NCBI RefSeq assembly: GCF_000225825.1
Contig: NZ_AGBX01000001.1
Coordinates: 1,240,001-1,304,000 of the forward strand
DNA length: 64,000 bases
Reading direction: 5' to 3'
DNA from: Brachybacterium squillarum M-6-3
Lineage (GTDB): Bacteria; Actinomycetota; Actinomycetes; Actinomycetales; Dermabacteraceae
Shown here: piece by piece, positions 1 to 64,000 of the stretch
How positions within the stretch are numbered: the stretch's first letter is position 1
How the letters are laid out: each line of letters begins with the position of its first letter
Program-made: the position numbers and the translations under genes
The notes under the pieces: model-generated
Told to the model about the DNA's origin: nothing
What the model saw: only the letters and a program-made list of their open reading frames with translations
Database searches by the model: none

Positions 1-1
1 C

Positions 2-319
2 AACATGGACCGCCGCCAGATCGTGCGGCTCTACACGACGATGGTGGGGGAGGCCGTGACCCCCGAGCACCCCGCCCACGCCTGGATGGTCGGGCACTAC
101 ACCGACGTGATGCACAAGCTGACCGAGGGCATGCGGATCGACCGCGAGGCCGGGCACCTGGACCCCGCGGCCCCGATCGAGCACCTGGCCCGGGAGATGG
201 TGGCCCTGATGGACGGCCTGCAGGTGCAGTGGCTGCTGGACCCGGGGGTCGACATGGCCGGCATCCTGCGCGAGCACGTCGACCGACTGCGGGAGACCTG
301 GGGAACGACCCCCGACTGA
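2..319 (+). CDS. TetR-family regulator, C-terminal part (cut by window start)
   Basis: The reading frame is open from the first complete codon at base 2, so the gene begins upstream of the window and only its last 105 codons are visible. There is no helix-turn-helix here. What remains is an all-helical segment ending in a helix such as MAGILREHVDRLRETW, with a mid segment (ALMDGLQVQWLLDPG) typical of the ligand-binding domain of TetR-type repressors. It lies just upstream of, and in the same direction as, the permease-urease operon, so it could regulate that operon or a gene to the left. The family call rests on the C-terminal pattern only and is moderately sure. Confidence 0.6.
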   Translation, partial: NMDRRQIVRLYTTMVGEAVTPEHPAHAWMVGHYTDVMHKLTEGMRIDREAGHLDPAAPIEHLAREMVALMDGLQVQWLLDPGVDMAGILREHVDRLRETWGTTPD

Positions 320-347
320 CCTGACGGTGGCGACCGTGAGACGACAT

Positions 348-363
348 GTCACGGAACGGTCAC
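348..363 (+). promoter_or_regulatory. Candidate GlnR-type nitrogen box
   Basis: Two copies of GTCAC separated by 6 nt give the AC-n9-AC spacing known for GlnR boxes of actinomycetes. The box centre is about 58 bp upstream of the predicted start of transcription of the permease-urease operon, a normal activator position. An overlapping inverted repeat CCGTGA-n9-TCACGG spans 334-354. Urease genes are GlnR targets in Streptomyces; that this site binds GlnR is inference. Confidence 0.45.
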
Positions 364-401
364 GGCTTCCTGGGCGCAAGCGGGGAATCCGGGCACGCCC
401 C

Positions 402-407
402 TAGCGT
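402..407 (+). promoter_or_regulatory. -10 box of permease-urease operon
   Basis: TAGCGT matches TANNNT and would start an mRNA near 414 with a leader of about 50 nt. That leader carries a strong ribosome binding site (GGAGG, 450-454) before the ATG at 464. No clear -35 box is seen, as expected for an activator-dependent promoter. Confidence 0.45.
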
Positions 408-463
408 GCGGATGTCCCCGGGCGGCCTCCGGCCTGCCCACCCCCTGCCCCGGAGGTCGAGCC

Positions 464-2149
464 ATGAGCCTCGATGCCCAGCCCGCCGCGTCCACCGCCC
501 CGCCCCAGGCCGCGGACGCCACCGAGATCTCCGAGGCACGTGCGGCCGCCGCGGAGTCCCTGGAGGACTACACCCTCCGCTTCGCCCCCCGCTCCTACCG
601 GAAGTGGGGCCCCGGCGTCGTCGCCACCAGCGCGCTCGGCGGCATCGCCTACCTCGCGGACTTCTCCATCGGCGCCAACATCGGTCTCACCCATGGCACC
701 GTGAACGGCCTGATCGGCATCCTGGTCGCCGCGACCATCATCTTCCTCACCGGGTTCCCCCTGGCCTACTACGCGGCCCGCTACAACCTGGACCTCGACC
801 TGATCACCCGCGGCGCCGGCTTCGGCTACTACGGCTCCGTGATCACCAACGTGATCTTCGCGAGCTTCACCTTCATCTTCTTCGCCCTCGAGGGCTCGAT
901 CATGGCGCAGGGCCTCTACCTGGGCCTCGGCATCCCCCGCTGGATCGGCTACCTGATCTCCACCCTGATCATCTTCCCGCTGGTCATCTTCGGGATGAAG
1001 GCCCTGGCCAAGCTGCAGGTCGCCACCACCCCGGTGTGGCTGATCCTGATGGTGATCCCCGTCGTCTACCTGGTGGTCTCCCACCCCGACTCGGTCTCCA
1101 CCTTCATCGCCTACGCGGGCGACAGCGGCGGCGGCATCAGCTTCGCCTCCGCCATGCTCGCCGCCGGCGTCTGCCTCTCCCTCATCGCGCAGATCGCCGA
1201 GCAGATCGACTACCTGCGCTTCATGCCCCCGCGCACCGCCGAGAACCGCCGCTCCTGGTGGGCCGCCACCATCCTCGGCGGCCCCGGCTGGGTCATCTTC
1301 GGCGCCACCAAGCAGATCCTCGGCATGTTCCTGGCGATCTACCTGGTGTCCACCGTGCCCGGCGCCCGCGAGTTCGCCAACGAGCCCGTCCAACAGTTCC
1401 TGGTCACCTACGAGCAGCTGATGCCGGCCTGGCTGGCCCTGGTGCTGGCCGTGATCCTGGTGGTCATCTCCCAGATCAAGATCAACGTCACCAATGCCTA
1501 CTCCGGCTCCCTGGCCTGGACCAACTCCTTCACCCGCCTCACCAAGCGCTACCCCGGCCGCCTCGTGTTCCTCGGCGTGAACCTCGCGATCGCCCTGGTG
1601 CTGATGGAGGCGAACATGTTCGACTTCCTCAACGGCATCCTCAGCTTCTACGCGAACCTCGCGATGGCCTGGATCTGCGTGGTCGCCACCGACATCGTCA
1701 TCAACAAGTACCTGCTGAAGCTCTCCCCGAAGAAGCCCGAGTTCCGCCGCGGCATGCTGCACGACTGGAACCCCGTCGGCATCGTCTCCCTGCTGCTCTC
1801 CGGCGGCATCTCGATCGCCATCTACTTCGGGGCCCTCGGCGAGACCGTCCAGCCCTACTCCCCGCTGTTCGCCGTCGGCATCGCCGTCCTCGCCACCCCG
1901 CTGATGGCCGTCGCCACCCAGGGCCGCTTCTATCTCCGTCGCACCGACGACGGGATCGACCTGCCGATGTACGACGAGGACGGCAACCCCTCCGGCGAGA
2001 CCCTCACCTGCCACGTCACCGGGATGGACTTCGAGCGCCCGGACATGATCGCCTCCGCCGCGCCCGGCCCGAACGGTGAGAAGCTCTACCTGAGCTCGCT
2101 CGCCCTCGCGACGGACCGCACCGGTGAGCACGTCCTGCCCAAGGAGTGA
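464..2149 (+). CDS. NCS1-family permease (purine/cytosine permease-like)
   Basis: This 561-residue membrane protein has about 12 hydrophobic segments starting near residue 45 (the motif YRKWGPGVVATSALGGIAYL) and a soluble C-terminal tail of about 65 residues. The fold and the GAGFGYYGSVITNV segment fit the nucleobase:cation symporter-1 family (CodB/allantoin/hydantoin permeases). ATG at 464 follows GGAGG at good spacing. It ends 3 bp before ureA, so it is almost certainly co-transcribed with the urease genes. The substrate cannot be read from sequence. A nitrogen-rich base, allantoin or hydantoin whose breakdown gives urea would fit the context; urea itself is less usual for this family. Confidence 0.8.
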   Translation: MSLDAQPAASTAPPQAADATEISEARAAAAESLEDYTLRFAPRSYRKWGPGVVATSALGGIAYLADFSIGANIGLTHGTVNGLIGILVAATIIFLTGFPLAYYAARYNLDLDLITRGAGFGYYGSVITNVIFASFTFIFFALEGSIMAQGLYLGLGIPRWIGYLISTLIIFPLVIFGMKALAKLQVATTPVWLILMVIPVVYLVVSHPDSVSTFIAYAGDSGGGISFASAMLAAGVCLSLIAQIAEQIDYLRFMPPRTAENRRSWWAATILGGPGWVIFGATKQILGMFLAIYLVSTVPGAREFANEPVQQFLVTYEQLMPAWLALVLAVILVVISQIKINVTNAYSGSLAWTNSFTRLTKRYPGRLVFLGVNLAIALVLMEANMFDFLNGILSFYANLAMAWICVVATDIVINKYLLKLSPKKPEFRRGMLHDWNPVGIVSLLLSGGISIAIYFGALGETVQPYSPLFAVGIAVLATPLMAVATQGRFYLRRTDDGIDLPMYDEDGNPSGETLTCHVTGMDFERPDMIASAAPGPNGEKLYLSSLALATDRTGEHVLPKE

Positions 2150-2152
2150 TCC

Positions 2153-2455
2153 GTGCAGTTCTCCCCGGCCGATGTCGAGAAGCTGCTGCTGGCGACGGCG
2201 GGCATGGTGGCCCGTGACCGCCTCGCCCGCGGCGTCCGGCTGAACCACCCCGAGGCGGTGGCCCTGCTCAGCACCTGGGTCATCGAACAAGCCCGTGACG
2301 GGGAGAGCGTCGAGCACCTCATGGTCGCCGGCCGGGAGGTGCTCACCCGGGAGCAGGTGATGGAGGACGTGCCCGCCCTGCTGGAGGACGTGCAGGTCGA
2401 GGCCACCTTCCCCGACGGCCGCAAGCTCGTCACCATCCACCACCCGATCGACTGA
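2153..2455 (+). CDS. ureA: Urease subunit gamma
   Basis: This 100-residue protein is full length for UreA, the small structural subunit of nickel urease, which splits urea to ammonia and carbamate in the cytoplasm. It starts at a GTG preceded by AAGGAG inside the end of the permease gene. The family signatures are the N-terminal LSPxDVEKL-like helix (here [11 protein letters not shown]), [11 protein letters not shown] and the C-terminal [14 protein letters not shown]. It is the first of six urease genes in tight array, with 6 bp to ureB. Confidence 0.97.
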
Positions 2456-2461
2456 GGCCCC

Positions 2462-2857
2462 ATGAGCACTGCGCACGAGACCCCGGGCGGGGCGGGGGAG
2501 CGCCCCGCCCCCGGCGCCATCCGGGTGCGCCCCGGCACCCGCAAGCTGAACCACCGCGCCGACCCCGACGACCGGATGGAGCTGGTGCTGGAGAACACCG
2601 GGGACCGGCCCGTGCAGATCGGCTCCCACATCCACCTGCCCGACGTGAACGCCGCGGTGACCCTGGACCGCGAGGCCGCCCGCGGCTTCCGCCTGGACAT
2701 CCCCTCCGGCACCTCCCTGCGCTTCGAGCCCGGCGCCTCCCGCCAGGTCGCCGCGGTGCGCTTCTCCGGCAGCGGCCGTGTGCCCGGCCTGCAGATGCGC
2801 CCGGAGGGCCACGACGACGCGGCGGACGATGGTGCCGGGACGGGGGAGCGGGCATGA
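2462..2857 (+). CDS. ureB: Urease subunit beta
   Basis: This 131-residue UreB carries the conserved core from about residue 20 ([15 protein letters not shown]) through [27 protein letters not shown] and RFEPG. An N-terminal extension of about 18 residues and a charged C-terminal tail make it longer than the roughly 105-residue typical form. The subunit packs against UreC in the trimeric apoenzyme and helps cap the active site. Its stop codon overlaps the ureC start in an ATGA, so translation of the two is probably coupled. Confidence 0.96.
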
Positions 2858-4557
2858 GCCGCCTCGACGCCGAGCGCTACGCCGCCCTCTACGGTCCCAC
2901 CACCGGCGACCAGATCCGCCTGGGCGACACCGACCTCTGGATCGAGGTGGAGGAGGACCGCACCTACGGCGGCGAGGAGGCCGTCTTCGGCGGCGGCAAG
3001 TCGATCCGCGAGTCCATGGGTCAGGGGACCACCACCCGCGACGAGGGTGCCCCCGACACCGTCATCACCAACGCGATCGTGCTGGACCACTGGGGCGTCG
3101 TCCGTGCCGACGTGGGCCTGCGCGACGGCCGCATCGCGGCCCTCGGCAAGGCGGGCAACCCCGACGTCTCCGCCGGCGTCCACCCGGCCCTGCGCATCGG
3201 CCCCTCCACCGACGTCATCGCGGGGGAGGGGAGGATCCTCACCGCCGGAGCCTTCGACACCCACGTCCACCTGCTCTCCCCCTCGCAGATCCACGAGGCC
3301 CTGGCCACCGGCATCACCACCATCGGCGGCGGCGGCACCGGACCCTCCGAGGGCTCCCGCGCCACCACCGTCACCCCCGGCGCCTGGCACCTCGGCCGCA
3401 TGCACCGGGCCCTGGACGCCCTGCCGGTCAACGTGCTGCTGCTGGGCAAGGGCAACACCGTCTCCGCGGAGGGCCTCGCCGAGCAGGCGCTCGCCGGGGC
3501 CGCCGGCTACAAGGTCCACGAGGACTGGGGCGCCACCCCCGCCGCGATCGACGCCTCCCTGCGCGCCGCCGCCGAGCACGGCCTGCAGGTGGCCCTGCAC
3601 TCGGACTCGCTGAACGAGGCCGGCTTCGTCGAGTCCACCATTGGCGCGATCGACGGCCGCACCATCCACGCCTTCCACATCGAGGGCGCCGGCGGCGGCC
3701 ACGCCCCCGACATCCTCGAGATCGCCTCCCTGCCGCACGTGCTGCCCGGCTCGACCAACCCCACTCTCCCGCACACGGTGAACACGGTCGCCGAGCATCT
3801 GGACATGCTCATGGTGTGCCACCACCTCAAGGCCTCCGTGCCCGAGGACCTCGCTTTCGCCGAGTCCCGCATCCGCGCCACCACCATCGCCGCCGAGGAC
3901 CTCCTGCACGACATGGGCGCCCTGTCGATCACCTCCTCGGACGCGCAGGCGATGGGCCGCATCGGCGAGGTCATCGCCCGCACCTGGCAGGTGGCCCACG
4001 TGATGAAGCAGCGGGTCGGCCCGCTCGGGGGCACGCTGCCCGCCGACAACGAGCGCGCCCGCCGCTACGTCGCGAAGTACACGATCAACCCCGCCATCGC
4101 CCACGGCGTCGACGCCCACCTCGGTTCCGTCGAGGAGGGCAAGATGGCCGACCTGGTGCTGTGGGACCCGCGCTTCTTCGGGGTGCGACCCTCCCTGGTG
4201 ATCAAGGGCGGCGCGATCGCCTGGGCCGCCCTCGGGGACCCCAACGCCTCGATCCCCACCCCGCAGCCGGTGCTCATGCGCCCCACCTTCGGCGACGCCG
4301 TCGGCGCGGATCTCTCCGTCTCCTTCGTCGCGCCCGCCGCGATCGAGGACGGCCTGCGGGAGCGGCTGGGCCTGCGCCGCGAGCTGCTGCCGGTGGCCGA
4401 CACCCGCGGCGTCACCAAGGCGGACCTGATCAACAACGACGCCCTGCCGCGCATCGACATCCGCGCCGACACCTTCGCCATCTCCATCGACGGCGAGCCG
4501 GTCGAGCCCGCCCCCGCGGCCGAGCTGCCGCTGGCGCAGCTCTACCAGATGTTCTGA
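2854..4557 (+). CDS. ureC: Urease subunit alpha (catalytic)
   Basis: This 567-residue protein is full length. All nickel-site elements are present in order: [10 protein letters not shown] (two His ligands), [14 protein letters not shown] (the carbamylated Lys that bridges both Ni ions), [13 protein letters not shown] and [12 protein letters not shown] (two more His ligands), MVCHHLK (the catalytic flap His), and SSDAQAMGR (Asp ligand). The protein is therefore expected to be active once UreD-UreF-UreG load nickel. It overlaps ureB by 4 bp and is followed after 5 bp by ureF. Confidence 0.98.
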
Positions 4558-4562
4558 GCGGC

Positions 4563-5399
4563 ATGACTCCGCCCGCCACCCGACCCGCGCCGCCGTCCGC
4601 TCCAGGACACGCCCCGCCGCCGGATCCGCAACCGGACCCGGCCACCGTGGCCCTGCTGCTGGCCGACTCCCGCCTGCCCGTCGGCGCGCACGTCACCTCC
4701 AATGGACTCGAGGCGGCCTTGCGCGAGGGCCTGGCGCCGGACCGCATCGGCGACTACCTGGCCTCGCGGATGCAGACCGTCACCGCGGTGGAGGCCGGCG
4801 TCGCCGTCATCGCTCGGCACCTCGTCCTCACCGCCGCCCCCGAGGAGCTGCCCGGCCGGGTCGCCTCGCTGCGCGCCCACTGGGCCGCCCGCACCCCCTC
4901 CCGCGCCCAGCGGGAGATCGCCGTGGTGCTCGGCGACGGGCTCGCGCGCCTGGCCGCGGTGCTGTGGCCCACGATCCTCGACGCCGCCACGGTGACCGCC
5001 GCTCCCGGGGCCGGCGGGGATGCTCCCGTGGGTCCGGGCGGGGACGACCCCGGGGGCGCGGCGCGCGCCGCGGACCGCCGGGCCCCCGCTCGCGGCCTCC
5101 CCCGCGCGCTCGTGCTCGGCCTGATCGCCGCCGCCGTGGGCATCGACGCCCCCGCCCTGGTGCGTCTGGTCGCCTACGACGACGCCCAGACCGTGATCGC
5201 CGCCCAGCTCAAGCTGGAGCCCTCCGATCCCCGGTTCGGGGCCGCCCAGGTGCTCGCCGCCTGCGCCGCCCTCGACCCCGAGGTGGGAGCCCTGGCGGCC
5301 CTCACCGACCCCGCGCAGCTGCCAAGCTCCGGGGCGCCCCTGACCGAGCACTGGGCCGAGGCCCAGGCCACCCTCCCGAGGAGACTGTTCCGTGCCTGA
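4563..5399 (+). CDS. ureF: Urease accessory protein UreF
   Basis: This 278-residue all-helical chaperone binds UreD and recruits the GTPase UreG to apourease. The ATG at 4563, 5 bp after ureC, is chosen because the frame upstream is only an off-frame extension through ureC. A Pro/Ala-rich N-terminus of about 30 residues leads into the family core ([20 protein letters not shown], residues about 30-50). A Gly/Pro-rich insertion near residues 145-170 separates the helical halves. The C-terminal part ([16 protein letters not shown]) also fits. It overlaps ureG by 8 bp. Similarity to UreF is fairly weak overall, but position and motifs agree. Confidence 0.9.
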
Positions 5400-6207
5400 G
5401 ACCGCCCTCTTGTCTTCCGCCTCCGCCGCCCCCGGCCCGTCTGCCCACCCCGCCTCCGCGCCGGCCCCGACCACGCCGCAGCGCTCCCTGCGCCTGGGCA
5501 TCGCCGGCCCCGTCGGCACCGGCAAGAGCTCGCTGATCGCCACCATCTGCCGCGCCATGGCCGAGGAGATCCGCATCGGCGTGATCACCAACGACATCTA
5601 CACCGACGAGGACGCCCGCTTCCTGCGCTCCGCCGGGGTGCTGGACCCCGAGCGCATCCGCGCCGTCGAGACCGGCGCCTGCCCCCACACCGCCATCCGC
5701 GATGACGTCACCGCGAACCTCGCCGCCGTCGAGGACCTCGAGGCCGACTTCGCCCCGCTGGACCTCGTGCTCGTCGAGTCCGGCGGCGACAACCTCACCG
5801 CCACCTTCTCCCCGGACCTGGTCGACGCCCAGATCTTCGTGCTCGACGTGGCCGGCGGCGGGGACGTGGCCCGCAAGGGCGGCCCCGGCATCGGCCGCGC
5901 CGACCTGCTGGTGGTCAACAAGATCGACCTCGCCCCGCACGTCGGCGTCGACGTGGAGCAGATGGTCGCCGACGCCGTCGAGGCGCGCGAGGGCTCTCCG
6001 GTGCTGGCCCTGTCGCGCCACCGCGAGGACACCGTGGACGCCCTGCGCGGCTGGGTGCATCAGATCCTCGCCGCCCACACCGGCGGAACCCACGTGCCGC
6101 AGGACCCGGGCCCGATGGCCCCGCACTTCCATGCGGAGGACGAGGAGCACGCTCACTCCCACGACCACGCGCACCCGCACGAGCACGCGCCGACCGCCGG
6201 GCGATGA
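5392..6207 (+). CDS. ureG: Urease accessory GTPase UreG with His-rich tail
   Basis: UreG is a SIMIBI-class GTPase that delivers nickel to urease using GTP. The P-loop GPVGTGKSS lies at residues 39-47, followed by [11 protein letters not shown], the conserved [13 protein letters not shown] Cys-Pro-His nickel motif, [14 protein letters not shown], and [11 protein letters not shown] for guanine binding. At 271 residues it is longer than the usual 200-230 residues, with a 30-residue Pro/Ala extension in front and a tail rich in His (about 9 His in the last 25 residues, with [11 protein letters not shown]). No ureE is present in the operon, so the tail may store nickel. GTG start at 5392 inside ureF. 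Confidence 0.96.
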
Positions 6208-6938
6208 CGTGGATCGCCCTCGCCGCGCGCGAGGACGGCGCCGCGGGTCCCGCCCGGCTCGCCCTGCGGCCGGGCCTGCTGCAGCCCCGCGCCATCGCCC
6301 GCGGCACGCGGCACGCCCGGGTGGCGCTGGTGGCGGGCGGCGCGATGCTGCTCGGGGGCGACGCCGTGCGGGTGGAGGTCGAGGTGGATGACGGCTGCAC
6401 CCTCGAGATCGAGGACGTCGGCGGCACCGTCGCCTACGAGAGCACCGGGGAGCCGAGCCGCTTCGACGTCGCCGTCACCCTGGGCCGGGACGCGCAGCTG
6501 CTCTGGCGGGCCCACCCCTTCGTGGTCGCCGCCGGGGCCGACGTGGACCGGCAGACCGTGATCGACCTGGGGGAGGACTCCTCCGTGCTGCTGCGGGAGA
6601 CGTTGGTGCTGGGCCGCAGCGGGGAGCGCGGCGGACGGATCCGCAGCGGTCTGCACGCGAGGGTCCAAACGACGGATGCGGCGGCGTACCCGCTGCTGCA
6701 CGAGGAGCTCGCGCTCGACGGTGCGGCCGGACGGGTCGGGGTGCTCGGCGAGCACCGGGTGCTGGACAGCGCGATCCTGCTGGGCCGTCGTCCGCCGGGG
6801 GCGACGCGACCGAAGGGGGTCACCGTACTGGAGCTGGACGGCCCCGGCGCGATGGCCCGGCGGGTCGCGGACGCCACCCACGGCACCGGGATCGACGCCG
6901 TGATGGAGGCGTGGGCCCCGCGGGTGGACCCGGCGTAG
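6204..6938 (+). CDS. ureD: Urease accessory protein UreD (UreH)
   Basis: This 244-residue protein starts at an ATG overlapping the ureG stop (ATGA). UreD is the scaffold that binds apourease and, with UreF, forms the tunnel through which nickel reaches the active site. The family pattern is visible as alternating beta strands ([71 protein letters not shown]). It is the last gene of the operon; the next 700 bp carry no convincing plus-strand gene. Confidence 0.92.
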
Positions 6939-6990
6939 GGGTCGGAGATGCCCCGGTCGGTCGCGGGTGGGGACGCGCGGGGAGCGGGGC

Positions 6991-7131
6991 TCAGCCGCGG
7001 GCGCGGCGGTAGGCCACCCGGAACGGCGCGGGGTGGCTGAAACGGGTGCGCGCGCGGATGGACGTGCTGCAGGTGGCCACCGAGGGGTAGCGCACGCGGG
7101 ACATCGGGAGGCAGCGCTTGGCGCGGCTCAC
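6991..7131 (-). CDS. Possible 46-residue basic protein
   Basis: A short minus-strand frame starts at GTG 7131 and ends 52 bp from the convergent ureD stop. Nearly every codon ends in G or C, the coding signature of the neighbours, which argues that it is or was translated. The product has about 11 Arg, one Lys, two Cys and no acidic residue (for example TRFSHPAPFRVAYRRARG). Its start codon overlaps the stop of a 12-codon frame in a GTGA. I do not recognise it; it is not a ribosomal protein I know. It could also be the tail of a decayed gene. Confidence 0.3.
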   Translation of the reverse strand: MSRAKRCLPMSRVRYPSVATCSTSIRARTRFSHPAPFRVAYRRARG

Positions 7132-7166
7132 CGGGCGGTCACCGGGCTGGTGCTCGAGACGATCAT
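7128..7166 (-). CDS. Possible 12-residue leader peptide
   Basis: ATG at 7166 is preceded by GAGGAGA at proper spacing, the best ribosome binding site in this stretch. It reads MIVSSTSPVTAR and stops at TGA overlapping the GTG start of the 46-residue frame. All sense codons end in G or C. It may be an upstream ORF coupled to the next frame, or the start of one gene split by a frameshift. Confidence 0.28.
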   Translation of the reverse strand: MIVSSTSPVTAR

Positions 7167-7627
7167 GCGGTCTCCTCAGTCGGCCGGACCGGGGTCCGGC
7201 GCGGCAGATGGTCGGGTCCGCAGCACTCCCGATGCGCGGGATGCCTGCCGGAGAGGACTCCGAAGCGGACGGTCACGGGTGCCCGACGTGGACGTCGGGG
7301 CAGATCCCCCATTCCCCCGAGCCCCCGTCCCGCGGCGGGGTCGCCGCCGGAGGGGTCGCTCCCTCCCCGGGGGTGCCGAGGCCCTGGCCGGGGCGGCTTC
7401 ACACGTGGGGAGGTAGCGATCAGAGGATCACGAGATGATCATTGGACACAAGTCGTTGCCGGAGGGTAATAAAAGTATGAATGTCCTTTATCGCCGGACT
7501 GGAGGTCTCTGACCTGCGACGTTGTACTCGGAAAATAATGAGTGGGGGCTGTCACGCCGCGAGTCGGAACACATCGGCAACTGCGCGGAACGAGGAAATC
7601 GGGCGAAGGGGGATCCCTTTTGCCCTC
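7167..7627. other. Gene-poor stretch, partly AT-richer
   Basis: No frame here has the codon signature of the neighbours. The part from about 7430 to 7560 is clearly richer in A and T than the rest of the window (for example GGGTAATAAAAGTATGAATG) and contains the palindrome ATGATCAT at 7435-7442. It may be a promoter-bearing region, decayed sequence, or a foreign fragment. A short phrase near 7567 (ggaacacatcggc) recurs in altered form at 7637 beside the 16-bp palindrome. Confidence 0.4.
7282..7299. repeat. Inverted repeat, 8-bp arms
   Basis: CCCGACGT and ACGTCGGG are separated by 2 bp. It lies upstream of the tiny minus-strand frames and might be an operator or the base of a short hairpin. 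Nothing else ties it to a function. Confidence 0.35.
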
Positions 7628-7643
7628 TGTGTCCCGGGACACA
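7628..7643. promoter_or_regulatory. 16-bp perfect palindrome, candidate operator
   Basis: TGTGTCCCGGGACACA is perfectly self-complementary and sits 20 bp upstream of the -10 box of the aldo/keto reductase remnant, where a repressor or activator would bind. No cognate regulator is adjacent. Confidence 0.45.
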
Positions 7644-7663
7644 TCGGGCGCTGACCGGGCGCG

Positions 7664-7669
7664 TAGTCT
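7664..7669 (+). promoter_or_regulatory. -10 box, leaderless type
   Basis: TAGTCT lies 6 nt before the TTG start codon of the aldo/keto reductase remnant, so transcription would begin at the start codon itself. Confidence 0.5.
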
Positions 7670-7675
7670 CAAGCC

Positions 7676-8307
7676 TTGACCGCCATCGCGCCCGCCCCCA
7701 CCCGCCCCATCGGCTCCCTCACCGTCTCCGCCCTCGGCCTCGGCGTGATGCCGCTGTCGATGGGGCGCACCCCCGCCGACGTCGTGCTCGCCACCAAAGG
7801 CGGCATCACCCGCGGCGAGGGTGAGACCTGGGGTCGCGACGGCTCGCCCGGCTCGGCGTCGACGCGATCGACCTGTACTACTGGCACCGGCCCGACCGCC
7901 GCCTGCGCTACGCCGACTCCGTCGAGGCCCTCGCAGCGCTGCAGCAGGAGGGGCTGATCCGTGAGATCGGCATCTCCAACGCCGACGTCGAGGAGATCGA
8001 CGTGGTCCGCGAGCTGCGCCACTGCGAGGAGCACGGGATCGCCTTCGTGCCCTGGTCGCCGCTCGGCGGCATCGGCGGCGGCTCGGCCGGGGTGGGGGAG
8101 CGCTCCCCCGCGATCGGCGAGGCGGCCCGCGCGCACGGCGTCAGCCCGCAGCAGGTGACCCTGGCCTGGGAGCTGTCCCTGGGCGAGCGGGTGGTGCCGA
8201 TCTCCGGTGCCGGACGCCCCGCCTCGATCCTCGACTCCGCCGGCGCGATGACCCTGCGCCTGGAGCCGGCCGAGCTGGAGGCCATCGGCACGATCCTGGA
8301 GGGCTGA
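7676..8307 (+). pseudogene. Aldo/keto reductase remnant with internal deletions
   Basis: The start (TTG 7676) reads a normal aldo/keto reductase beginning (SALGLGVMPLSMGRTPAD), then jumps to DVVLATKGGITRGEGETWGRDGS, losing about 40 residues. Near 7840 it changes frame and continues LARLGVDAIDLYYWHRPDRR, YADSVEALAALQQEGLIREIGISN, then jumps again from ADVEEID to the conserved FVPWSPLGG and the C-terminal VTLAWELSLGERVVPISGA. About 210 residues survive of the usual 310 or so. The catalytic Tyr region after MGRTPAD is lost, so no activity is expected. Promoter, start and stop look intact. Confidence 0.85.
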
Positions 8308-8434
8308 GGCCTCCCGCTGCCGGACGTCTCTCCACCCGGCCGCCCGTGCCCCGGGCGCCCACGCCCCCGGGCCCCCACCCGGGAGCGGGGCGGCGGCGGG
8401 AAAAGTGCTTGCGAGGGTCTGCGAGGATCGAGGC

Positions 8435-8932
8435 ATGATCCCGATGACCGCCGACGACCTCCGCGCCGCCCTCGTGAACGGCTCCAAGGGCGACGCCAAG
8501 CGCGCCACCCTGCCCGAGCTGGACGGCGTGGACTGGGAGTCCCTGGACTACCTGGGCTGGCAGGACGCCAAGCGGCCCCGCCTGCACTACGTGGCGCTCG
8601 AGCTGGACGGCGCGCCCGCCGTGATGATCCTGCGGGGCGCGGAGAACCCGCCGGCGAAGAAGGTGCTGTGCTCCTGGTGCGAGGACGTCGTCGAGGGCAT
8701 CCGCGCCGCCTCCTTCGTGGCGCCGCTCGCCGGGGACTCGGGACGCCGCGGCAACACCGTCGGCACCATGATCTGCGCCGACTTCCGCTGCTCCCGCAAC
8801 GTGCGCCGCGCCCCCAGCTCCTTCGAGCTGCGCACCGAGGACCCGGAGCTGCTGGCCTACCACCGCGAGGAGAAGATCGCCGGACTGCGGGAGCGGTCCA
8901 GCGCCTTCGTCCGCGCCGTGCAGCGCGGCTGA
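8435..8932 (+). CDS. FBP-type (EF-G-binding) zinc-finger protein
   Basis: This 165-residue protein ends in a treble-clef zinc finger with CSWC (about residues 75-78) and CADFRCSRNVRR (about 112-124), the pattern of the C-terminal domain of fibronectin-binding/elongation factor G-binding proteins such as FusB/FBP. FusB-type proteins bind EF-G and free stalled ribosomes; some confer fusidic acid tolerance, but this is not implied here. ATG 8435 is chosen because a GAGGAT -10-like hexamer sits 6-7 nt before it, fitting a leaderless start; an in-frame start 10 codons upstream has no ribosome binding site. Confidence 0.8.
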   Translation: MIPMTADDLRAALVNGSKGDAKRATLPELDGVDWESLDYLGWQDAKRPRLHYVALELDGAPAVMILRGAENPPAKKVLCSWCEDVVEGIRAASFVAPLAGDSGRRGNTVGTMICADFRCSRNVRRAPSSFELRTEDPELLAYHREEKIAGLRERSSAFVRAVQRG

Positions 8933-8958
8933 GCCGTCCGAGCGGCCCGAGCGGCGTC

Positions 8959-9606
8959 TCAGTCCAGGTGGATGACGGCGTCGGCGCGGTGGGCGCTCGC
9001 CGCGACCCGGCGCGCGTTGTCCTCGTCGGGGCCGAGCGCCCAGGCACGGGCCCGCCGCGGTGACTTGCCGAAGCGCTCGTGCCGGGCGATCAGTCGCTGG
9101 TGGCGCAGCTCCTCTGGGGTCTCGACCAGCCAGCAGGCGTCCAACAGGGCGCGCACGGGCCCGAAGGGCCCGTCCTCGAGCAGCAGGTAGTTGCCCTCGG
9201 TGATCACGAGCGGCACCTCGCCCGGCACCTCGATGGCCCCGGCGAGGGCCTGCTCGAGGTCCCGCTCGAACATCGGCGCCCAGACCGAGGCGTCCTGCGG
9301 GCGGCCGGTGCGCAGCCGCTGCAGCAGCGCCGTGTAGCCCTCGGCGTCGAAGGTGTCCGGGGCGCCCTTGCGGTCCAGGCGTCCGAGCCGGTCCAGGGCG
9401 ACGTCGGCCAGGTGGAAGCCGTCCATCGGCACCACCACGCAGGATCCTGCCGGGAGCTGCTCGACCAGGGCCGCGGTGAGCGTGGACTTGCCGGCGCCGG
9501 GCGCCCCGGCCACGCCGAGCAGGCGCCGCCCGTCGCGGAGGGCCGCATCCAGCAGGGCCCGCGCCGCCTCGGCGACGGCGGCGGGGGTGGTCAGGATCTC
9601 AGGCAT
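8959..9606 (-). CDS. Nucleoside/nucleotide (uridine-kinase-like) kinase
   Basis: This 215-residue P-loop kinase has Walker A GAPGAGKST near residues 34-42, the PMDGFHLAD segment with a likely catalytic Asp, DTFDAEG and ITEGNYLLLE typical of the uridine kinase/pantothenate kinase-like family. The C-terminal part (RFGKSPRRARAWALGPDEDNARRV) is a usual lid region. The substrate is unknown; family members phosphorylate fructose, nucleosides or pantothenate-like compounds. Its ATG lies 8 bp inside the end of the AddA-like gene, so it is the last gene of that operon. Confidence 0.85.
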   Translation of the reverse strand: MPEILTTPAAVAEAARALLDAALRDGRRLLGVAGAPGAGKSTLTAALVEQLPAGSCVVVPMDGFHLADVALDRLGRLDRKGAPDTFDAEGYTALLQRLRTGRPQDASVWAPMFERDLEQALAGAIEVPGEVPLVITEGNYLLLEDGPFGPVRALLDACWLVETPEELRHQRLIARHERFGKSPRRARAWALGPDEDNARRVAASAHRADAVIHLD

Positions 9607-12600
9607 CGGGCACTTCCAGGCCGGGGATCGTGCCGGCGCGCGCCTCCGCGGTGACTGCCGCGGCTGACGGGGGCAGAGCCGACCGGTCGCCTCGTGTCAT
9701 CGGGGCGGGCCGCGGCTCCGCGTCATCGGCGTGCGGCTCGACCTGGTGCAGATGCACCTCGACCACCTCACCGCGCAGGGGCAGGTGGACCAGCACCCGG
9801 TCGGGGCGCTGCCCGGCGGCCGCGAGGGCGTCGGCGTAGGTGGCGAGCTGGCCCAGGTGGTGCTCGCGCACGTGCGCGGCCGGGTCCTCGCCGGGGTAGG
9901 TCTTGTGGTCCACCAGCACGGTCGAGCCGTCCGGCCGGCGCAGCAGCGCGTCGATCCAGCCCTCCATCGTCTGACCGTCCTCGTTCCACCAGGCGATGGG
10001 CTGCTCGGTGACCTGCTCGGCACCGGGCAGCTCGGCGGCGAGGAACCCCATCCACGCCTCACCCGCGCGCAGCAGCGCCTGGGGCCCGACGGCGCGGCGC
10101 ACGGCCCAGCGGTCCACCAGGCGCTCCGCGGCGCGCTGCCGCAGCGCCGGGGTGAGCTCGGCCAGCGGCAGTGCGAGGTAGGCGTGCACGGCCTCGCCGA
10201 CCCGGTCCCAGCCCTTCCCGCCTCCGCTGACCAGGGCCGGGCCGATCGTCCGGGGTTCCGCGACGGTGCCGAGCTCGGCGGCGGAGGCGACACCGGAGGC
10301 CTGCATCCGCGCCCCGGGCCCGGCGGCGACCTCGGGGCGCGGACCGGTGAGGTCGCTGGCCACCAGGGCACTGCGCCCGGCCGCATACCGGGGCCGCGCG
10401 GTGTCGTCCGGATCAGCGGGATCGGTGGGCAGCCCGCGGGAGCGGACGGGCAGCGCCGTCCCGCCCGCGAGGTGCAGCAGGTCCTCCCCGGGGGACCAGC
10501 GCAGCAGCGGCTCCTCGCCCCCGACCAGGGCGTCGAGCACGGGGGCCGTGCCGTCGCCGCTGAGCACGGTGACGTCCCGGGCGCGGGTGAGGGCCACGTA
10601 CTGCAGACGGCCGGACTCCTCGCGCTCCTGCCGGGAGCGGCGCTCGGCGTGCGTCGTGGCGGCGAGGGCCTCCTGCACCGGCGGGAAGCCGCCCAGCACC
10701 GCGGGCCAGTAGCGCAGGGAGCGCCCGGCCAGCGGATCCAGCACGTCGAGCTGCGGGGCGGGCACAACCATCACCCCGCTGGTGTGCGCGCGGTCCTTCA
10801 CGGCGGACTCCAGCATCACCACCACGCGGGACCACTCCAGGCCCTTCGCGCCGTGCACGGTGCCGACCCAGACGGTGTCCGGCAGGCCGTCGAGCTCGGG
10901 CCCGCGGTCGGTGGCGTCCAGCGCGGCCCGCAGGCCCGGCAGGGTGACGGGCGCACCGGCGGAGCGGGTCTGCTCGGTGTACTCCGCGGCCAGGGCGCGC
11001 AGCGCGTCCAGGGTGCGCAGCCGCTGCTCCGGCACCGACCAGCCGCGGATCCGCTCGGGCAGGTCCAGGGCGTCGATCAGGGCGGTGATCATCTCCCCAG
11101 GCGTCAGCAGCACCGCGGCCGCCCGCAGCGCGTGCAGGCCGCGCAGCGTGGCGTCCTGCCACCAGTCTGTGAAGACCTGCTGCCGGGCGACGGCGTCGGG
11201 CGCGGCGGCGAGCTGCGCGAACCAGCCGACGTGCGCGGCATGGTCGGGCAGCAGGTCCACCAGTTCGGTGAGGGCGAGGGTGTCGGAGAGATCGAGGGTG
11301 ACGGCCAGGGCCGCCCGCACCAGACGCCCCTCGCGGGAGTCCAGCAGGCCGATGCCCTGCCCGGAGGCGGGGACGCCGCGGGCCGCGAGCGCCTCGGCCA
11401 CCCGACGGGCCTGCGCGTTCGAGCGCACCAGCACCGCCACGTCGGCCGGGTCGGAGCCGTCCTCGGCGAGCAGGGCGGCCACCCCCTCGGCCAGGGCCTC
11501 CGCGTGGGCGCCCTGGGAACGGCGCCCGCTGTACTGGGGGGTCCAGACCTCCACCCGGCCCGGGGCGCGGCCCGCCGCGGCGCGACGGGCGACGGCACCG
11601 GGGGCCGCCTCCAGCACCACCTGCTCGCGCGGCAGTTCGGGGAAGACGGCGGGGAACACGGCGCCGACCAGGTCGAGCACCGGCTCCTGGGAGCGCCAGG
11701 ACTCCCGCAGGTCCTCGGCGACGGCCTCGCCGAGGGCGGTGCCGCCGCCCGTGACCAGGTCGAGGATGCCCCGCATCAGCTCGGGATCCGCCTCGCGGAA
11801 GCCGTAGATGGCCTGCTTCGGGTCGCCCACCCAGATCAGGTCCTCGACCAGGCCGGCGAGCTCGAGGAACAGGGCGAGCTGGACGGGGGAGGTGTCCTGG
11901 AACTCGTCGACCGCCAGCAGCCGCACCCGGGCGGCGATCACCTCCCGCACCCGCGGACGCTCGCGCAGCAGCCGCAGGGCCAGGACCTCCTGGTCGATGA
12001 AATCCATCAGGCCCAGCTCGTCCTTGTAGCGGGCGTAGGCGTCCAGGGAGTCGGCGGCCGTGTCCATCACCAGGGTGATCAGGCCCCGCACGTCGTCCTG
12101 CAGGACGGGGTTCGCGGCCAGCTCCGCCTCGACCATCCGGGAGGTGCCCAGCAGGATCTCGTCCACACCCTTGGAGTAGGCGTACTTCCCACCGGCCTCG
12201 GGGTCCCCGGCCTTGCCGCGGGCGACCCGCGTCAGCTTCGCCCAGCCGGACCAGGGGGCACGAGCCGGGTCGGCGAGGTCGCGGCGGAGCTGCTCGAGGC
12301 CGCCGAGGTGCCGCTCCAGGGTCGAGGCGCCCGTGCCGCCCTGGGCGATCCCGGCGCGCAGGGCGTCCAGGGCGGTGTCGAACAGGGACAGCCAGGCGCC
12401 GCGCCGGTCCTCGCCGGGGGCGGGCAGGGCGGCCGTGCGGTACTCCTCCCAGGCCGCCGCGGCGGACTCGCGCAGCGTGACGGGGGAGAGGTCGTTGGTG
12501 CGGGCCTTCTCGGCGAGCTGCCGCACCGGGGTGCGCCAGGAGGCGGTGGCGAGGTAGGGCAGCGCCGGGTCCTCCTCGCCGTCGTGCTCGGTGCGGGCCA

Positions 12601-12982
12601 GCAGGTCCCCGGCCCGCTCCCCGGCGCGGGCGGCGGCCTCGTCGATGGCGGCGGCGAAGGCGGCGCGCTGGCGCTCCTCGTCCAGCTCCTGCACCTCGGG
12701 GGAGATGCCGGCGTCGAGCGCGAACTCCCGCACCAGCTGCCCGGCCACCGCATTGACCGTGCCGATCAGGGCGCTGTCGATGCCGCGGGCGGCCTCCGTC
12801 TGGCCGTCCTCGAGCAGGGTGCGGTGGACGCGGTCCTGCAGCTCGGCGGCGGCCTTGCGGGTGAAGGTGGTGGCGATCAGCTCGGAGGGCCGCAGCCCCT
12901 CGCGGATGCGGGCGGCGATCTCGTGGGTGAGGCGGTGGGTCTTCCCCGAGCCGGCCGAGGCGTTGATCAGGGTGACGCTCAT
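9599..12982 (-). CDS. AddA/RecB-like UvrD-type helicase-nuclease
   Basis: This 1127-residue protein has all superfamily 1A helicase motifs: Walker A ASAGSGKTHR (residues 8-17), Walker B LAVDEFQDTSP, motif III IWVGDPKQAIYGFREAD, motif V GTVHGAKGLEWSRVVV and motif VI QYVALTRARD. A C-terminal PD-(D/E)XK nuclease shows GWIDALL, VDHKTYPG and GQLATYADAL. With the upstream AddB-like protein it should form a heterodimeric helicase-nuclease that resects double-strand breaks for RecA. The start ATG overlaps the AddB-like stop codon. Classical actinobacterial AdnAB has two motor subunits; here only this subunit has a visible Walker A, so the pair is more like AddAB. Confidence 0.9.
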   Translation of the reverse strand: MSVTLINASAGSGKTHRLTHEIAARIREGLRPSELIATTFTRKAAAELQDRVHRTLLEDGQTEAARGIDSALIGTVNAVAGQLVREFALDAGISPEVQELDEERQRAAFAAAIDEAAARAGERAGDLLARTEHDGEEDPALPYLATASWRTPVRQLAEKARTNDLSPVTLRESAAAAWEEYRTAALPAPGEDRRGAWLSLFDTALDALRAGIAQGGTGASTLERHLGGLEQLRRDLADPARAPWSGWAKLTRVARGKAGDPEAGGKYAYSKGVDEILLGTSRMVEAELAANPVLQDDVRGLITLVMDTAADSLDAYARYKDELGLMDFIDQEVLALRLLRERPRVREVIAARVRLLAVDEFQDTSPVQLALFLELAGLVEDLIWVGDPKQAIYGFREADPELMRGILDLVTGGGTALGEAVAEDLRESWRSQEPVLDLVGAVFPAVFPELPREQVVLEAAPGAVARRAAAGRAPGRVEVWTPQYSGRRSQGAHAEALAEGVAALLAEDGSDPADVAVLVRSNAQARRVAEALAARGVPASGQGIGLLDSREGRLVRAALAVTLDLSDTLALTELVDLLPDHAAHVGWFAQLAAAPDAVARQQVFTDWWQDATLRGLHALRAAAVLLTPGEMITALIDALDLPERIRGWSVPEQRLRTLDALRALAAEYTEQTRSAGAPVTLPGLRAALDATDRGPELDGLPDTVWVGTVHGAKGLEWSRVVVMLESAVKDRAHTSGVMVVPAPQLDVLDPLAGRSLRYWPAVLGGFPPVQEALAATTHAERRSRQEREESGRLQYVALTRARDVTVLSGDGTAPVLDALVGGEEPLLRWSPGEDLLHLAGGTALPVRSRGLPTDPADPDDTARPRYAAGRSALVASDLTGPRPEVAAGPGARMQASGVASAAELGTVAEPRTIGPALVSGGGKGWDRVGEAVHAYLALPLAELTPALRQRAAERLVDRWAVRRAVGPQALLRAGEAWMGFLAAELPGAEQVTEQPIAWWNEDGQTMEGWIDALLRRPDGSTVLVDHKTYPGEDPAAHVREHHLGQLATYADALAAAGQRPDRVLVHLPLRGEVVEVHLHQVEPHADDAEPRPAPMTRGDRSALPPSAAAVTAEARAGTIPGLEVPDA

Positions 12983-15939
12983 CGGTGGTCCTCCCGCAGC
13001 CCGCAGAGCTGGGCGTAGTCGCTGGTGGCGCAGTGGTCCTCGACGAGGATGCCGCCGTCGGCGCGGGCCGCGGCCCGGGCATGCTCGACGGCGCGATGCC
13101 GCTGGGGGTAGGGGGCGTCGGGCGGGAGGTCGGCGTCCTCGAGCAGGCCGCGGCAGCCGATCCGCACCTCGCCGTGCGCGATCTCGGCGAGCACCCGTCC
13201 CGTCGCCGTGAGCGCGCGGGCCCAGCTGTCCTCCGTGTCCATCGGGGTGCGGCGGTGGGGATCCAGCTCCGGGTCGGCGGCCACGAACTCGCCGCTGCGC
13301 AGCAGGAAATAGCCGACGGCGGCGGGCTCGGTGACGGCGTCGGCGGGGGCTGCCTGGGTGGAGGCAGCCGGGTCAGCGGGGTCGGTGGCCGGGTCCTCCT
13401 GCCCGAGCGCCCAGGCGTAGGAGGCGAGCTGGATCGCCTCGCCGGTGTCGTAGAGGTCGCCGTAGCGGCGACGGCTGCGGGACCACTTGAGGTCCAGCAC
13501 GGTGGCGCGGCCGGTGGCGTCGCGGGCATCGAGGTCGCGGCTGCCGACGAAGGTGGCGGCGTGGGTGGTGCCGTCCGGCAGGGGGATCGGCAGGGGCAGC
13601 TCGAAGCGCCGTTCGCTGCCGGTGATGCGCAGACCCGCCCGGGCCGCGCGGGCGAACAGGGTGTGCAGGGAGCGCACGGCGCGTTCGCGGATCTCGGCAC
13701 GCTCCGTGGCGCGTCCGGGCAGGTCCAGCTCGGAGGCGAGCTGCGGCACCAGGGCGTCGAAGGTCGACCCGATGCGTGCGGCCGCGGGGGCCTCGAGCGG
13801 GGTGCCGCCGCGGGCGGGGTCGAGGGTCTCGCCGACCAGCTGCTCGACGACGGCGTGGACCAGGGAGCCGATCATGCGGCTGCCCGTCGGCAGGGCGGCG
13901 ACGGCGGCGGGGCGCACCCCGAGGCGGTGTTCGAGCATCCAGTGGTGGGGGCAGCCCAGCAGCGAGTCGAGCTGGGTGAAGGAGAGGCGCTCGGGGCGGG
14001 CGGCGGCCGATCCCGGGGCGATGCGGCGCCGGGGAGGGGCCGGGTCCCCTGCGGTGGACGCGCCGGGGCGGTGCAGGGGGCGGCTGCGTCCGGCGAGGCG
14101 CCAGACCTCGCCGTCCACGAGGTCCTCGGGGGGGAGACGTGGCGTGCCGGCGGTCGCCTCGAGATCGGCCAGCAGGCCGCTGGGCGGCGGAGCCTGCTCC
14201 CGCACCCGCCCGGGAAGCACCGCGATCACCTCGGCGGCGCCGCGCAGTCCCCGGCCGGCGGCCTCGACCTGCAGGGCCACCGACTCCTCCGGGGTCGGCA
14301 CCCGGGCACCGGCCGCGGCGAGGGCCGCGACCTCGGAGGGGTCCCAGCGCGGGGAGGGACGGATGCCGTCCTCGCCCGGTGCCCACCACAGCACGCGGGT
14401 GCCGGGTCGGAGCTGGGCGGGGGAGGAGGTCACCGCCCAGGGGGTCACCTCCCGGCGGGAGAGCGGCGAGGTGCCGCCCGCGGCGCAGGCCTCGACGATC
14501 TGGCCGAGGGTGCGGCGGCGCAGGGGCGTGTCCGGGGGCAGCAGCGCCAGCACCTCGCGCAGGGTCGCGGTCTGCGCGAGCACCGCGGTCAGCTCGCTCT
14601 CCCCGCGGGCGACGGCGCGCAGGCGGGCGGTCAGCCAGTCCAGGCGGCGGTCGAGTGCGGCCGGGGTGAGCGCCTCGGGCTGCAGAGGGTCGGTGACCAG
14701 GGCGTCGAGGGCGCGGGCGGCCTCCAGCGCGCGCTCGGCGGCGTCGTGGCGTTCGGTGGGTGCTTCCCGGACGTCCTGGGCGAGGCGGTCCAGGGCGTCG
14801 CGCCAGGCGGGGCCGCCGATGCCGGGCTCCTGGGCGAGGGCGCGCAGCAGCCGTCGCCGCGCGGCCGCGGGCACCAGCCCCACCGGCTCCGCAGCGTCCT
14901 CGGGGGCGGGCAGGATGCGCAGGTCCAGCAGCGCGGCGAGCTGGTGCACGTCCACCGGGGCGATCGCCACGTCCAGGAACAGCCCCAGCAGCTGCTGCGG
15001 CGCCCGGTCGGCGGAGCGGTCCACCAGTCCCACCGGGGGCAGGCCGCGACGGCGCAGCGCCTGGTCGAGCACGCTGGTGTCGGCCGTGGCGAGCACGGTC
15101 GTGCCCGGGGCCGCATCGTCGGTGGTAGGACGGTCCGGGGCAGGCTCGCCCGGTTCGGAGTCGCCCGTGCCCGTCTTCGGCGTGGTGTCGGCGGCGAGCA
15201 GCCGCGCGGCGACCTCGGCCGCGGAGAACTCCTCGCGGCACTCCACCACGTGCAGGGCGGGCGCGGACGATGCCGGGGACGGGTCGACCTCCACGGCGAC
15301 GCCCGCCGCGGCCAGTTCCCCGAGCAGCGAGGGCCAGCGGCCCTGGAGCCGGGACGGGTCCTCCGTCAGGGTGATCGCGGTGATGCCGAGCGGCCAGCCC
15401 GCCCCGCCCTCGCGCAGCGCCCGCAGCTCGGCGTGCACCTCGCGGAGGTCATCGGCGGCGCCCGGGGAGAGGGTGGCCGCGCGGCCGTCACCGTCCTCGG
15501 TGCCGGGCATGCCGACCACGACCCGCCCCTCCAGGACCGCGAGGGCCGCCAGCCGCGGCGGCAGCGCCGGGACCCCGGCGGAACCTCCCGCCCCCTCGCC
15601 GGGTCGATCGGCGCTCTCCCCGGCGTCCCAGCCGGCCTCCACGGCGGCGTCGCGCAGCCGCAGCAGGAGGGCGGCGGTGGACCAGGGGTCGGTGCGCATC
15701 GAGGCCGCAGGCCAGAAGTCGGAGGGGTCCGGGAGCTCGGCGAGGTGCTGCTGGACCAGGCGCAGGTACTGGGTGGTGCGCACGACCGGCTCGACCGCGG
15801 GATGGGTGAGGCCGAGGCGACCCTGCAGCAGGGTCAGGAGGCCGCGCGGCCCCTGCCGCAGGCGGCCCGCAGCGGCCCGCCCCGCGGAGGCTTCCCCCCA
15901 GGCCGCGCCGTCCAGGGACCAGCCGAGCTCGATCTGCAT
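12979..15939 (-). CDS. AddB-like PD-(D/E)XK nuclease subunit
   Basis: This 986-residue partner has no Walker A that I can find. The C-terminal third is a PD-(D/E)XK nuclease: FTQLDSLLGCPHHWMLEHRLG (conserved first Cys), GSRDLDARDATGRATVLDLKWS (catalytic D and DxK), and EAIQLASYAWAL. The final residues read DHCATSDYAQLCGL. In AddB-type proteins a C-x2-C-x5-C cluster helps bind 4Fe-4S; here the middle position is Ser. ATG 15939 follows GGAGGAG at 8 nt. The gene is first in a three-gene operon, and an IS481 element sits 72 bp upstream, within its presumed promoter. Confidence 0.85.
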   Translation of the reverse strand: MQIELGWSLDGAAWGEASAGRAAAGRLRQGPRGLLTLLQGRLGLTHPAVEPVVRTTQYLRLVQQHLAELPDPSDFWPAASMRTDPWSTAALLLRLRDAAVEAGWDAGESADRPGEGAGGSAGVPALPPRLAALAVLEGRVVVGMPGTEDGDGRAATLSPGAADDLREVHAELRALREGGAGWPLGITAITLTEDPSRLQGRWPSLLGELAAAGVAVEVDPSPASSAPALHVVECREEFSAAEVAARLLAADTTPKTGTGDSEPGEPAPDRPTTDDAAPGTTVLATADTSVLDQALRRRGLPPVGLVDRSADRAPQQLLGLFLDVAIAPVDVHQLAALLDLRILPAPEDAAEPVGLVPAAARRRLLRALAQEPGIGGPAWRDALDRLAQDVREAPTERHDAAERALEAARALDALVTDPLQPEALTPAALDRRLDWLTARLRAVARGESELTAVLAQTATLREVLALLPPDTPLRRRTLGQIVEACAAGGTSPLSRREVTPWAVTSSPAQLRPGTRVLWWAPGEDGIRPSPRWDPSEVAALAAAGARVPTPEESVALQVEAAGRGLRGAAEVIAVLPGRVREQAPPPSGLLADLEATAGTPRLPPEDLVDGEVWRLAGRSRPLHRPGASTAGDPAPPRRRIAPGSAAARPERLSFTQLDSLLGCPHHWMLEHRLGVRPAAVAALPTGSRMIGSLVHAVVEQLVGETLDPARGGTPLEAPAAARIGSTFDALVPQLASELDLPGRATERAEIRERAVRSLHTLFARAARAGLRITGSERRFELPLPIPLPDGTTHAATFVGSRDLDARDATGRATVLDLKWSRSRRRYGDLYDTGEAIQLASYAWALGQEDPATDPADPAASTQAAPADAVTEPAAVGYFLLRSGEFVAADPELDPHRRTPMDTEDSWARALTATGRVLAEIAHGEVRIGCRGLLEDADLPPDAPYPQRHRAVEHARAAARADGGILVEDHCATSDYAQLCGLREDHR

Positions 15940-16009
15940 CCCCGCGGCTCCTCCGTCGACCCCGCCCCGACCACCGGCCGGAGCCGCCCCTGCTCAGGAG
16001 CGTGTCCCC

Positions 16010-16015
16010 AGCCTA
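16010..16015 (-). promoter_or_regulatory. Presumed -10 box of the addB-like operon, hit by IS
   Basis: On the minus strand this reads TAGGCT, the commonest -10 hexamer of this window, about 70 nt before the addB-like ATG. Its first four bases belong to the CCTAGG target duplication, so the IS inserted in the -10 box and replaced everything upstream, including any -35 box, with its own end. Confidence 0.45.
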
Positions 16016-16017
16016 GG
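16012..16017. repeat. Target site duplication, left copy
   Basis: CCTAGG flanks the IS on this side and is repeated exactly at 17125-17130. The central CTAG is the known target preference of IS481 itself. Confidence 0.92.
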
Positions 16018-17014
16018 TGTAGTTGGCCATGACGTTACCGACGCCGGTGTGGAGGCGTGAGGCTGGGGGCTGATCGCTGCAGGCGGTGTGGGGGCGATGG
16101 TAGTCGTAGTGGTGGGCCCAGATCCTGATCGCGTCTCGCCGCTCATTCTCGGAGGCATAGGCGCGGGCGTAGAGGCATTCGTCGGTCATGATCCGCTGGT
16201 AGCGCTCGACCTTCCCGTTGTGCCGAGGCGTGTAGATCCTGGTGCGCTGGTGCCGGCCGATGAACGCCCTGGTTGAACGTCGGAACGCTTTGGCGGTGTA
16301 GTTGCTGCCGTTGTCGGTGATCAGGCGGGAGATTCGCGTGATCCCGTGGGCGGTGAAGAATGCCCGGGCGCGGTGGAAGAACGCGATGGTCGTTGCGGCA
16401 GTTTCGTCCTCGAGTGCTTCGGTGTAGGCCAGGCGGGAGAACCCGTCGATGATCGAGTGGAGGTAGGTGTAGCCAATCCGCTGCGAGTGCTTCTTCTTGT
16501 CCTGCACGGAACCGCGGCCATGCGCCCACCAGCCCCCGCCGTCGCGGAGCTTGCCGATCTTCTTCACGTCCATGTGGACCATGTGCCCGGGATACCGGGC
16601 GTGGATCTTCCCTGGTCGACGCAGGTTCTCTCCGTCCGGGGTGATGTCTCGGATCCGGTTCAATCCCAGGCGGTCCAGCCAGCGAGTCACCGTCCGCACG
16701 CAGCATGCGAAGCCGTGGCCGTCGGTGAGTTCGCGGGCGATCCGGCGGGCGGACCACTTCTTCTCTCGCCGCCAGGACTCGATCAGCTCGAGCACCCAGA
16801 CCGGGAGCCGGGTGGGTCGGTTCGCTGGCGCGCTGGAGCGGTCCTGCAGACCGAGCTCGCCGTGCTCGCGGAAGCGGCCGACCCATTTCGAGAGCGTCGT
16901 TCGGGCGATGTGGAACTCCGCGGCGACGTGCGCGATCGGACGGCCTCTCTCGATCACCTGGTCGATGGCTCGCTGTCTCCCAAGCGTCGTCAGCGGGGCA
17001 TTACGGTGGGTCAT
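16013..17014 (-). CDS. IS481-family transposase
   Basis: This 333-residue DDE transposase has an N-terminal helix-turn-helix region (AHVAAEFHIARTTLSKWVGRF, residues about 28-48) and a rve/integrase core with the catalytic triad D149 (HMDVKK), D234 (LITDNGSNY) and E270 (HNGKVERYQ). The D234-E270 distance of 35 residues is the DD35E pattern. ATG 17014 follows AGGAGG. The last sense codon straddles the IS end, and the TAG stop at 16015-16013 lies wholly in the CCTAGG target duplication, so the target site completes the gene. Nothing suggests inactivation. Confidence 0.95.
   Translation of the reverse strand: MTHRNAPLTTLGRQRAIDQVIERGRPIAHVAAEFHIARTTLSKWVGRFREHGELGLQDRSSAPANRPTRLPVWVLELIESWRREKKWSARRIARELTDGHGFACCVRTVTRWLDRLGLNRIRDITPDGENLRRPGKIHARYPGHMVHMDVKKIGKLRDGGGWWAHGRGSVQDKKKHSQRIGYTYLHSIIDGFSRLAYTEALEDETAATTIAFFHRARAFFTAHGITRISRLITDNGSNYTAKAFRRSTRAFIGRHQRTRIYTPRHNGKVERYQRIMTDECLYARAYASENERRDAIRIWAHHYDYHRPHTACSDQPPASRLHTGVGNVMANYT
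16018..16047. repeat. IS481-type terminal inverted repeat, left
   Basis: Begins TGTAGTTGGCCATGACGTT and pairs with the complement of 17095-17124. Confidence 0.9.
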
Positions 17015-17094
17015 GGAACGGGCCTCCTGCCGCGAGATGGCTGTCTAGACACCACCCATCGTGCCGGTCACGGGGCCCGTTCCTTCATCCCCGG

Positions 17095-17124
17095 CCAGCG
17101 TCTACAACGTCATGCCCCGCAACA
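17095..17124. repeat. IS481-type terminal inverted repeat, right
   Basis: The complement reads TGTTGCGGGGCATGACGTT and matches the left end at 22 of 30 positions. Confidence 0.9.
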
Positions 17125-17130
17125 CCTAGG
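17125..17130. repeat. Target site duplication, right copy
   Basis: CCTAGG, identical to 16012-16017. Confidence 0.92.
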
Positions 17131-17234
17131 GGAGGGGCCGACGAACGATCGCGGTCGCCACGGCCCGACTCCCGACCGGCCCCGGGAACGGCATCGGCCG
17201 GGTGTCGAGCCCTCGCGCCAGGACGGCGCGCCGC

Positions 17235-18749
17235 TCAGGACCCGCCATCGCTCGCGGCGTCCCCGCCGGCGTCCGAGGCCGCCGATCCCTGCCCGGTGGT
17301 CTCCGCCGTCCCGTCCAGCACCGCGGTGATCTGCTCGGCATCGGTCGTGACGTCCTCCGCGGAGACCAGCTCCGAGGCCTGGTCGGTGAGCACGGCGGCG
17401 CGGGCGTCGAGGATCTCCTGGGCTCGCCCGCTGTCCACCAGCTCCTCCTGCAGCGTGGTGGTCTGCTTCTCGACCATGGCCGCGAACTCCGTGTTCTCGG
17501 TGAAGCGGCTGGCCAGAGGATTGTTTCCCTGCATGCCGCCGCCCCCGGGGCCGCCCTGGCCGCCTCCGCCGTCGCTCGCGCCGCCGGCGTCCGAGGGCAT
17601 CGCGCCCCCCGCATCGGAGGGCATCTCGCCATCGGTGGGCATCTGGCCGCCGCCGGGCATCTCCCCGTCGGTCGGCATCTGGCCCCCGCCCGGCATCGCC
17701 CCACCGGCGTCCGAGGGCATGGCAGGCATCTCCCCGTCGGCGGGCAGCTCGCCGCCGCCCGGCATCTGGCCTCCGCCGCCGTTGCTGGCCCCGAAGGCGA
17801 GGTTGTGGTCCCAGGCCACCACGGTCATCGTCCCCGCGTCGGGGCCGTAGTACAGGTAGGAGTTGTTGCCCGGACCGTCGATGTCGTCGAAGTTGGACAT
17901 CATGTCCTCCAGCGCCAGGTAGCGCGCGAAGGCCTCGACCTCCAGGTACTGCTCCAGCTGGGCGGCGAAGTCCTCGTCGCTGGAGGAGTCCAGGAACTCC
18001 AGGAAGGCGATCAGCGGGGTGTAGTCCTCCTCGCCGGCCTCCACGTCGAAGGCCTCCTCGTAGGAGGCGGGGTCCTCGTCCACGTAGGACCAGTCGCCGT
18101 CCGCATCGGACTTGTACAGCGTGCCGTCGGCGGAGAACACCGAGGCCATCCAGGCGTCGTCCATGTGCTCCAGGGCGAGCCGCAGCTGCGGATCGCCGCC
18201 GTTCACGGTGAAGGCGGTCGCCACCGAGAGCTGGGAGGCGAGCCCTGCTTCGGCCAGCAGGTCCAGGGCCACGGCCTCGTTCAGGGAGGTCGCCGTGGTG
18301 GTCGAGCGCACCACCAGGTCCGCCGCCCCCTCGAAGGACTGGTCGTCGACGTACTTGTCCAGGCGGATCCGCCAGGGCAGGGTCGCCGGGTCGTCGTCGG
18401 TGGAGATGCCCTGCAGGGAGGAGTTGCCCTTGAGCTTGAAGCCGACCTCCTCGAAGGCGGTGCCGTCGATGGTGACCTGGCCGGTGATCCACTCCTTCTC
18501 CTCGGAGTCGAGGTAGGTCTCGATCATGGCGGCGAGCTCCTCCTCTTCGAGGGTCGCCTCGATGGTGTGCAGGGTGCTCGCGTCCCACAGGGAGGAGACG
18601 TCGGTGCGGTCGGAGCCGGTGGTGGGGGTGACGGCGTCGCCGCCCTCGCTCGCACCGGTGCCTCCCGCGGAGCTGCAGGCGGCTGCGGTGCCGGTGATCG
18701 CCGCGGCCAGCAACAGGGAACGACGGGTCAGGCGGGGCGAACAGGGCAC
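17235..18749 (-). CDS. CotH-kinase-like secreted lipoprotein
   Basis: The GTG at 18749 is chosen over an ATG 33 nt upstream because TGGAGG precedes it at 6 nt. The 504-residue product starts with a twin-arginine-like signal (LTRRSLLLAA) and a lipobox ending AAAC, so it should be a cell-surface lipoprotein. The body fits the CotH family of atypical kinases: FKLKGNSSLQG, MEHM-like ALEHMDDAWM, LEDMMSNFDD, GPGNNSYLYY and VVAWDHNLAFG, the last with the likely metal-binding Asp. Between the kinase core and the helical C-terminus lies a Gly/Met/Pro repeat of about 75 residues. The substrate is unknown. Confidence 0.85.
   Translation of the reverse strand: MPCSPRLTRRSLLLAAAITGTAAACSSAGGTGASEGGDAVTPTTGSDRTDVSSLWDASTLHTIEATLEEEELAAMIETYLDSEEKEWITGQVTIDGTAFEEVGFKLKGNSSLQGISTDDDPATLPWRIRLDKYVDDQSFEGAADLVVRSTTTATSLNEAVALDLLAEAGLASQLSVATAFTVNGGDPQLRLALEHMDDAWMASVFSADGTLYKSDADGDWSYVDEDPASYEEAFDVEAGEEDYTPLIAFLEFLDSSSDEDFAAQLEQYLEVEAFARYLALEDMMSNFDDIDGPGNNSYLYYGPDAGTMTVVAWDHNLAFGASNGGGGQMPGGGELPADGEMPAMPSDAGGAMPGGGQMPTDGEMPGGGQMPTDGEMPSDAGGAMPSDAGGASDGGGGQGGPGGGGMQGNNPLASRFTENTEFAAMVEKQTTTLQEELVDSGRAQEILDARAAVLTDQASELVSAEDVTTDAEQITAVLDGTAETTGQGSAASDAGGDAASDGGS
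17560..17785 (-). repeat. Met/Gly/Pro-rich coding repeat in CotH-like gene
   Basis: Related short units encode GGGQMP, DGEMP and PSDAGGAMP in tandem, giving about 11 Met in 75 residues. The units are about 24-45 bp and partly identical at DNA level, so copy number may vary between strains. Confidence 0.8.
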
Positions 18750-18818
18750 GGGAACCTCCAGGTGACGAGCGAGAGGTTCCACGAGACCGCGCGGAGCTGT
18801 GCATCGCCTATGTCCGGG

Positions 18819-19415
18819 CTACGCCTGACCTGTGGCCCGCTCTTCGCCCGGGCCACCCGCGGCTCGTCGAGGGCCCGGCGAGGCTGCGGGCGGATGCACG
18901 AGGTCGAGGATCGCCACCGCCAGCTGGCCCGTGCGCAGCACCGAGCCGAGCCCGAACAGCGCGAGCAGCGCGGCAACGCCGAGCCAGGTGGCCAGGTCGT
19001 CCCGGTCCGTCGCCGTCGAGATCGCCGCGCCGCCGACCAGGGCGAGCGGCAGCAGCGAGCTGAGGGCCAGGCAGGCCAGAGTGGTGACCGGAACGATCCG
19101 CCGCGACGCCCGCGCGGCGAGCAGGCGGACCGCGAGCACCCCCGTGATCAGGTCCGCGAGCAGGGTCAGGGCGGCGGCGACCAGGAGGGATACCTGCAGC
19201 ACCGTGATCCACCAGGTGAGGCGGGACGAGAGCGCGGCTCCCTCCGCGGTGGGGGTGAGCACCTCGCTGACACCGATCCCGACCGCCACCAGGATCACGC
19301 CGGCAAGGGTGAGCAGCAGCAGGATCGCCCCTGTCCAGAGCAGCGCGGCGGCCAGGGCGGTCAAGGCGTGGGGACGCCGGGAGATCGCACGGCCCGGCCC
19401 GTCCTCGATGCCCAT
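18819..19415 (-). CDS. Unknown four-helix membrane protein
   Basis: This 198-residue protein has four hydrophobic stretches: about residues 18-50, 68-95, 106-130 and 142-165. The short cytoplasmic ends are rich in Arg, Pro and Gly. I do not recognise a family. ATG 19415 lies 6 nt after TAGCCT, so it is probably translated from a leaderless mRNA. It stands alone between the CotH-like and DoxX-type genes on the same strand. Confidence 0.7.
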   Translation of the reverse strand: MGIEDGPGRAISRRPHALTALAAALLWTGAILLLLTLAGVILVAVGIGVSEVLTPTAEGAALSSRLTWWITVLQVSLLVAAALTLLADLITGVLAVRLLAARASRRIVPVTTLACLALSSLLPLALVGGAAISTATDRDDLATWLGVAALLALFGLGSVLRTGQLAVAILDLVHPPAASPGPRRAAGGPGEERATGQA

Positions 19416-19421
19416 GGGAGG

Positions 19422-19427
19422 AGGCTA
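19422..19427 (-). promoter_or_regulatory. -10 box, leaderless type
   Basis: Minus strand TAGCCT, 6 nt before the ATG at 19415. Confidence 0.5.
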
Positions 19428-19455
19428 TGTCGAGGACGGGCCGGGCCGGGGCGGA

Positions 19456-20640
19456 TCAGCGGTTGAAGGGGTCGTCCGGGCGGATGCTCCAGGAGAAGCC
19501 GCGATCGAAGAGCACCGAGCCGTCCTCGTCGGGGGCGAGCACCAGGTCGACCCCCTCGCCGGTCACGTGCAGGGTGCCGTCGGCCTGCTCGGTGAAGGTC
19601 AGGACGATCTCGGTGGGGGTGATGCTGAGGAAGTCGGCGACGCGCTGCCCCTCCTCGCGGGGCGGGGTCATCGAGAGGGTGACCGTGCCGTCCGGGTTCC
19701 TCACCCCCATGCCGACCAGCAGGGTGCCGTCGGCCAGGCGCAGCTGCGCGGGGGCGCGGTCCCCGTAGACGTGCTCGTCGTAGGCGAAGGACTGCCAGCG
19801 GGTGTCCTCGGAGAGCTGGGCGGCGGGCTCCGCGGTGTCCTCGACGACGGTCCACACTCCGGCGGGCGTCGATTCGTCGAGCATGCGCGAGGGGTACATC
19901 TGGGCGGTGACCACGCCTATCAGGACCACGAGGGCCAGGCCGGCGATCGGACCGAGCACGTTCGTCACCCGCGCGACGGGCCGCCAGGGGATCAGCGTGG
20001 GCAGCGGGGAGGGGTCGATGGGTCCGCGACCCAGGAAGGCCCGCGCCACGCGCGGCATCCAGGGGATCAGCACGATCAGCGCGAGCACAAGCCACAGCAG
20101 GGCGCCCTGCTTGACGGGCACGTCGTAGCCGAGGTTCAGCACCAGCACCAGGCTCATCGAGGCGGCGGCGATCGTTGCGCCCAGCGGCGCCGAGCGCCGC
20201 CACAGCAGGGCGATCGCCGCGCCCACCTCGGCCACCCCGGCGAGCACCTGGAACAGCGGGGAGAAGGCGACCATCCGCCACAGCAGCCCCATCGGGCTCA
20301 TCTCCCCGAAGGCGATCAGGGCGTCCCCGGAGCCGGTGACGCCGAACTGGCCGAGCCACACCTTCGCGAAGCCGTAGTAGAGCATCGCCACGGCCAGCAG
20401 CAGGCGCACGCCGCCGTGGGCCCACCAGGCCAGGGTCACGGCGACCAGGCGGCCCATGCGCTTCTCGGCGGAGTAGTCGGCGGCGGGGTCCCCGCGGTCA
20501 TCGGGGACGGAGGGCTCCGCGGCGCGCCCCGGTTCGTCGTCGGCGGTGTCGGTCGGGGGAGCGGCGGCCCAGGAGGAGGTCCCGGGGCGAGGGTCGGCGG
20601 TGGCGTCGGAGGTCTCGGGGCGGGGGCCGGAGGTGCTCAT
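19456..20640 (-). CDS. DoxX-family membrane protein with extracytoplasmic domain
   Basis: This 394-residue protein has a long, disordered Pro/Asp-rich N-terminus (about 65 residues). Four DoxX-type transmembrane helices follow, including LLLAVAMLYYGFAKVWLGQFG near residue 80, then a fifth helix (VLGPIAGLALVVLIGVVTAQ) and a C-terminal beta-rich domain of about 150 residues, probably outside the cell. DoxX-like proteins are linked to redox or thiol homeostasis in some bacteria; the role here is not known. The C-terminal domain, with repeated TVTLSMTPP-like strands, is not part of standard DoxX. Confidence 0.75.
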   Translation of the reverse strand: MSTSGPRPETSDATADPRPGTSSWAAAPPTDTADDEPGRAAEPSVPDDRGDPAADYSAEKRMGRLVAVTLAWWAHGGVRLLLAVAMLYYGFAKVWLGQFGVTGSGDALIAFGEMSPMGLLWRMVAFSPLFQVLAGVAEVGAAIALLWRRSAPLGATIAAASMSLVLVLNLGYDVPVKQGALLWLVLALIVLIPWMPRVARAFLGRGPIDPSPLPTLIPWRPVARVTNVLGPIAGLALVVLIGVVTAQMYPSRMLDESTPAGVWTVVEDTAEPAAQLSEDTRWQSFAYDEHVYGDRAPAQLRLADGTLLVGMGVRNPDGTVTLSMTPPREEGQRVADFLSITPTEIVLTFTEQADGTLHVTGEGVDLVLAPDEDGSVLFDRGFSWSIRPDDPFNR

Positions 20641-20772
20641 GGTTCATGGCATCACCGCGGCCCCGCGGTGGGCATCAGACCCCGGGCGCAGGGCGCGGCC
20701 CGGAGGTCGATGACCGCGGTCGCCGGATCCGACGAAGGTCGACACCCGGGCGGTGAAGGGCCGGGACGCGAC

Positions 20773-20803
20773 GACGCCCCCACGGCCGGGCCGTGAGGGC
20801 GTC
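20773..20803 (-). terminator. Hairpin terminator after SPFH gene
   Basis: A 15-position stem (one C-A mismatch) with arms GACGCCCCCACGGCC and GGCCGTGAGGGCGTC and a tight loop lies just past the stop of the minus-strand SPFH gene. There is no U-tract, usual for actinobacterial terminators. Confidence 0.6.
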
Positions 20804-20824
20804 GAGGTCAGAGCGGAAGGGCGG

Positions 20825-21943
20825 TCAGTTCGCGCTGCCGGGGTGCGCCCACGGCGGCAGGTCCCCGTCGTTCGGGAGGTTCCGCTGCGCCTCGCGGGCG
20901 GCCTGCTCGGCCTGGCGACGCGCGGCATCGGCCCGCTGCTGCTCGCGCTGGGCCCGCTGCTGGGCGGCGGCCTGCTGACGCTGCACGCCCTCAGCGGTGT
21001 CTGCCCCCTCGTCGGCGTCGTGCGCGGCCTGGGCCTGCAGCATCGCGGTGCGGATCTCCTCGCCCATGGAGCCGACGGCGCCGGGGTTCGAGGGCAGGTA
21101 CAGCACGTTGGAGCGACCGTTGCGGGCCACGTCCTGCATGGTGTCGAAGTACTGCGTCATCAGCAGCAGCTGCTCGGCGGAGTGCTCGATGCCGACCTTG
21201 CGCAGCATCTCGTACTGCTCGGCGATGCCCATCGCGATGGCCTTGCGCTGGGCGGCGACGCCCTCACCCTGCAGGCGCTTGGACTCGGCCTCGGCCTCGG
21301 CCTGGGTGACGCGCTTGATCTTGTCGGCCTCGGCGAGGGACTGCGCGGCCACCCGGTCGCGCTGGGCGGCGTTGATGGAGTTCATCGAGTCGCGCACGCG
21401 GCCGTCGGGGGAGATGTCCTGGACCAGGGTGTTGACGATGTTGAAGCCGAACTCCTGCATCCGGGCGGAGAGGGTCTCCTCCACGTTGCGGGCGATGTCG
21501 TCCTTGGACTCGAAGGCCTGGTCGAGGTTCAGGCTGGACAGGGCCGAGCGCACGGTGTCGAAGACGTAGGAGCGGATCTGCGCCTCGGGGTTGGAGAGGC
21601 GGTAGTACGCATCGACGACCTGCTCCTCCTTGATGACGTACTGCACCGCCACCGGCACCGTCACGAACACGTTGTCCTTGGTCTTGGACTCGATGTTGAC
21701 CTCGAGCTGCTGGATGCGCAGCGAGATCGGGCGGGTGGTGGAGTCGATGAACGGCGCCTTGAAGTTCAGGCCCGGGCGGGCGACGCGACGGAACTTGCCG
21801 AAGCGCTCGACGATCACGTTCTCCTGCGTGTGCACGGTGAACATGATCGAGGTGCGCAGGCCGCCGAAGAGCAGGGCGGCGAGGACGCCGAGGACCACGA
21901 CGACGATGACGAGGACGATGAGGATGGCGGCGATACCTTCCAC
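20825..21943 (-). CDS. SPFH/Band 7 domain membrane protein (stomatin-like)
   Basis: This 372-residue protein has one N-terminal membrane segment (AAILIVLVIVVVVLGVLAAL), then an SPFH domain from HTQENVIVERFGKFRRVARPGLNFKAPFID through KDNVFVTVPVAVQY. A coiled coil follows (AQRDRVAAQSLAEADKIKRVTQAEAEAESKRLQGEG), with a Gln/Ala/Arg-rich tail. This is the order of the HflK/stomatin/YbbK family, which forms membrane-associated oligomers and often partners an NfeD protease; no NfeD is next to it. GTG 21943 follows AGGGGGG. Confidence 0.9.
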   Translation of the reverse strand: MEGIAAILIVLVIVVVVLGVLAALLFGGLRTSIMFTVHTQENVIVERFGKFRRVARPGLNFKAPFIDSTTRPISLRIQQLEVNIESKTKDNVFVTVPVAVQYVIKEEQVVDAYYRLSNPEAQIRSYVFDTVRSALSSLNLDQAFESKDDIARNVEETLSARMQEFGFNIVNTLVQDISPDGRVRDSMNSINAAQRDRVAAQSLAEADKIKRVTQAEAEAESKRLQGEGVAAQRKAIAMGIAEQYEMLRKVGIEHSAEQLLLMTQYFDTMQDVARNGRSNVLYLPSNPGAVGSMGEEIRTAMLQAQAAHDADEGADTAEGVQRQQAAAQQRAQREQQRADAARRQAEQAAREAQRNLPNDGDLPPWAHPGSAN

Positions 21944-22085
21944 GGTCCCCCCTTTCCTGGATGGTGAACGATGTGAGCCACGCTACCAAGGGGTCCTGAC
22001 GAACGGTGGCCCCGCGCCGTCCGGTCGCTGACCTCGTCCGATGCGCACCGGTTGGCCGGGCGCGAGGGGCGGAGGACGGCGGCGC

Positions 22086-22859
22086 TCAGCCCAGCGGCGT
22101 GCTGCCCGGCGCCAGGCCCAGCTCGGTCTCGATGCGCCGGGCGATGCGCACCGGCGGCACCGGCGGGGCGAAGCGGCGCAGCACGCGGCCCTCGGCGTCC
22201 ACCAGGAACTTGGTGAAGTTCCAGGCGATGCGGCCGCCCATCACGCCGCCCTTCTGCTCGCGCAGCCAGGCCCACAGCGGATGCGAGCCGGCGCCGTTCA
22301 CGTCGACCTTCGAGAACAGCGGGAAGGAGATGTCGTAGGCGGAGGTGCAGATCTTCGCGATCTCCTCGTCGGTGCCGGGGTCCTGGTGGAACTGGTCCGA
22401 GGGGAAGCCGAGCACCGTGAAGCCGTGGTCCGCGAAGGCCCGCTGCAGAGTCTGCAGGCCCTCCAGCTGCGGGGTCAGCGCGCAGCGGGTGGCGGTGTTG
22501 ACCACCAGCACCACCCGGCCGCGGTAGATCGAGAGGTCCTGCTCGGCGCCGTCGATGGTGGTGGCGGTGAAGTCGTGCAGGGTCAGCGGGCCGGTCCGGG
22601 GACGGGGGATCGTGCGCTCGCCGTCCTCGTCCCCCGCCGCGGAGGCACCGGGGGCAGGCAGTTCGCGGCCGGGCCGCGGGGTGCGCACCCCCTCGGGACG
22701 CGGAGCGATCGGGCGGCGCGGCGCATGAAGGGCCGCGGGAATCCCCACGCCCGTGGCGGGATCCCCGTGGCCTGCGGTGACGTCCTCCCCGAGGGGGTCG
22801 GAGGGGTGTCGTTCGTCGCGCACTCTGTCCATCGGCTCGCTCTCCATCGGAGTATCCAT
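22086..22859 (-). CDS. Glutathione-peroxidase-family thiol peroxidase
   Basis: The peroxidase core begins near residue 92 (LHDFTATTIDGAEQDLSIYRG) with the peroxidatic Cys126 in NTATRCALTPQ, the Gln in FPSDQF and the Trp-Asn of IAWNFTKFLVD. It lacks selenocysteine, so a thioredoxin- or mycothiol-linked enzyme is likely. The usual FPCNQF is FPSDQF here, so a resolving Cys may be elsewhere (ICTSAYD). The ATG at 22859 leaves a 90-residue charged, Pro-rich leader, far more than the roughly 160-residue family norm. No later ATG exists before the core; a GTG start within the leader is possible. Confidence 0.8.
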   Translation of the reverse strand: MDTPMESEPMDRVRDERHPSDPLGEDVTAGHGDPATGVGIPAALHAPRRPIAPRPEGVRTPRPGRELPAPGASAAGDEDGERTIPRPRTGPLTLHDFTATTIDGAEQDLSIYRGRVVLVVNTATRCALTPQLEGLQTLQRAFADHGFTVLGFPSDQFHQDPGTDEEIAKICTSAYDISFPLFSKVDVNGAGSHPLWAWLREQKGGVMGGRIAWNFTKFLVDAEGRVLRRFAPPVPPVRIARRIETELGLAPGSTPLG

Positions 22860-22945
22860 CCTAGGACGCAGGTCACGTCGCGGCCACCGGATCGGGCGGA
22901 TTCGCCTCCGGGCGAACCCGTCATCGGGGCGCTCGGCCGGGGTGT

Positions 22946-23857
22946 TCAGCCGAGGAAGGCGTCGACCTCCGCGCGGGTGGGGGCGTCCCGCGGTCCCCAG
23001 CGGGTCACGGCGATCGCGGCGGCGGCGTTGGCGCGGGTCGCGGCGGACTCCCAGTCCCCGCCGAGGGCGCGCTCGGCCAGCAGCACCCCGGTGTGGGTGT
23101 CGCCGGCCCCGTTGGTGTCCACGGCCTTCTGCGGGAAGGCGGGGATCACGGTGCCGCGGCCGTGGTGGAAGACGGTGCAGCCGCGCTCGCCCTCCCGCAC
23201 CACCACGACGGCGTGGGAGCCGATACGGCGGCGCAGCGCCTCCGGGGTGTCCTCCACCGAGTCCAGGCCGGTCAGCGCCCGGGCCTCGTCGGCGTTGGAG
23301 GTCCACACGGTGGTGCGGGCCAGCACCCGGTCCTGCAGCGCGTGGGGGAAGCCGGCGAAGGGCTCGCCGGGGTCGAGCACCACCTCCACGCCCTCGGGCA
23401 CCGTGTCCAGGAAGTCCAGCAGCGGATCCCGGGTGGGCTCGAACAGGCTGTAGCCGGACAGGCACAGCAGGTCTCCGGGCTCCGGTGCGAGTCGGGCCAG
23501 GGACTCCGCGGTGACCTGCCGCTCCGCGCCGTAGACGGTGACGAAGCTGCGCTGGGCGGAGGGCTCGACCAGCACCACGCAGTAGCCGGTGTCGAGGTCC
23601 GGGCGCGGCTGGTCGGACAGCTCCACCCCGTCGGCGGCGAGGGCCTCGCGCACCAGGTCCCCGTGGGGCCCGGTGCCGTGTGCGCCGCCGTGGACGGCGC
23701 GGGCGCCGCTGCGGGCGGCCGCGACCAGGATGGTGGTGGCGCCGCCCGCGTAGCGCTCCTCGCTGACTGCATTGGTGTTGCCGCCGCTCGGGGGCAGGGC
23801 GGGCACCTCGAGCACCATGTCGACCAGGGCCTGGGCGGTGTGCAGGACGCGGGGCAT
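22946..23857 (-). CDS. PfkB-family carbohydrate kinase
   Basis: This 303-residue ribokinase-like enzyme shows the N-terminal glycine-rich substrate site (GGNTNAVSEERYAGGATTILVAA) and the C-terminal PfkB signature DTNGAGDTHTG with the catalytic Asp in GAGD. It transfers phosphate from ATP to a sugar or nucleoside hydroxyl; the substrate is not readable. ATG 23857 is chosen because TACACT lies 6 nt before it, whereas the longer frame upstream lacks coding character. Confidence 0.85.
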   Translation of the reverse strand: MPRVLHTAQALVDMVLEVPALPPSGGNTNAVSEERYAGGATTILVAAARSGARAVHGGAHGTGPHGDLVREALAADGVELSDQPRPDLDTGYCVVLVEPSAQRSFVTVYGAERQVTAESLARLAPEPGDLLCLSGYSLFEPTRDPLLDFLDTVPEGVEVVLDPGEPFAGFPHALQDRVLARTTVWTSNADEARALTGLDSVEDTPEALRRRIGSHAVVVVREGERGCTVFHHGRGTVIPAFPQKAVDTNGAGDTHTGVLLAERALGGDWESAATRANAAAAIAVTRWGPRDAPTRAEVDAFLG

Positions 23858-23863
23858 GGGCCG

Positions 23864-23869
23864 AGTGTA
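23864..23869 (-). promoter_or_regulatory. -10 box, leaderless type (PfkB kinase)
   Basis: Minus strand TACACT, 6 nt before ATG 23857. Confidence 0.55.
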
Positions 23870-23927
23870 GGGGCCGCCACGGGGAGCGGGCGGCCCGGTT
23901 CCGTGGACGTTCGTCGGACCCCTCCGC

Positions 23928-23933
23928 GACAAT
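23928..23933 (+). promoter_or_regulatory. -10 box, leaderless type (PBP)
   Basis: GACAAT, 6 nt before ATG 23940. It lies about 60 bp from the divergent PfkB -10 box. Confidence 0.45.
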
Positions 23934-23939
23934 GGCGCC

Positions 23940-25895
23940 ATGAGCACCACCGAGCCCACCGCCGACGCTCCCGTCGAGGGCGCGCCCCGCCGCCGCTGGG
24001 CCCTGCCCCTGGTGATCGTCGCCGGCCTGGCCGTGATCGCCCTGGTGGCCGGCGGCATCTGGTGGTGGCGCAGCGGCGACGGCTCCGAAGAGGCCGAGCA
24101 GCTCGCCGCCGCCCTGGAGAGCGGGGACTACTCCGGCCTGGCGCTGGCCGCGGGCGATGCCGCCGCGGCAGCCGAGGAGCACGAGCGCATCCTCGGCTCC
24201 CTGCTCGAGGACTCCGGCGCCAGCCCGCAGGTGGAGGTCAGCGGCAATGCCGACGCCGAGGGCGAGCGCGCCCTCACCCTCGCCTGGACCTGGGACCTCG
24301 CCGACGACGTCACCTGGGAGTACGAGACCCCGGCGAGCCTGGCCCGCGCCGACGGCGGCTGGGCCGCGCGGCTCGACCCCGCCGTCTACGCCCCGGACCT
24401 GACCGACTCCGAGCACCTCGAGCTCGACGCGGTCGCCGCCGAGGCCGGGGAGATCCTCGACCGCGACGGCGTGAGCCTCTACGGCCCCCGCGACGTGCTG
24501 GTGCTCGGCCTGGACCTCTCCCAGCTCGACACCGCGGAAGAGGAGGACGCCGCCGCTCGCGAGCTCGCCGACGCCCTGGGCATCGACCCCGACAACTTCG
24601 CCGCCACCGTCGAGGCCTCCGGGGAGGACGCCTTCGCCTCCGCCCTCACCATCCGCGCCGAGGACGCCGGGGACTACGACCTCGACGCCGCGGAGCAGAT
24701 CACCGGCTACCTCGCCCAGGAGGAGACGATGCCGCTGGCCGCCGAGCGGGACTACGCCCCCGGCGTGCTCGGCTCCCTCCGCGAGGCCACCGCCGAGGAC
24801 ATCGAGGAGTCCGAGGGGGAGGTCGCCGCCGGGGACCTCGTCGCCACCGGCGGCGTCACCGCGGCCCGCCGCGACCAGCTGGTCGGCACCAATGGCCTCG
24901 AGGTGCTCGCCGTGGACGAGGACGGTGCCGAGCGCTCCCTGCTGTCCACCGATCCCGTCGCCGGGCAGGACGTCACCATCACCCTGGACGACGAGCTGCA
25001 GCGCCTGGCCACCGAGGCCATCGCCGGGGAGGACTCGCCGGCCGCCGTGGTCGCCCTGCAGCCCTCCACCGGCGACCTGCTCGCCGCGGCCCTGGGCCCC
25101 GAGGGTCAGGAGTACCCGATCGGCCTGGTCGGCCAGTACGCCCCCGGCTCCACCTTCAAGACGGTGACGTCCCTGGGTCTGCTGCGGGCCGGGCTCACGC
25201 CCGCCTCCGAGGTCCAGTGTCCCGAGACCGCCACCGTGGAGGGCCGCTCCTTCAAGAACGCGGACTCCCTCTCCTCCGACCTGTTCGGCACCATGACCCT
25301 CGCCGAGGCCGTCGCCCACTCCTGCAACACCGCGATGGTGCTCGAGTCCGACACCGTCAGCCAAGAGCAGCTCGCCGCGGCCGCCACCACCCTCGGCATC
25401 GGTCAGGAGACCCCCGAGGGACTGGACGCCTTCATGGGCTCGGTCGATCCGGAGGACACCGGCACCGAGCACGCCGCCGCGATGCTCGGCCAGGGCCGCG
25501 TGCTGGCTTCGCCGCTGGCGATGGCGACCGTGCTGGCCAGCGTCCAGAACGGCGCGGCCGTGAGCCCTCGTGTGCTGGCCGACGACGACTCGGCGGCCGT
25601 GGAGGTCGACGAGCCGCTCACCGAGGACGAGACCGCGCAGATGCAGGAGATGCTGCGCGGCGTCGTCACCGACGGCAGTCTCGACGACTTCGCCGACCTC
25701 GACGGGGAGCCGGTGATCGGCAAGACCGGCACCGCCGAATGGACCGACGAGAACGGCGAGACCAAGCTGCACTCCTGGGTGATCGTCGCCCAGGGCGACC
25801 TCGCGATCGCCGTGTTCGTCGAGGACGGCAGCTACGGCTCGGTCACCGCCGGGCCCATCGCCCGCGAGGTCCTGGAGGGCGCCGCCGCCCTCTGA
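23940..25895 (+). CDS. Class B penicillin-binding protein, transpeptidase
   Basis: This 651-residue protein has one membrane anchor (about residues 20-44), an NTF2-like N-terminal region (about 50-130) as in MecA/PBP2a-type proteins, a dimerisation region, and a C-terminal transpeptidase domain. The active-site motifs are STFK (near 404), SCN (near 461) and KTGTAE (near 595), so it should cross-link peptidoglycan outside the membrane and be acylated by beta-lactams. The protein is unusually acidic (many Glu-Asp runs). It starts at ATG 23940 with a leaderless-type promoter and stands alone, away from the division cluster. Confidence 0.92.
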   Translation: MSTTEPTADAPVEGAPRRRWALPLVIVAGLAVIALVAGGIWWWRSGDGSEEAEQLAAALESGDYSGLALAAGDAAAAAEEHERILGSLLEDSGASPQVEVSGNADAEGERALTLAWTWDLADDVTWEYETPASLARADGGWAARLDPAVYAPDLTDSEHLELDAVAAEAGEILDRDGVSLYGPRDVLVLGLDLSQLDTAEEEDAAARELADALGIDPDNFAATVEASGEDAFASALTIRAEDAGDYDLDAAEQITGYLAQEETMPLAAERDYAPGVLGSLREATAEDIEESEGEVAAGDLVATGGVTAARRDQLVGTNGLEVLAVDEDGAERSLLSTDPVAGQDVTITLDDELQRLATEAIAGEDSPAAVVALQPSTGDLLAAALGPEGQEYPIGLVGQYAPGSTFKTVTSLGLLRAGLTPASEVQCPETATVEGRSFKNADSLSSDLFGTMTLAEAVAHSCNTAMVLESDTVSQEQLAAAATTLGIGQETPEGLDAFMGSVDPEDTGTEHAAAMLGQGRVLASPLAMATVLASVQNGAAVSPRVLADDDSAAVEVDEPLTEDETAQMQEMLRGVVTDGSLDDFADLDGEPVIGKTGTAEWTDENGETKLHSWVIVAQGDLAIAVFVEDGSYGSVTAGPIAREVLEGAAAL

Positions 25896-25898
25896 GGT

Positions 25899-25955
25899 GT
25901 CTCGCGCCCGGAGGGTCGTGCGGCGTCCGGAGAGGTGTGCCGCGTCCGGGACCGT
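25899..25955. repeat. Three degenerate 19-bp tandem units
   Basis: Units begin at 25899, 25918 and 25937, each headed by a version of GTGCCGCGTCCGG (10 to 12 of 13 matching). The array directly follows the PBP stop codon. Confidence 0.5.
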
Positions 25956-26026
25956 CGGATCCCCCGGTGGATCCCGGGCGCGCGTGATCTGCTGGGAGTC
26001 CGTCATCGGCCCGGAAGGGAATGGTC

Positions 26027-27001
26027 ATGCCGCGGTTCCACCCCGATCTCGCGCTCGCGCGCTGGATCCCGCCCACGAACATCCCGGCCCGCCTGGTGCC
26101 GCTCCTGCAGCGCGTCTCCGGCCGCTTGCCGGTGGCCCCGGCCGATGTGGAGATCCGGCAGGTCGACGTCCCCGGACCTGATGGGGCCCCACCGGTGCCG
26201 CTGCGCGTCTACCGCTCCCGGCTCGCGCCCGCCGTGACCCCGGCCCTGCTCTGGATCCACGGTGGCGGGCTCATCATGGGCAGCCCCGCGCAGGATGAGC
26301 GACATTGCCTCGAGCTCGCCCGGACGCTCGGCATCGTGGTCGCCTCGGTCGACTACCGGCTCCCCCCCGCGCACCGCGCCCCGGCCGCGGCGGAGGACTG
26401 CTACGCCGCGCTGACCTGGCTGCACCGGCGTCGGGCGGAGCTCGGCATCGACGCCGCGCGCCTGGCCGTCGGCGGCGCCAGCGCCGGGGGCGGACTGGCC
26501 GCGGCGGTGGCCCAGATGGCGCTCGACCGAGGGCAGGTCCCCCTCGCCTTCCAGCTGTTGGTCTACCCGATGCTCGACGACCGCACCGGGACGCGGCCGG
26601 AGCACGACACCCCGGGCATCCGCGTGTGGACCCCCCACAACAATCGCCTCGGATGGCGGTCGTACCTCGGTGTCGAGCCGGGCGCCGAGACCGTCCCCGA
26701 CCATGCGGTGCCCGCCCGTCGCGAGGACCTCCACGGCCTCCCGCCGGCCTGGATCGGCGTGGGGTCGCTGGACCTCTTCCACGACGAGGACGTGCGGTAC
26801 GCCGCCCGGCTGCGCGGCGCAGGCGTGGACTGCCGGCTCGAGATCATCGGCGGAGCCTTCCACGGTTTCGACGCCCTGTTCCCCCGCGCGGACGTCACCC
26901 GGGACTTCCGGCGGTCCCAGGCGCGGGCGCTGCAGGAGGCGCTGGGCACGCCGGGCTCGGTGCCCGCGGAGCCGGAGGAGGCGCCCCCGCCGGGGACGTG
27001 A
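26027..27001 (+). CDS. Alpha/beta hydrolase, HSL-type esterase
   Basis: The second ATG (26027) is chosen because GGAAGGGA precedes it at 6 nt. The 324-residue protein has the HGGG oxyanion motif (WIHGGGLIMGS, near residue 77), the nucleophile elbow GGASAGGGLAAA (Ser near 153), an acid residue in GSLDLFHDED and the His in GGAFHGFDALF. This order matches the hormone-sensitive-lipase family IV esterases, which hydrolyse short-chain acyl esters in the cytoplasm. The natural substrate is unknown. It ends 3 bp from the convergent dienoyl-CoA reductase gene. Confidence 0.9.
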   Translation: MPRFHPDLALARWIPPTNIPARLVPLLQRVSGRLPVAPADVEIRQVDVPGPDGAPPVPLRVYRSRLAPAVTPALLWIHGGGLIMGSPAQDERHCLELARTLGIVVASVDYRLPPAHRAPAAAEDCYAALTWLHRRRAELGIDAARLAVGGASAGGGLAAAVAQMALDRGQVPLAFQLLVYPMLDDRTGTRPEHDTPGIRVWTPHNNRLGWRSYLGVEPGAETVPDHAVPARREDLHGLPPAWIGVGSLDLFHDEDVRYAARLRGAGVDCRLEIIGGAFHGFDALFPRADVTRDFRRSQARALQEALGTPGSVPAEPEEAPPPGT

Positions 27002-27004
27002 GCC

Positions 27005-29173
27005 TCAGAGGTCGGCCGCCACCTCGACGGCCTGGCGGATCGCGCGCTCGGCGTCCAGCTCGGCGGCCACGTCGGCCCCGCCGATCACGTGCACCCGCGG
27101 GGCGCGCCCGGTGGGGTGCTCGCGCAGCTCGTCGGCCAGCTCGGCGACGCTGACCTGCCCGGCGCACAGCACCACCGTGTCCACCTCCAGCACGCGCGCC
27201 TCGCCGTCCTCGGTGAAGTGCAGGCCCTCGGCGTCGATCCGCTCGTAGGTGACACCGCGGTGCTCGATCACCCCGGCGCGGCGCAGCTCGGCGCGGTGCA
27301 CCCAGCCGGTGGTGCGGCCCAGGCCCGCGCCGATCTTGGTGTCCTTGCGCTGCAGCAGGTGGATCTCGCGAGCGCGGCGGCCGTCCCGCGGCAGGGTAGC
27401 CACGGCGTCCCGTTCCTCCTCTGCGCCGTCGGGTGCCGGGGCCGCGGGGCGTCGGTGGCCGCGCAGGCCCCCGCGCCGCTCGGCCGGATCGACCACGCCC
27501 CAGTGCTCCCGCCAGGTCTCGACCTCGAGGGTGGGGGAGGGGATCGCGGCGGAGAGGAACTCGGCGACGTCCACCCCGATGCCGCCGGCGCCGATGATCG
27601 CGACCCTCTCCCCGGGCACCACCTGCTCCTCCAGCAGGTCCATGTAGGTCACCACCTGCGGTCCCGTCGCGGGCGGGGCCGCCTGCGGGGTGAAGCCGGG
27701 CAGCTCCGGCAGGCGCGGGGCGACGCCGGTGGCGACGATGACATCGTTCATGCCGACCAGCTCGGCGGGGGTGGCCCGCACCCCCAGGTGGACCCGCACC
27801 CCGGCCTCGGCCAGGCGCATCCGCCAGGAGCGCAGCGCCAAGCCGTAGTCCTCCTTGCCGGGGATGCGGGCGGCCAGGCGCAGCTGCCCGCCGATCTCCT
27901 CCCGCGCCTCCAGCAGGGTCACCCGGTGCCCGCGCTCGGCGGCGGCCAGGGCCGCCTCCAGACCCGCCGGTCCGGCGCCGACCACGGCCACGTCCCGCAC
28001 ACGGCGGGGGCGGACGGGGGTGAGCACCAGCTCGGTCTCGTGGGCGGCGCGCGGGTTGACCAGGCAGCTCGCCCGCTTCCCGGCGAAGATCTTGTCCAGG
28101 CAGGACTGGTTGCAGGAGATGCAGGAGACGACCTGACCGGCGCGGCCGGCGGCGAGCTTGTTCGGCAGGTGCGGGTCGGCCAGCAGCGGCCGCGCCATCG
28201 AGACCAGGTCGGCCTCGCCGTCGGCGATCACGCGCTCGGCGAGGTCGGGGTCGTGCACCCGGTTGGAGGCGACCACGGGCACCTGCACCTCCTCGCGCAG
28301 GCGGGCGGTGAGCGGCACGAAGGCGCCGCGCGGCACCGAGGTGACGATGGTCGGCACCCGGGACTCGTGCCAGCCGATCCCGGAGGAGAGCACGTCCACC
28401 CCGGCTGCGGTGAGGCCCCGTGCCAGCGCCAGCGTCTCCTCCCAGTCCTGCCCGCCCTCGACCAGATCCGTCAGCGAGATCCGGTAGGAGAGCAGGCCGT
28501 CCTCGCCGAGGGCCTCGCGCACGGCGGCGGCGATCGCCAGTGGCACCTCGCGGCGGGCGGCGGCGGTGCGGCCGTAGCGGTCGCGACGGCGGTTGGTGCG
28601 GGGCGCGAGGAACTGGTTCAGCAGGTAGCCCTCGGAGCCCATGATCTCGACGCCGTCGTAGCCGGCCTCCCGGGAGCGGGCCGCGGCGGCCGCGTACTGC
28701 CCGATGGTGCGACGGATCCCGGCGCGGGTCAGGCGACGGGAGCGGAAGGGGGAGATGGGCGAGCGGCCCGCGCTGGCGGAGGCGGCGAGCGGGTGGAAGG
28801 CGTAGCGCCCGGCGTGGAGCAGCTGCAGCAGGATCCGCCCGTCGGCCTCGTGCACCTCGCGGGTGATGCGGTCGTGCTTGGCCAGCTGGTGCTCGCCGGC
28901 CTGGGCGCCGTGCGGGGTGAGGCGGCCGCTGCGGTTGGGGGAGTAGCCGCCGGTGACGATGAGACCCACCCCGCCGCGGGCGCGCTCGCCGAGGTAGGCG
29001 GCCAGGCGGCCGACGTCGCCGGGGTGGTCCTCGAGGCCCACGTGCATCGAGCCCATCACCAGGCGGTTGCTGACGGTGAAGCGGCCGAGGTCGAGCGGGG
29101 AGAGCAGGGAGGCGTACCGCGACGGTGCGGTGGCGGGATGCTGCGCGACGCCGGTGCCGAGCGAGGTGGTCAT
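27005..29173 (-). CDS. fadH: NADPH-dependent 2,4-dienoyl-CoA reductase (FadH-like)
   Basis: This 722-residue enzyme has an N-terminal old-yellow-enzyme TIM barrel (FMN) and a C-terminal FAD/NAD(P)-binding half. Visible motifs are LLQLLHAGRYAFHP, GYDGVEIMGSEGYLLNQFLAPRTNRR, the 4Fe-4S cysteines in CISCNQSCLDKIF and ASCLVNPRAA, the FAD-binding VVGAGPAGLEAALAAAERGH and a second dinucleotide site IIGAGGIGVDVAEFL. FadH removes the double bond of 2,4-dienoyl-CoA in the oxidation of unsaturated fatty acids. A charged insertion near residues 575-605 is unusual. A CACAAT hexamer 7 nt before the ATG suggests a leaderless mRNA. A related enoate reductase role cannot be excluded. Confidence 0.88.
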   Translation of the reverse strand: MTTSLGTGVAQHPATAPSRYASLLSPLDLGRFTVSNRLVMGSMHVGLEDHPGDVGRLAAYLGERARGGVGLIVTGGYSPNRSGRLTPHGAQAGEHQLAKHDRITREVHEADGRILLQLLHAGRYAFHPLAASASAGRSPISPFRSRRLTRAGIRRTIGQYAAAAARSREAGYDGVEIMGSEGYLLNQFLAPRTNRRRDRYGRTAAARREVPLAIAAAVREALGEDGLLSYRISLTDLVEGGQDWEETLALARGLTAAGVDVLSSGIGWHESRVPTIVTSVPRGAFVPLTARLREEVQVPVVASNRVHDPDLAERVIADGEADLVSMARPLLADPHLPNKLAAGRAGQVVSCISCNQSCLDKIFAGKRASCLVNPRAAHETELVLTPVRPRRVRDVAVVGAGPAGLEAALAAAERGHRVTLLEAREEIGGQLRLAARIPGKEDYGLALRSWRMRLAEAGVRVHLGVRATPAELVGMNDVIVATGVAPRLPELPGFTPQAAPPATGPQVVTYMDLLEEQVVPGERVAIIGAGGIGVDVAEFLSAAIPSPTLEVETWREHWGVVDPAERRGGLRGHRRPAAPAPDGAEEERDAVATLPRDGRRAREIHLLQRKDTKIGAGLGRTTGWVHRAELRRAGVIEHRGVTYERIDAEGLHFTEDGEARVLEVDTVVLCAGQVSVAELADELREHPTGRAPRVHVIGGADVAAELDAERAIRQAVEVAADL

Positions 29174-29433
29174 GGAGGGGATTGTGTCAGGCCCGCGCGC
29201 CCCGTTGGACCCTGAAACCCGAGGTCAGCGGGCCGTGGCGGGCTCGGAACGCGGGATTTTTCCGCGGACTCCGCGCCCTGACCTGGGCGCCCGGCGGCCT
29301 GGTTCGTCGGGGCCGTGCCGGAGAATCGTCCCGTGACGGTCCGCGTGGCGGGACGGTGGGCGCGCGCCCGCGTGGCGCGGGCCGATGATTCCTTATCGTG
29401 GGCTCCATCTATCGACGAGCATCGGAGGTCCGG

Positions 29434-30576
29434 ATGCAGCTCAGTCCCTTCACCCCCGGCGAGGTGGCCCGCGAGATCCCCGGCCGCGAGGCGCAGCTCG
29501 AGGAGATCGGCGGCCTGCTCACCCTCCCCGCCCTGCACGGCCGCTTCGCCGGACGGATCCGGGTGGACGTCGGCCCCCGCGGCGTCGGCAAGACCAGCCT
29601 GCTGCGCCGCACCCGCGAGGACGCCCGGCGCCTGGGCCTGGCGCCGATCTCCGTCACCGCCGGGAACGGCGCCCTGCCCGCCGTGATCGCCGACGAGGCC
29701 CGCGCCCTGATGCAGACCTGGGGTCATCCGGACGGCCCCGACGACTGGCTGGAGAGCGTCTCGCTCACCCTCGGGGTGCCGGGCCTCGCCCAGGTGACCG
29801 CCGAGGCCCGCCCCGAGGCGCCGCTGCCGCAGGCCACCCGCGCCTTCCGCGAGCTGATCGAGCGCACCGCCCAGGCCGCCCTCGACCAGGGGCTGGCCGG
29901 CATCGTGCTGCTGATCGACGAGCTGCAGGACGCCGACGAGCACGGCCTGCGCACCGTCGCCTTCGCCTGGCAGGAGCTGCAGGGATCGCGGACCCCCGCC
30001 GCCCTGGTCGCCGCCGGCCTCAGCCACACCGCCGACGTCGTCACCGCCGCCGTGACCAGCGCCGAGCGCTTTCGCTTCCGCACCATGCGGGACCTCGAGG
30101 ACCATGAGGTGCGCGAGGCCCTCACCCGCCCTGCCGCGGACCTCGGGGTGCGCTGGGAGACCTCCGCCCTGCAGGAGGTGGTGGCGCGCACCCAGGGCTA
30201 CCCGTACGCGGTGCAGCTCTGGGGCGAGGCGATGTGGACCGCCGCCGGGTCCCCCGATCCCGAGGGCGTGCTCGGCGCCGACCACGTCGAGCCGGCCGGC
30301 CTGGTCGTCGCCGAGGACATGGCCGCCCTGCACCGCGCCCGCTGGTCCAAGGCCTCCCCGAAGGAGCGGGAGCTGCTGGCGGCGATGGCACGCCTCGGCG
30401 GGGAGGAGGTGGCCCGCGCGGACCTGGCCGCGGCGCTCGGCACCACCTCCAGCGCCCTGAGCGGCCCGCGGCAGTCGCTGCTGGACAAGGGCATCGTCCA
30501 GATCGCGGGCCGCGGTCTGCTCTCCTTCACCGCCCCCGGTTTCGCCGAGCACGTGCTCTCCCTGCGCGGCCGCTGA
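29434..30576 (+). CDS. AAA-type ATPase of unknown role
   Basis: ATG 29434 follows GGAGG at good spacing; an upstream start 12 codons earlier lacks one. The 380-residue protein has Walker A GPRGVGKTS (near residue 46), Walker B VLLIDELQDAD (near 168) and an arginine-rich sensor region, then a C-terminal winged-helix-like segment (SPKERELLAAMARLGGEEVARADLAAALG...SALSGPRQSLLDKGIV). This is the archaeal-type AAA/Orc-like or MalT/STAND-like layout. It is a single gene with no partner next to it, so its role is open. Confidence 0.75.
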   Translation: MQLSPFTPGEVAREIPGREAQLEEIGGLLTLPALHGRFAGRIRVDVGPRGVGKTSLLRRTREDARRLGLAPISVTAGNGALPAVIADEARALMQTWGHPDGPDDWLESVSLTLGVPGLAQVTAEARPEAPLPQATRAFRELIERTAQAALDQGLAGIVLLIDELQDADEHGLRTVAFAWQELQGSRTPAALVAAGLSHTADVVTAAVTSAERFRFRTMRDLEDHEVREALTRPAADLGVRWETSALQEVVARTQGYPYAVQLWGEAMWTAAGSPDPEGVLGADHVEPAGLVVAEDMAALHRARWSKASPKERELLAAMARLGGEEVARADLAAALGTTSSALSGPRQSLLDKGIVQIAGRGLLSFTAPGFAEHVLSLRGR

Positions 30577-30586
30577 GGCGGTTCGC

Positions 30587-31639
30587 TCAGGAGTAGTCGG
30601 CGACGACGGTGCGGGCGGCCCCGTCCAGGCTGATCTGCCCGCCGTGCGGCAGGATCCACTGCGGCCGGGTGTGGCCGAAGGGCACCCCGACGCACACCAC
30701 GGCCTCCGGGTTGTAGCGCGCCGCCTGCTCGATCACGGCCTCCCGCTGCGCCACCCGCAGCGCCTCCCGCTCCTCGGCCGAGGCGCGGGGCACCTCGAAG
30801 CCGCTGACCGGCGGCCGGGCCAGCAGCACCCCCGCCGCGGCGGCGAGCACGCCGCGCTCGCCGAGGGCTCGCACCCACATGGAGACGTAGTCCGCCGACG
30901 GCCGGAGCTCGCTGGTCTCCAGCAGCAGGATCGACCCCTCCAGTGCGGAGGTCTCGGGCAGGCGGCCGGCGAGGGCGATCAGGTCGATCACCTCCAGGCA
31001 GCCGCCCCAGCTCGGGCCCTCCACCGTGCGGGCGGGCCCGGCCCAGGTCCACGGCGTCGTCGGCTCGCGGTCACCGTATTCGACCAGCGCCCGCGGGTCG
31101 TCCCAGGGCCGGCCGACGTCCTCGGACTCGCCCGGGTCGCTCAGCAGCAGGCGGCCGCCGTCCAGCAGGGCCGCCCGCAGCGAGCTCAGATGCACCTCGT
31201 CCAGGTGCGGGCCCGGCCCGATGTGCACCTGCGTGGAGCCGCCGTAGTAGCTGGGCACGCCCAGCTCCCACAGCAGGTGGTGCAGGTTCGTGTTGTCGCT
31301 GTAGCCGAGGAAGGGCTTGGGATCCGCGGCGAGCACGGCCCGGTCCAGGTGGGGGATCACGGTGATCTGGTCGTCCCCGCCGACGGTGGCGATCACCGCG
31401 CGAATCGTGGGGTCCGCGAAGGCGGCGTTGACGTCGGCCGCGCGGTCCTCGGCGCTCGCCCCGGCGCGCCGCGTGGTGGGGTACTCGACGGGCACCAGTC
31501 CGGTGGCCTCCTGCAGGCGGCGCAGCGCCTGCTCGTGCAGCGCCTCGGAGACGCTGGGGGCGGCGAAGGCGGGGGAGAGCACGGCGATGCGGTCGCCGGG
31601 GCGGGCCTTGGGGGAGGGGATCGAGGGCGCGGGGCTCAT
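30587..31639 (-). CDS. LD-carboxypeptidase (peptidase S66, LdcA-like)
   Basis: This 350-residue cytoplasmic serine peptidase shows the family start RPGDRIAVLSPAF, the nucleophile Ser in FLGYSDNTNLHHLL (near residue 112), GPSWGGCLEVI, and the C-terminal PFGHTRPQWILPHGG with the catalytic His. S66 enzymes trim the terminal D-Ala from tetrapeptides during peptidoglycan recycling; some homologues cleave microcin C7-type compounds (MccF). Start at 31639 is chosen because coding character ends there. It converges with the AAA gene, 10 bp apart. Confidence 0.88.
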   Translation of the reverse strand: MSPAPSIPSPKARPGDRIAVLSPAFAAPSVSEALHEQALRRLQEATGLVPVEYPTTRRAGASAEDRAADVNAAFADPTIRAVIATVGGDDQITVIPHLDRAVLAADPKPFLGYSDNTNLHHLLWELGVPSYYGGSTQVHIGPGPHLDEVHLSSLRAALLDGGRLLLSDPGESEDVGRPWDDPRALVEYGDREPTTPWTWAGPARTVEGPSWGGCLEVIDLIALAGRLPETSALEGSILLLETSELRPSADYVSMWVRALGERGVLAAAAGVLLARPPVSGFEVPRASAEEREALRVAQREAVIEQAARYNPEAVVCVGVPFGHTRPQWILPHGGQISLDGAARTVVADYS

Positions 31640-31763
31640 CGCCCGATCCCACCACCCGGCGCGGGGCCCGTCCACCGCTTTCCGGCCGCCGGCCCGTCCC
31701 ACCCCGCATCCCGCTCCGCGTCTCGCATCCTGGCTCGCTCCCTCTCCCGCGCCGCGTGAGGGT

Positions 31764-31844
31764 GCGCCACGTCCGTGCGGGAATGGTGCCGGCGCCGTCA
31801 CGTCTGTGCTGGATGGAGGACCGCTATCCAGCACGAACGTGGCG
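31764..31844. repeat. Intergenic inverted repeat with a third copy
   Basis: Arms 31796-31814 and 31826-31844 (19 nt, 16 pairing) enclose an 11-nt loop; the inner 9 bp GTGCTGGAT/ATCCAGCAC are perfect. A further direct copy of the outer half (CGCCACGTCCGTGC) lies at 31765-31778. The hairpin is about 35 bp upstream of the -10 box of the next gene. Confidence 0.7.
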
Positions 31845-31876
31845 CGGGTGCGCCCCCGGGCGATGGTCGCCGCGGA

Positions 31877-31882
31877 TAGGCT
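31877..31882 (+). promoter_or_regulatory. -10 box, leaderless type
   Basis: TAGGCT, 6 nt before ATG 31889. Confidence 0.55.
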
Positions 31883-31888
31883 CGCCGC

Positions 31889-32551
31889 ATGGTCTCGGAA
31901 CGACGTCGTCGCCGCGCCGCCCGCCGGCTGCGCAACGGCGACGGCCGCGCCCTGCCGCCTTTCCGCGTCTGGCAGCTGCTCACCCGCTCCCTGTTCCACG
32001 TCCGCCTGCAGGAGCCGGGGGAGGGGACGGCCCTGTGGTCGGTGGACACGCGTCACGGAGGGAACGCGAGCGGCGAGATCTGGGTGGACTTCTATCGGGA
32101 TCGTCGGCAGGTCGCCCGCTCGAAGCCGCCCGCGGTGATGCCGGTGACCGGGGGCGTGATCGAGGTGGCGGTCAGCCACTACGGCCTCAAGCGCTGCCAC
32201 CTCGTCCGCGACGACGGCGGAGAGCAGCCCCTACAGCCCGACCCGGCCTCCGCCGCCGGGGCACGCGCGCGCCTCGCAGAGCGCTTCCCCGGAGCGAGTC
32301 GCGCCCTGGGAGTGGTCTCCGTGGTGATCCTGCTGATCGCGCTCGTCCTCGGCATCCCTCAGCTGGCCGAGCAGATCACGGCGATCCCTCCGATCGGCGA
32401 CCGGGTCGGGACCTTCACCTCGCCTCTGCAGCTTCCCTGGTGGGTGAACGCCTCCCTGATCGTGGCGGCCATCGTGGCGAGCACCGAACGGGCTCTCCGG
32501 CTGCGCTACCACCGGCTCCTCGACGGAGGGATGCTCGACGGCAGCGAGTGA
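31889..32551 (+). CDS. Unknown membrane protein, two helices
   Basis: This 220-residue protein has a basic N-terminus (RRRRRAARRLR), a soluble domain of about 120 residues (FRVWQLLTRSLFHVRLQ, IWVDFYRDRRQVARSKPP, EVAVSHYGLKRCHLV), then two membrane segments near residues 142-160 and 185-205. I do not recognise a family. The soluble domain faces the cytoplasm by the positive-inside rule. It is a single gene with its own leaderless-type promoter and a strong hairpin upstream. Confidence 0.7.
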   Translation: MVSERRRRRAARRLRNGDGRALPPFRVWQLLTRSLFHVRLQEPGEGTALWSVDTRHGGNASGEIWVDFYRDRRQVARSKPPAVMPVTGGVIEVAVSHYGLKRCHLVRDDGGEQPLQPDPASAAGARARLAERFPGASRALGVVSVVILLIALVLGIPQLAEQITAIPPIGDRVGTFTSPLQLPWWVNASLIVAAIVASTERALRLRYHRLLDGGMLDGSE

Positions 32552-32635
32552 GGCCTGGCCGACGGTCGATCCCGGCAGGCCTCACGCTCCGAACTGCCCT
32601 CGGGGCAGAGCCAAACACTCCGGCGTCGACGCTGT

Positions 32636-33382
32636 TCAGGGCACGGCGTCGCGCAGTTCGACGGCGGCGGCGACCAGCTCCGCGTTGCTCGCGGCCCGGC
32701 GCCCGGAAGGCAGTAGGACGCCGTCCTCGAAGCCGACCCGGGTCTCGTGTCCGCGGGCGAGCGCGGCCCGCACCAGCGGCCAGGTCCAGCCCTCGGTGCC
32801 GTGCACGAGGCGCGGGCAGGTCACCCCGATCTCGTCCAGCCCCTGCTCGGCGCGGTCCAGGTGGGCGAGCGGATCGCCCTGGAGGTGATGCGGCGGGGCG
32901 TCCTCGTCCAGCTCGATGCTGACCCGCTGGGCGATGGCGCCCACACCCGAGGCCTCCAGCAGCGGCAGCTCCGCGGGAGCCCACAGCCCCACGTCGATCC
33001 CGATGCCCACCTCGTGCATCGCCTCCATCACCCGCTCGAAGCCGGGCTCGCAGAGGTTCACGGTCGCGCAGTCCACGCCCTCCCACTCCCGGATCATCGC
33101 CACCCGGTCGCGGACGTCCGGCACGATCCACGCGCCCGTCGTCAGGCCGATCTCGACCTCCCGCCCCAGCTCGGCGGCGAGACCGTGCACGCGGGCGCAC
33201 ACCTCGGCGACGCGCGCCGGGTCGAGGGTCTCCGCCCCGTCCTCGTCCCGGACGTGGAGGTGCACCCCCTCCGCCCCCGCGAGCAGGCATCCCCGCAGGT
33301 CGGCGAGCAGGTCCGTCGTGGTCAGGGGCAGGGCGGGGTGGCGGTCACGACCCCAGGCACCGGTCGGGGTGATCTGCAGCAT
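32636..33382 (-). CDS. Beta-keto acid cleavage enzyme (BKACE) family
   Basis: This 248-residue protein fits the DUF849/BKACE family, Zn-dependent enzymes that condense a beta-keto acid with acetyl-CoA. Family features are the early HLHVRDEDGAETLD (His ligands), EIGLTTGAW, TVNLCEPGFE and the C-terminal RVGFEDGVLLPSGRRAASNAELV. The usual length is 270-300 residues, so this is a short member. The substrate is unknown; 3-keto-5-aminohexanoate is only the type substrate. The ATG is 6 nt after TACCGT. Confidence 0.82.
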   Translation of the reverse strand: MLQITPTGAWGRDRHPALPLTTTDLLADLRGCLLAGAEGVHLHVRDEDGAETLDPARVAEVCARVHGLAAELGREVEIGLTTGAWIVPDVRDRVAMIREWEGVDCATVNLCEPGFERVMEAMHEVGIGIDVGLWAPAELPLLEASGVGAIAQRVSIELDEDAPPHHLQGDPLAHLDRAEQGLDEIGVTCPRLVHGTEGWTWPLVRAALARGHETRVGFEDGVLLPSGRRAASNAELVAAAVELRDAVP

Positions 33383-33388
33383 GGCCCC

Positions 33389-33394
33389 ACGGTA
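33389..33394 (-). promoter_or_regulatory. -10 box, leaderless type (BKACE)
   Basis: Minus strand TACCGT, 6 nt before ATG 33382. It lies in the 40-bp gap to the next upstream gene. Confidence 0.5.
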
Positions 33395-33422
33395 GGGGCG
33401 GGCTGTGACGGACGAGGGCGGG

Positions 33423-33938
33423 TCAGGCGGTCGGCACGAGGTAGCGGCGCTTGTGGTCGGGCGGGCTCTCGAGCACCCCGCCGGCCGCCTCGATGATGCG
33501 GGCCGAGGGCCCGTTGCCGGCGTCGCAGGTGACCAGTGCCTGCGCGACGCCGATGCCGGCCAGCTCGTCCAGGCCGGCCTGCATCAGGGTGGTGGCGATG
33601 CCGCGGCGGCGCGCGCTCGGGCGCACCGCGTACCCCAGGTGGCCGCCCTCGCGGCGCAGGGCATCGTTCAAACGGTGCCGGATCGACACCCGGCCCAACC
33701 ACTCATCGCCCTCGACGGCCCACAGCGTCGCCACGGGCACGAAGCCGGGCGGCGGCGAGTCCACCTCGCCGCCGCGCCGGGCGCACATCGCGGCGAAGCC
33801 CTCGGCGTCGGCCACCTGCGCACGCTCATGGCCGAAGGCGGCGGTCCAGTCGGCGCCCTGGCCGTCCTCGGCGTCGAATTCGTCCCAGGCGGCGAGGAAC
33901 GAGGCGTGGACGCGGGGCGTGGGCGGGACGATCTCCAT
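33423..33938 (-). CDS. GNAT-family N-acetyltransferase
   Basis: This 171-residue protein has the acetyl-CoA binding motif RPSARRRGIATTLMQAGLDE near residue 112, preceded by GHLGYAVRP and followed by QALVTCDAGNGPSARIIEAAGG, the classic order of single-domain GNATs. The acceptor is unknown. ATG 33938 is 6 nt after TACCGT, so translation is probably leaderless. A convergent or overlapping partner is absent; it is head-to-head with the interrupted double GNAT. Confidence 0.88.
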   Translation of the reverse strand: MEIVPPTPRVHASFLAAWDEFDAEDGQGADWTAAFGHERAQVADAEGFAAMCARRGGEVDSPPPGFVPVATLWAVEGDEWLGRVSIRHRLNDALRREGGHLGYAVRPSARRRGIATTLMQAGLDELAGIGVAQALVTCDAGNGPSARIIEAAGGVLESPPDHKRRYLVPTA

Positions 33939-33944
33939 CGGCCC

Positions 33945-33950
33945 ACGGTA
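33945..33950 (-). promoter_or_regulatory. -10 box, leaderless type (GNAT)
   Basis: Minus strand TACCGT, 6 nt before ATG 33938. Confidence 0.5.
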
Positions 33951-34019
33951 GGCCCGTCGGTGCACGGGCGCCGGGTTATTCCGTCGACGGTGGCCGCGGG
34001 CCCGTGGTCCACTGACCCC

Positions 34020-35063
34020 ATGCACGTGCAGATCCGGCCCCTGGACCTCGCCTCCGAGACCGACATCGCCCAGCTCAACGCCCTGGACGAGGCGATGGAC
34101 CGCGACCGCTTCGGCGGCAGCGAGCCCTTCACCGTGGAGCAGCGGCGCGCCGTCCTGCGGGACACCCCGTACTGGCGGATGCAGCATTGGGTGGCTGTCG
34201 CCGAGCCGATGGACGGCGGCGAGACCATCGTCGCCACTGCCTCCACCCACGAAGCCCTGCAGGAGAACCTGGAGGCGATCCACGTCGGCATCGAGGTGCA
34301 CCCGGCCTTCCGCGGGCACGGCATCGCGACTGCACTGCTGGAGCAGGCGCTGATCCCCGCGATCCGCGCCTCCGGGCGGACGCTGGTGGATGCCGGGGCG
34401 GAGATCCCCGCCGAGGGCGACCCCGACGACCCCGCCCTGCCCGCGAACCGGCTCGCGGCACGCCTCGGCCTGAGCTGCAAGAACATCGGCGTCTGCCGGA
34501 TGCTGCCGCTGCCGCTGGAGGAATCGCTGCTGGAGCGCCTGGCCGCCGAGGCCGCCGAGAAGCAGGGCGCGTACCGCATCGAGCGCTGGGACGACGGCGT
34601 GCCCGAGGAGCACCTGGCCGCCTACGGGCGACTGCTCACCCAGCTCGAACTGGACGATCCCTCCGAGGAGCTGGAGTTCGAGGCCCCCGAATTCCCGGCC
34701 GAGCGGATCCGGGTGATGGAGCAGCGTCATCGGGAGCAGGGCAAGCGCTCGATCCTCGCGGTCGCCATCGCCCCCGACGGCACCCTGGCCGGGAACTCCG
34801 AGGTGCAGTTCCAGGAGGGTGAGGCCACGACCGTCGGCTAGCAGGAGAACACCCTGGTCATGCCCGAGCATCGTGGGCACCGACTGGGCCTCGCCCTCAA
34901 GGTCGCCACCCATGCCGCCCTGCGCGAGCAGGCCCCCGGGCTCCGCGCGCTGGCCACCTGGAACTCCCACGTTAACCCCTGGATGATCGCGATCAACGAG
35001 CAGCTCGGCTACCGGGTGGCCTTCCGGGAGCTCGGCCTGCAGGGGCGGCCCGACCTCGGCTGA
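34020..35063 (+). pseudogene. Two-domain GNAT acetyltransferase with one in-frame stop
   Basis: The frame encodes an N-terminal GNAT domain with HPAFRGHGIATALLEQ, a linker, and a second GNAT domain. A single TAG at 34839-34841 falls inside the second domain, right before ENTLVMPEHRGHRLGLALK, its acetyl-CoA motif. The frame then continues unbroken to 35063 with a normal end (NPWMIAINEQLGYRV). Without the stop the protein would be 347 residues. One base change from a Tyr, Trp, Gln or Glu codon would explain it. The first domain (273 residues) could still be made; restart at ATG 34860 lacks a ribosome binding site. Confidence 0.85.
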
Positions 35064-35092
35064 CTCAGCACCCGCCGCGTGGGGAGCCCTGT

Positions 35093-35116
35093 CCTCCCGG
35101 CCCCGGGTGCGGGAGG
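35093..35116 (+). terminator. Short hairpin after the GNAT gene
   Basis: CCTCCCG and CGGGAGG form a 7-bp stem with a 10-nt loop, 30 bp after the GNAT stop and before the next gene. A terminator is likely but the stem is short. Confidence 0.35.
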
Positions 35117-35150
35117 ATGGGGCCACGGCGACGACGGGAAGGGGCCGGTC

Positions 35151-35600
35151 ATGCGGGACCAGCGCTGGGTGGACGGCGCCGTCGAGGAGGCCATCGCCCG
35201 CGGCGACTTCGCGGACCTGCCCGGGGCCGGGAAGCCCCTGGACCTGCCCGCCTCCCACGACCCCGACTGGTGGATCAAGCAGCGCCTCTCTGAGGACGAC
35301 GTGGACCGCGATGCCCTCCTGCCCGTGGTCGTGCTGCTGCGCCGCGAGTACGAGCGTCGCGACGACACCCTGGCCGCCCTGCGCGACGAGGACGCGGTGC
35401 GGGAGTACGCCGAGGACTTCACCGCCCGGGTCCGGGCCGACCGCGCCGCGAACCCGCTGGCCCGGATGCTGGCCCCCGAGCTGGACGCCGAGGCGGCCGT
35501 GAAACGCTGGCGGGAGCTGCACCCCGACCCGCTGCCGCCTCCGGAGCCCGAGCCCGCGCCGCCGCGGCGCCGCCGCTGGTGGGCCTTCGGTCGGCGCTGA
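35151..35600 (+). CDS. DUF1992 (DnaJ-homologue subfamily C28-like) protein
   Basis: This 149-residue protein has the DUF1992 core at its N-terminus: QRWVDGAVEEAIARGDFADLPGAGKPLDL, then DPDWWIKQRLSEDD. This domain is found alone in bacteria and in eukaryotic DNAJC28; its biochemical role is not established. The C-terminal 35 residues are Pro-rich and basic (PPRRRRWWAFGRR). ATG 35151 is chosen because it begins the domain and follows GGAAGGGG. Confidence 0.82.
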   Translation: MRDQRWVDGAVEEAIARGDFADLPGAGKPLDLPASHDPDWWIKQRLSEDDVDRDALLPVVVLLRREYERRDDTLAALRDEDAVREYAEDFTARVRADRAANPLARMLAPELDAEAAVKRWRELHPDPLPPPEPEPAPPRRRRWWAFGRR

Positions 35601-35665
35601 GCCTTCTCCGGACACCGGGCAGCTCCACGTGCTCGAGCCTCTCGAGGCCCGAGGCAGTCATGGGG

Positions 35666-36574
35666 TCAGTCGATCCCCTGCGCGATGAGCGCCTCCACCG
35701 CGGCAACGGCCTCCCGGTCCCCGCTCACCTCGACGGCGGCCGGTCCGCCGTCGAGCCGTGCCAGAGCGTCGCCGCGGCCCCAGGCCCACAGGTACAGCGC
35801 GGTCACAGGGCCGGTGGCGGTGGCCCGGGGCAGGCCGGTCGGGTCCGCGCCCGCCGGCCACGGCCGCGCCACCAGCGCCTCGAAGGTCTGTCCGTCGCGG
35901 GGGCGGGTGCCCGACCAGCGGGCGATCTCCACGTCCTTGCCGGCGCCGTCGTCGTCCGGTTCCACGCGCAGCATCGCCAGGGTCTCGATCTTCCCCCACT
36001 CCGGGATCCAGTCGTGCCCCGCCGCCCACATCACCGCGAGCACATGGTCCAGGCCGTCCACCGCCACGGCGCGGTCGATGGGGGAGAGTGCGGGGAGGTC
36101 CGCCGTCATCTCGGCGTCCACCCGGTGCACGGTCGCCTCGTGCACCTGCATCCGCCGGGTGAAGCCGACGCTGCGGTCCGCCGGGAACCAGGTCCACGCC
36201 TCCTCGGCGTCGTCCCGGACGGCGAGCTGATCGAGCAGCGCCGCGGTGGCTGCGCGGCGACGCTCCAGGATCCGCTCCCGGGCGTCCGGGCCCTCCGGGC
36301 GAGGTGCCGCGGCGCCCTCGGCGGCCTCCGCATCCTCATCGGTGAGCGCGCCCGCGGCCAGCAGTGTCGACCAGAACTCGTGGACCTCGGCGCCGTGCCA
36401 GAGCAGGTCCAGCGCCGTCCAGTCCGGGCAGGCCGGGACGGGCGCGGCCGGGTCCGCCTCGGCGAGGACCGCATCGAAGCGGGCGGCCTCCGTGGCGAGG
36501 CGCTCCGCGGCGGACGGTTCGGCGGTGGAGCGGGACGCGGCGGGGTCTGGGGTGGGGTGATCGTCGGTGACCAT
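35666..36574 (-). CDS. Mycothiol-type maleylpyruvate isomerase/DinB-like protein
   Basis: This 302-residue protein starts with a DinB/MDMPI-type four-helix region: ARFDAVLAEADPAAPVPACPDWTALDLLWHGAEVHEFW, where CPDW and H(G) are the typical metal-binding pattern, and MQVHEATVHRVDAEM supplies two more His. The second half (EARWSGTRPRD..., ARPWPAG, YLWAWGRGDALARLDG) is the C-terminal MDMPI domain. Members use mycothiol or act as metal-dependent thiol transferases; the substrate is unknown. A TTGACT hexamer lies 6 nt before the ATG. Confidence 0.85.
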   Translation of the reverse strand: MVTDDHPTPDPAASRSTAEPSAAERLATEAARFDAVLAEADPAAPVPACPDWTALDLLWHGAEVHEFWSTLLAAGALTDEDAEAAEGAAAPRPEGPDARERILERRRAATAALLDQLAVRDDAEEAWTWFPADRSVGFTRRMQVHEATVHRVDAEMTADLPALSPIDRAVAVDGLDHVLAVMWAAGHDWIPEWGKIETLAMLRVEPDDDGAGKDVEIARWSGTRPRDGQTFEALVARPWPAGADPTGLPRATATGPVTALYLWAWGRGDALARLDGGPAAVEVSGDREAVAAVEALIAQGID

Positions 36575-36649
36575 GCGGCCAGTCAAGCACCGGGGCCCGG
36601 CGAAAGACAGCGAAAACCGGGGCGAGCGTGGTTCGTCGGGGCCGCTCCG

Positions 36650-36655
36650 TAGACT
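36650..36655 (+). promoter_or_regulatory. -10 box, leaderless type (VOC protein)
   Basis: TAGACT, 6 nt before ATG 36662. Confidence 0.55.
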
Positions 36656-36661
36656 CCCGGC

Positions 36662-37411
36662 ATGCGCCTGGACAACATCGGCATAGACGCCGCGGACCCG
36701 CACGCGGTGGGGGAGTTCTGGGAGGCCGCCCTCGGCGCCACCCGGCTCACCACCGAGCCCGACCTGCTTGAATCCCGCCTGGTCATCGACGGGGACGCCT
36801 CCCTCGACATCTGCGTGGTGAAGGTCGCCGAGGCCGACCAGGAGCCGCTGCGGCTGCACCTGGACCTGCTCGGCGGCACCCCGGGGAACCCCGGGGGCCA
36901 GGCGGAGGCCGCGACGCGGCTGCGCGCCCTCGGCGCCCACGACCTCGACATCGGCCAGGGCGAGGTGCCCTGGACCGTGCTGGCCGACCCCGGCGGCACC
37001 CCCTTCTGCGTGATGGAGGCCCGCGCGGCCTACGTCGGCACCGGGCCGATCGCCGCCCTGCCGCTCGACGTCGCCGACCCCGACCGGGACGCCGAGTTCT
37101 GGGCCTGGCTGACCGGCTGGCAGGACGCCCCCGGCATCGCCCCGCGCACCCTGCGCCATCCTTCCGGCCGCGGCCCGCTGCTGGAGTTCTGCCCCGAGCC
37201 GGCGCCGAAGCCCGCGGGGCCCGCGGCGAAGAACCGGATCCACCTGGACGTGCGCCTCGAGGAGGGCGACGACGTCGAGGAGATCCACGAGCAGATCCTC
37301 GACCTGGGCGGCCGTGTCCGCGAGCACGACTGGGGTCCGCTGCCCTGGCGGGTCTACCTCGACCCCTCCGGCAACGAGTTCTGCGTGCTCGGCGGGGGCG
37401 GCGTGGCCTGA
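36662..37411 (+). CDS. VOC-superfamily protein, two glyoxalase-like domains
   Basis: This 249-residue protein has two related halves. The first begins LDNIGIDAADPHAVGEFWEAALGA and ends DPGGTPFCVMEA; the second begins LDVADPDRDAEFWAWLTGW and ends LDPSGNEFCVLGGG. Each half has the beta-alpha-beta-beta-beta pattern of the vicinal oxygen chelate fold. Metal ligands cannot be assigned with confidence. Members act as glyoxalases, dioxygenases or resistance proteins; the reaction is unknown. Confidence 0.85.
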   Translation: MRLDNIGIDAADPHAVGEFWEAALGATRLTTEPDLLESRLVIDGDASLDICVVKVAEADQEPLRLHLDLLGGTPGNPGGQAEAATRLRALGAHDLDIGQGEVPWTVLADPGGTPFCVMEARAAYVGTGPIAALPLDVADPDRDAEFWAWLTGWQDAPGIAPRTLRHPSGRGPLLEFCPEPAPKPAGPAAKNRIHLDVRLEEGDDVEEIHEQILDLGGRVREHDWGPLPWRVYLDPSGNEFCVLGGGGVA

Positions 37412-37451
37412 ACCGCCCCCACCGACCGGCAGGCGCGATACGGACGGCGGC

Positions 37452-38993
37452 TCAGGCGCGCTCTGCGATCGCGCTGCGCGGACGCATCGCCACCAGCACC
37501 ATCACGGCCGCGCCGAGCATCGCCAGCAGGCCCACGCTCGCCGTGATCACCACGCCCGAGTCGAAAGCGTGCCGGGCCGAGGCCAGCAACGCCTCGCCGG
37601 TCGCCACCGGCAGCTCACCGGCCACCGTCGTCGCCCCGCCCAGGGTCTCCCCGGCCGCGGCGCGCTGGGAGGCGTCCAGGCCCGTCGGCAGCTCGACGTG
37701 GGCGCGGTAGGCGGCGTTCAGGATGCTGCCCAGCACCGCGGTGCCCAGCACCGCCCCCGTCTCGTAGGCCGTCTCGGAGATCGCGGAGGCCGCGCCCGCC
37801 TTCCGTGCCGGCACGGAGGACAGGATCAGGTCGTTCGAGATGGTCTCGGCGAATCCGACCCCGGCGCCCAGAATCACGAAGGCCAGGACCAGGGCGAGGT
37901 CCGAGCCGGAGCGACCGCCGGTGAGGATCACCGCATAGCCCACGGCGTTCAGCAGCAGGCCTGCCGCCATCGCGTGGGAGGGGCGGACGCGGCGCACCAC
38001 CCGCACCACCAGCAGCCCGGCCGCGATCGTCACCACCAGGCCCGGCAGCAGCATCAGCCCCGCCTGCATCGGCGTGCGGCCGGAGACCAGCTGCAGGTGC
38101 TGGGAGACGAAGTACAGGAAGCCGACCATCGAGAACACGCTCAGCAGATTCGCCATGATCGAGGCGGAGAAGGCCGGCACGGTGAACAGCCGCACGTCCA
38201 GCATCGGGGTCTCCCGCATCAGCTGACGGCGCACGAAGGCGACGCCCGCGAGCAGGCCCAGCCCGGCCGCGAGCACCACCGGGATGCTCACGCCGCCGTG
38301 CGCGACGGTCTTGATGGCCCACACCAGCGGCACCATCGTCGCCATCACCAGCACGATCGAGGCGGGGTCGACGGGACCCGGCCGCGGGTCGCGGGACTCC
38401 GGCACCAGCACCGGGCCGAGCACCAGCAGCGGCACCAGCATCGGCAGGGCCAGCAGGAACACCGAGCCCCACCACAGGTGCTCGAGCAGGAAGCCGCCCA
38501 CGATGGGGCCGAGCGCCGCGCCCCCGGAGAAGCCGGCCGCCCACACGGCGATCGCGATCCGCCGCTCCTCGGGGTCCAGGAAGATGTTGCGGATCAGCGA
38601 GAGCGTGGCGGGCATCAGCATTGCGCCGAACACGCCCATCGCGGCACGCAGGGCGATCAGCGCCCCGGCGGTCGGCGCGAAGGCGGCCACCGCGGAGACG
38701 GCCGCGAAGCCGGCGGCGCCGATCAGCAGCAGGCGGCGACGGCCGATGCGGTCGCCGAGGGAGCCCATCGGCACCAGCAGCCCGGCCAGCAGCAGCGGGT
38801 AGACGTCCACGATCCACAGCAGCGCCGTGCCCGAGGGTTGCAGCGCGGTGGACAGGGCGGGCAGCGCGAAGGACAGCACCGTGTTGTCCACCGAGACCAG
38901 CAGCACCGGCAGCATCAACACGGCCAGCGCCGCCCAGCGACGGCGGGAGCTGGTGATCACGGGGATCTCGGAGGTGGGGACCTGGACGGACAT
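37452..38993 (-). CDS. MFS multidrug efflux transporter, 14-helix type
   Basis: This 513-residue protein has about 14 hydrophobic segments and the DHA2-type motifs: VDNTVLSFALPALSTAL in helix 1, GSLGDRIGRRRLLLIG (motif A) after helix 2, and GVFGAMLMPATLSLIRNIF (motif C-like). This is the QacA/SmvA/EmrB-type proton-drug antiporter layout. It is divergent from a TetR-family gene 116 bp away with a shared palindromic operator, so drug-induced derepression is the likely control. The substrate is unknown. Confidence 0.92.
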   Translation of the reverse strand: MSVQVPTSEIPVITSSRRRWAALAVLMLPVLLVSVDNTVLSFALPALSTALQPSGTALLWIVDVYPLLLAGLLVPMGSLGDRIGRRRLLLIGAAGFAAVSAVAAFAPTAGALIALRAAMGVFGAMLMPATLSLIRNIFLDPEERRIAIAVWAAGFSGGAALGPIVGGFLLEHLWWGSVFLLALPMLVPLLVLGPVLVPESRDPRPGPVDPASIVLVMATMVPLVWAIKTVAHGGVSIPVVLAAGLGLLAGVAFVRRQLMRETPMLDVRLFTVPAFSASIMANLLSVFSMVGFLYFVSQHLQLVSGRTPMQAGLMLLPGLVVTIAAGLLVVRVVRRVRPSHAMAAGLLLNAVGYAVILTGGRSGSDLALVLAFVILGAGVGFAETISNDLILSSVPARKAGAASAISETAYETGAVLGTAVLGSILNAAYRAHVELPTGLDASQRAAAGETLGGATTVAGELPVATGEALLASARHAFDSGVVITASVGLLAMLGAAVMVLVAMRPRSAIAERA

Positions 38994-39075
38994 GGGGCCT
39001 CCCTCGGGCTGGCGCCGGGCGTGGTGTCCGGCGCATCGGGGTCCCCGGGGAGCGGGGACGACACCCCGACCCTAA

Positions 39076-39089
39076 ACCGTCCAGACGGT
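39076..39089. promoter_or_regulatory. TetR-type operator between MFS and TetR genes
   Basis: ACCGTC-CA-GACGGT is a perfect dyad typical of TetR operators. It overlaps the TACAGT -10 candidate (39089-39094) of the TetR gene and lies beside a minus-strand TAGGGT (39069-39074) that could be the -10 box of the MFS gene, so one dimer pair could block both. Confidence 0.75.
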
Positions 39090-39109
39090 ACAGTGAAGCG
39101 GGAGCGCCT

Positions 39110-39667
39110 ATGGTGCTGGTCATGTCCGCGAGAGAAGACGTGCTCGACGCCCTGGAACGCGTGCTCATCGAGGAGGGCGAGCGTGCCGCCACCCTGGAGG
39201 CCGTCGCCGCGCGCGCCGAGGTCTCCAAGGGCGGGCTGCTCTACCACTTCGGTTCCAAGCGCGCCCTGGTCGAGGGCCTCGCCGAGCGGATGCTGGACCT
39301 CGCCGCCCTCGACCTCGAGCAGATGGCCGCCGCCCCCGACGGCCCCTCCGCCTACTACGTGCGCTCCTCCGTCTACGAGGACAGCCCCTTCGACCGCGCC
39401 CTGGTGGCCGGCTCCCGCCTCAGCCACGGCGAGGACGCCCCTGTCCGGGCCGCCTTCGACCGCATCCGTGAGGACTGGCTGCGCCTGATCCGGCAGGAGG
39501 TCGGCGACGACGCGATCGCCGAGGCGATCATGCTGATCGGTGACGGGCTGTACTACAACGCGCTGCTGGACTCGACCGGGCACCCCGACGCCGCCCGCCG
39601 CGAGCAGAACCTCGAGGCGCTGCTGGCCGTCGTCGCCCGGATGCGGGAGCGGGCCGGCACGGACTGA
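39110..39667 (+). CDS. TetR-family transcriptional repressor
   Basis: This 185-residue protein has an N-terminal TetR helix-turn-helix (TLEAVAARAEVSKGGLLYHFGSKRALVEGLAERML, residues about 28-62) and a helical ligand-binding C-terminus resembling the QacR/AcrR-like group. ATG 39110 is kept because GGGAG precedes it at 5 nt; an alternative ATG lies four codons later. It should repress itself and the divergent MFS pump through the operator at 39076-39089. Confidence 0.92.
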   Translation: MVLVMSAREDVLDALERVLIEEGERAATLEAVAARAEVSKGGLLYHFGSKRALVEGLAERMLDLAALDLEQMAAAPDGPSAYYVRSSVYEDSPFDRALVAGSRLSHGEDAPVRAAFDRIREDWLRLIRQEVGDDAIAEAIMLIGDGLYYNALLDSTGHPDAARREQNLEALLAVVARMRERAGTD

Positions 39668-39714
39668 GTCCGCACCGGCCCGCCCACCTCAGCGGCCGGA
39701 CACCCCGTCGGGCA

Positions 39715-41502
39715 TCAGGCGTACCAGAAGCCCTCGAAGCTGTCCTTGTAGACCCGGTAGCCGAAGTTCGAGGAGTCATAGCGGTAGGCCGCGACCAGCT
39801 CGCCCTCGGCGGTGCGCTCGGAGAACTCGTTGGCCTTGCCGGAGTTCACCACCATCGGCTGATCGATGCCGCCGTCGCCCAGGCGCTGCACGCTGGAGAC
39901 CACCGAGGAATAGGGGATCTCCACCATCAGGTCCTCCGAGTAGGTCCCGGCGTTCTCGTCCACCAGGTAGCGCAGCACCTGGCTGACCCCGTCGAACTCG
40001 CTCTCGGAGGCGTTGGCCGGGCCCTTGCCCTCCCAGACCTCCGCATCACGGGTGCCCAGGTACCAGTGGTTGTTGTTGAACATCTCCAGGTAGAACTGGC
40101 CCTCGTCCAGCGAGTCGTCGTCGATCCGCTGCACGGTGTGCTGGCCGGCGTTGCCGTTCGGATCGCCCTCCGCGGCCAGGAAGTGCTCCTCGTAGCCGGT
40201 GCCCTCCCACAGCACCTCCCCGCCGATCAGCCAGCGCACGCTCGGCTCGCCCCCGGGCTCGAGGGCGCCGTCCAGCGCGATGATCGTCGAGGTCTCGCGG
40301 GCGGAGAGCACCATCACCCCGTCGGTGATGTCGATCGAGTTGATGTGGATCCAGTCCTTGCCCTTGACCGCGGAGCCGCCGGCCTCGCCGCCCTCGCGGG
40401 CATGGGCGATCTCCTCGTAGGCCGGGAAGACGGTCTGCAGGTCCACCACCTCGTCGACCTGGCCGGATGCGAGGTCCACCCGGATCACGCGGTCCTCGAC
40501 CCGCTCGTTGCCCACCTTCGAGGTGAGCACGTAGGCGATGCCGTCGACGACCTCCAGGTCGTGGTGCACCGACTGGTCGCCGAGGTCGATGATCGTGCCC
40601 GCGTGCCCGAAGGCATCCAGCACGCTGACCTGCCGCGAACCGGTGGTGACCACGAGGTTCCCCTCCTGCAGCCGCACGCGGTGCTGCGGGGAGTCGCCGG
40701 AGGGGATCTCGGCGCGCATGGTGCCGGTGCCGTCGTAGAGGAAGGAGGCGTTGCCGGGACCGGAGATGCCGGAGAGGGCGAACAGCCCGGGAGCGATCGC
40801 CTCCGCGTCCTCGATCTGCGTGTCCAGCACCGTGCCGTAGCCGGTGGCCGCCTCGGGGGTCTTGATGCGCATCGCGCTGGCGACCTCGTCGCCCCCCTCG
40901 GGGCGCCACCGCAGCGTCAGCTCGTTGATGGCCCCGGGCACCATCGCGATGGCGAGCCCCTCGAAGCCGGTGTCGGCCTGGTTGGCGATCGTGGCGGTGA
41001 AGTCCTCGGTGGCGGCGACCTGCGCGGTCACCTCGACCTCGCCGGCCGCGGCGTCGGTGAAGTAGAGGTACAGGCCGGAGCGGGTGGTGCCGTAGGGGTC
41101 CATCACCAGCAGCGGCTCCGCCGCCGTCCACTCCTGCTCCTCCTTCTTGGCCTGCAGCGCCTCGTGGCGGGCGGCCTGCGTGGTCGCGTCGAACAGCTCG
41201 GGGGACTCCTCGTCGTCCCCGAGCTCGTAGCGGACCTGCCACAGGGTGTGGTCGCCCGAGTAGTCCTGGAACTCGTCGATGACGACCTCGGGGCCGGTGG
41301 GTCCCTCGGCATCGGTGGAGGGGGTCTCCATGCCCTCCTCGCCACTTCCGTTGTCGCAGGCGGTCAGCGTCACGGCCCCGGCGACGAGGACGCCGCCCCC
41401 GGCCAGGAAGCGGCGACGGGCCAGCACGGCCCGGCTGGTGGTCACGGTCGGCAGGGAGGTCCCGGGGGACTCACCGGGGGAGGGCGTGGTCGGTGTCGGC
41501 AT
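39715..41502 (-). CDS. Arylsulfotransferase-like (ASST) secreted lipoprotein
   Basis: This 595-residue protein begins with a twin-arginine-type signal (LARRRFLAGGGVL) and lipobox LTAC, so it is probably anchored outside the membrane after folding in the cytoplasm. The body is a propeller-type domain with ASST features: SVHHDLEVVDGIAYVL, KDWIHINSIDI, and LEMFNNNHWYL. ASST enzymes move sulfate between phenols; whether this homologue keeps that activity is unknown. Similar lipoproteins are common in actinobacteria. The ATG is 7 nt after TAGACT. Confidence 0.85.
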   Translation of the reverse strand: MPTPTTPSPGESPGTSLPTVTTSRAVLARRRFLAGGGVLVAGAVTLTACDNGSGEEGMETPSTDAEGPTGPEVVIDEFQDYSGDHTLWQVRYELGDDEESPELFDATTQAARHEALQAKKEEQEWTAAEPLLVMDPYGTTRSGLYLYFTDAAAGEVEVTAQVAATEDFTATIANQADTGFEGLAIAMVPGAINELTLRWRPEGGDEVASAMRIKTPEAATGYGTVLDTQIEDAEAIAPGLFALSGISGPGNASFLYDGTGTMRAEIPSGDSPQHRVRLQEGNLVVTTGSRQVSVLDAFGHAGTIIDLGDQSVHHDLEVVDGIAYVLTSKVGNERVEDRVIRVDLASGQVDEVVDLQTVFPAYEEIAHAREGGEAGGSAVKGKDWIHINSIDITDGVMVLSARETSTIIALDGALEPGGEPSVRWLIGGEVLWEGTGYEEHFLAAEGDPNGNAGQHTVQRIDDDSLDEGQFYLEMFNNNHWYLGTRDAEVWEGKGPANASESEFDGVSQVLRYLVDENAGTYSEDLMVEIPYSSVVSSVQRLGDGGIDQPMVVNSGKANEFSERTAEGELVAAYRYDSSNFGYRVYKDSFEGFWYA

Positions 41503-41509
41503 GGTCGCG

Positions 41510-41515
41510 AGTCTA
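41510..41515 (-). promoter_or_regulatory. -10 box, leaderless type (ASST)
   Basis: Minus strand TAGACT, 7 nt before ATG 41502. Confidence 0.5.
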
Positions 41516-41673
41516 GGAGGTGGCGCGGCGCGGGCATCGCAGGCGCCCCCACAGGCAGGGCTGGAAGGAATGTCGGGACCGTGCGCTAGGGTGCCGGACC
41601 CGGGCCCCCGCGAGGACGCCCGGCCGGCCCCGTCACCCCGGGTCCGGGAACCGCACCACCCCAGGAGGCACCC

Positions 41674-42543
41674 GTGTCCACCACCCCCACCGCCGACGCC
41701 CAGGACCGCGAGCCCACGCCCGATACCGCCGAGGACCAGGCCTTCTTCCCCTCCCCGTACTCGCTCAGCCAGTACACCGCGCCGCGCACCGACTTCGACG
41801 GCCTCTCCACCGACGCCACCACCGCGGGCCGCTGGAAGATCCTGGTGCTGGCCACCGAGGAGCGCTACATGCTGATGCAGAACGGGCGCTTCTTCTCCAC
41901 CGGCAACCATCCCGTCGAGACCCTGCTGCCGATCCACCACATGGCCGAGGCCGGCTTCGAGATCGAGGTCGCCACCCTCACCGGCGCCCCCGGCAAGTTC
42001 GAGTGGTGGGCCTACCCCCACGAGGACGAGGCCGTCGCCCGCACCTGGGAGCGCCTCGCCGACCAGGTCAAGGCGCCGCGTGCGCTCGCCGAGGTGCTGG
42101 ACGGCGACCTCGAGGACTACGCCGCCTTCTTCGTGCCCGGCGGGCACGGCGCCATGCTCGGCATCCCCGCCTCCACCCTGGTGCGGGACGCGCTGGATCG
42201 CTTCCTCACCGAGGACCGGCTGATCATCTCCCTGTGCCACGGCCCCGCCGCCTTCATCGCGGGCGGCCTCGGGCGGGAGACGAACCCGCTGGCCGGCTAC
42301 GAGATCGTCTCCTTCCCCGACGGCCTGGACGCCGGAGCGAACCTGGAGATCGGCTACCTGCCCGGTCGCATGCCCTGGGCGCTCGGTGAGGCCCTCACCG
42401 CGCAGGGGCTCACGGTGCTGAACGACGACATGACCGGCGCGACCCACCGCGACCGCAACGTCCTCACCGGCGACTCGCCGCTCGCCGCGAACCAGCTCGG
42501 CAAGGACTCCGTCGCCGCCCTGCTGGAGCGCTTCGGCTCCTGA
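41674..42543 (+). CDS. hchA: HchA/Hsp31-type chaperone-deglycase
   Basis: This 289-residue DJ-1/PfpI-superfamily protein has the Hsp31 features: a long N-terminus (EDQAFFPSPYSLSQYTAPRTDFDG), FVPGGHGAMLGIP, and the nucleophile elbow ISLCHGPAAFIAGG with Cys near residue 189. The family acts as a holding chaperone and as a glyoxalase III/deglycase on methylglyoxal adducts. GTG 41674 follows a perfect AGGAGG. It faces the ASST gene head-to-head across 170 bp. Confidence 0.92.
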   Translation: MSTTPTADAQDREPTPDTAEDQAFFPSPYSLSQYTAPRTDFDGLSTDATTAGRWKILVLATEERYMLMQNGRFFSTGNHPVETLLPIHHMAEAGFEIEVATLTGAPGKFEWWAYPHEDEAVARTWERLADQVKAPRALAEVLDGDLEDYAAFFVPGGHGAMLGIPASTLVRDALDRFLTEDRLIISLCHGPAAFIAGGLGRETNPLAGYEIVSFPDGLDAGANLEIGYLPGRMPWALGEALTAQGLTVLNDDMTGATHRDRNVLTGDSPLAANQLGKDSVAALLERFGS

Positions 42544-42567
42544 GACCGACCGGCGGCGGGCCCGCCC

Positions 42568-42756
42568 TCAGCGGGGGTCCGCCGCCCGCGCCTCCCGGAA
42601 GTCCTTCACCCGCCGCCCCTCCGTGTACGCGGCGGAGCGGTGGAAGGAGGAGTGCCGCGCGGAGCGGTAGCGCTTGGCGACCATCAGCGTCGCCTCCCCG
42701 GGCGCGCCGGTGCGGTCCGGCTCGGGGAGCGCGCGCTCGATCAGGTAGGCGTCGAC
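42568..42756 (-). pseudogene. 3' fragment of an unrecognised gene
   Basis: A minus-strand frame with normal codon character reads VDAYLIERALPEPDRTG, ATLMVAKRYRSARHSS, AAYTEGRRVKDFREA and stops at 42568. Upstream of about 42756 the frame runs into the complement of the plus-strand remnant, so its 5' part is missing. I do not recognise the family. Confidence 0.5.
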
Positions 42757-43790
42757 AGGTGAGGTGGAGCTGGTCGCTCGGGTCGACGATCGGATCGCTC
42801 TGCTGATCACCGTGAGCCCGGAGGAGGGCGACAGCGTGCCGAGCATCGTGCTCAGCCCCGATGGCTGGTCCAGCTGGAGCGATCCCGGGCTCTGCCGACC
42901 ACGGCCGACGGGACGACCGCCGCCTCGATCGTCCGCGTCGGCGACGGGGAATGGATCATCGCCGACCAGAACTCCGGGAATCTCCTGGCCTCGGAATCGG
43001 TGACCATGGCGACACGGGGAGGGACTTCGCCGGGCCGCCGTGAGGCGTCATGGCCTGGTCATGGATCGACCTGTCCCGTTCGTCAGAGCTGATCTCCTCC
43101 CCGAGTTGTTCAGGTACCGGCTCCTTGCCGTCGATGCGGACCGGCTGGTGCAGGCGGCCGGCCTTCCCACGAGCTGACGGAGGAACCCAGTCTCCGCGTG
43201 CACTCCCTGCGTGATGACCTCGCGCTCGCCCTGGCGATCCATCAGGAGGATGACGGCAGTTGGGGCCCTCTGGTCGCCGGGGCACGCATCGGGGACGAGG
43301 ACTGGCTGTAGACCGAGGGCCTTTGGCCGACGGGGTCGAAGGCACCGGACGGCTCAACGCCGTCCCGGGGCCGATCCTCGCCGAGGGCTCACTGACCGCG
43401 GAAGGAAGCACGGACACCGTGCAGGTGGAGATCGCCGCGGACGGCACGACCACCGAGCACTACCGGGCCACCGATGCCGAGAGCAGGTCGCTGCCGCTCG
43501 ACCTCGGCGACGGGGCGCTCCCGGCAAGCGGCTGGGTCAACCACCCCGAGGGCGACGAGCACGCCGAAGACGTGCAGACTGCGATCGGTTCCTGCCTCCC
43601 GGCCAGCGCCTACGGCGGGGAGACCTGGGGAGCGACCATCGTGCCCGGCCAGCAGGGGAGGGATGTGGACCTCACCCTGCTGCGCAATGGGGATGACCTG
43701 GTGCTCCTGGACGAGGACCGCGACACCCCGCACGCGTACCGGATCATCGATCCGCGCGGGCAGATCCCGGGGGAGTCCTCCCCAGGCTGA
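42757..43790 (+). pseudogene. Decayed paralogue of the adjacent propeller lipoprotein
   Basis: Blocks of this stretch match the intact protein downstream, in the same order but in three frames with stops between. VARVDDRIALLITV and SPDGWSSWSDP match IARIEQTITLLVNI and STDGGATWSDP; VGDGEWIIADQNSGNLLASESV matches VEGEWTVSDKVDGVFASDSV; and the last 100 residues (ATDAESRSLPLDLGDGAL, YGGETWGATIVPGQ, DTPHAYRI) match the intact C-terminus closely. The signal peptide and first quarter are missing. It ends with a proper stop 50 bp before the intact copy. It is thus an old tandem duplicate in decay. Confidence 0.88.
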
Positions 43791-43840
43791 GAATCTGGAC
43801 TCCGCCCCACTTTCCCCAGGTCACGTGATCGGATAGGCGG

Positions 43841-46276
43841 ATGACGCCGACTCCCCTGCCGCAGTCCCGACGCCCTCTGTCCGCCGCCACGACGTCCCGT
43901 CCCCGGCGGCGCAGTCTCCTCGGGGGCGGCGCCCTCGCCGTCGGCGCCGCGCTCGGCCTCTCCTCCTGCGACGACATCGGGGAGATCGGCGGCGGGACCA
44001 CCGGAGCTCTCGCCGCCGACGTCCCCCTCACGCTGACACCCTTCACCACAGAGGGCTCCCTGGTCTCGCCCCACCCGGCCCTGACCAGCTTCCGGGGCGT
44101 CATGGTCGGCGACACGAACGCCCCGGCGGCGCTGGCCACGCTCGAGCAGTCCTTGGAGCTGCGCGTCGCGGTCATCCGCGCGGACTCCGAGGACGTCACC
44201 GACCTCCCCGTCGATCCCACGACGATCGACACCACTGTCGACGAGAGCCCCGAACGGGTCCGGGTCTACGCCCGCCGCATCGTCGAGGACCGGCACGTGG
44301 TCACCATGCACACCTCGACCACTCTGGACGACTGGGAGTCCCTCGACCTCGAGGGTGAGCACCTCCACCGCGTGAGCGCCGCGGGCGACGGCCTGCTCGT
44401 CCTGGGCCGGTACGCCCACCAGCTCCGGATCATCGACGTCGCCGACGACGGAGCCCTCACCGAGCTCGAGCCCGTGTCGATCCCGGAGCAGCAGGACTGG
44501 TACATCAACCACATCGCACGGATCGAGCAGACCATCACGCTCCTGGTGAACATCGAGACCGCGACGGAGTCGTGGGCCCCGCACACCATTGCCAGCACCG
44601 ACGGCGGGGCCACCTGGTCGGATCCTGTGGCCCTTCCGACCTCGGGCGACAGCACCGACGCCGGGTTCCTCGTCTCGGTCGGCTCGGAGCTCGTGGCCAT
44701 CGGCACCCATCGGCAGGCCCCCAGCTGGGACGAGGACGGTCCACGGTCCACGCGACCCGTCGCGTGGAGCAGCACGGACGGGTCCACCTTCGAGCAGCAG
44801 GAGATCCCGCTGCCCACCTTCGGGCTGGAGAACTGGGTCTACGAAGGTCCGGGCGAGGTCGCCGCCGACAGCCCGGTGGACTTCCTTAGGGTCGAGGCCG
44901 GGGCGCCGGTGCGGAGCACCGCCGGCGACGAGCTGTACCTCGCCGTGACGTTCTACGACGACTGCCGCGTCGCCACCCGTTCCGTGGAGGGGGAGTGGAC
45001 CGTCTCCGACAAGGTCGATGGCGTGTTCGCCTCGGACTCGGTCGCGAGTGCCGTGGCATCGCCCGGGGGAGCCGTCGTCAGCACCCGCACCTCGATCGAC
45101 CAGCGGGCCGGTGAGAACGCCTTCGTCCCCATTGTCGACATCGTGACGCCGCTGAACCTGGATGTGGATCGAGCCGGGTTCATCGGGAAGTTGTCCGCCA
45201 TGGTGGAGCGGAGCGGGTGGCGGCAGTCCCGATCCGACCAGCGACTGCACTCGGTCGAGGTCTTCGAGAGGAGCGGGGTCGCCCTCGACGGGGACAAGCT
45301 GGTGGAGGGCGGGGACCTCGACGAGACCCTGGCCCGGGAGCGGACCTCGTGGGTGCTCCAGCCCAGCGCGGAGGTGGGGTTCGTGATCAGCCGTCCCGAG
45401 GTCGACGGTTCGGCCGCCGGGGTGGCCGGCGAGGTGAGCATCGAGGGAGGCGACTGGCAGGAGATGACGGGGCTGCCCGAGGAGGGATCCCTCTCCGTGA
45501 GCGAACCCTTCTGGGACGGGGAGCGGTTCCTCCTGCCGATCAGCGCCGATGAGGAGGACGGCGACGCGACGATTCACCGTGGGCGGATCTTCGCCTCTCC
45601 GGACGGCGTGACCTGGGCCGATGCGGAGGAGAGCATCGACCTGGACGCCATCAGCGACGGTCTCGCCGACCACGGGAGCAGGATCGTCGGCATCGGGGAG
45701 ATCGACGGCACCCTCATCGGTGTGGGCTGGGTCCGGTCCGGCGACGACGAGAGACGCTCGGCCACCTTCGTGCGCGGCGACTCCGGGTGGACCGCTCAGG
45801 TGGTGGACGGGGAGTCCCTCGAGTACACCTTCAGCCAGGTGGTCCCCGTCCCCGACGGACTGCTCGCCATGCAGCAGGGGCCCGGAATCGGCCTCCGCCA
45901 TTGGACGATCGCTGCGGACGGCACGGCGAGCGAGGCGTACCGGACGAGCCACGCCGAGCAGCGGGCCCTCCCGCTCGACCTCGGCGGTGGAGCGCTGCTG
46001 GCCTGGGGAACCCTCGATCGCGCGGCAGATGCCCCGGGCGGTGACGAGGTGCAGGTGGGTGTCGGCAGTTGCCTCTGGGCCAGCGCCGACGGCGGGGAGA
46101 CGTGGGGTGCCACGTTGGTCCCCGGTCAGAACGGTCGGTTCTGCGACATGGGACTGCTGTACGACGGCGACGACGTGGTGGCCTTCGTGGAGGACCCCGA
46201 GACCCCGCACGCCTACCGGATCGCCGGGGCACGGGCGCAGGTCCTCGGGGAGGACTCCGCAAGCGACGGCGGCTGA
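43841..46276 (+). CDS. Asp-box beta-propeller lipoprotein of unknown role
   Basis: This 811-residue protein begins with a twin-arginine signal (RPRRRSLLGGGALAVGAALG) and lipobox LSSC, so it should be a surface lipoprotein. Repeated Asp-box-like motifs (ASTDGGATW, SSTDGSTF, ASPDGVTW, ASADGGETW) suggest a sialidase-like or BNR beta-propeller. I see no sialidase active-site pattern (no FRIP-type Arg triad), so enzymatic activity is not implied. A TCGGAT hexamer 6 nt before the ATG suggests leaderless translation. A decayed paralogue lies immediately upstream. Confidence 0.8.
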   Translation: MTPTPLPQSRRPLSAATTSRPRRRSLLGGGALAVGAALGLSSCDDIGEIGGGTTGALAADVPLTLTPFTTEGSLVSPHPALTSFRGVMVGDTNAPAALATLEQSLELRVAVIRADSEDVTDLPVDPTTIDTTVDESPERVRVYARRIVEDRHVVTMHTSTTLDDWESLDLEGEHLHRVSAAGDGLLVLGRYAHQLRIIDVADDGALTELEPVSIPEQQDWYINHIARIEQTITLLVNIETATESWAPHTIASTDGGATWSDPVALPTSGDSTDAGFLVSVGSELVAIGTHRQAPSWDEDGPRSTRPVAWSSTDGSTFEQQEIPLPTFGLENWVYEGPGEVAADSPVDFLRVEAGAPVRSTAGDELYLAVTFYDDCRVATRSVEGEWTVSDKVDGVFASDSVASAVASPGGAVVSTRTSIDQRAGENAFVPIVDIVTPLNLDVDRAGFIGKLSAMVERSGWRQSRSDQRLHSVEVFERSGVALDGDKLVEGGDLDETLARERTSWVLQPSAEVGFVISRPEVDGSAAGVAGEVSIEGGDWQEMTGLPEEGSLSVSEPFWDGERFLLPISADEEDGDATIHRGRIFASPDGVTWADAEESIDLDAISDGLADHGSRIVGIGEIDGTLIGVGWVRSGDDERRSATFVRGDSGWTAQVVDGESLEYTFSQVVPVPDGLLAMQQGPGIGLRHWTIAADGTASEAYRTSHAEQRALPLDLGGGALLAWGTLDRAADAPGGDEVQVGVGSCLWASADGGETWGATLVPGQNGRFCDMGLLYDGDDVVAFVEDPETPHAYRIAGARAQVLGEDSASDGG

Positions 46277-46286
46277 CCCTCGCCGA

Positions 46287-46292
46287 TACCCT
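46287..46292 (+). promoter_or_regulatory. -10 box, leaderless type
   Basis: TACCCT, 6 nt before ATG 46299. Confidence 0.5.
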
Positions 46293-46298
46293 CGGGTG

Positions 46299-46688
46299 AT
46301 GAGCACCCGCGACGACGCCCCGCGACCCGCCACCGGCACCCGCCTGTTCCTCACCGCGCTGTTCGGCGGGATGGGCGTGCTGCACTTCGCGCAGCCCGAG
46401 CACTTCGACCGGATCGTGCCGCGGGCGCTGCCCGGCGAGGCCCGCCGCTACACCGAGGCCTCCGGGGTCGCCGAGCTGGTCGTGGCCGGTCTGCTCACCG
46501 TGCCCCGCACCCGGAGGCTCGGCGGGCTCGCCGGCACCGCCCTGGCCGTGGCCGTGTTCCCCGCGAACCTGCAGATGGCCTGGGACTGGCGGCACGAGGC
46601 GCCGCGGAAGCGCGCGATCGCCTGGGGGCGACTCCCGGTCCAGGGCCTGCTCATCGTGCAGACCCTGCGGGTCGCCCGCCGCGGCTGA
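46299..46688 (+). CDS. Small DoxX-like membrane protein
   Basis: This 129-residue protein has DoxX-like helices: GTRLFLTALFGGMGVLHFAQPEHFDRIVP, then YTEASGVAELVVAGLLTVP, and LAGTALAVAVFPANLQMAWDW. DoxX-family proteins of this size are quinone-linked or thiol-homeostasis membrane proteins in some cases, but the role here is unknown. The start ATG is 23 bp after the lipoprotein stop. The leaderless-type -10 box suggests its own promoter. Confidence 0.8.
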   Translation: MSTRDDAPRPATGTRLFLTALFGGMGVLHFAQPEHFDRIVPRALPGEARRYTEASGVAELVVAGLLTVPRTRRLGGLAGTALAVAVFPANLQMAWDWRHEAPRKRAIAWGRLPVQGLLIVQTLRVARRG

Positions 46689-46701
46689 TCCCTGACATGC
46701 A

Positions 46702-46737
46702 GGAGGGCCCCGGACCGTGAACGGTCCGGGGCCCTCC
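46702..46737. terminator. Bidirectional hairpin terminator, 17-bp perfect stem
   Basis: Arms 46702-46718 and 46721-46737 pair fully (GGAGGGCCCCGGACCGT on the left) around a 2-nt gap. It lies between the DoxX-like gene and the convergent oxidoreductase gene and can serve both. There is no U-tract. Confidence 0.88.
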
Positions 46738-46753
46738 CACTGCGCGCGTCGGC

Positions 46754-47680
46754 TCAGCTCTCGCTGACGCGGATCGCGATCTTGCCGCGGGTGTGCCCGT
46801 CCATCGAGGCGCGGAAGGCGTCGGCCGCCTCGGTCAGCGGGAAGCTGCGCGCCACGTCCACGGTGAGCACGCCCTCGTCGACCAGCTCCGCGAGGACGGC
46901 CAGGTCCTCCGGGTCGTGGCGCACCCAGATCGACTGGCCGCCGTGCTCCAGCACGGAGGGGTCGGTGATCGAGGCGTGGCGGCCGCCGTCGGCCAGCACC
47001 GCGAGGGTCTGCTCGAGCACCCCGCCGACGAAGTCCGCGACCGCGTCCACGCCCTCCGGGGCGAGCGCCCGCACCTGCTCCACGAGGCCCTCCCCGTAGG
47101 TGACGGGCTCGGCGCCCAGCTCGCGCAGGCGATCCGCGTTCGCCGCGGAGGCGGAGCCGATGACGCGGGCGCCCAGGTGGCGGGCGATCTGCACGGCGAA
47201 GGAGCCGACGCCGCCGGAGGCCGCGTGGATCAGCACGGTCGAGCCCTCGCCGACGCCCAGCCGGGCCAGGGTCTGGTAGGCGGTGAGGCCCGCGAGCGGC
47301 AGCGCGGCGGCCTGCTCCCAGCTCAGCGAGGCGGGCTTGCGGGCCAGGGTCCGCACCGGCAGCGTCATCTGCTCGGCGAGGGAGCCCTCGCCCACGCGGT
47401 CCTTGCGGCCGTAGGCCATGACCTCGTCGCCCACCTGCAGCTCGGGCACGTCCAGGCCGACCGCCTCGACCACGCCGGCGACGTCCCAGCCCGGCACGAC
47501 GGGGAAGTCCACGTTCATGATCGGATCGAGGTAGCCCTGCATGATCTTCCAGTCCACGGGGTTCACGCCCGCGGCGCGCACGGCGATGCGCACCTCCGCG
47601 GGGCCCACCTTCGGGGTCTCGCGATCGGTGAGGGACAGGACGCTGGGGTCGCCGTACTCGGCGTAGGTGATGGCCTTCAT
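46754..47680 (-). CDS. NADP-dependent quinone-oxidoreductase-like MDR enzyme
   Basis: This 308-residue medium-chain dehydrogenase/reductase has VNPVDWKIMQGYL and VPGWDVAGVVEAVG in the N-terminal GroES-like domain and the NADP site LIHAASGGVGSFAVQIARHLGARVIG. It lacks the Zn-binding Cys cluster, as in quinone oxidoreductase/enoyl reductase types. ATG 47680 is chosen over an upstream start because it begins the family pattern (MKAITYAEYGDP). It is 60 bp downstream of the amidohydrolase gene on the same strand and may share its mRNA. Confidence 0.9.
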   Translation of the reverse strand: MKAITYAEYGDPSVLSLTDRETPKVGPAEVRIAVRAAGVNPVDWKIMQGYLDPIMNVDFPVVPGWDVAGVVEAVGLDVPELQVGDEVMAYGRKDRVGEGSLAEQMTLPVRTLARKPASLSWEQAAALPLAGLTAYQTLARLGVGEGSTVLIHAASGGVGSFAVQIARHLGARVIGSASAANADRLRELGAEPVTYGEGLVEQVRALAPEGVDAVADFVGGVLEQTLAVLADGGRHASITDPSVLEHGGQSIWVRHDPEDLAVLAELVDEGVLTVDVARSFPLTEAADAFRASMDGHTRGKIAIRVSES

Positions 47681-47740
47681 GCCCGCCGCAACGTCGCGAT
47701 CCGGCGGTGGCATTCCGGCTGCGGCGAACAGCGACGCGGG

Positions 47741-49252
47741 TCACGCGCAGCGGGTGGCGGCGAGCTCCCCCGCCACCACGGTCGCCAGCGGCCGCACCGC
47801 TCGCAGCCGTGCCGCGGCCTCCCGTGCCGCCTGCTCGAGCATCAGCCCGTCCGCCCCGCACGGCACGGGGGCGAAGACGTCCTCCTCCAGCAGCACCACG
47901 TCCGCCTGGCCGCCCACCCGCAGCGCGGGCACGCCGTCGGTGGAGGCGGCGAGCGCCTCGGCCGGCTGCAGCTGCTGGGCCGGGAACCAGGCCTCGCGGG
48001 CGTCGGCGCTACGGTGCACGGCCGCGGCCATCGCCAGCCACGGGTCGACGGGGGCGACGGGGGAGTCGGAGCCCATCAGCAGCGCCACCCCCGCGTCCTG
48101 CAGGTCCCGCAGGCGGTACGACTCGGCGGCGTGCTCCGGCCACACCTCCTCGGTGGGGTCGCGGTCGTCCAGCAGGTGCGCCGGCTGCACGGAGGCGCGC
48201 ATCCCGAGCGCCGCCATCCGTGCCACGTCCTCGTCGGCCAGCAGCTGCGCATGCTCGATCCGACCCGCCGACCCGTGGGCGGCGAAGGCGTCCAGCACCA
48301 CCCCCACCGCCGCGTCGCCGATGGCGTGCACCGCCGCCCCGAGCCCGCGTTCGGCGGCTCGCGACAGCAGTGCGACCAGGTCCTCCGCCACTTCGGAGAG
48401 CACCCCGTAGCCGCCGCCGAGCGGATGCGCATCGGGCTGGCCGGAAAAGGCGTAGGGGTGGCGGCAGTAGGCCGAGCGGGAGCCCAGGGAGCCGTCGGCG
48501 ATCACCTTCAGCGGTCCCATCGTGACCAGGCCGTCCGAGCCGAGCGGGGTGCCGCTCGGGCCGGGCACGGCCTCCAGGCCGGAGGCGTAGGTCGCGGTGC
48601 GCACCCGCATCCGCGCCTCGCGCCCCTGCCAGAGCCGCCAGTTCGTCGCCCACTCCATGTCGGTCAGGCCCACCACGCCGCGGGCCAGGGCGTCCTGCTG
48701 CATCCGGGTGACGCCGGCCTCGAGGTCGCGGCTGACGCCCGGCAGGTCGTCCAGATGGGCGACCGCGTCGAACCACTCGTCCTCGGCGACGATGCCGCGC
48801 CGCGGCGCGAGGCCCAGCCCGGCCAGGGCCGCCGAGTTCATCCAGGCGTGGTGCGCGTCCCCGCCGATCAGCACGACAGGGCGGCGCTCGCCGGTGACGG
48901 CGTCCAGGGCCGCGACGGTCGGCTCCCCGGCCATGTCCACCAGGCGGTGGCCGAAGCCGACCAGCGCGTCCGGGCCGTCCCCGCGCTGCTGCAGGGCCGC
49001 GTGGAGGTGGCGCAGCATCTCGTCCACCGAGGCGATGCCGGCGGTGTCCAGCCGGGCATACCCCTGGGCGGTCTGGCCCACGTGCACGTGGTGGTCCCAC
49101 AGCCCCGGGATCGCGAGCGCCCCGCCCGCCTCGTGCACGGCCTCGCCGGCGTGGGCGGGCAGGCCGGGGCCGATCTCCGCGATTACGCCGTCGCGCAGGC
49201 GCAGGGAGGTGACGGCGGAGGAGCCGGGCAGGGTGACGTCTCGCAGCAGCAC
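47741..49252 (-). CDS. Metal-dependent amidohydrolase, YtcJ-like
   Basis: This 503-residue enzyme has the amidohydrolase-3 layout: PGLWDHHVHVGQ (metal-binding HxH), GGDAHHAWMNSAALAGLGL, MGPLKVIADGSLGSRSA, AVHAIGDAAVGVVLDAF, RIEHAQLLADED and LMGSDSPVAPVDPW (final Asp ligand). Family members hydrolyse amides or esters of diverse small molecules; the substrate is unknown. GTG 49252 is 6 nt after TAGGCT. Confidence 0.88.
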   Translation of the reverse strand: MLLRDVTLPGSSAVTSLRLRDGVIAEIGPGLPAHAGEAVHEAGGALAIPGLWDHHVHVGQTAQGYARLDTAGIASVDEMLRHLHAALQQRGDGPDALVGFGHRLVDMAGEPTVAALDAVTGERRPVVLIGGDAHHAWMNSAALAGLGLAPRRGIVAEDEWFDAVAHLDDLPGVSRDLEAGVTRMQQDALARGVVGLTDMEWATNWRLWQGREARMRVRTATYASGLEAVPGPSGTPLGSDGLVTMGPLKVIADGSLGSRSAYCRHPYAFSGQPDAHPLGGGYGVLSEVAEDLVALLSRAAERGLGAAVHAIGDAAVGVVLDAFAAHGSAGRIEHAQLLADEDVARMAALGMRASVQPAHLLDDRDPTEEVWPEHAAESYRLRDLQDAGVALLMGSDSPVAPVDPWLAMAAAVHRSADAREAWFPAQQLQPAEALAASTDGVPALRVGGQADVVLLEEDVFAPVPCGADGLMLEQAAREAAARLRAVRPLATVVAGELAATRCA

Positions 49253-49258
49253 CCGCCG

Positions 49259-49264
49259 AGCCTA
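49259..49264 (-). promoter_or_regulatory. -10 box, leaderless type (amidohydrolase)
   Basis: Minus strand TAGGCT, 6 nt before GTG 49252. Confidence 0.55.
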
Positions 49265-49281
49265 TCCAGCCCCGCCCCGTA

Positions 49282-49351
49282 CACAGACCTGGCTGTGGTG
49301 GTAGGCAACGTGCACATATGCAGGCTGCCTACCACCACAGCCAGGTCTGTG
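49282..49351. repeat. 26-bp perfect inverted repeat between divergent genes
   Basis: Arms 49282-49307 and 49326-49351 are fully complementary, with CACAGACCTGGCTGTGG at the outer left. The 18-nt loop contains TGCA-CATA-TGCA. It begins 18 bp upstream of the amidohydrolase -10 box and lies 107 bp before the ABC gene, where no transcript ends, so it is not a plain terminator. Confidence 0.9.
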
Positions 49352-49383
49352 CACGGTCCCTCTCCCCTCCGTGCTCCCGGAGC

Positions 49384-49399
49384 CATGACAGCTGTCATG
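49384..49399. promoter_or_regulatory. 16-bp perfect palindrome, candidate operator
   Basis: CATGACAGCTGTCATG lies about 60 bp upstream of the ABC ATPase start. Palindromes of this type are bound by LuxR/NarL-type response regulators controlling ABC transporters; the one at 52600 is the obvious candidate. Confidence 0.55.
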
Positions 49400-49457
49400 A
49401 CGCCTCCGTGACGACGCCCCCTGGGGGCACCACCCGGCCGCGCCGCAGGCTGGAGCC

Positions 49458-50381
49458 ATGAACACCACCGGCCCCGCCACCCCCGCCATCGAGATCCGCG
49501 ACCTGGTCAAGTCCTTCGGCGAGCTGACGGCCGTCGACCACCTCGACCTTTCCGTCCCCCGCGGCCAGATGCTCGCCCTGCTCGGCCCCAACGGCGCCGG
49601 CAAGTCCACCACCACCGAGATGATCCTCGGCATCACCGCCCCCAGCTCCGGCAGCGTGCAGGTCGCCGGGATGAGCCCCGCCAAGGCCGCCCAGCAGGGA
49701 CTGGTGGGGGCGATGCTGCAGAACGGCGCCCTCCTGGAGGACGTCCCCGTGCGGTCCATGCTCTCCCTGGTCGCCGGCGTCTGCGCGCACCCGCTGCCCC
49801 TGGACGACGTGATCGAGCGCGCCGACATCGCCCCGCTGCTGCGCCGCAACACCTCCAAGCTCTCCGGCGGCGAGGCCCAGCGGGTGCGCTTCGCCCTCGC
49901 CCTGCTGCCCGACCCCGAGGTGATGCTGCTGGACGAGCCCACCGTCGCGATGGACGTCGAGACCCGCCGCCGCTTCTGGGAGCGCATGCGGGCCGTCGCC
50001 GCCGAGGGCCGCACCATCGTCTTCGCCACCCACTACCTCGAGGAGGCCGACCAGCAGGCCGCCCGCGTCGTGGTCATGGACCGCGGCCGGGTGGTCGCCG
50101 ACGGCACCGGCGCCGAGATCAAGTCCCGCATCGGCGGCCGTGCCATCACCCTCGTCCCCCTCGACGGACCCGAGACGGTGGACGACCTGGCCCGCCTGGC
50201 CGGCGTCACCTCGGTGGACCTCCTCGAGGACGGCCGGCTGCACCTCTCCTCCCGGGACTCCGACGCCACCCTCGCGGCGCTGTTCGCCCCCGGCGGGCCG
50301 GGCGCCGAGGGCAGGGTCCGCGACCTCGCGGTCTCCCAGCCCAGCCTCGAAGAGGCCTTCGTCCAGCTCACAAGCCACTGA
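49458..50381 (+). CDS. ABC transporter ATP-binding protein (DrrA-like)
   Basis: This 307-residue ATPase has Walker A GPNGAGKST (near residue 42), the signature LSGGEAQRV (near 136), Walker B VMLLDEPTVAMD and the H-loop FATHYLEEAD. The C-terminal extension of about 85 residues is usual in DrrA/CcmA-type export ATPases. It pairs with the permease 33 bp downstream; the module probably exports a lipophilic compound or antibiotic. Confidence 0.95.
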   Translation: MNTTGPATPAIEIRDLVKSFGELTAVDHLDLSVPRGQMLALLGPNGAGKSTTTEMILGITAPSSGSVQVAGMSPAKAAQQGLVGAMLQNGALLEDVPVRSMLSLVAGVCAHPLPLDDVIERADIAPLLRRNTSKLSGGEAQRVRFALALLPDPEVMLLDEPTVAMDVETRRRFWERMRAVAAEGRTIVFATHYLEEADQQAARVVVMDRGRVVADGTGAEIKSRIGGRAITLVPLDGPETVDDLARLAGVTSVDLLEDGRLHLSSRDSDATLAALFAPGGPGAEGRVRDLAVSQPSLEEAFVQLTSH

Positions 50382-50414
50382 CCCCCACACCCCACCCCTG
50401 TCCAGGAGGACGCC

Positions 50415-51251
50415 ATGACCACCGCCGACCTGACCTCAGCCGACCGCACCACCCTCGTCCCCAGCTCGCCCGCCGAGCGACCCTCGCGGCCCCGGGTCTC
50501 CGACACCCGCCGCACCATTCGCTACACGGGCATGACCACGGTGCTCACCCTCCGCAACGGCATGTTCGTGTTCTTCACGGTGGCGCTGCCGATCATCATG
50601 TTCCTGCTGCTGGACGCGATGTACGGGGACTACAGCGCCGGGGACGCCACCGTCGGCGCCGTGCTGATGACCAACATGGCGGCCTACGGCGGCCTCGGTG
50701 CGGCGCTGAACGCCGGCTCGATGATCCAACTGGAGCGGGCGAGCGGCTGGCTCCGTCAGCTCACGGTGGCCGGGCTGACCCCCCGCAGCTTCGTGATCGG
50801 CAAGCTGGTCGCCGCGATGGTCGTGGTGCTGCCCGCGCTGATCGGTGTGTTCCTCGCCGGTGTGCTGGTGGCCGGGGTGGAGCTGACCTGGCCCGTCGCC
50901 CTGCGCACCCTCGGCCTGCTGTGGATCGCGATGCTGCCGCTGGTGCTGCTGGGCCTGGCCATCGGCCTCGCGCTCAAGCCCAGCGCCGTCAGCGCCGTGA
51001 CCACCATCGGCTCCCTGCTGCTGGCCCTGCTCGGCGGCCTCTGGTTCCCGCTGGAGATGTTCCCCGACTGGACCCTCACCGTCTCCCGCCTCACCCCCAC
51101 CTACTGGGTCGGACAGCTCGGCTCCTGGGGCATCGGCGCCGGCGAGGGATCGCTGATGGCCCTGGCGGTGCTGGGCGGCTGGACTCTCGGGCTCGGCCTG
51201 CTGTGCGCGCTGCTGCTGCGCCGCGCCACCCGCGCCGCCTCCCGGCGCTGA
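50415..51251 (+). CDS. ABC-2 type transporter permease
   Basis: This 278-residue protein has six hydrophobic segments and the ABC-2 pattern: MFVFFTVALPIIMFLLLDAMYG, RASGWLRQLTVAGLTPRSFVIGKLVAAMVVVLPALIGV, and LALLGGLWFPLEMFPDWTLTVSRLTPTYWVGQL. It follows the ATPase gene with AGGAGG in front and is the membrane half of the exporter. Confidence 0.93.
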   Translation: MTTADLTSADRTTLVPSSPAERPSRPRVSDTRRTIRYTGMTTVLTLRNGMFVFFTVALPIIMFLLLDAMYGDYSAGDATVGAVLMTNMAAYGGLGAALNAGSMIQLERASGWLRQLTVAGLTPRSFVIGKLVAAMVVVLPALIGVFLAGVLVAGVELTWPVALRTLGLLWIAMLPLVLLGLAIGLALKPSAVSAVTTIGSLLLALLGGLWFPLEMFPDWTLTVSRLTPTYWVGQLGSWGIGAGEGSLMALAVLGGWTLGLGLLCALLLRRATRAASRR

Positions 51252-51373
51252 CCGCGAGCATCCGCTCCGCCCGAGGATCCCGGTGCCCGACCGGGAGCCT
51301 CGGGTCGTCGCCCGGCCTGCCAGAATCACCCCAGCGAGCGTCCCCCGCGGACCCGACCCGGAAGGAGAGCCCC

Positions 51374-52603
51374 GTGCCCCGTCGGCCCTCCCCGCACTTC
51401 CAGGACATCACCGAGCGCCCCCACCCCCTCACGCCGCGCGGCGTGGCACGGGCGGCCGTCGAGTCCCAGGCGATGCTCTACACCGGCCCGCCGCTGCTGT
51501 TCATGCTCTACACGCTGATCCCGGCATGGATCGCCGGGCCGCCGTGGCGCGCCGCGGGCGTCACCGTCCTGGTGCTGGTCTTCGCGCTGCTGTTCCTGGG
51601 CAGCACCGGCATCCGCGCCTACCCGCCGCGGGACCGCCGCCGCTGGCTCGCGGCGAGCTGGCTGATCATGGGCCTGCTGGCCCTGCTGATCGGGCCCGGC
51701 ACGCTCTACCTGGTCATGTACATGCAGATGCTGCACGGCATGCTGCTGCCGCAGCGCTGGGCCCGCCCGACCGTGGTGCTGCTGACGGCGGCCGTGATCA
51801 TCGGCGGTCTGATCAGCGAGAACCTGGTCGCCGTGGTCCTCGCCGCGATGGGCATGGCCCTCGCCATCGGCATCGGCAGCGCCATCGAACGGGACATCCT
51901 GAAGGAGCAGCTGGAGACCGTCGAGCAGCGCAACGCCGTGCTGGCCGTCGCCGCCGAGCGCGAGCGCATCGGACGGGACCTGCACGACATCCTCGGCCAC
52001 TCGCTGACCACCATCACGGTCTCCGCCCAGCTCGCCCAGCGCCTCATCGACGCCGACCCGGAGGCGGCCCGCGCGCAGCTCGCCGAGATCGAGCGCCTCT
52101 CCCGGCAGTCCCTCGCCGACACCCGGGCCACCGCCAGCGGCATGCAGCAGGTGCGGGTCGCCACGGAGGTCGCCTCCGCGCGCAGCGTCCTCGCCGCCGC
52201 CGGGATCGAGCCGGAGGTGCCCGTCGCGCTGCCGGCCCTCGACGAGCAGCGCGCCGAGCTGTTCGGCTACGTCGTGCGCGAGGGCGTCACCAACGTGGTG
52301 CGCCACTCGCGGGCCACGACCTGCACGATCAGCGTGGAGGAGGAGTCCGTGGAGGTCCGCGACGACGGCGTCGGCATCCCCGCGGGGCGCGGCCGCACCG
52401 GGCTGGAGGGTCTGGCCGCCCGGGTCGCCGAGGCCGGGGGTGCGCTGCACGTCGGTCCCGCCGAGGAGCCGGACGGTGCGGGGCCCGGTGCCTCTGACGC
52501 TGCTGCGGCTCGGCCCGGCACGGACCCCTCCCGTCCCGGGACCCGCCTGCTCGCCACGCTCCCCGTCCCCCAGCCCACCCCGACCGTCGGAGGTTCCGCA
52601 TGA
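51374..52603 (+). CDS. Sensor histidine kinase, NarL/DesK-type
   Basis: This 409-residue kinase starts at a GTG after GAAGGAGAG. Four to five membrane helices span about residues 35-150. A HisKA_3 dimerisation domain follows with the phospho-acceptor His in ERIGRDLHDILGHSLTTI, then the HATPase domain with REGVTNVVRHSRA (N-box) and DDGVGIP, GRGRTGLEGLAARV (G-boxes). It has no large extracellular sensor, as in intramembrane-sensing kinases tied to ABC exporters. It overlaps the response regulator gene in an ATGA. Confidence 0.93.
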   Translation: MPRRPSPHFQDITERPHPLTPRGVARAAVESQAMLYTGPPLLFMLYTLIPAWIAGPPWRAAGVTVLVLVFALLFLGSTGIRAYPPRDRRRWLAASWLIMGLLALLIGPGTLYLVMYMQMLHGMLLPQRWARPTVVLLTAAVIIGGLISENLVAVVLAAMGMALAIGIGSAIERDILKEQLETVEQRNAVLAVAAERERIGRDLHDILGHSLTTITVSAQLAQRLIDADPEAARAQLAEIERLSRQSLADTRATASGMQQVRVATEVASARSVLAAAGIEPEVPVALPALDEQRAELFGYVVREGVTNVVRHSRATTCTISVEEESVEVRDDGVGIPAGRGRTGLEGLAARVAEAGGALHVGPAEEPDGAGPGASDAAAARPGTDPSRPGTRLLATLPVPQPTPTVGGSA

Positions 52604-53244
52604 GCACCCCGATCCGTGTCGCCCTCGCCGACGACCAGGCGATCCTCCGCGGCGGCCTCGCCGCGCTGCTCGCCATGGAGACCGACCTCGAGGTGGTCGG
52701 CCAGGCCGCCGACTGCGCCGCCACCTGCGACCTCGTCGCCGCCGACGCCCCCGACGTGCTGCTGCTGGACGTGCAGATGCCCGCCGGCACCCGCGCCGAC
52801 GGCAGCCCCGGCCCGGCCGACGGCATCGGCGTGGCCGAAGGGCTCCGCGACGCCGGGTCCGCCACCCGCGTGATCGTCCTGACCACCTTCGGCCGCGCCG
52901 GCTACCTGCGCCGCACCCTTGAGGCCGGGGCCAGCGGCTTCATGGTCAAGGACAGCCCCGTCGAGCGTCTGGTCGACGCCGTGCGGCGCGTCCACCAGGG
53001 CCTACGCGTCGTCGACCCCGAGCTGGCCGCGCAGTCCCTCGCCGCCGGACCCAACCCGCTCAGCAGCAAGGAGACCGCCGTGCTGCAGGCTGCCGCAGGC
53101 GGGGGCACCACCGCCCAGGTCGCCGCGGCCGTGTTCCTCTCCGAGGGGACGGTGCGCAACCACATCTCCTCGGCCATCGGGAAGCTCGGCGTCACCAACC
53201 GCGCCGAGGCCGTCCGCGCCGCCACGGAGAACGGCTGGATCTGA
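52600..53244 (+). CDS. LuxR/NarL-family response regulator
   Basis: This 214-residue protein has a receiver domain with the phospho-acceptor Asp in VLLLDVQMP and Lys in FMVKDSP, then a LuxR helix-turn-helix (TTAQVAAAVFLSEGTVRNHISSAIGKLGV). The loop after the Asp is lengthened by about 10 residues (AGTRADGSPGPADG), unusual for this family. It is co-transcribed with its kinase and probably controls the ABC exporter through the palindrome at 49384. Confidence 0.94.
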   Translation: MSTPIRVALADDQAILRGGLAALLAMETDLEVVGQAADCAATCDLVAADAPDVLLLDVQMPAGTRADGSPGPADGIGVAEGLRDAGSATRVIVLTTFGRAGYLRRTLEAGASGFMVKDSPVERLVDAVRRVHQGLRVVDPELAAQSLAAGPNPLSSKETAVLQAAAGGGTTAQVAAAVFLSEGTVRNHISSAIGKLGVTNRAEAVRAATENGWI

Positions 53245-53382
53245 GCCCCGGCCGCTCCGATGAACGGGCGCCGCCGATCGTCGAGGAGTGTCCACCCGAC
53301 GCCTGGGTCGCGGAGGGACCTGACCCCGGCGCCGTCGCCGTCCACCCCGACCGCCGTCCTGCGGCCCCCGCCGCCGACCCCG

Positions 53383-53388
53383 TAGGCT
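53383..53388 (+). promoter_or_regulatory. -10 box for BASS transporter
   Basis: TAGGCT lies 3 nt before GTG 53392 and 6 nt before the next GTG (53395), so 53395 may be the true leaderless start. Confidence 0.45.
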
Positions 53389-53391
53389 TTC

Positions 53392-54321
53392 GTGGTGCAC
53401 ACGCTCGAATCCGTCCTGACCATGCTGATCCACATCAGCGTGCCCGGATTCGCGATCGCCTCGATGTTGTCGATGGGCCTGCGCACCCCGCTGCAGTCCT
53501 TCCGGAACCAGCTGCGCGACCGTCGCACGGTGCTCGCCCTGCTCGGCGCGAACTTCGTGGTCGTCCCCGCCGTCGGCACCCTCATCATCGGCCTGCTCAA
53601 CGGGCTGCTGCCCGAGCAGACGGGGGAGGGCTTCATCATCGCCCTGTGCGCCGCGGGGGCGCCCTTCGTGCTGCAGCTCGGCGCGATGGCGCGCATCCCC
53701 TACGGCGAGAGCGCCGGACCGATGACGGTGCTGCTGCTCGGCTCGATCGCCTTCATCCCGCTGGTGGTGCCGTTCCTGCTCAGCGACGTGGACGTGCACG
53801 GCTGGGCGGTGGCGCGGCTGCTGCTGGGCACGATGCTCTCCCCGATGATCGCCGGGATCGTGATCGCCGCCGTCTGGCCCGGCAGGGCCGACCTGCTGGC
53901 CCGCATCGCCGGCTCCACCGCCGCGGTGTCGGCCGTGCTGATGTTCCTCTCCGGCTTCGGCTCGAACACCGAGCTGCTGCTCACCGTGCTGATGTCCCCG
54001 GCGCTGCTGGTGGCCGTGGGGCTGATAGTGCTGGCCTTCTTCACGGGCCGCGCGGCGGGCGACCTCGCCGGGGACTCCCTCACGGTCTCCGACGGGCCTG
54101 CCATCCTCACCTCCCAGCGCAACATCGCCGCCGCCCTGCTGGTCGCGCGTGCCGGTGGCACCGACGACTCGGTGGTGGTGGCGATCCTCGTGCTCAGCGC
54201 GGTGGGCTTCGTGATGCTGGTGCCCTACGCCCTGGTGATGGGCGCCCTGCGCCGCCGTCGTGATGGGGAGAAGATCACCCTCGGCGTGCTCCTCGGCATC
54301 GTCGGTCCCAAGTCCGACTGA
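53392..54321 (+). CDS. Bile acid:sodium symporter (BASS)-family transporter
   Basis: This 309-residue protein has 9-10 hydrophobic segments and the BASS pattern in two halves: ISVPGFAIASMLSMGLRTPLQSFR, NFVVVPAVGTLIIG, LCAAGAPFVLQLG, and LTSQRNIAAALLVARAGG. Bacterial members carry organic anions or pantothenate-like compounds with sodium; the substrate is unknown. The first or second GTG codon is the start. It follows the two-component system by 150 bp but has its own promoter. Confidence 0.85.
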   Translation: MVHTLESVLTMLIHISVPGFAIASMLSMGLRTPLQSFRNQLRDRRTVLALLGANFVVVPAVGTLIIGLLNGLLPEQTGEGFIIALCAAGAPFVLQLGAMARIPYGESAGPMTVLLLGSIAFIPLVVPFLLSDVDVHGWAVARLLLGTMLSPMIAGIVIAAVWPGRADLLARIAGSTAAVSAVLMFLSGFGSNTELLLTVLMSPALLVAVGLIVLAFFTGRAAGDLAGDSLTVSDGPAILTSQRNIAAALLVARAGGTDDSVVVAILVLSAVGFVMLVPYALVMGALRRRRDGEKITLGVLLGIVGPKSD

Positions 54322-54405
54322 GCCCGGACGAGCTCACCGGCCCGGGCGGAAGCGGCCCTCGCCCTCCCTGGCCCTGGGAGGAACGCGCCCGCGCCCCTGC
54401 GGGCT

Positions 54406-54457
54406 GAGCTTTTCCTCGGCTCCCTTCCACCAGCGGAAGCCAGCCGACCAAAAGCTC
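54406..54457. repeat. Long intergenic hairpin with C:C mismatches only
   Basis: Two 23-nt arms starting at GAGCTTTT and ending at AAAAGCTC close on a 6-nt loop. 19 of 23 positions pair; the four mismatches are two CC/CC pairs, 8 nt apart. It follows the BASS gene by 85 bp and could be its terminator. Confidence 0.7.
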
Positions 54458-54530
54458 GCGCCTCGGGGTGAGCCACGCGCCCCGCGCCGGTCCGGTCGGC
54501 GCGTGAGGCGGGACGCGGGGCCCGTGACAG

Positions 54531-54547
54531 ATACCCCCAGGGGGTAT
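54531..54547 (+). promoter_or_regulatory. CsoR-type copper operator
   Basis: ATACCCCC-A-GGGGGTAT is a perfect palindrome matching the G/C-tract operators of the copper repressor CsoR. It overlaps the TAAACT -10 candidate (about 54547-54552) of the copA gene, so copper should lift repression. No csoR gene is in the window. Confidence 0.88.
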
Positions 54548-54582
54548 AAACTGGCGTCGTCGCCACGTCGGAGGAGGAGTCC

Positions 54583-58934
<4,352 letters not shown>

Positions 58935-59000
58935 GGAGGGCTGCATTGCGCGCCCCGCGAACCTCGCCTCACCGGTGCCGGAACCGTCGGACCCTGCCCC

Positions 59001-59006
59001 TACGCT
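59001..59006 (+). promoter_or_regulatory. -10 box, leaderless type (ABC exporter)
   Basis: TACGCT, 6 nt before GTG 59013. Confidence 0.55.
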
Positions 59007-59012
59007 GAGCCC

Positions 59013-60920
59013 GTGTCCTCCCTCCTCCGGATCATCCGTTTCACCCGCTCCCTGAACCCCCTGTACCTCGCGATCGTCGTCTGCTCCGTGCTGACGGCAC
59101 TGGCGGGCCTCGCGGTGCCGTTCATCATCGGCCGCGCCACCGACGTGGTGACCTCCGCCGTCAACGGCGAGATGAGCGCGGGCGACGCCGTCCGCGCCGT
59201 GATCCTGCTGGCCCTGGTGCTGCTGGCGGTGGAGCTGGTGAACACGGTGGTCTCCAACGTCGGCGGCTGGTTCGGCGACGTGATGAGCAACCGGCTGCGC
59301 ACCATCCTCTCGGTGCGCTACTACGACAAGCTGCTGCACCTCCCGCAGCGCTGGTTCGATGCCGAGCTGACCGGCACCATCGTGGCGCGGCTGAACCGCT
59401 CCATCGCCGAGATCTCGATGTTCGCCAAGACCATGTCGAACAGCTTCGCCACCATGCTGATCACGACGGTCGCGGTGCTGGGCATCTCCGCCTACTACTA
59501 CTGGCCGCTCGCGGTGCTGCTGCTCATCGTCTTCCCGGTCTACGTCTGGCTGACCTCGCTGACCTCGGTGAAGTGGCAGAAGCTGGAGGGCGAGAAGAAC
59601 GAGCAGGTCGACATCGCCTCCGGTCGCTTCGCCGAGGTCATCGGCCAGATCCGGGTCGTGAAGTCCTTCGTGCGGGAGCGTTCCGAGCTGAGCGACTTCT
59701 CCCGCCGCTTCTGGTCCACCGACGCCACCACCCGCGCCCAGTCCACCCACTGGCACCGCATGGACGTGCTGCGTCGCGCCGCCCTGAACCTCGTGTTCTT
59801 CGGGGTCTACGCGATCATCTTCGTGCGCACCGTGCAGGGCGCCTTCACGCTCGGCGAGATGGTGCTGCTGATCCAGCTGATGTCGATGGCGCGCCAGCCG
59901 GTGCAGTCCATGAGCTGGGTCGTCGACTCCTCGCAGCGCGCGATCGCCGGCTCCAAGGACTACTTCCGGGTGATGGAGACCCCCATCGACGAGCGCACCG
60001 CCGCGATGCTCGCCGCCCGGGTGGGGGTGCGCGACACGGCCGGCGCCGACGCACGCTCCGGGGCGGCCGACGGCGACGAGCCCGGCACCCGGACCGGCGG
60101 TCTGACGACGCTTTCGGAGCATCCCGACGAGGCGGCGCTGCACCCGGTCGCGGGAGCCCCCGTGGTCGCCTTCCGGCACGTCGACTTCGCCTACGAGGGC
60201 GATGCCGACGTGCTGCACGACATCGACTTCGCCGTGGCCCGCGGCGAGAAGGTCGCCCTGGTGGGGGAGTCCGGAGGCGGCAAGTCGACCATCGTGAACC
60301 TGCTGCTCGGGCTGTACGAGCCGCGCGAGGGTGCGGTCGAGGTGGTGGGCCACGACAGCGCCGACCTGCCGCTGGACGTGCTGCGCTCCCGCATCGGTGT
60401 GGTCTTCCAGGACGCCTCGCTGTTCTCCGGCACCATCGCCGAGAACATCGCCTACGGCCGACCCGGCGCCGGCGAGGAGGAGATCGAGGCCGCCGCACGC
60501 CGCGCCAACGCCGACACCTTCATCCGTCGCTTCCCCGCCGGCTACGAGCAGATCATCGGCGAGCGGGGCCTCAAGCTCTCCGGCGGCCAGCGGCAGCGCA
60601 TCGCCGTGGCCCGCGCGATCCTCAAGGACGCCCCGCTGCTGGTGCTCGACGAGGCCACCTCGGCGCTGGACACGAAGGCCGAGCGGCAGGTGCAGAAGGG
60701 CCTGGACGAGCTGATGGAGGGCCGCACCTCCCTGATCATCGCCCACCGCCTCTCCACCATCGCGGCGGTGGACCGCATCATCACCCTGGACGAGGGCCGC
60801 ATCGACGAGATCGGCTCCCCGGCCGAGCTCGCGACCACCGGCGGCATCTACGCCCAGCTGCTGGCGCTGCAGGACTCCGGCCAGACCAAGCGCCTGGCCA
60901 AGTACGGCATCACCGGCTGA
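59013..60920 (+). CDS. ABC exporter, fused permease-ATPase (MsbA/MDR-like)
   Basis: This 635-residue half-transporter has six N-terminal helices (to about residue 310), a linker with a Gly/Asp-rich insertion (about 345-375), then the ATPase with Walker A GESGGGKST, the signature LSGGQRQRI and Walker B LLVLDEATSALD. It should form a homodimer exporting lipids or drugs. No partner gene is adjacent, fitting a homodimer. Confidence 0.94.
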   Translation: MSSLLRIIRFTRSLNPLYLAIVVCSVLTALAGLAVPFIIGRATDVVTSAVNGEMSAGDAVRAVILLALVLLAVELVNTVVSNVGGWFGDVMSNRLRTILSVRYYDKLLHLPQRWFDAELTGTIVARLNRSIAEISMFAKTMSNSFATMLITTVAVLGISAYYYWPLAVLLLIVFPVYVWLTSLTSVKWQKLEGEKNEQVDIASGRFAEVIGQIRVVKSFVRERSELSDFSRRFWSTDATTRAQSTHWHRMDVLRRAALNLVFFGVYAIIFVRTVQGAFTLGEMVLLIQLMSMARQPVQSMSWVVDSSQRAIAGSKDYFRVMETPIDERTAAMLAARVGVRDTAGADARSGAADGDEPGTRTGGLTTLSEHPDEAALHPVAGAPVVAFRHVDFAYEGDADVLHDIDFAVARGEKVALVGESGGGKSTIVNLLLGLYEPREGAVEVVGHDSADLPLDVLRSRIGVVFQDASLFSGTIAENIAYGRPGAGEEEIEAAARRANADTFIRRFPAGYEQIIGERGLKLSGGQRQRIAVARAILKDAPLLVLDEATSALDTKAERQVQKGLDELMEGRTSLIIAHRLSTIAAVDRIITLDEGRIDEIGSPAELATTGGIYAQLLALQDSGQTKRLAKYGITG

Positions 60921-60929
60921 GCCCGGCGC

Positions 60930-60947
60930 CGGGGCGGCCCTGCCCCG
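60930..60947 (+). terminator. Short hairpin after ABC exporter
   Basis: CGGGGC and GCCCCG pair around a 6-nt loop, 10 bp after the stop codon. Confidence 0.4.
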
Positions 60948-60979
60948 CGCGAGTCGACGCCGCACGCCGGTCACGTCGG

Positions 60980-61065
60980 GGCCTGTCCATCGGATGGACT
61001 CAGGTGACAGGTCGCGTGGATATGACAGGCGACCTGTCGCTCAGGTGCATCGGATGGACAGGGCC
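60980..61065. repeat. Inverted repeat element upstream of methyltransferase
   Basis: Arms 60980-61014 and 61030-61065 share about 27 of 34 positions as an inverted pair; each has an inner dyad of type GTCCATCGGATGGAC. The right arm ends about 19 bp before the ATG at 61084 and overlaps the promoter region. It is related in sequence to the element at 61993-62069. Confidence 0.8.
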
Positions 61066-61083
61066 TCGCGGCACCATGGGGCC

Positions 61084-62013
61084 ATGAGCACCTGGACCGG
61101 CGCCGCCGAGGCCTATCGCCGCTCCTTCGCGACCCTCTGCGCCGGCACGATCGACACCCTGCTGGACGCGACCGTGCCAGCGGATTCCCTGCTCGACGTG
61201 GGCTGCGGGACCGGCGAGCTCGCCCGCGCCGCCGCCCAGCGCGGCCTCGCCGTGACCGCCGTGGACGCGGATGAGGACATGGTGGAGGCGACCCGAGTCG
61301 CGCTGGGTCGTCGCGACGATCCGCCATCGCGGTCGGAGCCGCTCGCACCCGCGCCGTCCCCCTCCGCGCAGCTCTCCACCGAGTCGGCTCGGAAGACAGG
61401 GACGGCACCGAGGTCGGACGAACGGCCCGGGCGACCTGACACCGGGTCGACCGCCGCGGTGCTCCACGCTGCCGCGCCCACCCTGCCGATCGCCGACCGG
61501 TCAGCCTCCGCGGTCACGGCGAACTTCCTGGTCAACCACGTGCCCGACCCTCACGCCACCACGGCCGACCTGGCGCGGGTGCTCGCCCCCGGCGGCCGTC
61601 TCGCGATGACCATCTGGCCGGCGGAGCCCGGGCCGCACCTCCGCGCAGTCCAGGCCGCCGCGCACGAGGTGGGCGCCGTGGCCCCTCCGTCCACCCGGCT
61701 CTCTCTCGAGCGGGACTTCCGCCGCAGTCCCGAGGGCCTCGCGAGGCTCGCCGAGCAGGCGGGACTCCAGGTGCTTCGCGCCGAGGAGGTCACCTGGACC
61801 TGGCGCACCACCGCGGAGGACATCCTGGCGGGCATCCGCGCCAGGATCGCCGGGCCGGGGCGGCTGTACCTCGCCCAGCCCCCGGATCGTCGCGCCGAGC
61901 TCGACCGGGCCACCCGCGCCCACTGGCAGGCACACGCTGAGGGCGGAGGCCTCGCCTTCCCCGTCACCGTGGTGCTGGTGCTCGCAACGATCTGTCCACA
62001 GGATGGAGTCTGA
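61084..62013 (+). CDS. Class I SAM-dependent methyltransferase
   Basis: This 309-residue enzyme has the SAM site LLDVGCGTGELARAAAQRG (motif I, near residue 40), VTAVDADEDMVEAT (motif II), a NHVPDP segment and RVLAPGGRLAMTIWP (motif IV). A disordered insertion of about 45 residues, rich in Pro, Ser and Arg, falls between motif II and the next strand (near residues 78-122). The acceptor is unknown. The last codons and TGA stop lie inside the right-hand repeat element. CACCAT lies 6 nt before the ATG. Confidence 0.85.
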   Translation: MSTWTGAAEAYRRSFATLCAGTIDTLLDATVPADSLLDVGCGTGELARAAAQRGLAVTAVDADEDMVEATRVALGRRDDPPSRSEPLAPAPSPSAQLSTESARKTGTAPRSDERPGRPDTGSTAAVLHAAAPTLPIADRSASAVTANFLVNHVPDPHATTADLARVLAPGGRLAMTIWPAEPGPHLRAVQAAAHEVGAVAPPSTRLSLERDFRRSPEGLARLAEQAGLQVLRAEEVTWTWRTTAEDILAGIRARIAGPGRLYLAQPPDRRAELDRATRAHWQAHAEGGGLAFPVTVVLVLATICPQDGV

Positions 62014-62069
62014 GCGACAGCGCCCTCGATATACGGAGGCACTGTCTCCTGTGCTCCATTCCGTGGACA
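61993..62069. repeat. Inverted repeat element downstream of methyltransferase
   Basis: Arms 61993-62024 and 62038-62069 match at about 23 of 32 positions around a 13-nt spacer. The left arm shares CTGAGCGACAG with the complement of the upstream element's right arm (61034-61044) and a CTGTCCAnnGGATGGAnTC core with its left arm. It contains the methyltransferase stop codon. Confidence 0.75.
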
Positions 62070-62194
62070 CGACTCCCTCGCACCGGCCGCCCAGCCGCCG
62101 TCCCGGCCGGGTCCACCCGCCTCCCGGTCCGCGTCCAGGGCTCGCGGCTACGATGATGGGCGTCACATGGGGGACGGACACGAAGGAGACACCG

Positions 62195-63436
62195 ATGGGC
62201 TTCATCCAGGCATTCAAGGGCGCGATCGGCGGCATGTTCGCCGACCAGTGGCAGGACTTCCTGACCATCCCGAACGGCCTGCCGCAGACCGCCGCGCTGT
62301 TCCCGGCCGTGCCGCGCGGCACCAACGCCGGCCGCGGCTCGAACACCCGCGGCAGCGAGAACGTCATCACCAACGGCTCGCGCATCCTGGTGCCGCAGGG
62401 CTACGGCCTGATCACCGTGGTCGACGGTCGTGCGACCGGCCTGATCACCGAGGCCGGCGGCTACGAGTTCAACGACCAGTCCCCGGATTCCCGCTCGGTG
62501 TTCGCCAGCGACGGCATCCTCGCCTCGACGGTCGGCATGTCCTGGGAGCGCTTCAAGTTCGGCGGCCGCCCCACCTCGCAGCAGCTCGCCTTCTACGTGA
62601 GCCTCAAGGAGATCCCCGACAACCGCTTCGGCACCCAGTCGGAGATCTACTGGGACGACGCCTACCTGAACACGCAGGTCGGAGCCATCTGTCGCGGCTC
62701 GTACACGATGCGGATCATCGACCCGCTGCTGTTCGTGCACAACTTCGTGCCGGCCTCGTTCATCTCGCAGAACGCCCCGGTGTTCGACTTCTCCGACCCC
62801 GACAATGCGGCCGGCAACCAGCTGTTCCGCGAGGTCGTCGGCTCGCTCGCGCAGGCCTTCTCGCGCTACACGAACGACCCCGACAAGGGCAATCGCATCA
62901 CCCGCATCCAGGGCGACTCGGTGGGCTTCGCGCAGTCCCTCTCCGCCGCGGTGGAGGAGGGCTACCGCTGGTCGACGGATCGCGGCCTGACCATCGTGAA
63001 GACGGCCATCGCCTCGATCGAGTACGACCAGCGCACCCGCGAGCTGCTGGCCGACGTGCAGAAGGCCGACGCCCTCTCCGGCAACCGCTCGCAGTCCTTC
63101 CTGAACCAGGCGGCGGCGCGCGGCGTGCAGGCGGCGGGGGAGACCGGCGGCGGCGCAGGCCTGGCCATGTTCGGCATGGGTGCCAACGCCGCCGGTGGCC
63201 TGGTGAACCCGGTGCAGCCGTATCAGCAGCCCCCGGGCACGGCCGCTCAGCAGGGCCAGCCGCAGCAGGCCGCCCCGCAGCAGGGGCAGGGCCAGCCCCA
63301 GCAGGCAGCGACCCAGCAGGCCGCCGCGCAGGAGGATCCGGTCGCAAAGCTCGCGCAGTACAAGCAGATGCTCGACCAGGGCCTGATCAGCGCGGAGGAC
63401 TACGAGGCGGCCAAGAAGAACGCCCTCGGGCTCTGA
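62195..63436 (+). CDS. SPFH-domain/virion-core-like protein (YdjI type)
   Basis: ATG 62195 follows GAAGGAGA. The 413-residue protein has an SPFH-type core of the YdjI/virion-core group (GSRILVPQGYGLITVVDGRATGLITEAGGYEFN), a helical part, and a Gln/Ala-rich linker before a short C-terminal segment with KLAQYKQMLDQGLISAEDYEAAK, the SHOCT-type motif. YdjI of Bacillus works with a membrane-repair or dynamin-like system; a similar membrane or secretion role is possible but unproven. It probably shares an mRNA with the next gene, 6 bp on. Confidence 0.85.
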   Translation: MGFIQAFKGAIGGMFADQWQDFLTIPNGLPQTAALFPAVPRGTNAGRGSNTRGSENVITNGSRILVPQGYGLITVVDGRATGLITEAGGYEFNDQSPDSRSVFASDGILASTVGMSWERFKFGGRPTSQQLAFYVSLKEIPDNRFGTQSEIYWDDAYLNTQVGAICRGSYTMRIIDPLLFVHNFVPASFISQNAPVFDFSDPDNAAGNQLFREVVGSLAQAFSRYTNDPDKGNRITRIQGDSVGFAQSLSAAVEEGYRWSTDRGLTIVKTAIASIEYDQRTRELLADVQKADALSGNRSQSFLNQAAARGVQAAGETGGGAGLAMFGMGANAAGGLVNPVQPYQQPPGTAAQQGQPQQAAPQQGQGQPQQAATQQAAAQEDPVAKLAQYKQMLDQGLISAEDYEAAKKNALGL

Positions 63437-63442
63437 GCCGTC

Positions 63443-64000
63443 ATGACCGTTCCTCCGCAGCCGCCGACCGGGGGCGCCGACTGGGCGCGCCCGGAGGCTG
63501 AGGCCGCGCGGGCGCAGGCGGCGCAGAACCACCGGGAGCACGACCCGCGGACGCAGCATCCGCCGGGGCAGCAGGACCGACCCACCGCGCAGGACCCGCG
63601 CACCGTCGTCGACCCCGTCTCCGCAGGCGCCGGCGACCCGGAGCGGCCCGACGCCCGCCCCGCCGCGATGCCCCACCCCCGGCAGGCCCAGGCGCCACGC
63701 GCCGCGGCCGGCCCCGCCCCCGAGCGGCAGGCGATCCCCGGGGGCCGCGGCGGCACGCAGACCGGTGCCGCTCCGGCCTGGCCCGGCGCCCGGCCGGCCG
63801 GCAGCGGTCCCGTGCCGACCGGCGGGGGACCGGCCCCCGGAGGCAGCGGCCCCGTCCCGACCGGCGGCGGTCCCGTGCCAGGCCAGGCGCCGCCCGCGGG
63901 AGCATCCGCCCAGGCCCAGGCCCAGGCCCAGGCCCAGGCCCAGGCCCAGGCTCCGCAGCAGCGCGCCGCCGGAGGGCAGCAGAGCGGGCAGATGCTCGGA
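63443..64000 (+). CDS. Pro/Gln/Ala-rich protein (cut by window end)
   Basis: ATG 63443 lies 6 bp after the SPFH gene, and the frame stays open to the last base (186 codons). The visible part is low-complexity, Pro-, Gln-, Ala- and Gly-rich (VPPQPPTGGADWARPEAEAA, GSGPVPTGGGPAPGGSGPVP and a (QA)7 run). The folded domain, likely a TFIIB-type zinc-ribbon-containing or membrane protein as often found next to YdjI-type genes, would be beyond the window and cannot be judged. Confidence 0.7.
   Translation, partial: MTVPPQPPTGGADWARPEAEAARAQAAQNHREHDPRTQHPPGQQDRPTAQDPRTVVDPVSAGAGDPERPDARPAAMPHPRQAQAPRAAAGPAPERQAIPGGRGGTQTGAAPAWPGARPAGSGPVPTGGGPAPGGSGPVPTGGGPVPGQAPPAGASAQAQAQAQAQAQAQAPQQRAAGGQQSGQMLG
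63911..63952 (+). repeat. Seven tandem CAGGCC hexamers
   Basis: Six exact CAGGCC units and one CAGGCT encode (Gln-Ala)7. Length change by slippage would stay in frame. Confidence 0.92.

Follow-up and report, generated by a model that had tools for sequence, protein, structure and literature searches.

The two imperfect hairpins that flank a methyltransferase gene in Brachybacterium squillarum are best read, with moderate confidence, as copies of a non-autonomous, intergenic, DNA-level palindromic element tied to a trans-acting nuclease that would spread it. Both lie in the window, by which we mean the whole 64,000-nt stretch of DNA that was analysed; coordinates without a contig prefix refer to it. 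Palindromes of this kind, which form subfamilies A, B and C, occupy at least 42 places in the 3.19-Mb genome (8 contigs), and two A copies (C8:883414 and 884477) enclose an AbiEi-like/REase_MTES_1575 (DUF559/Vsr-like) nuclease gene at C8:883506-884354. This gene is ca. 417 kb from the methyltransferase hairpins, and the window holds no homologue of it.

The initial annotation had placed one hairpin at the promoter and one at the 3' end of the methyltransferase gene, and both are present. The upstream element (subfamily A, 79 nt, 60983-61061; 83.8 bits with covariance model R1) starts 62 nt past an ABC gene and lies 22 nt before the methyltransferase start, with 28 of 39 positions complementary. 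The downstream element (subfamily B, 79 nt, 61992-62070; 81.8 bits with model R2) has 25 of 39 positions complementary and starts within the final codons of the gene. When folded as single-stranded DNA and compared with 200 shuffles, hairpin A gave z scores of -9.4 (+) and -5.3 (-) and hairpin B scores of -2.7 and -3.9; the two hairpins are real and non-random. Covariance models and a palindrome scan of the window revealed a third element (subfamily C, 80 nt, 49277-49356), which is the cleanest palindrome in the window (36 of 40 positions complementary) and lies between a divergent amidohydrolase-like gene (-) and ABC transporter gene (+), both named by eye. The second-best palindrome of that scan, a nearly perfect, GC-rich 36-nt sequence at 46702-46737, is probably a terminator-like hairpin outside the A/B/C family.

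That the arms share a core and thus stem from one ancestral sequence was only partly upheld. Shared cores are seen: CTGTCCAnnGGATGGAnTC, read from the sequence, is common to the left arms of A and B, and within the window TGTCCAnnGGATGGA has perfect matches at these two hairpins alone, its 19 matches at up to three mismatches being at chance level (15.5 expected). Similarly, CTGAGCGACAG is found mismatch-free in the window only at 61034-61044 (-) and 62010-62020 (+); it is typical for subfamily B but an odd variant in the window's A copy, the A consensus being CTCAGGTGGCAG. The A and B consensus sequences are 54% identical and represent two subfamilies, so the four arms do not simply copy a single sequence.

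The further suggestion of a repeat family of this genome was borne out by a genome-wide search. Thirty-nine places were found by blastn and covariance searches and three more among the listed matches of a general model, R3, which makes 42 a lower bound; the covariance models were built from B. squillarum's own copies and favour full-length matches, so broken copies may have been missed. Length is nearly constant among the 42 copies (79 nt in 35, 80 nt in six, of which five belong to subfamily C, and 78 nt in one), with identity within subfamilies of only ca. 70%. Besides the window copy, subfamily C is found at C2:350722, C8:817982, C8:1066728 and C8:474575 (covariance models). Relative to their consensus, 18 A copies carry 271 substitutions and 16 B copies carry 272, in a count that omits L056 and L067 (other length), L156 and the C copies; only two A/B copies have a length other than 79 nt. 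When 47 copies drawn from five genomes were aligned (37 of B. squillarum and 10 of relatives, L056 and L067 omitted for length), 84.9% of cells were paired, as against 67.5% in shuffles, and 286 two-sided, compensatory changes were counted, as against 118.5 in shuffles (0 of 500 shuffles as high). Sliding the partners by one to three columns lowers pairing to 30-42%, a comparison inflated by deriving the structure from the same sequences. The weakest stem pairs are 8 (26% paired) and 10 (33%), and the ends of A and B read CTGTCCA...TGGACAG, with TGT...ACA outermost.

Copies also cluster. Seven gaps between neighbouring copies are shorter than 1.3 kb, as against 0.73 expected and a maximum of four in 2000 random draws, with the provisos that the draws spanned the whole genome rather than intergenic space and that two of the seven gaps are halves of one local duplication. 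On C3, two A-B tandems, in each of which ca. 12 nt separate A from B, lie 2 kb from one another (8233, 8323, 10207 and 10296; L037, G000:C3:5000-13000), and local duplication is the probable origin of this repetition. A and B are also neighbours at C8:1152980/1153104; such tandems and pairs resemble the mosaic clusters of REPs.

Because close pairs of copies, ca. 1 kb apart, flank its gene, the nuclease came to attention as the candidate driver of the family. Six close pairs were read for what lies between them: the nuclease family is present in the B. squillarum A pair and in genomes G018 and G003, and tblastn shows the same in the G022 pair; two other B. squillarum pairs (C6:118848/119497 and C3:331753/332848) bracket unrelated genes or tRNAs. 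The latter pair, a B copy and an A copy, encloses a six-tRNA cluster with its Val and Gly genes inverted (L066:1659-2498). tblastn of the fetched loci added a family member in G012, likewise between paired palindromes, and a paralogue that neighbours the C copy at C8:817982. It also found the nuclease gene in G020, which is negative with the sequence models but where a model-free scan showed the gene to adjoin a 79-nt palindrome. No nuclease gene dedicated to subfamily B was found in these searches; B has the same ends as A, whose protein may serve both.

Pfam analysis of the B. squillarum nuclease showed C-terminal REase_MTES_1575 and DUF559 domains and a weak N-terminal AbiEi_4 match. MTES_1575 (PF18741) scored 37.5 bits, just below the Pfam cut-off of 38.2, DUF559 scored above its own cut-off, and AbiEi_4, the antitoxin domain that type IV AbiE toxin-antitoxin systems pair with an AbiEii partner, scored below its own; PADLOC AbiEi models are likewise weak in this protein and reach an E value of 2e-8 in L312. 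Among 29 family members, MTES_1575 is matched at E<=0.01 in all 29, DUF559 in 22 and AbiEi_4 in eight. Invariant residues include E181, D208, H225, D234 and R237, and E218, D220, R235 and D238 are nearly invariant. Profile matches in the PDB were to 3hrl, endonuclease-like (8e-6), and 3r3p, a mobile intron protein (6e-4). As judged from sequence, the family thus carries an MTES_1575 domain with active-site-like residues. Because all 38 genus genomes contain MTES_1575 matches, many of these within long proteins, presence or absence of the domain is unusable as a test; strong matches lie inside frames of ca. 1,500-1,800 aa in many of these genomes (e.g., L240-L266). The small nuclease proteins gave only weak matches to Hhe anti-phage models, and viral contigs contained no relatives of the nuclease. 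Homologues at E<=1e-20 are encoded in 103 of 396 genomes of the order, from 27 of 110 genera. Just upstream of another MTES_1575-matching gene of B. squillarum lies a 68-nt palindrome of unrelated sequence (L272:774-841, G000:C4), possibly a fourth palindrome type.

To avoid circularity, the association of gene and palindrome was assessed at 30 loci picked by protein similarity alone; each is the top match of its genome, and 20 of the 30 genomes belong to the genus of the window. Palindromes of at least 60 nt were sought within 700 nt on each side of the gene, with 170 ordinary genes of 230-420 aa from 800 kb of four genus genomes as controls; the test locus L309 reaches the end of its contig, and the limit used for its gene is approximate. 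A palindrome lies beside the gene at 21 of the 30 nuclease loci, as opposed to 18 of the 170 controls, and palindromes lie on both sides at 12 of 30 and 1 of 170, respectively. Positive loci comprise 16 of the 20 in the genus and five of the 10 outside it. At scores of 21 or more the counts are 11 of 30 and 3 of 170, and two of those three controls are members of the G058 family. The control is, if anything, conservative, because one nuclease gene (L209) falls within its stretches; the test loci are related by descent, not independent, and all 170 controls come from one genus. Left and right palindromes of the same locus are 82-99% identical in 12 loci, and identity between loci averages 0.56 with a maximum of 0.94, some loci being from sister species. 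The threshold misses some elements, since that of L300 has a 97% match in L299, which was scored negative.

Twenty further loci outside the genus, hand-chosen for spread from the list of protein homologues (18 from other families, two from another genus of the same family), have no control set of their own; 11 carry a palindrome and six carry one on both sides, with left-right identity of 76-95% in five of these and 66% in the sixth. One or two of the single palindromes in this set resemble repeats within genes. Scan-negative loci number 9 of 30 and 9 of 20, or 18 of 50, and overall a few one-sided palindromes resemble coding sequence or simple repeats (e.g., L335). Another set of 20 loci, picked by PF18741, overlaps the 30 and was left out of the case-control counts; 12 of its members contain, at some point in their stretch, a palindrome of 60 nt or longer. 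Four of the 20 (L278, L281, L284 and L286) show no match to the nuclease queries, and L278 alone of the four has a palindrome. The nuclease gene is associated with palindromes in several families of the order.

Protein and palindrome also co-diverge. In Mantel tests that included every locus with a palindrome and a readable protein, no row being dropped by choice, protein identity and palindrome identity were correlated with r = 0.38 over 20 loci (3 of 5000 permutations as high) and r = 0.33 over 15 genus loci (1 of 5000). Runs without L309, L310 and L311, which were left out of one or both sets by choice, gave r values of 0.455 and 0.43; the all-row run is preferred. The protein evolves fast in the one pair measured: the B. 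squillarum and G018 nucleases are 56-57% identical, the neighbouring genes 79% and 95%. The A-linked gene of B. squillarum has both neighbourhoods in common with the G018 gene and one in common with the G012 gene. A palindrome beside the G058 gene is of the same type as a dispersed one located in that genome without a model (88-92% identity across 64-72 nt) and has a 21-nt core in common with another. G058 also holds a second long-palindrome type, with two copies 2 kb apart (L198:9564-9637 and 11652-11739), which by eye is similar to a palindrome beside the G004 nuclease gene (L301:1116-1191).

Palindromes in other species have been censused in part only. Model R1 found matches in five of 58 relatives, all of the same genus, and R3 found them in 16 of 38 genus genomes at E<=1e-4. 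Such sequence models undercount, because G058 and G020, both R3-negative, carry palindromes of different sequence. A phylum-wide scan with R3 was positive in 1 of 396 genomes, at a low sensitivity that yields only 11 strand matches in B. squillarum itself.

We infer that the protein binds and cuts these palindromes and brings about their spread. Palindrome types go with a small nuclease gene, acting in trans, that has one or two of the copies at its own sides. The nuclease would most probably recognise the hairpin in extruded or single-stranded form, through its conserved ends (in A and B, CTGTCCA...TGGACAG) and through the zone of poor pairing around positions 8-11. Cutting of the hairpin would then lead to its copying or movement into other intergenic sites, so that the nuclease would be what mobilises the palindromes. 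PD-(D/E)XK nucleases alone do not join strands, and insertion would need host repair; as speculation, a nuclease of this type may insert the element by cut-induced repair or by template switching at the hairpin. Strain-level insertions, excision intermediates and target duplications, which would be direct signs of movement, were not seen.

The arrangement recalls REPINs and their RAYT transposases, which are thought to copy or move them. Among bacterial sequence populations that depend on a link to a single domesticated transposase, this pairing has been described best. Compensatory change and a length constraint are described for REPINs in the available text of PMC3116915. As far as the available parts of PMC3116915 and PMC2817692 go, the likenesses extend to short intergenic palindromes with these two properties, a gene flanked by two copies, an orthologous gene that stays in place while its flanking palindromes change, a protein that evolves faster than its neighbours, and several types per genome. 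Flanking of the gene by two repeat copies, in particular, is found around C8:883506-884354 and at 12 of the 30 loci, with an enzyme of a different family. Membership in REPIN/RAYT was nonetheless rejected, since the defining enzyme, an IS200/IS605-related Y1 HUH tyrosine transposase, is absent: PF01797 has no match in the B. squillarum genome, as compared with matches in 5 of 14 control genomes. The linked gene is instead a PD-(D/E)XK/Vsr-like nuclease, the palindrome is a single near-perfect hairpin of ca. 70-90 nt, and the palindrome flanks examined by eye share no GTAG-type head. We propose a nuclease-driven analogue. Retron msDNA repeats were also rejected, RVT_1 (PF00078) being matched in none of seven genomes and in 3 of 14 control genomes.

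In its available part, PMC3733652 describes repeats without a dedicated transposase, as well as TIR-flanked tyrosine enzymes (TIRYT/TIRtrons), and names no nuclease tied to palindromes other than tyrosine enzymes. TIRtrons resemble the present case in that a gene is flanked by long inverted repeats able to form a genomic family (PMC3733652, in the same part); they differ in that theirs are HUH tyrosine enzymes, of which B. squillarum has none. A second comparison is with Vsr-like homing endonucleases. The mobile intron protein 3r3p is presumably an EDxHD homing endonuclease, and the likeness consists of the weak nuclease-domain profile similarity (E 6e-4) and of mobility by DNA cutting; however, no intron or homing target is seen here, and the palindromes lie in trans.

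The broader reading is evenly poised: that palindromes of near-fixed length are dispersed through actinobacterial genomes by a PD-(D/E)XK/Vsr-like nuclease whose AbiEi-type part binds DNA, in a second, independently evolved REPIN/RAYT-like lifestyle with no HUH or DDE transposase, and that each such gene has its own co-diverging palindrome type. If a nuclease of another fold does support the same arrangement, the lifestyle of a trans-acting enzyme with dispersed palindromes would be convergent, and a widespread orphan family of actinobacterial genes (REase_MTES_1575, DUF559 or AbiEi-like) would gain a testable substrate, its own flanking palindrome. Among the matches listed in openly licensed PubMed Central, with preprints outside the scope, no paper links MTES_1575, DUF559 or Vsr with dispersed palindromes. 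The term 'palindrome-associated transposases' was not found in the openly licensed PubMed Central literature.

The location of the copies bears on what else they might be. According to a crude gene caller, all 42 lie between genes, three of them overlapping a gene end by 8-22 nt, and the gaps are co-directional in 22 cases, convergent in 11, divergent in eight and of undetermined orientation in one; 13 of the 22 co-directional copies are closer to the 3' end of the upstream gene than to the next start. This spread disfavours the proposal, made in the initial annotation, that the hairpins are sites for one regulator, though the AbiEi-like nuclease probably binds them. A wider form of that idea, in which the palindromes serve the AbiEi-like or another protein as operators or architectural sites, selected as a regulon or nucleoid mark, with nothing moving and the nuclease domain secondary, is the rival that fares best, although we consider it unlikely. 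An N-terminal part of AbiEi type, seen in eight of 29 members at E<=0.01, is consistent with it, as is the near-fixed length, which fits a protein site, and gene-adjacent copies could be autoregulatory. However, 11 of 42 copies sit in convergent gaps and most co-directional ones nearer an upstream 3' end, symmetry over the full 79 nt despite a changing inner sequence does not resemble an operator, an orthologous gene has different palindromes in different species, and junctions without the element exist at the methyltransferase locus.

Ordinary MITEs, that is, terminal repeats of a DDE insertion sequence moved by its transposase, would also be non-autonomous, dispersed, intergenic inverted repeats, and the TGT...ACA ends would suit them. 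We regard this explanation as improbable, because the palindromes are linked to a gene for a nuclease from a different family, with no DDE transposase link found, and no target duplication was detected around the 42 B. squillarum copies, or around 63 copies when relatives were included, at offsets of -3 to 4 and lengths of 2-10; the best z was 2.8 among 72 tests per set, and old duplications may have decayed.

Somewhat less probable still is that the elements act as RNA hairpins, whether terminators, mRNA stabilisers or small RNAs. Their strong folding, the 11 convergent gaps and the position of 13 of the 22 co-directional copies closer to a 3' end speak for such hairpins, but eight of 42 copies lie between diverging genes. 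The mismatch classes are symmetric (A-C 64, G-T 64), and for co-directional copies the counts on the strand that is transcribed (G-T 46, A-C 40) reveal no clear G-U preference; this symmetry points to constraint or templating on DNA, not RNA. Rfam returned no match up to an E value of 1 for window positions 60900-62200 and, for 49000-49600, only microRNA models far under their cut-offs, which any hairpin may attract; a gathering-level scan of 12 loci found a tRNA cluster only.

The class I methyltransferase gene itself (61084-62013, +; Pfam Methyltransf_23/11) is a bystander. We compared the interval between the ABC transporter and an SPFH-like gene (named by eye) in 34 genus genomes, L148-L151 holding one of the two genes. 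Homologues of the methyltransferase in named genomes comprise three distant loci only. The gene is found in the same interval in 8 of the 34 loci (L118, L119, L120, L121, L122, L129, L139 and L144), some with extra DNA on one side, and in these eight relatives neither R1 nor R2 gives a match better than E 0.9 (an R2 match in L129, at E 0.97, is at chance level), nor does a model-free scan detect a palindrome of at least 60 nt. The sole clear A/B match among the 34 loci is L148 (G012), in whose fetched stretch no methyltransferase was found; L126 gives a weak match. In G013 and G015, the short gap between ABC and methyltransferase genes aligns with the B. squillarum sequence on both sides of A and lacks A and ca. 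50 nt more. At the other end, element B supplies the stop codon (62011-62013) and the last seven codons, so that the protein ends in ICPQDGV in B. squillarum, as against RP and stop in seven of the eight relatives and RD in the eighth. Because the gene stands in place without the elements, A-less junctions exist and the gene end derives from B, A and B came, or were lost, independently and did not carry the gene. The remaining idea, that A and B are the ends of a mobile methyltransferase cassette, suggested by their flanking positions and by the seven close copy gaps (<1.3 kb, 0.73 expected), is very improbable given that the gene is conserved in place in those eight relatives, an outcome that the initial annotation had itself named as refuting, the A-less junction in two of them, the replacement of the gene end by B and the assignment of A and B to different subfamilies. 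The methyltransferase seemingly contains an extra low-complexity stretch of ca. 58 residues (61285-61460): the tblastn match in L119 is split at residues 67/126, and the protein is 309 aa long here compared with 259-293 aa in relatives.
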